Assembly: GCF_964204645.1 (NCBI RefSeq) | Contig: NC_134028.1 | Location: forward strand, 7,853,001-7,917,000 | Origin: Tubulanus polymorphus | Lineage: Eukaryota; Nemertea; Palaeonemertea; Tubulaniformes; Tubulanidae | Length of the DNA: 64,000 nt | Direction of reading: 5' to 3' | Part shown: piece by piece, positions 1-64,000 of the stretch | Layout: every line of letters starts with the position of its first letter | Position numbering within the stretch: the first letter of the stretch is position 1 | Notes under the pieces: model-generated | The model's database searches: none | Seen by the model: the letters and a program-made list of their open reading frames with translations, nothing else | Told to the model about the DNA's origin: nothing | Position numbers and translations under genes: made by a program

Positions 1-1310
1 CGTTGCTTTAGTTATATTTTCCACTCATTTATCGTCACTCACTCTTCTTATATTCTATACCATACTATTGTTTTAGATAATTACCCCCTAGTTTGCTTTT
101 ACTTAAATTTGTTTAGTCAGTAACATTTCTACGTTGTAATACCGCTAGTTCGCTTCACTCTTAATCACTTAATTTGTTTCTTTGTTTTTGGCATATATAG
201 AAACATGTATACTTCTCGATTTTTTGGCATGAATAAATATCTTTTTGATAACTCATTTTGCCTGACGATGACTATAATAGTACGATAACCACACTCAAAC
301 GTGGAGAACGGATAATAAGATGAAAACCAACTATGTACAAATGAAAAGAATCTTAAAATCGAGAATTTATTTATTCAAAAAAAATAGAAAAAAAATTCTC
401 GATTTTAAAATTCTTTTCATTTGTACATAGTGGGTTTTTATCTTATTGTCGAATCAACTTTTCGGACTTCATCTTTCTCGTCTTATTAGTGAGGGATTCT
501 CTACACAGTGTATAAAAACGATAGCTTGCACCTTGTTTCTGATATCCCAAGTCAAGACGTCAACTGACTTTTTAATCATGGACCCTAGTCCGTGGTTTAT
601 TAACTAAATCTTTTCATTCTGACTTAATCATACACACATCATCTGTGATTGATCGCTTGTTATATCTTGGAGTAAAACTCCAAGGTTATATGCAACGAAA
701 ACTTTCTTTCCTGGGTATCACGCGGATGGCGGATGAGCAACTAAACTAATTATCTGAGACCTAACTCTCTTTGAGATGATCGAACAATCACGCGTGTTAA
801 TGTGTCTAATTTAGATACTATTAATTAATAAGCCGTGATTAATTATCTCATTTTCAAAGTCGACCTAGTTTTTATTGAGGGATTAGCCTTCATCCCCTCA
901 TTGTTCCCGCCGAGTTCAAGTTATGCATTGTTCTTGAACAAACAAACGCTGGACTCTGGCCAGCCTATGCATGCATGTGTTTCGCGGACATCAATGCGTC
1001 AGTGTTGGACATGTCTATAGTGTTATAAACCATATGTATTAGTCGATCCAACCTCGCCTGGAGACTTACACCCATTTCAACGTTCGAATGCGATTTCTCT
1101 ACTTTATATAATGAGAAATATGGAAAATTATTTTATTAGAAATATAGATAACATATCTAATCCTGGATTTACATTCGTTATCGTAGTAGAAGAAGGGAAT
1201 GATAATTGTTGAAATGGTAAGATTTCTGCGGTTTTCAAGTTCAATATCTACATCTCGTCGTGGAGATTTTATGAATTTTGTCTGAAAAAATCGTTGTTGA
1301 CCTATTTCAG
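1..1310. other. AT-rich sequence 5' of the first visible exon
   Basis: No coding exon could be supported here. The stretch ends in a good acceptor (tttcag at 1305-1310) for the first exon of the kinase-like gene, so at least part of it is an intron of that gene. It holds a 55-bp-arm inverted repeat at 314-447 and a small hairpin around 664-688. The first exon and promoter of the downstream gene may lie here or left of the window. Confidence 0.5.
314..447. repeat. Hairpin element with 55-bp inverted arms
   Basis: Bases 314-368 and 393-447 are inverted copies of each other with only a few mismatches, separated by a 24-base A-rich spacer. Transcribed RNA would form a long stem-loop. The shape fits a short foldback or MITE-type element; no target duplication was identified. 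Confidence 0.8.
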
Positions 1311-4300
1311 GCCGATGAGGAAAATTCACCGGTCTCCGCTGACGCGAATAAAACCAACAGAAACAGAAGTAGACGTCGACGCTCTAGAAGGAGAAATTTG
1401 AGCAGTAAGTTGTTTCCCTTGGATTTTGCTATACGCAAACACTTCGATACATATATTGTCATGTATACCTGTAATGTAAATAGCATGGACAGATAAAGCG
1501 ATATGTGTCATCAAGGTTATTGTTGAATATTTCAACTAAAGACCAGGAGGAGTTAGTGCAGATAACAGATCCAGGGCTTCAGTGTACTCTCAATAGCTCT
1601 ATACTCGGCCCACGGGGTGTTTATTTTTCATATAAAAAGCACTGGGTATAATTTGAGAACCAATTGTCTCTAATCTTGGTATTAGAATATAAAATACACA
1701 TGGCTTAGATTTGTGATTTTGTTTGATGTAGTATGTACTTTGCTTATATTTCAAATATAGATTATATGTATAATAACGGTTTTAGATTATGATATCACGT
1801 AGACAAGTCGTGGCATAGTCCTTAGTAATTAGCGTTATGCTCTTCTCAACAATTCGTGCACACTTTGTAGCAGTGTCATTAATGGCAGCTGCTTTTTCTA
1901 CAAGTAAACACATGTACTCTCAGTCCAGATTATACGTACACACAGCTTTATTGTGAATTCGCAGCTTGTGGTCTGGTCACACGTTTGAATATTCTAGTGT
2001 GACGAAAGCTTCTGTCATTTTATACATGTTATCATGTTACTCCACTCACTTAATGGCTCAATTTATACCTTCACCCGTTAATTGATAAACCGGGACTATT
2101 ACGTATTTCTGAAGCGTTGTAGGCGCTCAAAATTGCCGACTGCGTTCTCGGACACGGCTTACGTAGTCACTTCATACATGGACGTATAAACTAGTTAATA
2201 CGTCCATGCTTCATGTAATGAATCTTCAGTAGTTAATTGTACTTGCCCCGCATTTTATTTTGTATTGGTAAAGAAAGTAGCACAGTTAGTAGTAAGAATA
2301 GAAGCTTTGTATATTTAGAAATACGTTTCCGAATTTTCGGTCTTTTTCTAGCAAATGGCTTTACTTCCATGTTCATAATTACAAAGGAACGCATTTGTAA
2401 TGAATGGGAAAAATCTCGATATCTGAGTAGTATCAACATGGTTAGATTTGTTAATTTGTCATTTTTACGATTCTTCAGAAAATTCTAAAAGTAAACCGAT
2501 CTTGGAAGTCGGTGAAGTTGTTAACGACATTAAATCTCCCGCCGAGAGAACGACGGATGACATCAAGAAGCCGGTTCTTTCCGACCTCACCGAGAATGAT
2601 GCAAACGATAAAATAAACTCGGTAAGTTTTTGACTAAATTGGACGCGTAATAGACTGACTGAAATATAGGCCTTTACAGAGTCCCTACGATTCCTTGAAG
2701 ACTCCTTCTAAACCAAAAATATTTTTCAAGGTCCTTGAATATCCTTGAATTTCAGCAAAATGCCCAAAAGTCATTGAAAACCCCTTTGAATTTTGAGAAA
2801 TTGGCAATTAGAATTTTTTTTAGGTTTTAGGCCTAGTTATCATACACAAGAGTCCACCGAATTAAATTGTTTACTAAGATAAACAGTACCGATTTAGGAG
2901 GAGTCGACAGTAATTGGGATATGAAAGTGATACTTACACTCCTCTAAATTTGAAATTTTCTCCTTGAAAATTCCTTTAATTCTCGAATGATTGAGGGACC
3001 CTGCTATATTAAAGTTCGCTTACGGAACTGTGTTAAAGCATAGTTCCCTAGTAATCTTTATGATATTGCCCACATGCTAGCAAGTGGAGACATTCGTCAG
3101 AAATATCAAAATTGTGATATTATTTCATAGAATCGATGCATATTTCAATTTGCATTGGCCTAATTTTCTGCTCTTAATATATAAATGTATTAAAATTACA
3201 TGTTGAAGTTCGAGAACTATATGTTGAATCTTGGAGTAATTATCTAAATTACTCCAAGGTTGAATGGGCTGAAATGTTGGTGCATATAAACTTTAATCCT
3301 ACTGGGCACAGAGAGTGCCGGTATATACCGCTAGTACATGTTTATATATATCTCTCTTCGGTCAAGGTGAAATAAACCGCTACGGTTTAGATAATTCACC
3401 TGCAGATGAACTGACGCGACTTTGTGTCCTATAATTGGTCCCTTTTTCGTGTCTTCTCTCCTTGTGCTGTGTTCTAACGAGAAAGAAAGAACATTGAACA
3501 AAAGTCTAAGCAATTGGTCGGATGAACGTTGTTTCCTGACTTGGATAGAAATGTTTTTGATTAGTTAACGTGTCTGAAACTGATAATGATGTTTTCAAAT
3601 AAAAGTGAAATAGTATTATTCTACATTGTACAGCCGCCGAGCAACATGAAGTCTATGATTATGATCTTAACGAAAACTGTAGAAAACGGAGTAAACGCTT
3701 CAGTCGCGCAGGCATCCCAACATATCTACGCCAAGGTAAGCATGAACCTAATTTGGACATGCATTTCGGGTGCATGCCCGTGCCGAGGAGTGGTTCGGGG
3801 GTAGCGAACGAACCCCCTAAAGTTCAAAGTGCCCTTCAACAAGTCAAGACAGTGTCAAAAAATTTGGGTCACGATTTTTCGAAATTGGATACAATTTTCA
3901 TGCATTTGGAAAATTAAAAATCAATCCATTGTCAAATGATTTAGGTACCCGTGCATTTCATATAAGCCATAAGAAAGTGACAAAGTGCCCTTTTTCTTGA
4001 AATAGAACTGCCCCTCCAATAAGTTCGGCACCGGCCTGGGGTGTTTTTTTCTTTTTTCATCGTTCTACCAGCGGTTCTATGTTTAAAATAATCAATATTT
4101 TCTGCCAAAAATACATTTTTGATTCAGTCTTTAGACTGATAACCGCTTTGAATTCAGATTTCACATTTCGGGTTCGTAACCCCACTTTTAACGCTTAACC
4201 ATTTGTCTCGGTCATAAAATACCCGACCATTTCGTGTAGTAATGGATCTAGTGTCCCTTAGTTAACAGTCGTTTTTCTGATGACGAAAGCGAGGACATTT

Positions 4301-7300
4301 TAAAAGCCCCAGGTCACATTGAAAATACAAAGATTCACGCGTCACATATATAATTTTTTTCTATAGAGGTGACCTATTCGCCAGTGTTTAAATTCCAGCG
4401 TTAGAAGCCACGTTTTTATCATACAAACCTGCGGACTCAATCTTCATCTTTATTCATAGAATAACTATACTCATTCAGCGAATACTCGAATTACAATTTT
4501 CATAAAACTTGACATATTTCCTCATGAGGATTGGCCATCCCCGAACCAATGTGTATAACTATAAAACTCTATGGTTTTAGGTTGGAGTTGATGATAATTT
4601 ACCGAACGATAAAGAGTCGATTCATCAAAATGGATTTGGAATTACATCGCAAACATCACCTCAGTCTATCAAGGTACGTCAGCAAATTCATTCGTTTTAT
4701 CATCGGCGAGATAAGAAGTATTAATTACGGACTTGATCGGAAGTGCGGGGTTATTGGGTTTGTAAAACGAGTGATTCGAACGGAGCTATAGCTCGGTTAC
4801 AGATACGGATCTCGGTTACGGATCTTCAACCCAGAGGGATGGGAGAGAAACCTTTCTGATGAAACAGCTAGCTCACTGGGTAGTACTCCTAACTTAAGCG
4901 GTGGGGGGGGGGCTGGGGGTATCCCCCTTTACTCGTCGCAAGTTTGAGGTCATACTCGCAGACGAACAGTGTGCAGATGTCTATTTTTGAAATGCTTCGA
5001 ATTTTTTTTAAATATTTTTTCATTTTTTGGTTTTTAATATTTTCATTTCAGACGATTGCAAATGCTGGCGTTAAAACAACGGTGATAACAACTGAGTCAA
5101 CGGCGATTAATGGAAATATACCATCAATAGCCGACAAGGTAAGACATACTGTAAGGAATTCGATTATTTTCTATCTGAGTCAAGTTTTGTTAAGTTGCTT
5201 AGGTTTGTATGGTGGATGATTCGGGACATGTCAATATTTTCTGTTCATCCCCCACGAAGATGCACAAATAATTTTATCGCGCAAAAACAAACATTCGTTT
5301 TTGCGCCCGCTCAAAAACATATATTCCTTTTTGCGCGTTTTCACGGAAGATAAATAAAAATATTGACATGTCCCGAATCAGCCACAGGTTTGTAAAGAAA
5401 TATTAGATCTATAGTGTAATCACATCATTCCAGACACTGAAGTTTAGTTTGTTCATAGTCGTTAGTAGATTTTTGGTCAATCCGAACCACATGAAACATC
5501 GAATTGTGAAACTACAACAATTTTGAATTCTATGTTTTCATTCCAGCAAACTACGCCTGACGATAAGGTACCCGATCCGGATCAGCCTTCTGTTGCGAAC
5601 AACAATATGACTGTAGATACTCCCGTATTCAAGTACAAGGACACATCGGAACTGTCAGCCTCGGAAAAGGTCATTATAAGATGATTTATAGGGTTCTGAC
5701 GGCTTAAATCCTTGATCGAAATGCCTAAAACTCCTTTTAAAACTCTTTCAATTTTGAGAAATAGGCCATTAGGAATTTTTTTCTAGATTGTAGATGTACA
5801 ATGGACTAACCCCTTAAACAAAACAGTTGCGACCTAAATTTTCTTTTTACCAAATTCGACAGTTACCGAATTAGGAACCCAGTTTAAAGGATAAAAATTT
5901 GTTCAGGAATTAACGATTTACCAAAATAAACAGTACCGATTTAGGAGGAGTCTACAGTAATTGGGTTATGAAAGTGATGCAGAACTTCATCAAGGAAATT
6001 TGAAATTTAAACTCCATATATCCAGGAATGGCTGACCTGTAGGGACCCTGATATTGATCATCTTTATTTGCCAAAAAAATACATTTTGTTATTTGATGGA
6101 ACAGGTGACGATAAATGACTCGTCAAATTCGCCAGAATCGACGGAGTTACTCGAGGATAAGCCGCTCGTTTCTGAACAAAAACCGACACTTTCCCTGGAG
6201 GTTTCTGATGCTAAGTCCGATGAATCGACCACCAACAAACCAGCGGAAGATATCTGCTCGATTCCACTTCTATGTGCGACATCCCCTGCAATACTCGATA
6301 GTTCCCTCCCAGACGATGAGACAACGCTTCAATCAACTTCCTCAAATACTGCTGGCGAGGTAATATCAACTCATCCACCATTCATTGATCTGATCTGATC
6401 ATTTTGCGCATTTACGTGCTTTTATTAACTTAATTGTTTAAGCCTTGATACGTAATTAATCCAGTGGTAATGGGAACAACCCTCTATGTATTTAGTTAAC
6501 CTTCGCCATTCTAAGACTTTCGTGAACTTCACATTATAAATATGTCTCCCATGTTTGCTTTACACAGATAACGGAATCATCGAATACAACAGCAGCTCAA
6601 CAGTTACCACCAAGTCTTATAAAAGAGTTACAAACTACAATTGAATCTAGAAATACAAAACTCCCGCTGAATTCATCAACGACATCAACAACGACAATAG
6701 AGAAAGTAAGAACAGTCTCCTGATTGATACTCGTTTGAATTGTATTTTGTATTGAATTTTATTTGTAAGGTTAATTTGTTATTTTTCAGTTGCCACCTGA
6801 TCAAGAAGTGGAAAGTAAGCAGCCTTCGGTGGTGAGCTACGATCTACAGATGAAAACGCCGATTGGACGGATTAAGGAACAAGCGAAAAAACGAACTTCA
6901 ACCGTTCGAGTTTCGTGTCTGGTAGGTGACGAAAAGCCGCCATCTATCGTCGTACCGCAAGGCGTATACTCGACGCTTTTAGATTATACTCTAATCAAAA
7001 AACTTACTCATGCCGCGAAACAATGTTGGACAACAAAATCGCTGGTCGACTGCGTGAACTGGGACGATCTATTCCTGAAGGACGCGTACAGACGCGTGCG
7101 TTTGTTTAAAAGCGAACGCGGTAGTTATTCGAAAATGGGACCTCGACATTCGTCTTGCGTGTATCGTGCCGTGTGCGACGGCGATCCGATTGTGCTGAAA
7201 TACTTCAAGAAAAACGACACGAAACTGCGCGATATTCTCGAAGAAGCCGTCTTGCTACTGTATTTACAATCTACTCCCACTGTGCCGCGAATGTTAGGCT

Positions 7301-7908
7301 TGGTGCCGCTTCAGCCAGACGACCGCGAGGACGGTTACTGCGAATGGGCTCTAGCTATGAAAGACGCCGGCGTGCCGTTAAGACTGGTAATAGCTCAGGA
7401 AATAACCAGACGCCGACAAAACCAAGCGACGAAATACTCTCTATCGAACTGGGTAGAGTGTATGTATCGAGTGTGCGTTTTGGTGGACTTCGTCCACAGG
7501 AAAAAAGGCGTCGTCATGAACAATGTAAACGTCGATAATATGGTCGTCAAAGACATCGAGGGGAAACTGATCCCGATTCTCGTCGATACGGGTAACGCGT
7601 TTCCCGAGGGCGAACGCGAGTACGCCTACAAACCGCGCACGGCAGACGATGCGAAGAAATTCGGCACCGATAATCCAGAAGTAGCGCCCGAGATATTCAT
7701 GGGCGGTAGGGCGGATTGTCGCAGCGATAACTATTCGATCGGCGAAATGTTGCGCAAAATGAAAGTCTATTTCGAAATGGATTTCGACTGTATCGATAGG
7801 TTGATAGCCGGGTGCTGCGACGCGAAACCCAAACGACGACTGTCAACGCTGTCGATAGCGAACACGTTACAGGAATTAGCCATAGTGCTTAGCGATTCCG
7901 GACACTGA
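1311..7908 (+). CDS. Kinase-fold protein lacking the catalytic Asp, with long disordered N-terminal region (5' end not identified)
   Basis: Nine exons join in one frame: 1311-1404, 2479-2621, 3634-3735, 4581-4673, 5052-5138, 5547-5669, 6105-6359, 6568-6705, 6790-7908; 717 residues visible, stop TGA at 7906. The first exon encodes an Arg-rich run (SRRRRSRRR) that could be a nuclear signal. Exons 3-8 encode low-complexity Thr/Ser/Pro/Glu sequence and all are phase 0-0. The last exon encodes a protein kinase fold: IVLKYF with the ATP-binding Lys (residue 137 of that exon), an EE pair in helix C, NPEVAPEIF in the APE position and RSDNYSIGEM with the helix F Asp. The catalytic loop reads MNNVNVDN where HRDxxxxN is expected, and DFG reads DTG. 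The proton-acceptor Asp is therefore replaced, which suggests a pseudokinase (inference). The upstream exon and start codon were not found. Family name unknown to me. Confidence 0.75.
2677..3003. mobile_element. Dispersed repeat, copy 1 (hAT-like ends)
   Basis: This intron segment begins CAGAGTCCCTAC and ends with the inverse of CAGGGTCCCTC. It shares long blocks with 5689-6050, such as AAACAGTACCGATTTAGGAG, and a block resembling 26990-27050. The ends look like those of non-autonomous hAT elements; no clean 8-bp duplication survives. Confidence 0.6.
3774..4037. mobile_element. Possible short DNA element with GC-rich ends
   Basis: Within an intron of the kinase-like gene, GCCCGTGCCGAGGAG at the left is partly matched by the inverse of the right end (GGCCGGTGCCGAAC). 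The interior is AT-rich non-coding. The match is short and no target duplication was found, so this is tentative. Confidence 0.3.
5210..5385. mobile_element. MITE with 29-bp terminal inverted repeats and a 9-bp flanking duplication
   Basis: Bases 5212-5240 and 5357-5385 are inverted repeats, 28 of 29 matching (GTGGMTGATTCGGGACATG and on). Immediately outside, AGGTTTGTA occurs at 5201-5209 and again at 5386-5394, as expected of a target-site duplication. The interior is non-coding and contains a smaller inverted repeat around TTTTTGCG. It sits in the intron between exons 5 and 6 of the kinase-like gene. Confidence 0.85.
5689..6050. mobile_element. Dispersed repeat, copy 2
   Basis: Second copy of the family at 2677-3003, in another intron of the same gene. 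It keeps the AAACAGTACCGATTTAGGAG block and ends with GTAGGGACCCTG, the inverse of the expected CAGGGTCCCTAC terminus. Confidence 0.6.
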
Positions 7909-9552
7909 ATTAAAAACATATTTATACATGTATGTATACCCAATTGTGATAAATGGTGCTAGTCTGTCTTCATCATCATGTTTGAAACGATATTTGTTTT
8001 TAGATTCGATATATGTATACTGCAAATGAATATTAGTTCTAACGTCTTGGGTATTTTATATATAAAATTTTTAATTAATCAATCAATAGCGTAACAAAAT
8101 AATTTCATTGAAAAATGGTCGAAACTGCGTTGTTTATCTTTTACGGGATTCGAACCTGATAGAATCGTACCATTACGCGCAGGACCGCTACACACCGGGT
8201 GTATCGTTATAAGTTTTGTTCTCTAACTGTGTAGACATCTTTGGCAACGGCTGATTCTAGCGATATGCTTTTGAGATTCCCGATCTGTATACATCAGGTT
8301 CAAATCACTGCAGGCGTTTCTTCGTGCATATAATTCATGCCTGAATTTGCATTTATTGTAACAAACGATCTAACTGCAATGTTTTATGGAATGCCTTATT
8401 TATATATAAGTGTAAATTGTTATAAATTGCTGTAATTTTCTGTAATGACTGGTATAGATATAAATCTCAGTATTCAGGCTTTTTGAGCAAACGCAAAGAT
8501 GATGATTTAACAATTTATTCTGGAATAAATCATCAACTGTAGGTTTGCTCATACATGTTTCGATAGTTACGTACTAATCTTTATTCACTGTAGGCTAATG
8601 GACTCAGTGATTAAAAACATGTTTTGAAGTGGATACCGTGGTTATATCTTGATTGATGCGTATTGTTTCGTCTTTTTATGGGTTTTTTTAGAAATGTTTG
8701 GCTACGTTGAGAATGTACATATAGATTTGTTAAAACTTAAAGTTACTACACTGATCATAACTGCTTTAAAATTTCGATGTATATCTTGTCAAAATACATT
8801 GCTGATCTTAATATGTATATTCTTTTCTCAATTCAAAATATATTGTTAATTTGTACATGTATATAAAATTTCCGATTGATCTGAAAATATTTTGTTTTAT
8901 ATGCTAAAATATATACGTGTAAATATTGTAATTAATTAAAAGTTCTAGTCAAAAAGAAATATCTGTTTATATTTCAAAATATAATCAAGTAAATCGACAC
9001 GCTCTGTGGTGGGTTTTTTTTTCATTGATCGTTGTATTTGAATAGACTTAACGACGAGAGGGTTCTCCTCTATACTAGTGCCCCAGGGACGCCATGCACA
9101 TTAGGAAAGTAGTACTGAACTGTTTGACAATCTGACGTCGATTTTATCAATCCCTCCCCCTTCGTCAATGTATACAGAAACCAATGATGTTGCAACTGTT
9201 GCACAATCACTGAATGTGCATGGGCAACAACGTCGATGTGGTAACAAGATATTCACATACATATAAAACCTCGTGGAGTGGGGACCGGCAAAATTGTTTC
9301 GAGTTACGCAATGGGAAAGTATAGTAGGAAGTCAGAAAATACCGCTTTTGTCAGAGTTAAAGGTCTATATCCCGAGCGTCTGTACCTTGTGAATATACGG
9401 AAACCAATAATGCCGTTGAAACGGGCTGAAAAACGAATTCCCTTTTTGTGTGGAACTGACGCCGTGCAGGCTTTCTAACAAGTTACAGGACGCGACAATG
9501 ATGCGGGATTTCTCAAATCAGCTTCTCGCATACATAGAAAACGAAATAATTA
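7909..9552. other. 3' UTR of the kinase-like gene and spacer
   Basis: A canonical AATAAA at 8524-8529 could end the kinase-like transcript. Around 8141-8205 lies a tRNA-like segment (listed separately). The 66-codon open frame at 9278-9478 has no recognisable domain. Nothing else was seen. Confidence 0.5.
8141..8205 (-). repeat. tRNA-like / SINE head (minus strand)
   Basis: On the minus strand, GGTTCGAATCCC (complement of 8145-8156) is a perfect pol III B box, and about 30 bases earlier TGTGTAGCGGTCC resembles an A box. No complete cloverleaf with a paired acceptor stem could be drawn. A tRNA-derived SINE head or decayed tRNA is more likely than a working tRNA. Confidence 0.45.
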
Positions 9553-9852
9553 ACGCGGTCCTAAATGATTCGGTGCTTTTATTCAAACTAGCAAGATATA
9601 TGAAACAATGATGGTTAATATAATATAGTATAGATCCTACATTTTAGATTTCAACTGATTCACATGCTGACTTATCACATATAATATATATTGCCAACCA
9701 ATGATATAACTTCGTATAAATATTGCCTATGAATACATATATTTATATAACGTGATTTGTTTAACGCTACGAAAAAAAACGTGGTAATATAAATTGACTT
9801 TCCGAATACGAATTCTCTGTTTGGAATTTGCTTTTTTCGGGCATTATGTATA
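9553..9852 (-). other. GST 3' UTR with polyadenylation signal
   Basis: Minus-strand AATAAA (complement of 9578-9583) lies about 270 bases after the GST stop and is the likely polyadenylation signal. No other feature was seen. Confidence 0.5.
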
Positions 9853-10911
9853 TTAATGATGCGCCACAACTCCTTTGCGGGATTTCATGTACTGTTTGAA
9901 CGAATCCAAGCCGCTGTTGCACTCTTCGAAATACGGCAACTTTTTCATCGTATTCAACCAACGCGAAACGTTCTTCCAGCCGGAAATATCGTAGTCGATG
10001 AGGGTAGAAAACATAACCGACGCGGCGATGCTCAGATCGGCTACAGTCATATGATCGCCAGTAACGTATTTCTTCCCTTCGAGATACCCGTCCAACAGGT
10101 CGTACGATTGCTTCATTGCTTTCTCTTTCTCCGGGTCCAACTCTTTGCCTTCCAACATTTTCGGGTACTGGAATAAAAAGAAAACCTGTCTGATTTGTCT
10201 GTAACCCCTAGTAACCAGTGGTGGCTTTTGCCACCGAGGCATGAAAAGGTGTGGACAAGAGAGTTCATGAACTCGATCTATACATACTATATACTGTCCT
10301 GTCTTTCCGTACATTTTGTCCATGTCGAAAAACAAGAATCTATTAATTTGGTAGATTTTTTCGGGATTGTCTTTCGGATAGAAGTTGCTATTCTTACTGT
10401 ATTTTTCAGCCAAATACAACATTATTGCTCGACTGCAAAATTCAATCGATGAACAATTTTTAGATTTCGTAATAAACAGCGCCGATGCAGTTAATATTCA
10501 ATGTTCATTTGCATATTCATATTGAATTTAGGCACGCTGTAAAATGGATAGCTTTTGTATCTTTTGATTATTTACCAATCGGGCTGCAGCAACACGCCTC
10601 AAGGTTTTGGCCCTTAACGTACCTTTCCCACATAATGAAGCCATTGTCATCAACGGTTGGGATGCAATGCTGAGGATTCATCTGTGTGTACAAAAGGGAA
10701 AAATTATTCAAATTTTCATTACAACATACGTATTACCAAAAATACATACGAATGTCTGTTTTCATACCTTGAGAAATTCCGGGGTCATGTGTTCATTTTT
10801 CATCAGATCAGTATACTTCAAGTTGAATTCCAATCCCAGTTCTTTCAATACCATCCAGACTCCCCGACACGGGGAGCTGACGTGCATCATGTAAAAATTA
10901 ATTGGTGCCAT
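9853..10911 (-). CDS. Glutathione S-transferase, Delta/Epsilon-like
   Basis: Four exons on the minus strand, 10911-10768, 10681-10623, 10432-10288 and 10167-9853, join with GT/AG sites into 220 aa, the normal cytosolic GST length. The N-terminal thioredoxin-like domain carries SSPCRGVW near residue 12, where the catalytic Ser of Delta, Epsilon and Theta enzymes sits. Next come NPQHCIPTVDDNG with the cis-Pro and WESRAIMLYL, the glutathione-binding Glu-Ser pair. The C-terminal helical domain includes TGDHMTVADLSIAAS, the conserved N-capping motif of helix 6. Expected activity is conjugation of glutathione to electrophiles in the cytosol. An acceptor-like site 21 bases upstream of the ATG (on the minus strand) suggests a separate non-coding first exon. 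Class assignment is by motif only. Confidence 0.93.
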
Positions 10912-10931
10912 TTCTACCGCGAAAGAGACAA

Positions 10932-13261
10932 AGGTATCTAAAGAATGAAGGTAAAAATTGTTTTTCCAATAATTATATGAAAACAAGAGCCTATCTCCAA
11001 GGGACGTTCCACTTCGAACGCCTGGCTATTTAGCAATAATGTAAATACGTTTGTGTAGATATCAATAACTTAAAGCACGCAGAGATATTCTCGTAGCCTA
11101 CATGTCAGAGGTTTGAGATATATTTTTTTATCGATATCTTATCCTTACCTAAACGACTGTTCCGACCAGTATAACAAAATTTTTGTGTCGTGTGATTCGA
11201 AGACGACGCTACTAACAAGGGAGTTACCTCGTTACCGAAAATAGTCGCAACAGGGTTTCACCGAGTGACGAGGCATGCAACAACAACAGTACTGCGCTAC
11301 GACATATCTATAAACTCAATATTGTCTATTGTTAAATAGTATATATATGAATGTAATATCTCATGCATATAATGTGAATTGGCTACGATCGAAGCCATAT
11401 AGCGATCACTGTGAACCTCTAACTACCACTCGGGGTTTTGCGGGTCGTTACAGTTTCTGCATTTAGCCTATAAACAATAGCGTTTCATTTCGGTGAATCT
11501 AGGCACTTAATCAGCGCTACTGTTTGATTTTATTTTCTTTAGATCAACACCAGGGGCCGGTTGCTCAAAGGTTGTTCAAGTCTTAAACAACCTTTGAGCA
11601 ACCGGCCCCTGTTGTATCGGAATTGTTTTTCGCTGAAGCAATGCTGCATCCAAGATCCGCATTTAAAAAATATAATCCCATATCATTTTTGCCAAATTAT
11701 TTTTGTTTCTCGTAGCTGTGATGGAACACGTATATTTTGAAGTTTTGCCAAGGATCAGGTAATATTTTCGCCGGTAGGCCTACTTCTGGCCTCCTACTAC
11801 CTAGAGATCGTTTCGAAATTGAAAATGAGTAGCCTACTCATCTTTAATTTAGAAACGATCTCACAGGATCACCCAAGGATGACAGGCCTGATTAAATTAT
11901 TGTTTATAATTGCTAAATTCCGGAGGTTATTGAACCACAGAGGTCGGCGACATCGATTTTTGCATTTAGCAAGAATAGAAAAAGTAACTGTTATATTTCT
12001 AATCCGTATGAATGGTAAATAATTAGATTTTGACTAATATTATTAACACGTAGTATTGCTCATTTATTTGTAAAATACAGCCTAAATGAAGCTGGCCTAA
12101 TGTGTCTATCTGACCTTAAAATCTAATCATTCGCCTCAGCTTTAGGTTTAACTTATATATAAGATAAGATGATATGTTAATTCCGAGAAAAAGTTGCCAG
12201 TATGAGACACAACCCACCTATAATCCTCCAAGTTAGTCTTACACAGAAATATTCCTATTTCGGAAGGTACACGAGATCAATCGCCATCTATCGGAAACAT
12301 TGGAGCGCAATCACACTCGGCTACCGTGTGTCAAAATGCCCTTTACACTTAGAAAATCCCGACAATTAGACATTAATTGCGCAATTATACTTGTTCAGTT
12401 ACAGATATTCATTTTCTAAGAACTTTCTTAGTCTTTAACTCATCGGGTCGCGTCCCCGGCGATGCCAAGGAAGACAACATTGATTTGGTGACCTCTGGTC
12501 ATTTCGTCACAGGCATCTTTGAAGGTTGGGATAGCTGGCGGCACTTGACTTAGGAAAAATGTAAGGGTACCCTGTCGCACCTTATTTCCTGTACTACCCT
12601 TCTGATAAGAAGATTCGCCGGTGCGTTGCACATGTCAAAACCAAAATAAAAAACTACGTGTAAAAACGGTTTTTACGTCAACCATGCACCCTCCTGGAAA
12701 AGGAATCATATTAGGCTTCACACTCATTTATTTAGATATGAAGAGTGAATTTGAATGATTTTAATCATAAGAAAATAATTAATAAAATTTCAAAAATCAA
12801 TTTAAAAACTCTAACATCTGTAGGCTATTGTTCTCGTTAAATATCTGGCGATGATCGCCACGGACCCAGGAGACCATCACGTCGCGTATGATTAATTGCG
12901 AAACGTATAACTTATTGTTTAATGACCACTTTCATTCCGTCACCTTTTCATCCTTCGATATAATTACTGATGAGCCATAAAACAGTCAATCATCCAATCA
13001 ACGCGCACTTGCCCCAGATATGATCGACATATCATTCCTCGTCCCGATTCAAATTTTCAAATTCACGCCGATTTCTCGGAAGCTTCACGAATGAACCTCT
13101 TTGCCATCTCTGAATGAAATTTAATATTTTGGCGCATAATAAGTCGTAAATTCCGCCATTCACGATGGTAAAAGCGCCGTAGTAAATGATCTACATCGGC
13201 GAGCGCATGTATACACTCACCGAGGACATGCGGTAGTGAAACGGTCAGAATGAGCGGCCAT
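10932..13261. other. Spacer upstream of GST
   Basis: No convincing coding exon was found. It contains the palindrome at 11551-11611 and an unassigned minus-strand open frame at 12440-12631 ending VVFLGIAGDATR. Minus-strand 13262-13222 is an ATG-containing exon-like stretch ending in a good donor (CCTCG|GTGAGTG). It could be an upstream GST first exon or the start of another gene. Confidence 0.35.
11551..11611. repeat. Perfect 26-bp inverted repeat (hairpin)
   Basis: CAGGGGCCGGTTGCTCAAAG followed by GTTGTT at 11551-11576 is repeated inverted at 11586-11611 with a 9-base loop. The CAGGGG terminus recalls hAT-type ends. No flanking duplication is evident. Confidence 0.85.
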
Positions 13262-13900
13262 TTTTCTTCTAGATTTGCGTCGTCGGAATCGTCGTTTTTT
13301 CGAGGAATTAAAATCAAATAAACACTGCCTTACCGATCTGTGATTATTAGCGTCGCTGTGACGATTATTCGCGGGATTAACCGAGGATGTAGTAAATCGA
13401 CGAATTACGACTCGACGATCGCTTTAAAACGGTAAATATTCGCATTAATAATCGTGTCATCTTGAAGAAAATTGCCAATTTTTGAATTTTCGACGCGATT
13501 TATAAAGAGAATATACTCCTCGAATACTAATCGCACCGGCAAAAAACCTATCTCGATCGATAGAAGAGATCCGGTATATGCTTATTTTTAGAAATTCGTC
13601 GATTTAGCGCGCTTATACGAGCAGAAAATTAAATTTTTATCGGCACTGTCTGAGAACTAGTCTAAGCGCCATTTTGTTGTGTTGTACTCTACTGTATGTA
13701 TTTGAATAGTTCGTCGCCATTTTCCGTTCGTTGAATTCATTCTCTAAGCTGATTCACTCTGGAGGACGGACATGCCGACTCATTCATTGCTTTGTAAGCT
13801 TAGAACCGTGTCCTCCCTGAAGTATCGATGAATTGCATTTCGTCAGCGATTCGGTTTCCTCCAAAAACAATGACTTCAAAATGTAAACAAATCCGGTTTT
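13200..13900. promoter_or_regulatory. Candidate promoter region for KAT6 (and possibly a minus-strand transcript)
   Basis: Two CGCCATTTT motifs (13667-13675 and 13715-13723) match the core bound by YY1-type factors near start sites, and a third GGCCATTTTT lies at 13254-13263. The coding exon of KAT6 starts 1.4 kb downstream behind an acceptor at 15136, so a non-coding first exon is needed and could lie here. Inference only. Confidence 0.3.
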
Positions 13901-14302
13901 CGGACTCTTGACTGTACAATTTCAACCCTTCCCAAACATCTCTGACCATTGTCATCCCTTGGAATGAATTTATAAATTCATCTTAGATTTTGCCCATTTT
14001 TCCAGCATCACAACAATGGCTTTGAAAATGTTTTAGGCCTAATCTAATATAGCCCTCGTCCTGTAGTAGGCTATGTCTGTCAGTTATGGTTGACCTAACA
14101 TTTTGATACAACCGTCTTATTCCGTAGGTGACATGGTTTTGGTTCTCACAATATTCATATTAGTGCTGTGAATAAATGATTACTCACTTACAAAGTGATT
14201 GGCTATTTTTGAGTTATTTAGATTCAACTTCTGGATTTGACCGATGGCCAACGCTAACTAGGCGCCCTGTCAATCTGCAATAACTCAATAGGCCTCGTCC
14301 CC

Positions 14303-14804
14303 CTAATGTCTATTTCAACCTGACTTGAGAGCATTCCGGTTGGCCTAGCTCGCTAATTTTTGGTAGTACATACCTGATAAAGGTCTTAATAGGACCAGAA
14401 AGGACAGGCAGTCGACCTAAATCATCATTTTTTAATCCATTTGAAAGTGTATTGAAGGATATCCAAAAAGTCTTCACTGAAAGGGGTAAAATGAAGAGAA
14501 GCGACTCCATGATTTGAAAGTTTAACAATATGTTTCCATCCCTACATACCAAACTTCAGTTGGTCGGCATGGAGACATATTGTTAAACTTTCAAATCATG
14601 GAGTCTCTTTTCTCTCAGGAACCCCTCTCAATGCAGATTTTTTGGATATCCTTCAATACAGTTTAAAGTGGATTAAAAAATGATAATTAGGTCAGCTGCC
14701 AATGCATTCTGTTTCCAATAAGACTTCTATCAGGTATGTACTTCCAAAACTGACTGAGCTAGGCCACCAGGAATGCTCTCAAGTCAGGTTGAAATAGACA
14801 TTAG
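14303..14804. repeat. 502-bp foldback: two ~237-bp inverted arms
   Basis: Arms 14303-14539 and 14569-14804 are inverted copies, estimated by eye at roughly 80-85% identity, around a 29-base loop. Outer ends share CTAATGTCTATTTCAACCTG. It sits in the upstream region or first intron of KAT6 and could form a long RNA duplex if transcribed. Confidence 0.85.
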
Positions 14805-15136
14805 TAAGTGGTAGAAATTTTGGAAGATCTCTTTTGGAGGATCACTCATTAAACGCAATTTCATTATGTTAGGCTAGAACTTGGACGTAATTTAGTTTAA
14901 CTATGTCTGATAAACTAGGTCTAGCTAGGTTTTTCACATAGAATTTCATTGAAAAATGATTGTCTCAGTATAAGGATAGCCTTTGCATGGTTAAAGTTGG
15001 TTCATATCCAATAAAGCCCAAATTTTTATATAGCAGAACTGGCTCGGAGTAGGGATAATGAACATGTTCTGAGTTTTTACTGATGTGCGTATCGATATGA
15101 TATTTAATCACCGATGTATTTCTGTTTTTTCTTCAG

Positions 15137-15277
15137 ATTCAATCGACAAACTTTCATTGAGTGGCCCGAGTGAACCTGTTGACGGAGGATTATTTCAATA
15201 TGTACTATGTGAATATCGTCGCGCAGCGATGTCGTTCTTAAAGCGGAAAATGTTGCCGACGTAATAACGACAAAACA
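15137..15277 (+). other. KAT6 5' UTR part of the first coding exon
   Basis: A pyrimidine-rich acceptor ending TTTTTTCTTCAG at 15136 precedes this untranslated stretch, which runs directly into the KAT6 ATG. It implies at least one upstream non-coding exon. Confidence 0.55.
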
Positions 15278-35029
<19,752 letters not shown>

Positions 35030-36103
35030 ACTTCAAGCGAAACGACGCTTGTTGTAACGTACTGAAAATGCATTTTAAGCGTCTACGTAATTCGTGATTT
35101 CATGTCATCATCAGAGTGGATTTAGTCTCGGCGGGCTGTTGCGTACACTTTTCGCCTGTCCGTAAACGGAATCCAGTTATTTTGAGAAGTTTTGAAGGCG
35201 CGCTTCAATGGATTGTCGCTTGATATTTGGTTTATACATGTATATACCCTTGATACATCTTCAGCCATCAAGATGTTGTTCACTGCTCTCTTTGCCCTCT
35301 TGGTCTCATCAGTCGTCATTCGTAGATGGAACAAGGTGTTTTGAGTACACTATCTTTTAACTTAAAAGTTTGGATATTTCACATGACATTGCCTATGTAG
35401 GGATTTCAGTAACATTATGTCTGACCTTCAGATTATCTTGACTAATTAAAACAGCAGTTCTGAGTTCATCTTTATAATCTTGAAAAAGATATTTTTTTTG
35501 GGGGGGGGGGTTCAGTTAGATGTCAAACTGCATTATCTGCCAAAATTTGACACCATTCCAAGGTTGACGGGTAATTGAGAGAGCAATTCATTGACAATCT
35601 CTAATGAACAGTTCTATTTATATTGAGTAACTACTTAGCATAATTTGTATCCCTCACTGTTCTTTTGATGGTGGTGAGTTTCAAGCTATCGATTGATATA
35701 TTTGTTTGCCAGAAGGCGTTGCGTATAGAAATTGACAGATTGCCAAGCATTTCACTAAGTGGCATTGTGTCCCTGGATCCCTAGTTCATTAACTATTTCT
35801 AATATTCAAATGTTGGTAGGAGGGAATTGTAGTTCTCGGTTGAGAGTACTAGTATTGACTAGATTTAAATCTAACTGTGGAATCGGGTCCTGGTCAATGC
35901 GGATTTGTTGGATTTTAACTGGCAACTTGTCTCTATACAATTGGGCATTTTATATCGTCTCACAAAGGGTATCGAACTTTTATTTCAATATCAAAATGGC
36001 AGGGAAATGCCAGCTTTAAGCCGATTTAACGCGCAAGAGAAATTAGCTGAAACGATTTGGAATTACCGGAGTACGAGTTGTTGATGTAACAAAATTGACG
36101 ATG

Positions 36104-36105
<2 letters not shown>

Positions 36106-36149
<44 letters not shown>
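36106..36149. repeat. (AT)n microsatellite, 44 bp
   Basis: Uninterrupted AT dinucleotides in the KAT6 3' region. Confidence 0.97.
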
Positions 36150-36152
<3 letters not shown>

Positions 36153-36429
36153 ATATATGAAGAATAATAATCGGTTAATTTATTTTAGGTAGTATACGCA
36201 TGCTATGATTGATGATTATTTTTTGCTGAAAACTATTAACTATTCTAAAGATACTTCATTCCTGGCTTGTATTATAGTAATGTCTTTCACTGCTCGTAAG
36301 TTGTGAATATATTTTTCTTTTTGTTCTTGTATTGAAATTTCTTGTTGCCAAAAATCCTGTTCTACCTGCTGTACATAGATAAAAGAAGATGGATCTTTCA
36401 CTGTTGATTTGATAGTAATGTAGTTGGGC

Positions 36430-36446
36430 GGGGGGGGGGGGGGGGG
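36430..36446. repeat. Poly-G tract, 17 bases
   Basis: Uninterrupted run of G. Similar runs of 10-11 G lie at 4903-4912, 27670-27679 and 35500-35510. Confidence 0.95.
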
Positions 36447-38200
36447 TGACGAGTCTCGGATTTATGAGTGAAATTGAAATCAGATCAAATTATCCGGCCA
36501 CTTTGGAATGATATTTGCAAGAGCTGAAAAGTTTGTTGGATATATTTTACGGGGGAATGTTCTATGTGAGATCCGATTGGGATCTTCAGGGATGTCTGAC
36601 CAACATAGGTCCATTTTCCATTTACCACCAGTCTTTGACCTACCACATCCTATATTATCAGTTAACATGCCTAGCAAACTGGACTTGGGAGAGATTTTAA
36701 TTTCATCTCAGAACAGATAAGTACTGTGGTTTTGGCTTCGTTATCGAGTTATTGGCATGCCGAACATTTCATTTATAGCTAGGAAATATGTGCTAAAGAC
36801 AATCTTTCTGTCAATTTAATGGCTTGATTGTTGGTGATACTGCGCAGGAGGATGATCCATGGGTCTAACCTGTCATTATCTATATCCCACTATAACATGT
36901 AGAAGCAAAAAAAAAAGTTTTGCGTCAAGACATAAGGTGTGGAGTTAACTGAATGCTGATATCATTTCATTCTAGTCTGGACCTATTTGCCCGGTACTTA
37001 GATATCACTATTTATGTCTGGGCGACCAGTTTTTGAGAGTGGTGATAAAATGTCTTTCTAGGTGGTTTGTAGTTCATAAACCCAAAAACATGTAACTAAC
37101 GCCAATGAAAAGTTGGATGAATAGGGGTCGATAGTTTGAGGGGCGGGTTTAGAGAACGCTCAATTCATTCCTGTAAGATCTACCGCTCATACAAATGACA
37201 AGAGATCCGGTGTTACAGAGTAGGTGTTGGAAGTGGAACTTCGTTCTAACGAGCTTCAAGAAAACAGAATATTGATCTTTTTATTTACGGTAGTAGTTAC
37301 ATCGATTATGAAATTGAAATGATACTCCTGTTTGGGTTGAAATTCGAGGTTGATCGGTAATTGATGAACTGTAAATAGCCCAGCAGTCCTTTAGAACAAG
37401 GTTCCACTTGTCGCAGCTTGCCAATAAATAAGCTCCAAATCCCTTCAGTTTTATAACACAGACCCAATCGAGATCTTTTAGATCATCCCGTTTTATGAAA
37501 AAAAAAGAAAAAAGATATTCGTTAAGGGTAGGGTTAGGCGCATTTTAGTACAAATTCCTTATTATTATGTAAATTTTGTATCATAGCCAAAAACCTGTGT
37601 CTTATGTTTTATTATCGAGCATGGAAAAAGGACCACATTTTATCGTCATTTGTTTATCACCTGATGAAACGTGTACAGATTTCTAACTGATGACCGCGCG
37701 CATTCGAAATTATCGATTACGAGAATCGTCATTATGCAAGTTATCGATCGACTATTATCGTTATAGGAACGAAACATCGTTCTCGATATCGGCGAGGGAG
37801 AGTTAATCGTAGAAAAAAAAGGACGAATTTCAGTCGAAAATATCGATATCAATATCCGGTAGTATCATATCCGAGGGCAGTGTCGTAGACTGGTGTTTAC
37901 AATTGAGTTAAACATAGTACCAGTCTATTAACCGGCCGCGAGTAATAAATATTATTATTATTATTATTTTCATTATCAATCGATATCACTAATTAATATA
38001 TGATGCTGGGTTATGTAGATATTTATTAATTAAATTAAGTGATAATAATTAAATAAAATGTACAGTTTGTAGATAATAATGTACAGTTTTCTAGCCACAT
38101 TACACGTTCACCTTGGTAATTATTATTATTATTCTTCTGTTGTGTCGCGCGATCAGTTTAACGGTTATATTTTTGTGTAGAATAAAGTGTCATTGTGCAT

Positions 38201-39174
38201 TTATTAATATAAGAAATAATAAATAATGTAAATTTATTTACCACGATCCATATGTATTCAGTATTTTTTTTTTTTCGCTTAGAACTTTCTGCCATTCTCA
38301 ATTTACAGAGGAGGCTGGTCATGTGTGCTTCAGTCCGGTTGTAGTTCTAAAACTGATGAAATTGTGTTTACCCATTAGCACTCCGGAATGCAGTGTTCAT
38401 TACTCCCGAGATAATTCATGGGAAAATCCATGTTTATCACGATACAGAATAGCTCATTTGTTGATTATCATGTGTTACAAGTTTTTGTTACATTTCTGTA
38501 AAACGAACTGGACTTTCATATATAGGATTTGATGTGTGCCGTCAAAATTGTGATTTCAAATACTCAAGAATTTTAAATAGAAAGAGATTGATTTCTGTAC
38601 AGAATTTTGACATCTTAGGCTTTTGTTCCAAAGTCTTTGAACCCACTTGTACTGGCAAAAGGAAAACTAAGATGTTACTTATATTTTCCAAAATTACAAA
38701 AAAAGTTTATTGGTGCTACGATTTAATTTTTCATTATAAAACATATTTCCAAATATAAATAATGTATTGATAAAATAATTCCAGAATCAACAGTAGAGAG
38801 ATCGTCCGGCGGTTCTGTTAATCGAGACATGATCCGATGATCTTGCAGACGGAATGCGGAGATAGAGATGATTCAAAATAACTGCTAATACCCGAAGCGA
38901 AAGCATCGTGTATAAGAGACTTGCACTGAAAGAGAAAATATTGAATCGATTTGTTATTATTCATACAAAGAATTATTGTGCGTCCGAGGTTTAAAAGTTG
39001 TAACTCTCGAGCAGATATTCATGATTCCAGGACGTACCTAGCGAGGGCAGGGGGGCAATTTCAGAAATGTGGTGCCCTATTTGCATGTATTATTGTTATA
39101 TCCAATAGATCTGCCCTTCTTCTGTTTCTCATCCTCATAATTCAAATGCTAGGTACGGCCCTGGATTCAGTTCA
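38201..39174. other. Convergent spacer between KAT6 and the saposin-like gene
   Basis: A minus-strand AATAAA (complement of 38706-38711) may end the saposin-like transcript. A short MITE sits at 39028-39163. Plus-strand open frames at 38323-38532 and 38534-38758 show no domain and look non-coding. Confidence 0.45.
39028..39163. mobile_element. 136-bp MITE directly after the saposin-like stop codon
   Basis: Left end CAGGACGTACCTAGC and the inverse of the right end, CAGGGCCGTACCTAGC, are terminal inverted repeats. GATTC flanks both sides (39023-39027 and 39164-39168). The interior is non-coding. In the minus-strand gene next to it, this is the start of the 3' UTR. Confidence 0.65.
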
Positions 39175-40628
39175 TTAAATTTTCAACTCTTCATAGTTAC
39201 GTACATATCTATCATTAGGTGATTCCAGTGGAGAGCATTGTTCGATCAAAAAGCGTTCAACATCAGCCTGAATTAGAATAGAATGTGTCAAAATATTGAG
39301 ACTCGAAATCGAACCTCCCAGAAATACGATGTAGTAGCTAGACATGAAAAAGTAACCCGAGTTAGAATGATACTTTGCAGTGAGTTTTTCCATAGTCAAA
39401 TTTTGGCCCATGACTGGAAATGCCTCAAATGGGTCCTTCAGACTACCACCAGATCAAATATGTTATCGAATTGGAGTCGGAGTTTAATAGTGTTTCGTTT
39501 TGAAGACTCGTCCGATTCGACTCAATACGTTTAGGGCGATTGGCACCTGGAGTAATACAAACCGAGTTTTCTATGACAGAATCTTGAATATCTCTTATGC
39601 TGTACTGGCAAATATCACATCTTGCTTTATCAACTGAACGAATTTGATGAACAACGCCATCCTGTTTAGTTTTCAGTCTACCTGGAAAACATTCTCATTT
39701 CAATAACCCTTCAATACAGAAATTGCTATGGTAAACGTTTGAATCTTAGATAAACTGCACGACCACTTACTGTTGCCCGCACAGAATTTGACCTTAACGC
39801 ATGCACTGGTCGGACTTAGTTGACCTCTGATAAGTTGGTCGATGAAATTAGTTAAAGCCGAGTCAACAAAACTACACTGCAAATGAGTGCAAAAAAATAA
39901 GAGAATAGAACGGGTAATAGGATGTACCAGGTAATTTATCACCACCCTCAAAATCTGATAGCTTAGAATACGATTTATTCCTTCAAACTCACGATTAAAC
40001 GATTTCTAAGGATAGCTTCACACAATCCATCAATAGTTTTATTCACTACGGCTTCGTTCTTCTCAAGAAATGTCGCTAGTTTATCGACGAAGTATTTGCA
40101 AAGATAACACTTCGCATTTACCTGACAAACAGAGGAAATACAAGAGAAACCTCAGATTTTTGGGAGGCTCACTCTTCGATGGAAAAACTCAGTTAAAAAC
40201 TGTTGCGTTTAATGGAACCGATACACCAACTAACTAGCCACCTACTCTACTGATACTGTAACTGTGGACAATTTAGATAAATCATAAAAGGACTGTCTTA
40301 GGAAATGTCTCACAAAAAGCAATATCCCAGAAACAGGGTTAAAATGTACGATAAGCTGGTAGTATTCGTACACGTTGTTTACCTGAAGCTTTGCGTCCAT
40401 TTCAGGATTGATGTCTTTCTGCATTTGAAAAACTGCTACATTTCTTTTCACAGACGAGAACGAATGTCCTAGTAAATAGATATAATGAAGTGGATATCTG
40501 TTCGGATACAGTTTAGATACATGAACTGACGACACCTATTTGCAAACGACTTTACCTTCAGTCAATAAAATACAACTGAAAAAGCATATAATCGCAACTG
40601 TCAAAATTTGTTGTCGGTAGTTCTCCAT
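39175..40628 (-). CDS. Secreted saposin B-domain protein, 201 aa
   Basis: Six small minus-strand exons, 40628-40556, 40468-40383, 40121-39993, 39876-39771, 39681-39563 and 39267-39175, join in frame with GT/AG borders. Residues 1-25 form a signal peptide (hydrophobic ILTVAIICFFSCILL). A complete saposin B domain follows with cysteines 58, 61, 87, 97, 122 and 128; their spacing (3, 26, 10, 25, 6) closely follows the six-cysteine pattern that makes three disulfides in saposins. A second domain starts at C153, C156 and C182 with the same spacing but stops before the last three cysteines would appear. Saposin-like proteins bind or disturb lipids, in lysosomes or outside the cell; the role here is unknown. 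A prosaposin-derived or antimicrobial saposin-like protein are both possible. Confidence 0.85.
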
Positions 40629-41139
40629 CTTGAAATCATGTGACCGCTTTTCGAGCGAGCTTGGTGGCAGCACAGTACGGTCTCTCAAAGGAGTTATGTA
40701 ATACCACGCGGTTTTTGCTCGCCGGGTAGACCTCATTATAGTTTATGGACTGATTAGATTAGGTTAGATTAGGCCTTTTTTGATAACTTGGCATGCGGAT
40801 ATTTTTCAATAAAAAAAGTGGGAGGATGAAGTGAAAAGAAAGAAAAAAAGAATTTTTCTTAATCGGTGTTTTAAAATGGAAGGGAACAGGAAAACAAAAA
40901 TAAAATGTTTCTATTACTTGATTTCTTTCCACATAAAACCTCGGAAAAACTGCAGAAAAAAACAAAAAAGTGTTGAAATTGTGATGAATTTGATTCAAAT
41001 GATGGGAGATAAAAAAAATTACGTTTGACAGTGTATCGAATCTGATCTACTCTCGACGGAGAATTAAAACGGACCAAATCAGTTTATATCGAGGTAAGAT
41101 AAGTGAATGGTTATTTGACTGAATTCCTACAGCGGATCA
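40629..41139. other. Spacer upstream of the saposin-like gene
   Basis: Would carry the promoter of the minus-strand saposin-like gene. No TATA box at a convincing position, no exon and no clear repeat were found. Confidence 0.4.
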
Positions 41140-41372
41140 CGCAGAAATATTCACGAATTTCTCGTCCCAGTCAAAAAAAAATATATGTAGACATTTACCA
41201 CGTAGTTCCATGTTGAAAACTCAGTGAAAATGTCAAATAGAAAAAATTATCTCTGCTCCGGCACGATTGGTAAAAAATGTTGTAAATAGCGAATGGAAGA
41301 TTGCAAATGCGAGTGAAACTGTTACAAGCATTATTGTACGTTTTGATTTTGTAGTTTTCGGATCAAAAGAAA

Positions 41373-41432
41373 CCTCTGAACAACAGTTGTTCAGAGGTAC
41401 CGGCGTACTTCTGTTACTGAAGTACGCCGGTA
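41373..41432. repeat. Two adjacent hairpins
   Basis: 41373-41397 is a near-perfect palindrome (CCTCTGAACAAC and its inverse around one base). 41398-41432 is a second inverted repeat, TACCGGCGTACTTC and its inverse around a 7-base loop. They lie in the loop between TM5 and TM6 of the GPCR relic. Confidence 0.85.
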
Positions 41433-42000
41433 CGGATAACAGAATTTGATGTTAGAATCAGGTATAGAACGACAACGTGGATGACAAATGCTACAAAATA
41501 TGTTATTTGGTCAAATAATTCGTAGTAACATCCAAAAAACTGGTCAATGAAATGTATCGACAAACCAGATGTGAAATATATAAACATTGCATTCACTGCA
41601 CAAATAAAACGAATCTAGCGAATTTCGGTGTACATATCAAACGAGATGTGAACGAGGAGATCACAACTGCTGCACGTTCTAGAGATATTGCTACTATCAA
41701 CCACGAACTATTACATCCTGCAACCGCAAATACAAATTCATATATTTGACAAATACTGATCACTGAATTCATGATAAATATATTGGAGCATCTTTAACGT
41801 GGAAGAGAACAAACTGTATAACAGGCATCAGTTTAAAACTGGTGCAGAACATGGAATCACTGAGCGACAAAACGATGGGATAGTTAGCGTAAGACAACCT
41901 GCGGAATCTGCGACTTATCATTATCAAGAAAGTAGCTGAATATCCTAAGGCCCCAAACATGAACACTGTAAAGATAATGACCAGTAACACAGTACGGTAG

Positions 42001-42175
42001 ATTCCAGATCTTCATGAATTCTACTCAGATGGAGATCGGTCGCACCATGGACTCTAAAACGAAAATCGTTAGAGTCCATGGTCGCACCTACAGCAGTTAC
42101 ATCGTTCTACTGTCTGTGATGAAGTTCATCACATTCCAGAACCGATCTGCATCTGAGTAGAGTTCATGATTCATG
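42001..42175. repeat. Nested inverted repeats in the GPCR relic
   Basis: An inner hairpin (42038-42057 against 42069-42088, CCATGGACTCTAA core) lies inside a wider inverted duplication: about 42013-42040 matches the inverse of about 42140-42167 (CTACTCAGATGSAGATCGGT). It separates the N-terminal segment of the GPCR from its first helix. Confidence 0.7.
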
Positions 42176-42318
42176 ATGATCGAAGGAGTGTGTCCTGACT
42201 GGTACGACGAGAATGTGCTGTCTGGACTGTCTGAGAGTGTACTGACCGTTTCAGAATATACTGGAACTGACCGTGTCTTGGAAAATTGATTTACCTGAAG
42301 TACATATGAAGAAATCAT

Positions 42319-42603
42319 TCAAGTCTTTGTTACAGATACAATTTATTTGTAAGATTTATTGTTAACAGCGAATATAAAATCATATTTTGTCCGGGAGCTT
42401 GGCCTTATAGAATAGGCTACATTTAGGTGGTTTGAGCGGTCGCATATCAGAATTACCATCCTGTCCAAAGAAATTATACAAAGCTACTTTTGAAAACTAT
42501 AACTTGCTTTTTCTTTGGTATAGAATACATAATTTTATTTCTACTACTATAGTCTCAAAGGGCGACGCTTCGATCGCGCGTTGTATTTAGTAAACAGAGC
42601 GCC
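42319..42603. other. Spacer and probable tetraspanin 5' UTR / promoter
   Basis: Lies between the GPCR relic and the tetraspanin start. No exon, TATA box or repeat was recognised with confidence. Confidence 0.4.
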
Positions 42604-45600
42604 ATGTGCTGTCAGTCTGAAACAGCGATGGTTCACGATAAAGAGTTTTCTCCGGGCTCCCAGTCAGAGTATATTTATCGCGAGGATAAATGTTGCCCGT
42701 GTAACACGTACACGATTATCAGAATATTAGTGATTATATACGGATTGTGGTTACTGGTAAGCCTTTTGAAATTTTTTTCATGAAAAATCTTGAACATTTC
42801 TGCAATAATTCATCCCCGTTGTCCATGTTGAATTCGGCTGCTAGAATAATACATTTTAGGGGATTTCAAGAAATTTCGAATTCATTTATAAAATGCAATC
42901 TAATCGCTTTGAACGCAAAGATAAAGAATGTATACGTAAGAAATATTCTCGAATCGAGATTTCCTGTACGCGGCGATATTTCTATCGTGGATATTCTTCT
43001 ATTAACATAGTTACAATTTTCAAGCATGATTTTGGTCAAGAATTTACGATTTTTGGTATATATGTTACGTGTGGCTGGGTTGAGGGGCCCTTCCGCTAGG
43101 CTTCTGTATGTGTATGTACGCAAAAATGGTAGTTTGTCATAAAACAGTGAGTACCGGTGACGCATCTGTTGTCACGGATGTTCCTAACGCTATAATCAGG
43201 TGATTCCGAGGTATACATTTATGTAAATTGAATTCTAATTACTTTCCCTGGAATATGAAATTGTGTGCTATATACATGTATTTGTATACGTATAGCATGA
43301 CAGACTGTGACACTTTAGAAAACAATCATCTTTCTGCAGAACGGTTCCCAAGGAATTTTTCAAATATTCCAAATAGCTTCTTATATTCCCCGAAAATGTT
43401 AAATCCTGTAACTTTATAGAGGAATTGTTGAGAAATACGTAGATTTCACGCACAAGTACAAACCTGATCAGAAATGTAGAGAGAATCCCAGAATAATAAC
43501 GAAAAGCCCGAAAATGTAACTGAAGTAGTTTATTCAACGTTTCGACTATATCCTCATAGTCATCTTCGGGAATAATGACCAGAAAGCTTTAAAAAGCTTT
43601 ACAAACCCGATCAAAAGTGCTAAAAACTTATAACAATGATCGGAAAAAAATCCTAAAACTGTTTTCTGGTGACTGGTGTATTTATTTCAGGTGGTCGGAC
43701 TGCTGCTATTAGCAGTAGGAATATGGGTCGGTTCATTGCGGCGTGACTATGAAGAAGTAACGGAACTGTTGACGATACCATCCGGATTACTGTGCGGACT
43801 GGGTGTATTCATATTCATCATCGGACTTATCGGCCTGGCAGGCGCGATCAAGGAAAATCGCGCCATTCTAGTAATTGTAAGAAAATCAGATTTTCCCAAA
43901 CGGCATGTACAACACGATATCAATAGACTAAATTAAAAGCCTCTCATCAAAGCACAGATTGACCCCCTCCCCCCGCAAAAAATATTTAGTGTCGTTCGTT
44001 TTTGGTTTGAAAAATTATTAAGCGCAAATATATGGCACTTACAACAACAACACGATACAACAGGGGTCTGGCGCAAAGATTTTCTGATACAATTATTCTA
44101 GGTACCATATTGAAAATTGGGGTTTTTAGCTTAGTACCTAGGATACCGGGGTCAAAAACTTTTTGCCTCAGGCCTCTATACATAATACGTGCATATATTT
44201 TGATTTTTTTCATTCATCAAAACCTTCGTACCTATATCAACGGAAATCGCTCAAAGGCCATAACTGAGCATAATATTTTCAAATTTTTTCCAGGGGAGGG
44301 CCCCGTTCATTTCCAACCAAATTTAGAAAAAACCGACCCACCCGCTTAATCCTCACGCTACGGGCCAGCAATTGTACTACCGTAATATGTGCAAATCGTG
44401 TCATCAAACCACATCAGCAATTTACGAACCCTATCTATGTATGTGCATTTAATGTGTTTGAAAATGACGTCAAAAATGGTGAAAACGCTTATTATTGCTC
44501 AAATATCATGCAGAATCTAAGTTTCTACTAGCGTCATCTTAGTTTTCATGTGATTGCGAGTAAAACGTATCCGCTCCAGTTTTTCATAGTTTGTAGAAAG
44601 TAACGCACCCCTCAATGTTTTTTCACTATACTGTTTGCAGAAAAAATAGCGATGAAAGAATGTTGTGTATGCTTACGCAGCCAGAGAAGGGTTTATAATC
44701 TATTGTGTACAGGTGGTTGTTGAGAATTATTTTTACCTATACACCGTCTCAGGCCTATTCACAGTCCTTGACGATTCTTTGAGCTAACGCTGTTAACATG
44801 ATTTTTTATCGTTCAAACACTATGTTATTTGAGAATTTTTTGGAAATTTCACATTATGATTATAAAACATCAACCTTATCTGTATGAAATTTAGCATTTA
44901 TGATCCACTCCGATACAAATGATAGGAATTGAATTCTCGAGTGAAATATGTAGTTCTAAACTAGAAAATATATCTCAAGAGCAAACTCTAACTTACTTAC
45001 AGCTGGATAATTAGATCCTGATTCGTTTCTAGGTATATGTACCTTCAGATACAACGAACTGGCAGGGGCCTGGAATGGATGGATGTTGATTATCGCAGAA
45101 ACGAAACCACTTACGTAGATTAGTATAACTTGTTGATTGTTTTCGTTTCAGTTTTTGATTTTACTGATTTTGTTACTGATATTTCAAGTGATCGTTGGAG
45201 TTTTGGTTTACATCTACAGAGAAACGGTATGAACAATATTCTGAATATATATCCATTTCCCGAAGTAAGAAGTTGAAGATCGACTGATCGATATTTTTCC
45301 TGCAGGCTCGAGCCGTTATAAACGATCAGTTTTCGAATGCTATAACTCATTATGGAAGAGGAAACAATGAAATCACTGATGCCATAAACGGTATCCAATA
45401 TCGGGTAAGTGCCAAAGCGAGGTTTTAAAAGTTGAAATGTCTACGAGAGGTTGATCTCAGTCACTCAGGTAGGCTATGCCAATAGCGTATAGATCCTCTC
45501 GTGCGTTAGAACGCAACTTGGGTTCGAAAAACTAAAATTTCTTTACGAGTCTAGAGGCTAAAAAATGGCGGAATTGAGTGGAGCCAGCATACCGACGAAG

Positions 45601-48600
45601 GATTTTCCTTCCCAAATGACGTGTATTGTACGAAATACATAAAGTTGTCATTTTTTTTTGTGTTCCTTATCAGACATTGCGTATTCTGGTATAGAGATGG
45701 ATAAATTGAGCTTCATACAGCTTATCGTGCGTAACTCAAAAGAACCGGTGGTAAAGAGAAAAAAAAATTGGAAGAATTCTTTTCAAAGATTGATGTATTA
45801 AGTGTTATATTTCTCGTGAGTGGTTTTGGTTTGTTTTTGATGAAATCAGAATTTTACCTTTTTATTTTGATAATTATGCAAATTTATACAAAGTTGAATA
45901 AACACCCGTATTCATATTAGCAAAAATTAATTCGAAATTAATTTCAAATTGAAACACATACAATATCTCTGTAAATGTTTGAGGCGTTGAGGTTTTGTCG
46001 TATCTCGTATATCGTTCCTCGCATCATTCTTCGTATCTTTCTCCGCATCTCTATATACCTCCCTGTAAGCTGCGGCTGCGGCTGGATCTTTCGGTGAAGC
46101 AAAAACACTGTGTTCATTTACACCAAATATTATCTCATAAATAGTTATTTCGGGGTTACCTAACGCAGACTAATGTAGAAACGTACCATACTACAATATT
46201 CTCTTTCATACTGTATTCGATTGAAGATAGTTGTTTGATTTGGGGGTTTTTATGGATACTACTATGAACCCAGAGTCTTCATACTATTAGTATGAAGAAT
46301 TTGTAGCTTAAAGCTGTATCTCAACTTATTTGTTTGTTCTTAGTCCAATGGTCAGTCTATGGCCCCTTCAACTCCTTGAAAATTCCGTTTAAGTATCTTT
46401 AAAATTTTTTGACCCTTGATCTCATTAACTGATTAGAAAATAACCTCATCTCCACATATGTTGAATGTTCTTTTCAAGCTGCTTAAATCCGAAGATCCGC
46501 ATCTGGTGTCATTACAATGTATTTTCTACATCTGTCGCCTTATAGGTTGAATATAGGATCACGGACGTATAAACGATGTATGCGCCGTAACCAATTCTAG
46601 ATTCGAAAATCATTTTTCATCTTTTAGCTACGTATCATCGCATAATCGTTACTCCAAGAAAATGTGTGTTCATTTTTTTAAGAACTACTAGAACCTACAC
46701 GTAGATGTCTTAATTCATCAGTTATTTCTGTGAGTGCTTATTCTTGAGTGGAGATATAAGTGCATTTCATATTGCGTTGGACGAGAATGTAGAGAAAACA
46801 TAGTATAAGCCGTTGGTATGCTTATATCCTCCGCTATGAAACCTGCTTAAAAATCAAATAAACTACACGCTATATTTGCGTGATGTAGGGAAAATGTTAA
46901 TTAACTATTTAGTCTGTAATCGTTTGGCATAAATAAATGTTTCGTTTTTTTTACCGTGATAATCTACGTATTTAGTTTGTTGGCTCCTGAAACTTACATC
47001 TTCTTGTATAGGTACGCCATTTCTTCTTGACATTTCGCCATTTCTTTGACTTTTTTGTACGTTTCATTTACGTACAAAACTATATACGCATCGGGTGAAC
47101 CCCGATGTTAAGTCGAGATGATACTGGAAATCTGTGCAAGATTGAATATACGAGAGAAATCCCACAATAATTCAACCAAAGATGTAGAGTTTTTGAGTAA
47201 CCGAGAATATACACATGTATTTTGAGCAGCGTTTCGGCTATTAGATTATTAGCCATCATCAAGCGTATTGATGTTATTTCTTTTTTGTCGAGTTCCATTT
47301 TATTTAGAGTAAAGAGGTAATCTGGTCGTTTTGATTTTTTTCTAGTTGCAATGCTGTGGTTTTAACAGTTATAAAGACTGGGAGTTGAATCCGTTTTTCT
47401 CGTGTGGTAATGTCGGAGTAACCGCATGCGGTGTGCCTAGATCCTGTTGTCATCCAGGTGCTGAGGTAAATCAAAATCTGTTTTTAAACATATCTGCTAT
47501 AGAATCATCAATCGAAAAAGGTTTCTCTGTTTATAATTCACAAACCACTCATCGCGTTGGATTTCGTTAACAAACTTATCTACAAACGTATCTACAAGTC
47601 GTATAACCAAGCGAGTGCAAAAATATAGTCATTAAACGAAATTCTTTAGAAAATGACAAGCTGAACAGTGCTGAACGGTGAATGATTTGGCGTCGTAAGT
47701 GCCCCTGAAAACCACAAGTTTGATGTTAAGCGCCCTTTTTTACCGTGATTTGACAGAGAAAGTGCCCTCCCCATAATTGTGAGTGCCCTTATACAATTCT
47801 GAAACCCCTCTAGATAGGGCCCTGGATCCACCCCTGCTTACACATTCACATCTATCATATTCAACATTTTCACAAAGATTTTCAGAAATTGATAAATTCT
47901 ATGCATTTTGAATGCAGTAGTATTTCAACGTGCTGCGACGACTCAGTGACATCAGCTGTTAATGGGAAAACAGCTGCACAAAATATACCATATACGTGTA
48001 TTAATTCTAATGTATTTACACTATAGTCTATGAAATACCTGACATACTTGGCATATTGTGTGATCTAGTAATTAAGCAAAATATTTTAAAAATATTAAAA
48101 TTTTAGATTAATAATTTTGATTTACTACGCATTCGTGCTTATTGTTTGGCGCGAGGCAGTGTTTATATTTTATCTCTGATAGCTGAAAAATCATGGATAA
48201 TATATCTAATTTGGTGGGGGTGCTGATTTAATTTCAGTGGAACTTCAGTGGGAGTTCGAACGGAGCGAGCGCAAAATGGGAAATTTTACTGCATTTTAAA
48301 CTGATTTCCTGCAATCTGGGACCATGCAGAAACCATAAGGGTGGTGGAACTCATAGATAGAATTTTTGTGGGTTGCAGGAGTGGGTTCATGTCCCAGTAA
48401 TAACACATTAGACATATCAGGGTGGAACTCTCGGAATTGTTTTCTTTTGGGGGGGATGCGGCTGCACCCCCTGCATCCTCACCCTGCGGGCCTGTGATTT
48501 CATAAATCATGTGTTATATAGCACATTATGCTCTGCTGGTTACCAGATTTGGTATTAAAAAACCATTTAGTAGTTTAAGTCATAAGTATACTATTATTGG

Positions 48601-49477
48601 GGCCGAGCTTATTTCTCGGTTCATCTTATAGAGGTTGGACGTGTAGCTTTAACTCTAATACGACAAATTCGTTCCACTCGGTCAATATCGAAATCAATTT
48701 GTTCATGTCTTTTGGTAGAAACGGCTCGGAGATGGATGCGGTTACCATACAAGATCGGTTAATATGACGGTAAGTGAACAAAACGCCAATAGGATGAAAC
48801 GGCTGCCTATAACGAATATCAAAAAAAGATTGTTTGGAATAACATTTGATAGATTATCCGCCAACCAAACACAACACATAATCGATATATATCTCGCAGT
48901 TTTTTAATCGATTTTTAGATTCACGAAGCCTCATCTCAGATAAACATTAATGGTTGTACGCCTACGTTTGTTTTATGGTTACGGCATCATTTGGATATCA
49001 TCGGTGGAATTGCTCTGGGATTTGCGATACCTCAGGTTCGTAGGGCTTCTATATATGGAAGTAGAATTCATTTCGAATTCATACATGTTATAAAGATCGT
49101 TATAAATATTCTTTAACTCGTTTAAGTTTCACAGAAAATGATTAAATATATTAAACTGCTACCTACAAAAGTTTCATACGCTTGTTAACTGTATTTCTAC
49201 AAGATGAGTTCGTTTTCCGATGAGCTTTCTTTCGGGCGCCCTTTTCATTATATGATATGTCCTACTTTGGGAGTACAGCCCTTCCTGAGTAAGACTAGAT
49301 CCGCCCTGCAAACGTAAAAGATACTCGAATCACGTCCTAAATTAACGAATAATTAAAATGCGGATTTTTTTTCAGGTTTTCGGTATTTTGCTCGTTGCCT
49401 GGTTGATTGTTCGCATCGCTGAAAGGAGAGTTATGTATAACTATAAACTACAAGTGGAACCTAATTCTAATTTATAA
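42604..49477 (+). CDS. Tetraspanin, TspanC8 subgroup (TSPAN5/10/14/15/17/33-like)
   Basis: Eight exons, 42604-42756, 43691-43876, 45152-45226, 45306-45404, 47346-47465, 48719-48769, 48919-49035 and 49376-49477, all phase 0, give 300 aa. Four membrane helices are visible: residues about 35-58, 78-105, 114-136 and the C-terminal GGIALGFAIPQVFGILLVAW. The large loop has CCG, then FFSC, ACGVPRSCC, GCGY and NGC. These are eight cysteines, the mark of TspanC8 proteins, which bind ADAM10 and control its exit from the ER and its substrate choice (family knowledge). The 51-base exon 48719-48769, supplying KRLGDGCGYHTRSVNMT, is easily missed but completes the cysteine set and the frame. Translation may start at 42604 or, in frame, at 42628; the first has CCQ cysteines that could be palmitoylated. 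Confidence 0.93.
43441..43580 (-). repeat. Repeat with GAAACG tail hairpin, copy 1
   Basis: On the minus strand, GAAGATGACTATGAGG runs into a stem (GACTAT/ATAGTC) followed by GAAACGTTG, then TTATTATTCTGGGATTCTCT. The same layout occurs at 47130-47275. It lies in a tetraspanin intron. Confidence 0.5.
43937..45151 (+). other. Part of a tetraspanin intron
   Basis: Contains an imperfect 120-bp palindrome at 44061-44180, which makes both strands read open with similar proteins. No gene is called. Confidence 0.6.
45405..47345 (+). other. Tetraspanin intron, 1.9 kb
   Basis: Donor GTAAGT at 45405, acceptor TTTTTTCTAG ending at 47345. Contains a weak relative of the 2677 repeat family near 46350-46440 and the GAAACG-tail repeat at 47130-47275. 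Confidence 0.7.
47130..47275 (-). repeat. Repeat with GAAACG tail hairpin, copy 2
   Basis: On the minus strand, TTGATGATGGCTAATAATCT closes a GGCTA/TAGCC stem directly before GAAACGCTG, followed about 70 bases later by ATTATTGTGGGATTTCTCTC. It is homologous to 43441-43580 in the same order and strand. Confidence 0.5.
47466..48718 (+). other. Tetraspanin intron
   Basis: Donor GTAAAT at 47466, acceptor TCTTTTGGTAG ending at 48718. Around 47818-47838 lies an hAT-type terminus (inverse reads CAGGGGTGGATCCAGGGCCC). A frame at 47937-48025 with TCCDD and YTC superficially resembles a tetraspanin loop but is not spliceable in phase. Confidence 0.65.
49130..49316. mobile_element. Dispersed repeat related to 17057-17283
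   Basis: In the last tetraspanin intron. Shares TTTTCCGATGAGCTTTCTTT and GGGCGCCCTTTT with the copy in KAT6; right end TAGATCCGCCCTGCA, inverted, resembles hAT-type termini. Confidence 0.6.
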
Positions 49478-50710
49478 CTGAATTGCCGAAATCAAAAACC
49501 AGCGAGAATCTGGTAGAGCTTTATTTGCCGCGGAATCTGTTTTCTGCAAACCGAGCCCGATTCAACTTGTGTGATAGTTTCCTGGGGCTTTGTTCCGTAT
49601 AGACAAGAACCTAGACAGGACCAGTCTTTTAGGACAGACAAGTTATTTTGACTCTTACCAACGATCTAAAAGACCAAGTGTGTGTTTGTAAGGTATAAAA
49701 TAAGATGCTTTCGTGGTAGCCAAATCAACCTTTAAATACATGGTATAACACATAGTTGACGCTAAAAGACGCCACTTTGTTTTATCATGGACGTGTGGTG
49801 TATAACACCTTGTTTGGATTCTGTAGGCACACGCAATAATGATCCGAGCAAACTGGGAATTATATTGATATATGTTAATATTACCGGCAATTCCGAATGC
49901 TTTGTTTGGTTATAGATGTAAAATCCGCCATAGGCCGATGAGGGTTTTTTGGATCCCGATAAGTTGTTTTTATTGAATATATTATATATATTTTAATTGT
50001 TACGTTCATTTGTATAAAGCAGGATTTAATACTTTTTTGCATGTTATCAGGTTTGTCCGCGGTACTTCGGTTGTGCGTATCTCTGCTTTCTGAACGTAAG
50101 ACAATAGTTTAGTCGACGCAGTAGTCAACAATAGTCGACGCAGTGGCTGATCCATGGGAGCACGAGTCCCATCCGTCCCAATTTTTTTCGTGCCCTTTTA
50201 ACGTTAATTTTTTTCAGGGCAATTTTCCCCAACCCGCAACAAATATTATACAGCAGTCGCTCCACAAGATTTTGGACATCGATTAAGGTCTCGATGTCAT
50301 AGACAGTGCCTGGAAATTGCATTAGAATGCACTGAAATTTCAAAAAAATTTTTTCCAGACCCCAATTTTGGCTTCGCACTTTCTTTGCCTAGATACTTGC
50401 CTTTTTCAGTAGGCATATGCCCTTTTCATTTTTTGGTACTCCTGTCGAAGCACGTTTGCCCCTGGATCCGCCCCTGTGACGTAAGCCCACACGAATTTAT
50501 GTATATTTAGATTGGTTTATAACCTATCATCAATTAACCAATTAAACTGCGGTTTGCTGTATTTGAAAGCGCCAAGTCCCATTTTACATACGTAGAAATT
50601 AACAGCACCAGCTACTGGACAACGGGTATTCACATGTACGTATATTCATTGCGTTGTTGGTAAATTATTTGGTATTTGATACTAAATAAAATGTTAAGCT
50701 TGTTTTGTTA
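49478..50710 (+). other. Tetraspanin 3' UTR
   Basis: AATAAA at about 50684-50689 is the likely polyadenylation signal. A MITE at 50141-50478 lies inside. Confidence 0.45.
50141..50478. mobile_element. hAT-type MITE, 338 bp
   Basis: Left end CAGTGGCTGATCCATGGGAG and the inverse of the right end, CAGGGGCGGATCCAGGGGCA, are matching terminal inverted repeats of the well-known CAGnGGCGGATC type. The interior is non-coding. A clean 8-bp duplication could not be shown. Confidence 0.75.
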
Positions 50711-53190
50711 CAAACCCATTTTTTCTTCGTTTCTTTTATTTTACTCAAGCGGTATTCAGGCTAGCCAATGGAATATCAGCCCTTGATGTTAAACTGTTCA
50801 ATGTAAACTGTTTCCCACGTATGCCTGTATTGCGTTGTATCTACTTAATTTTTGTCCATCCGAATATACACATCGAAGATCGATTCGTAAATACAGTTCA
50901 AACTCGGTAGTACGATTCGTCGAAACCTGTCTAGATTATAATGATTTCCAGCATATGTCCCGGCTCAGCTCGCAATGTTAAAAAGTTGCATATGTGGACT
51001 ACCCGACGCGCAAGACCGTGGTAGTAGGCCTACATTAGTTCACAGAAATTCCGCTATGGCACCGTACGGTGCTGCCACCTAGCGCACAGCGTTCCTCGGC
51101 ACGTGTTCATGTTATTGTTTACTTCTGACGTCATTGTCTTCTTTTGCTCATCTTGTTTTATAGCTATTTAAACTGTTTGTTTAGAGAAATATGAAGTAAA
51201 TAACGAATTGAATTGCAGAAAATATCACACTTTTATTTGTTCCTTGCATAATGGAAATTACACCATCACATACATCACAATGCAGAATCAGACATATCAA
51301 GCATATAGAAATCTATAATTAATAGAACGCTAGAGCCTACTATGCGTAGCGAAAATCTGGAGAAAACAACCAATCGTTAACAAAACATTAAAAAAATAAT
51401 CAGCTCTTTCATGTCTTATATCCCCAGGGAGTGGTGGGAAAGAACCTCCCAGCAGACATTCAAAGATGTTGTTCATTTGGGTTAAAGATGTTGTTCACTT
51501 GGTTTTAGACCCCTAAGGTTTTTCAATACAAATTGACAGCAAGTTAGGGTTATTGAATATTGTGTGGAGGAAATAGATCCAGCTTCACAAGTTCACAATA
51601 AACACTGACACATGCAATAAAATACAGTAACCTAGTCAGGGGCAAGGGGTCTTTTTAAAAGGCATCAATAATATAATCCAAACAATTCTTAGTGCCAATG
51701 TCATATAATACCGGTAATCTATACCGGTACTAAGTTAAGTAACATTATCAATGCATCATCATATAGGCCCTAGTTCAATAAGAAAATATTGTCATCGCAA
51801 TCAACAAATAATACATAAATACACTCGGATACATATCAATAATCTTAATAATGATAATAATAATAATGATAATAATAATGTATAGCAATCTCAATAAGCC
51901 TTAAGCATGGCTTTCACAATTTTATCGAAAAACAAATTATATCATAACTCAATATCAGTGGTGGGTGTATGGACCAAGAAGGGTTAAGTAGAAAAGGAAT
52001 TTTATCAACATTTTACACTTAAATGCCAAGACCTGAAAATCCAACAAAACAAAACATAATCGAAAATGTGCCACACAATGTCAAGACCCATCTTTGTAAA
52101 ACACGATAAGACAGTTTAGAAATTGCATATATTCATAATTTTTTTGATCGATTAACTTTTCCAGTACAATCAGCACAAATTGTTTTTATCTGAAAATTTC
52201 AGATTGCACATAATCAACAAGCGTAACATCGTGAATAGACAGCATAAAAATACAGTGTATGAATAACAGTTTTCTATAATATAATATTTCTCAGTAAAAA
52301 ATTATCACAATATCATTGTTCACTCTAGATTCGTTATAAATGAACGATCAGCTGCAACGATCGAATGTACATTTAGTACAGTCAGACTCACCTAAAACCC
52401 ATAGTTGGCACAATCATCATGACAACTACTTATCCAAACAACGATTCACGCCAGGTAAATTGAATTAGAGATGAATCTAAGAATTGGGACTCAAAAATAG
52501 AGACGAGGTTAGTTATGGGACAGCTTCAATCCCATGATGACTTAACAGAGTATGACTGTAGTTCATACCAGTTTCCGGTGTATCATCGAAATCATTTTTT
52601 CTCTTCGATCAATTCATAAAAAAATATCATTATGCAACAAGATTATATAGATAGAGGTTTATAGGTGGTCCAGCTGTTTTTCTGTTAAAGCAAATAATAT
52701 CATAGGCATCACCATCGTCGGGTTATTTCTCCAACTCAATTCATGCATTTATTGCGACAGCACGGGTTGTCGGTTAAAATTTCACTTGACCGATGAAATG
52801 TCGAAGATCCTGATCTCAAACTGAGTCAAATTCAACCGAGAATCTAGTAAATTCAATGTTCATGACGACGCTTGTTTTAGTTTACATGTCAAAGGATATT
52901 CAACTAACGCCTTCGATTTCCGGTGACACCTATATTCATGCGAGTATTCGTGTAAGCAGGACGGATATACTGGACGTATATATGAGTCGATACATAACAA
53001 TTACGGCCCAAGTTCCACAAATAGACATTTCTATGTCGACAAAAATCGACTTCAGTGAACTATGGAACCGAGCCCTGTAGGATAAATTCACAATAGATAA
53101 CAATTGATACATGAGGTTATATAAACAGTGTGTAATACTATGTAATAAGCACTGTGGTCCTATGATCAGGTATTTGAAACCTCTTCTTTA
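50711..53190 (-). other. Spacer and ABCA-like 3' UTR
   Basis: On the minus strand, AATAAA (complement of about 51233-51238) lies 1.95 kb after the transporter stop and could end its 3' UTR; another is near 52746. A stretch of AATAATAATGATAAT-type simple repeat lies at about 51845-51880. The open frame at 52856-53080 has no recognisable domain. Confidence 0.4.
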
Positions 53191-56100
53191 TCACAGTCGG
53201 GTATCGAACACTGCCGGATGAGCGTCAACCTGTTTGTCGCCGATGATTTTCGGCTCTAAAGGATCGTCTTTCGACGCGTACGCTAAATTTGAAAACGACG
53301 ACGGCACAAACCGGCCGCTACCGCGATGTTCCTGCACGTGTATGTCGGAATCTTTCAGCGACGACCTGGCGTCGTCCGAGTCGGAGAACGAATCATCGCT
53401 CAGTAAACCGTCGCCTTGACTGCGTGAGAAGTTGAAAAATACCTGAAAATGAAATAATGATTGACGATAACCACGAATTCATGATCAGCAATTTCAAATG
53501 GTAGAGAAATGATTGTTTGAGTAAAGAAATCTTTTGAGTTGAAGATCATTTACAAAATTTTAGAGGAGATCAGTATTTTAAAGGTTGATACACATTTTGA
53601 CCACCTATACACGCTGAATCAAATCATTTCACAAGTGACTTCAGATAAACACATCTTTGGTTATTTTCACATTTTCTACTATAAAAAATTTACCTGATCC
53701 AAGGTTGTTTGACTGACGGAGTAGTCTTCAATTCCTTGTTTATCTTTTTCGCGTTCGATGTGTCCAAATATACTCGGCAACATTGATGTTGAATGCGGGA
53801 TGCTGAACTCCAAAAAGTTCAAATGTTGATCCTAAAATTGAGCAAACATTGCTAGATCAATCATTTTACAAATCGTTTCTCTAGCTATAAGAGGCGAAAT
53901 ATTTCAGCATGTTCATATATATAAAATCCACTAGGTTTAAATGTAAAGTAAATATAATGTTTTAATTTTACAATGTGGAAGAATATTTCAAGAATCTAAT
54001 CACAAACCTTCAAGATCGTTCCAGGGAATCTACCCTTGATAAAGGCTGCAACCAAAGCTGGAGAAGCGTCGGTGCTCAATCTCAACTGTAGAGTGTACCC
54101 TTCACCAAACCTACAATATCAAATGTACATATGAGAGAACCTTCGAGATAACAGAGCTGGCGTAACGCTTCTGTACCCCTCTTTGTTCGATGGTTGATAT
54201 TTAAAAAGGTCCAAGCCAAGATTGTCAATTCAACAAATTAAGATTTTAAGAATTATGTGGGCCTTGTAACTAGTAGCTCAAAAAGCTTTCCTCTGTTAAC
54301 CAAACCAGAGCTGAAATACAGAGGTATTCTATTTTAGAACATACATACTTGTTTCGAAGATGTTGGGGACTCCCGATACACTGGAAGTGACCGTTTACCA
54401 TTATCGCTAATTTTGAACACATAGCTTCACATTCATCCATCCTGCAATCAAAAATTGATTAATTGGCGAGAAGATTTCTTGAAATTAAGAGAATCAAGTA
54501 GAATCTGTAGAATATGTTTACCTATGTGATGATAAAATCACCGTGAGTCTGCTATTAACAATGTAATTTCGTACCAACTGTCGCATTTTGACATCCATAC
54601 CAGCAGTTGGTTCATCCTACATTAATATTTAAATATACAACCTTCAATCTAACAATCGCAGTAAGCCTATAAGTATCTATCATTTGAGATGAATGAAATT
54701 TACTCCGTTTATGAGGAATGTCTGAATGAGATCAAAATCGAGCAAATTTTATGGTATATCTTAGTGCAGCAACTACCCGGTAAGAACGGTTTTAAGATTG
54801 ACATCCACTTCGGGACCTAAGGTCTTTGTATCAGCATCGGTCTTCATCGAGGAACTGACCAATGACCATTAATGGATCATTTCACTTACGAGCATGATGA
54901 GAGTTGGTTTGCCGAGAAGAGCGACTGCAATTGACAAACGTCGTTTAGTTCCACCGCTGTACTGGCTTATAACCATATCTAAATAATCCTGCAGTTCTAA
55001 CACTTTCACAATATCATCAACGCTCTACAGAATAAAAAGATAGTGAGATTTAAGACAGTAAATATTTTGGTTAATCGAGTCCTTCCTAATCAGTGTGACA
55101 GATTCCAAATCTACCAACGCCTTCAATTTTCGACGAAAGATTGGTCAAACGTCTTAACTACTGATTACTGATTCCAAATAATACCTGCTTTAACTCCTTT
55201 GATTTGATACCCTTCAATGTTCCGTAGAAGTTTAGGATTTCAAGGCCAGTCATTTGTAGATCCAAGGCATCGAATTGAGGACAGTAACCAACGTTTTGTG
55301 CCATTGCACCCTTCTTGTACGTGACATCGTGCCCGGTGAAGAATATCTGACCAGCAGATGGCATTATCGCTCCAGTTATCATGCTGAATGTCGATGTTTT
55401 GCCTGCACCATTTACACCCAACAGTCCAAAACACTTAAAAACAAATTAATAAACATTACATTAATTTGAAAAGGTTCATTCACGAATCTTGTTAGTTATA
55501 GAGATATCTTCATTGAATTTTTCAAGCTTCTTCAAATTCCAACTCTACACCCATTACCGGTGCTAATATTTTGACCACCCATATATTTGGTTGATATCCC
55601 AAAATTTTTCCTTGGAAGTACAAGGAATTACACCGCCACTAGTAACCCAGTGAACAGCCATCAATGAAACACTGTTAATCTAGTTAATATTTCTGTTTAC
55701 ACAGCAAGGGATGCTATTGATGAACCAGTCGTGAGCACTGGTATCATCTATTGTGACCAAACAGCACAAGTTCACAAGGATTTGAATCCACCACCTATTG
55801 ACCAAAAACCTTCACAACCAATGCCATGAAATGGGAAGTAGTACCTCTTTCTCTGGAATTCCAACTGTAAGCTGATCGACAGCCAGTACCCGCTGGCGAC
55901 CGGAACGGTAAATCTTAGACAATTCATGAATCGAAATGACGTCGTTGTTGCTTTCTTTGCCGACAACGCGCTGTCTCTCCAAGCTGACGTCGTCGTCCTC
56001 CAAATCCGAGTTGGGTAATTTCTTCGGCATCGCGTGACAACACAAATAGTCACACTCGCATAACAGATTTATAACGAAGAAAACAAATCCCTCAACTGCC

Positions 56101-59100
56101 AGGGCGACGCAATGCCAGCCCATAACCTCCGCGGAGAATGGGCTGTTGTAGGTGTCTTGTCCAAATCGTTCGAATAGTGATGATATAACTTGGTTCCTTC
56201 CCAATTGAATTAAGGCCTCACATAGTGTATACGGTGGGAATGCATAGACTATATAGCCAACCACACCATACACTGCCTTTATAACCTGAAGATAAACAAC
56301 GAACATGAAAAAGTGAAAAATGAAATGTATTTCTATCGTCGAAGGTGTTTCTCAGAGGGAATGGCTATGTTATGAATCATTACCTCGCTGTTGGTGGAAA
56401 ACACTTCTAGGATGAAAACAGTAAACAGTAAAAGTACTCCGCCCATTAAATAAAACATGAACGTTGTCAGGTACGCGGTGGTGCCATCTTTATAACAGCG
56501 AGACAGCAAGTAAGTCAGCGGTAGAATTGCCCAGCTTAAGACATGAAAAAAAAAGACTTCATGAACTATCTGAGCAGGAATCATCAAAAAGATATTCCAA
56601 AATGCCATCTTTGAAATTAAAAACAATTTGTCATTTGTTTCGGTAAGAAAAACTCCAACCTTACCCGAATAGCATCAATATGGCTGCTGTTCCACCTAGG
56701 TTCTGTTTGGCTGCGAAGATATCGAGATTGAAAGCGCGCATGATAGCAATACTTAACGCAACCGGTATCGCAAATATTATCTGAAATGGAGAAATCCTTA
56801 AAGTCAATACATGTACTTCAAAGGTCAAGATGACGATTTATCAGAAGACAGAATAACAAACAAAAGAAAGATTTGGTACTACATGTATTGCATTTCCTGC
56901 CTGCAATATTTTTTCAGCTTCCCAAAAACATAATAATTTCGATATAAAATATCATGACATTGGCGGATATATCAAAAGCAGTCAGTACAATTACGTGACA
57001 AATCCTCAGCTCAAGCCCTGCTCAACACCCACCGTCAGCAAATTCCCTGTTGCACAAAATACTTACCAGATCCCAAAAGAATGTAGAGATCCAGTAAAGC
57101 ATAGGCGTCACACCGTAGAGCGTTTGTAGGTGTTTTTCACTAGTGATTCGTTCTTTAACGATGAAAACAGCCAGACTTGCCGGTATAAAACAGAACGCCA
57201 CGAGAATCATAACCGTAACACCGACCGATGCCGCTCGATTCTTCCTGTAAATTGTTCAGGACACACACATGAAAGTTAGGTACAAGTAGCGCTATGTAGT
57301 AACTGCGTGATATTGAGAATGTCCACGAGAGGTTCAGAAAGGACAAAGAAGGAAAGTGTAGAAACTATAAGAAATACAAGATCATTTATTTCATTGCAAC
57401 TGTAGTATTGACCCATAAGATAAACCAAGGACGACTATATATTCCGAAGAAGAGTCTGTTATCTGATTTGTTTCATTTACCAAATTCTGACTGCCTGAAT
57501 AGTCGCGACTTGTGATAAAGTTAAGATGAAATAAATTATAACAATGGATCGTGATCTAACTTGAATAAAGCAAACCCATAGTTGGTACTAGAGTTAGACA
57601 CTCTTCGTTTCACTTACAAGTTTTCTTGGCTCAGCTGTTCCTCGTTGAAGTAAAGTGGGTCATTCACTGTCAATATACCTAAGATAACCCATCATATCAA
57701 ATTCTCAGTCTATGTACCGGTATTCATAAGATTATGCAAGAAATAACATTTTTACAAGCTATGCGTCATCAATTTCTAGAATGTGTTGACTTTGAACCAT
57801 TTCTTTTTTTATTTCTGAAACAACTTACCATAGTCGTTGGGATTTTGAGTAACATTTAAGTTGGCACGAAGCATCGCGTTAGTGAAACCGTTGTAGAATC
57901 CGGGTAGAGCGTGAATTCCCCGATTATAGAACCATATAGTCGCCGTTTGGTCGTTTACAGCGGTGCTCTTAGGATTTCCAAATTCCCAGCCACCATATCT
58001 ATTCATTAAATGATGTCAATATCTTATATGCAGTAAGCTTACAATTTTGAGACAATTTATAGAAAATGTTCATCGACATTTACAGAGCTTAGTAGAATAT
58101 TCAAATGTTTACAAAAAAAACTTATAAATGGGGAGTATGAATTAAGAATTGAACTAACCTGTTGTAGATGAACTTCTGCCATGTCGTCAGAATCCAGTCA
58201 GTTATATTGCGTCCAGTCAAATCATAAACAGTCGTACTCGTTTTTGTTTTTACCCGAGGCACAGGCAAGCCCGATGCGCCGGCGGGACATTTCAGGCGAT
58301 CACTAGTACAATGACAGCTCGGTTTCTTGTTGTATTTGATGGCCATTACTTGATCGACAGCCGGCGTGTCGAATGTAGCGTTCGTATTCGACAGACATTG
58401 GTATTCTTGATACATCCATTCTTTCGTTCTGTTGAAGTTGTTCATGCAGGATACACTCGGTCCCGGATCACTGACCAATGCGTTGATCAGCTTACTATTC
58501 ATACTGACTGATGGGTTAGAATTCCTATAAGAAAAATTAATCAACCAATCCATCCATATAGAAAATTCATGGTATCTATAGCATAATATCTATAGCATAA
58601 TAATTAGATAGTACTAGAAGTAGAGACATTTTAGGCCGCCCATGACAATTCAACTTTCGAACGGGTGTCTAGTTCTTACATCGGAACGATTCAATATGAA
58701 ACAAAGTAGCTAAAAGCTTTGAGATGAATCAAACGACATACTTGACAAAAGCTGGTAGATTCGGTCCGTAGAGTTCAGGCAACATGCGTCTAGCGGGCAG
58801 CTTGCTTAAGTTGATATTGTACGTCGCAGTCCAAATGGCGAATGTCACGCAGATGAGTGGCATCAGAATATGCGATAGATAACCCCACATATATCGACGA
58901 TGGTGATGGAACCTTTTTCCCAGTAATGCTCCGAACTGTCGCATTTTCAACAGGCAACCGGTATCGTGTTCATTGGTCACTTTGTTCTGGATGTTTACTG
59001 TAGTTTCGATGTTCTTAGCGGTGGCTTCCTTTTCATCGACTAAAATACATCAAATTCCGGAATCTCATTAAACTCGTATTTCTTTTGGTACTATTTTTGG

Positions 59101-62100
59101 TAGAAGTAACAATTAAAAGCAACAAATCCAGAGATTAAAGAACTAGTATACTCAATTTCAGGATACAAAAATAAAGCGTTCTGAACACATTACTCTCTTT
59201 ATGATTCTGACAAGTACCGTTTAATGACAAACTCTACAAGCATTATGTACCGTACCTTTGGATGCATCCGGACTAATCTTATCAACAGTGAAGTGTCCAT
59301 GTAATTGAGTAAGATTATCTGGATGTACTGGTTTACCCATATCAGCCATGGTGCACACATTCATAAATACCTACGAAAAATAAAATCATATCATCTTATC
59401 GAGGTTTTTTACCAGGCGTAGCCTGTAATTTCATTGAGGTTTTTAATTCGTGTACAAAGACAATCATACCTCTTCCAATAATGTGTCAGACACCCCATAG
59501 CCTGCAATACTGAGGTTCGTTACGTTGTCATTCATTTCCATGAACAGATGTTGGAATTTGGCTTTTTCTTTGTTTGGCAAAATGATTCGAATTTCTCGTC
59601 CGACTTCCTCGAGCAAATAAGCACCTTCCACATGACCGCCGACGAAATTCATGATGGCCTCTGCTGAGCATTGAACAGAATCTTTTCCATTTTGTATCTG
59701 GAATTCAGAGGAAGCCAAATTCACTGAATCTTCGAGTTCAATATTTAACTTTTCTAAACTTCTTAAATCTTCCCTAGTATTTCATTGGTGATTTTTCCAA
59801 TTTTCCCAAATGGAAATCAACGGATACCTTCTTACTAAAGGGGCGTCAAAATTTTTAAGCAAAATTGCTGAAGAGTTGCCCTCGACATACGCTACGTGAA
59901 ATGTAAAATGAATTTGCCAAATATTTCTCGGATTAGAGGAAAATTTTCAAAATTCCCAAACATTTCCATACTGGGATTATAATTTCAAAATTCCCAAATT
60001 TTTCCCAATTTCCTGGTACTGTGCTCAATAATGTACTCCTTACTAACCTTGTCCATCTTGGATATGTTGAGGTGATAGCCCTGTCCATATCTCTTCTTCA
60101 GAAACATCGAAGAGCCGCTGCACAGCAATCGACCTCGGTGAATAATTGCAATTCTGTCGCCTAAAACATCGGCTTCTTCGAGATGATGAGTGGAGAGTAA
60201 CACCGTGCAGTCTATCAACAGAAGGAATATTAGAGGGCTCACAAAAATGAACTACATGTACACTACATATACTAGGCCGGTAACTGGGAGGGGTGCGTTG
60301 GGTTCCCTACAGAGTTCCACTAGTTTTTGTCAAAAGAAAAATTATCAGATCACATCAATGTTCCATTAACATTGATGTATCATTCATGAACATTTGCTGC
60401 TAAAAACACATCATATTTTCAAAATGTTCTTGGTGGGGGCCCCAAAACCTCTCAGGGGGCTTGCTGTTACCACTGCCAAATACCGGTATATATATCAAAT
60501 AGAGGCAGCGTACAGGCCTGTATACAGTAGTAAAATATAGGGGAAATTTATCGGTCATAACTGATAATTGTAAGCAGCTTTTCCTTAATTCACAGTTTTG
60601 AACAATTATGTAACTCAGATTTGTTTTGTTACTTACTTTTCTTGTATTTAGAAATGATGTCCCAAATAGATCGTCGAGCAGCAGGATCGACACCAGCGGT
60701 CGGTTCGTCGAGAATAACAACCTTCGAACCGCCGATGAACGCGATCGCGATTGACAATCGACGCTTCATTCCACCTGAGATGTTCCGCACTTTCTCATCT
60801 TGGAGATTGTACAAACCGGTGTTTATCAGCATACTGCAAAATAAAACCAGAATAATCAGTATCCTTTTACAATCATCATACCGGTACCCAGTAGTACCTG
60901 ATACATTATTAAAAAACATCTTTGCTATTCTTTTGGATTCTTCTATCGCAAGATTTTCTGATAAATCCATCTATCAGCCTACATTATAATGCTTACCTGA
61001 ATATAGTATTATCATTAGCTAACCAGAAATCTGACTGCTTTACTCCTTAGAGTAATCATTTGTCAAATCATGACTCCCAAGTTTAAACATTGCAGGGCTA
61101 AACAGCAGGGACATGGCCTGCTATGGCAGGGGCGAGCGCCATTTCCATGCCATCAGGTGCACACAATAGTTCATGGATTGGAAAGGTGCCTAAAAGATCC
61201 TGGATTGAGGATTACGTTAGTTAATCATATCAGATATCATTTCACCATAATTACCTTTCGACGTCTTCCTTCTGCTGCCACCTTGGCATGTTCCCTTTGA
61301 TTTTCGCGAACATTTCAAGGTGCTCCTTAACAGACATACTACAGTAAAGAGAAGTATATAAGCCACGATCACATGAGCATTTTAGCCAAATTTGACCTGG
61401 AACAACTGTTCACACGGGTGCCAAATGGGCCCGAGCCTGTTTGGCCCGGGCCAAATTTCGACCAAAAACGTCGGACCAGGCCCAAGTCAAATTTTAGCAC
61501 CAGACAAATGATTGCGTTTGAATTGCAACTGGCACCGGAAATGATCCACTTCGCTCTGTTTAGTATCGAGTGAATGGTTTGCGTGTGAACGCGCTCTCTA
61601 ATTAGGCACGGACCAAATTTGGCCCGAGCCTGATCCGTGCCGTTGCCCATGTGATCGTGGCTATAGATAAGTTGAACCGTTTGTTCCAAACAGGGAACCT
61701 CCAACGCTTCTGTGGCAAGCGAGGATCTGCCATGTTCGCCAGTAGTTAATCAGTCTTCCGCATTCAGTTCCTTCTATATTCTTCCTAATGAACTATTCTC
61801 TTAAATACATTATTGATATTAATACCCATATCCGAGAAGAAAAATGAATTTAAAGTATATTTAGTTGATCATCTGATAACGTACTCGGGCGCCTAAAATT
61901 AAGTTGGAAGTTCATCGATAATGAACTCACTAATTTTGACAACGAAAGACTTGACAACTCGGTGTTGCAGCTCCCCATTACTGTGACCCGATGGAAAGTT
62001 TTCGGTTAACGGTTTTTTAACTTACTCTTTGTAGAGTACGTTTTGTTGCGGACAGAATCCGAGCGATTTTCTGATCGAATCGTAGCGCGTTGTGACATCT

Positions 62101-62792
62101 TTTCCATCGATGAACGCGGTACCCGAACTGGGCGGGGTAATTCCAGTGAGAATATTACTGCAATAAATAGATCACATCTACATTACACTAACCACAGATC
62201 GATAAACCTTCTCAAAATACAGCTCTTAATTCGGGCGAGGTCAATCCGGAATTTGATGTAATCTGGATATTATTTACGGTCAATCTATACATAAGTGTAC
62301 GTAGTATGTAAAATCATGACATTTAATTGAGATTTCTTAACCATAGGCTGAAAAAGTGGTGCCTTGTTTCTCCTCGAGTTGAACCGGCTGGTGCCTGTCT
62401 AACCTGTACATTACTTTAAAAAAAAATCTCTATCAGCCTAATCATAACATGTCCCGCAGCTATAGAAATCAACTGATTACAAATCTTATTGCAGTTTACA
62501 AAGTGACCCAGCCGATTAGCAGAAACGAGGTATCATTTTTTAAGCTTATCTAGATCAAGCATATCTAACATATCTCCGTCCAAAGGTTCTCATAATACAT
62601 ACATAGTCGATGTTTTTCCTGCTCCGTTGTGACCGAGGAATGCGGTGACTTGACCTTCGAACAAATTCAAATTCAACCCGTCGACGGCTACTTTCTTCTT
62701 GCGGCAACATTTTCCGTACCTTTTCGTTAGGTTCTGTATCGAAATACCGATCGGGAATTCACGAGGTTCCCTCTCGTGAACTTCGTTCTCAT
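53191..62792 (-). CDS. ABCA: ABC transporter, subfamily A, ABCA1-like (3' half: NBD1, TMD2, NBD2; N-terminal half outside the window)
   Basis: Twenty-two minus-strand exons in one frame encode the last 1317 residues: 62792-62603, 62157-62026, 61338-61255, 60833-60637, 60211-60048, 59697-59470, 59370-59256, 59039-58742, 58524-58159, 57998-57829, 57678-57618, 57244-57067, 56780-56665, 56534-56384, 56285-55845, 55433-55185, 55024-54890, 54616-54522, 54441-54349, 54110-54008, 53831-53694, 53442-53191. NBD1 has Walker [12 protein letters not shown] loop CPQQN, signature [10 protein letters not shown], Walker [13 protein letters not shown] and switch STHH. Then comes a helix near 58.85 kb, a Cys-rich outer domain with [10 protein letters not shown] and [10 protein letters not shown] as in ABCA1/4/7, and membrane helices at 57.2-56.1 kb. 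NBD2 has [38 protein letters not shown] and SSHRMDE. The C-terminus has the VFFNF motif and an acidic tail. The family moves lipids across or out of membranes; substrate here unknown. The first codon is split: its first base lies in an exon right of 62792. Confidence 0.94.
59760..60025. mobile_element. Inverted relative of the 31416-31745 MITE
   Basis: In an ABCA-like intron. TTTTCCAATTTTCCCAAATG, AAATATTTCTCGGATT and TTTTTCCCAATTTCCTG match, in order, the reverse complement of 31416-31745. Ends are worn. Confidence 0.55.
61361..61662. mobile_element. 302-bp MITE with 20-bp terminal inverted repeats
   Basis: AGCCACGATCACATGAGCA at 61361-61379 is repeated inverted at 61644-61662 with one mismatch. 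The interior contains two facing copies of a GGCCCGAGCCTG/GGCCAAATTT block. It lies in an intron of the ABCA-like gene; flanks are TA-rich and a target duplication is uncertain. Confidence 0.8.
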
Positions 62793-64000
62793 CTAGGACA
62801 AAGAAAGTAAATCAAATCCTTAGAAACTTTTTCTATATATCTTAGATAAGTTTTTATCGATTTTAAAAATTTAATTCAGATTAAGTCAATTTTTGTCATA
62901 CCCAACTTAATTCAGATATTTGATCCAGTCTGCGAGGAGTTTAAATAAAAAATCATTATCTGCTCACATCAATATATAGGTGGACCACAAATTATGTCCC
63001 GATTAGACGAGATCTTAAAGTGATCTGAATTAAGTTGGTTTCAATGTATCTTCAAGAAATTAAGAACCAGAGTATTCAGTGAAATGATTTCTAATTGGCT
63101 AAAATACCAGTCTGGTCTCGGCCAATTCGAACTAACCAAACGTTGGAATTGTATAAACTGGTTCTCAATTCCACTTAATGGTTTAACGCATAATGAGACG
63201 AGTATTCCGATCATAATTTCTTTCATTAAATTACAATTTGTATTTGATTGCGTATCAGCATTTGATATTCACAAGCAGTTAGTCATTCAATAACATTTCA
63301 CAAACAAAGCATAACTCTGGAAGCAACTCGACAAATAAATATAGAGAAAAAAGGTTTTAAAAATATAGGAAAATGATTGGCAAATTTTATGCACCAACGA
63401 AGCTATCCTTACAGAATTCAAAGATGAAAAAACCACATACAGTATTTACAATTGCAGGAAAAATTTCGTTTCTTGAAAAAGAGCAGGCTACACATGGGGA
63501 CCACATTATGAACATTCACTTTTCGAATATGTAAGTGGAGCCTGCCTTAAGTATACCCGGTAAGCTCGCAGACACGTGAAAACATTGAGATACAGAACGT
63601 CGAATAGGAGTAAAGTAAATTCGTATGGGACAGCCACTAAATACGGTTCACAGTAGATTTTTACCCTTCGATTTGAGATTTTTATCGTTTGAATCAATGT
63701 CGAGATATATTCCGCATTGAGCTAAAAATCAGATCACAAATAATCATCAACAAAAGAGCCGAAAAATCAACAGAAGAATATAGTACGTCATTTATGGTTT
63801 CATATATAGGTAGTTTGATTTCATGTTACTTACCAAAAGGTAAAAGTGGATTTAATTCTGTACAAGGTACACAACAATATATTTGAGTCATCTTTTATGA
63901 AAAAACTTACAACAGTGTATACCCGGAGTAGTTAGGGGCCATCCATTTTAGTATGTACGCAAAAGTCTCCTCCCCCCAAAGTATATATGCAAGAACGAAT
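62793..64000 (-). other. Intron of the ABCA-like gene running off the right edge
   Basis: Begins at the acceptor before exon 62792 and shows no exon up to the window end; the first transmembrane domain must lie further right. Short open frames at 63041-63226, 63506-63697 and 63689-63886 show no domain. No repeat with clear ends was seen. Confidence 0.65.

Follow-up and report, generated by a model that had tools for sequence, protein, structure and literature searches.

The window analysed here, a 64,000-nucleotide stretch of the Tubulanus polymorphus genome, contains on its forward strand a candidate gene whose last exon encodes a kinase-like domain with an altered active site. The domain lies wholly, and without an intron, inside this exon (6790-7908), which is itself part of a 377-codon stop-to-stop open frame (6775-7908, + strand). 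Eight candidate exons upstream, all of them open in the sequence, with AG/GT borders and one common frame, would supply an N-terminal arm of ∼346 residues (candidate exons 1214-6705). The Thr/Ser/Pro-rich disordered arm and the Arg-rich motif described in an earlier, sequence-only reading of this DNA are both present: Ser, Thr and Pro make up 32% of the arm, and the motif, NRNRSRRRRSRRR, stands at its start. This basic stretch may be a nuclear localisation signal. These features, and others elsewhere in the window, are collected in Table 1.

Table 1. Features of the window (positions are those of the window; residue equivalents in PKA numbering)
Feature	Position	Strand	Basis or remark
Candidate start codon ATG, intron directly after (ATG/gtaaga)	1214..1216	+	predicted from sequence; exon 2 opens in phase 0
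Candidate exon with Arg-rich motif, ends in phase 1	1311..1404	+	AG/GT borders, open frame; same phase in L003 and L002
Candidate exon, phase 1 to phase 0	2479..2621	+	border and frame analysis; intron-phase comparison with L002 and L003
Candidate exon, disordered arm	3634..3735	+	AG/GT borders, phase 0
Candidate exon, disordered arm	4581..4673	+	AG/GT borders, phase 0
Candidate exon, disordered arm	5052..5138	+	AG/GT borders, phase 0
Candidate exon, disordered arm	5547..5669	+	alternative shorter form 5547-5567 with better donor
Candidate exon, disordered arm, Ser/Thr/Pro-rich	6105..6359	+	AG/GT borders, phase 0
Candidate exon, disordered arm, Ser/Thr-rich	6568..6705	+	AG/GT borders, phase 0
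Last exon	6790..7908	+	open frame, AG acceptor 6788-6789, phase 0; stop TGA 7906-7908
Putative pseudokinase domain, ∼274 residues	7084..7905	+	paralogues L002-L005; hhalign to canonical kinases
beta3 Lys (IVLK; K72 equivalent), kept	7198..7200	+	alignments with paralogues and canonical kinases
Helix-C Glu (E91 equivalent), kept	7243..7245	+	alignments
MNN replacing HRD; catalytic Asp166 to Asn, codon AAT	7516..7524	+	alignments; the column is Asp in L003 and L005
Catalytic-loop Asn (N171 equivalent), kept	7537..7539	+	invariant column, all five paralogues
DTG replacing DFG, metal Asp kept	7585..7593	+	alignments
APE motif	7684..7692	+	Pro and Glu invariant in paralogue alignment
Helix-F Asp	7726..7728	+	invariant column in paralogue alignment
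ORF with glutathione S-transferase C-terminal domain	9856..10497	-	GST_C E 4e-9
Probable KAT6 (MOZ/MORF)-like gene	15242..35029	+	named by its order of domains rather than by a match to the catalytic domain
SAMD1 winged-helix and linker-histone domains	15242..15898		E 2e-25
PHD-like ORF, part of the KAT6-like candidate	16653..17048		
Disordered Ser/Gln-rich frame, 1040 codons, part of the KAT6-like candidate	31907..35029		
ORFs resembling an ABCA-type transporter	55815..58589	-	weak ABC2_membrane_3 match, E 6e-4, below Pfam cut-off

Paralogues, for which a search had been suggested, were found within the same genome, where four are clear (L002, L003, L004 and L005; Table 2). Intron phases are common to three of the copies: the window gene, L002 and L003 each have one exon that ends in phase 1, a further one running from phase 1 to phase 0, and a kinase exon in phase 0. 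In the window gene and L003 the phase-1 intron cuts a Lys codon (A/AA) after a basic stretch. Among these three copies, the six extra phase-0 exons are present only in the window gene. The kinase domain is contained in a single exon in L003 and L005 as well.

Table 2. The window protein and its paralogues in the same genome
Copy	Contig	Identity to window protein, E value	Pfam	Catalytic loop	DFG motif
L005	C10	25%, 8e-8	Pkinase, E 7e-19	LNDIKPDN	DFG
L003	C2	33%, 3.2e-57	Pkinase, E 3.4e-18	INDVKANN	DLG
Window			no Pkinase match	MNNVNVDN	DTG
L002	C4	45% (48% over the domain), 1.6e-78		INNIGMEN	NLS (metal Asp lost)
L004	C1	24%, 5e-13	PK_Tyr_Ser-Thr, just above cut-off	FEYIGLRN	NFC (beta3 Lys also lost)

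A Pfam search with the window sequence alone gave no Pkinase match, and phmmer against the PDB with the same sequence returned nothing significant, the best match (E 0.015) being to a kinase. For this reason the link to kinases was made through the paralogues, two of which, L003 and L005, have good Pfam Pkinase scores whereas the window gene has none. So as not to depend on either of these two, we ran hhalign with an alignment of the window protein and L002 alone against ten canonical kinases from the same genome. The match, spanning 182 columns from beta1 to helix F, had a probability of 97.8, an E value of 7.8e-13 and a score of 88.3, whereas 60 column shuffles scored no higher than 24.1 and the reversed alignment scored 11.5. 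Given this E value and these controls, the fold homology is firm, and the window domain is, by homology, of the protein-kinase fold. The kinase-like fold that had been read from the last exon is thus borne out, both by hhalign and by L003. AlphaFold2, run first without a partner and then beside one bacterial kinase, gave models of mean pLDDT 35 and 37, too poor to serve as evidence; the order of elements in the second is kinase-like, though highly uncertain. Of the profile search against kinase families that had been proposed, the direct part gave no Pfam match for the window sequence, and the assignment to kinases came by way of L003 and hhalign. The family which had not been recognised does lack a dedicated Pfam entry, but it represents a divergent offshoot of the ordinary protein kinases.

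Residues of the active site are given below as equivalents in PKA numbering, with those of the window protein numbered along the last exon. In the alignment to canonical kinases, M-N-N lies opposite H-x-D and VNVDN opposite LKPEN, which places Asn245 in the column of the catalytic Asp (D166), Asn247 in that of Lys168 and Asn250 in that of N171. Asn245 also falls exactly on the catalytic Asp in the alignment with the paralogues, and neither alignment puts another Asp in the catalytic position. The Asp of VNVDN was considered as the catalytic base and rejected, since its counterpart in the alignment is the Glu of HRDLKPEN, the residue that precedes the loop Asn. The sequence-only reading is therefore upheld in its account of the active site: HRD is replaced by MNN and DFG by DTG, the proton-acceptor Asp is Asn, the metal Asp is retained, and the ATP-site Lys, helix-C Glu, APE motif and helix-F Asp are kept at the positions given in Table 1. 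The MNN codons are ATG AAC AAT, the final one being a single base from an Asp codon.

Overall, the domain keeps the equivalents of K72, E91, N171, D184 and G186 together with the APE motif and the helix-F Asp, and it lacks G52 and G55 in the glycine loop (GPRHSS, where G50 is the sole glycine kept of the three), D166, K168, whose position is occupied by Asn, and F185. When a pseudokinase is defined by loss among the beta3 Lys, the HRD Asp and the DFG Asp, the window domain has Asn for the HRD Asp and the other two intact; the beta3 Lys, loop Asn and metal Asp are residues 137, 250 and 266. On these grounds we consider it quite likely that the window gene encodes a catalytically impaired pseudokinase. 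Because the proton acceptor, the glycine loop and Lys168 are lost together, the domain would most likely be without useful phosphotransfer, working instead by binding. Mg-ATP could be a structural ligand, held by the Lys-Glu pair together with the loop Asn and the metal Asp.

Comparable changes are found in well-studied pseudokinases: HER3 has Asn at the catalytic Asp (D166), and the DFG motif of JAK2 JH2 reads DPG. The window protein resembles HER3 in this Asn and in keeping the beta3 Lys, the loop Asn and the metal Asp. However, HER3 is a receptor tyrosine kinase without the helix-C Glu, which the window protein keeps, whilst the window protein is without Lys168 and the glycine-loop glycines G52/G55 and no receptor architecture is seen. 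With JAK2 JH2 it shares the Asn at D166, a partly degraded glycine loop and an altered middle residue of DFG. It differs in that JH2 is followed in its own chain by an active kinase domain, whereas the window protein has one kinase-like domain, and in that JH2 has retained two glycines of the loop and has a Lys that replaces Lys168, neither of which the window protein shows. The pairing of G50 with G52 that serves as the glycine-loop criterion for JAK JH2 domains is lacking in GPRHSS, which has G50 only. Membership of the HER3 or JAK families was rejected, the closest relatives being L002-L005 of the same genome; neither receptor nor FERM-SH2-JH1 domains were found in the window gene model.

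Micromolar ATP binding is known for HER3, JAK1 JH2 and JAK2 JH2, and in the JAK JH2 domains, too, Asn occupies the place of the catalytic Asp (PMC4718504). By this precedent, Mg-ATP could be held via Lys137, Asn250 and Asp266. The case for ATP binding is weakened by the loss of G52, G55 and Lys168, and because the glycine loop is degraded we regard nucleotide binding, on top of the impaired-pseudokinase reading, as roughly an even bet. The same losses would suit a domain that acts purely as a protein-binding scaffold, without nucleotide, in the manner of the more degraded L002 and L004, both of which are without the metal Asp and one of which, L004, is also without the beta3 Lys. In contrast to those copies, the window protein keeps all of the Lys, Glu, Asn and Asp that hold Mg-ATP in ATP-binding pseudokinases, and so we see a nucleotide-free scaffold as a possibility with real weight, though somewhat short of even; being a sub-case of the main pseudokinase reading, it shares part of its confidence with the latter.

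Both HER3 and JAK2 JH2 have weak kinase activity (PMC4718504), and since they carry the same D-to-N change, some activity may remain in the window protein. An atypical active kinase, which would transfer phosphate slowly with Asn or act on a special substrate, as seen for JAK2 JH2 and HER3 in vitro, could draw on this precedent (PMC4718504) and on the retained K72, E91, N171 and D184 equivalents. The degraded glycine loop and the loss of Lys168 as well make this distinctly unlikely. Furthermore, the sister copy L002 has additionally lost the metal Asp (INLS), and activity is therefore not conserved on the window+L002 branch.

In the tree, whose branches are long and in which the placement of L004, L005 and L019 is unsure, the window gene groups with L002 (98/98), L003 and L004 are placed nearby, and L005 together with the HND kinases falls on the same side, separate from the canonical kinases (97/96). 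When the catalytic motifs were masked, the window gene again grouped with L002 (97/97), followed by L003 (93/92), and all were apart from the canonical kinases (97/94). HND-loop kinases in this genome also include L019 and L060-L062. The HND/[LI]ND kinases L003, L005, L019 and L062 share with the window gene their side of the tree and a non-HRD catalytic loop, but unlike it they keep the Asp. Amongst the five paralogues the catalytic Asp is kept in L003 and L005 and absent in the window gene, L002 and L004. From these graded catalytic loops it follows that the Asp was probably lost inside this paralogue family, and probably on the window+L002 branch. The simplest reading is that replacement in HRD began with the His and the Arg, with the Asp kept, that the Asp was lost later, and that L004 lost it separately. 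The ancestor would then have belonged to a divergent kinase family of this animal, with [LI]ND for HRD and the Asp kept, and the change to Asn would have come on the branch shared by the window gene and L002, the paralogue nearest to it.

The loss of catalytic motifs in several paralogues might also be expected if the window gene were a decaying or dead copy without function. We think this very improbable, as the 377-codon frame is intact and eight more exons are open, bordered by AG/GT and consistent in phase. Moreover, the domain is 48% identical to that of L002 despite near-saturated fourfold sites, 42 of 58 comparable sites differing from L002 and 31 of 38 from L003. The unbroken frame and this identity indicate protein-level constraint, an argument drawn from protein identity alone given the saturated synonymous divergence; dN/dS is not measurable because of this saturation.

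The impaired pseudokinase that we favour would thus consist of a complete protein-kinase fold preceded by an N-terminal arm that is long, disordered and in part basic. The arm may direct the protein to the nucleus. Bound Mg-ATP could stabilise a conformation that engages a partner, the domain then acting as a conformational switch or scaffold, and the partner might be a paralogue that kept the Asp. A broader proposal, which we regard as doubtful, is that the [H/L/I]ND loop marks a distinct kinase clade of this animal group, which spawned pseudokinases with graded loss of the active site that regulate the Asp-keeping paralogues, forming a lineage-specific signalling module.

We found no description of this paralogue family in the open-access literature searched. 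In the oyster kinome 28 kinases are ambiguous and possibly oyster-specific (PMC4883820); these may or may not include relatives of the family. Pseudokinases with this D-to-N change are already known, and the paralogue series is mildly interesting in an otherwise ordinary case. Although pseudokinases are familiar, studies of them in spiralian invertebrates are few. In the present genome the active sites of a single small family range, in several steps, from apparently intact to fully lost, and the family lends itself to working out the order in which catalytic residues disappear. The window member is missed by the standard Pfam kinase model, and kinome counts made with Pfam only overlook such genes.

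Viral contigs searched with the family alignment and with L005 contained no relatives. Prokaryote contigs searched with L005 gave two kinase matches, one having an HND loop with the Asp kept, and close kinship of these two to the family is not indicated. The Bacteroidales kinase ORF L083 (226-1113) has the HND loop IIHNDIKPDN, also with the Asp kept, and the R-to-N change in HRD is therefore not confined to animals. Within the worm genome, the HND-loop kinase ORFs L019 and L020 (G000 C10:8114719 and C36:92970) are an apparently identical pair with equal scores, of which the C36 copy, L020, may be an unplaced haplotig; L060 and L061 (C8) form a nearly identical pair of such ORFs. A sixth relative, L080 (1300-2133, + strand; G000 C5:4392974), is nearest to L004; only its N-lobe is visible in its frame, and its beta3 Lys is replaced (VNVVLLNK).
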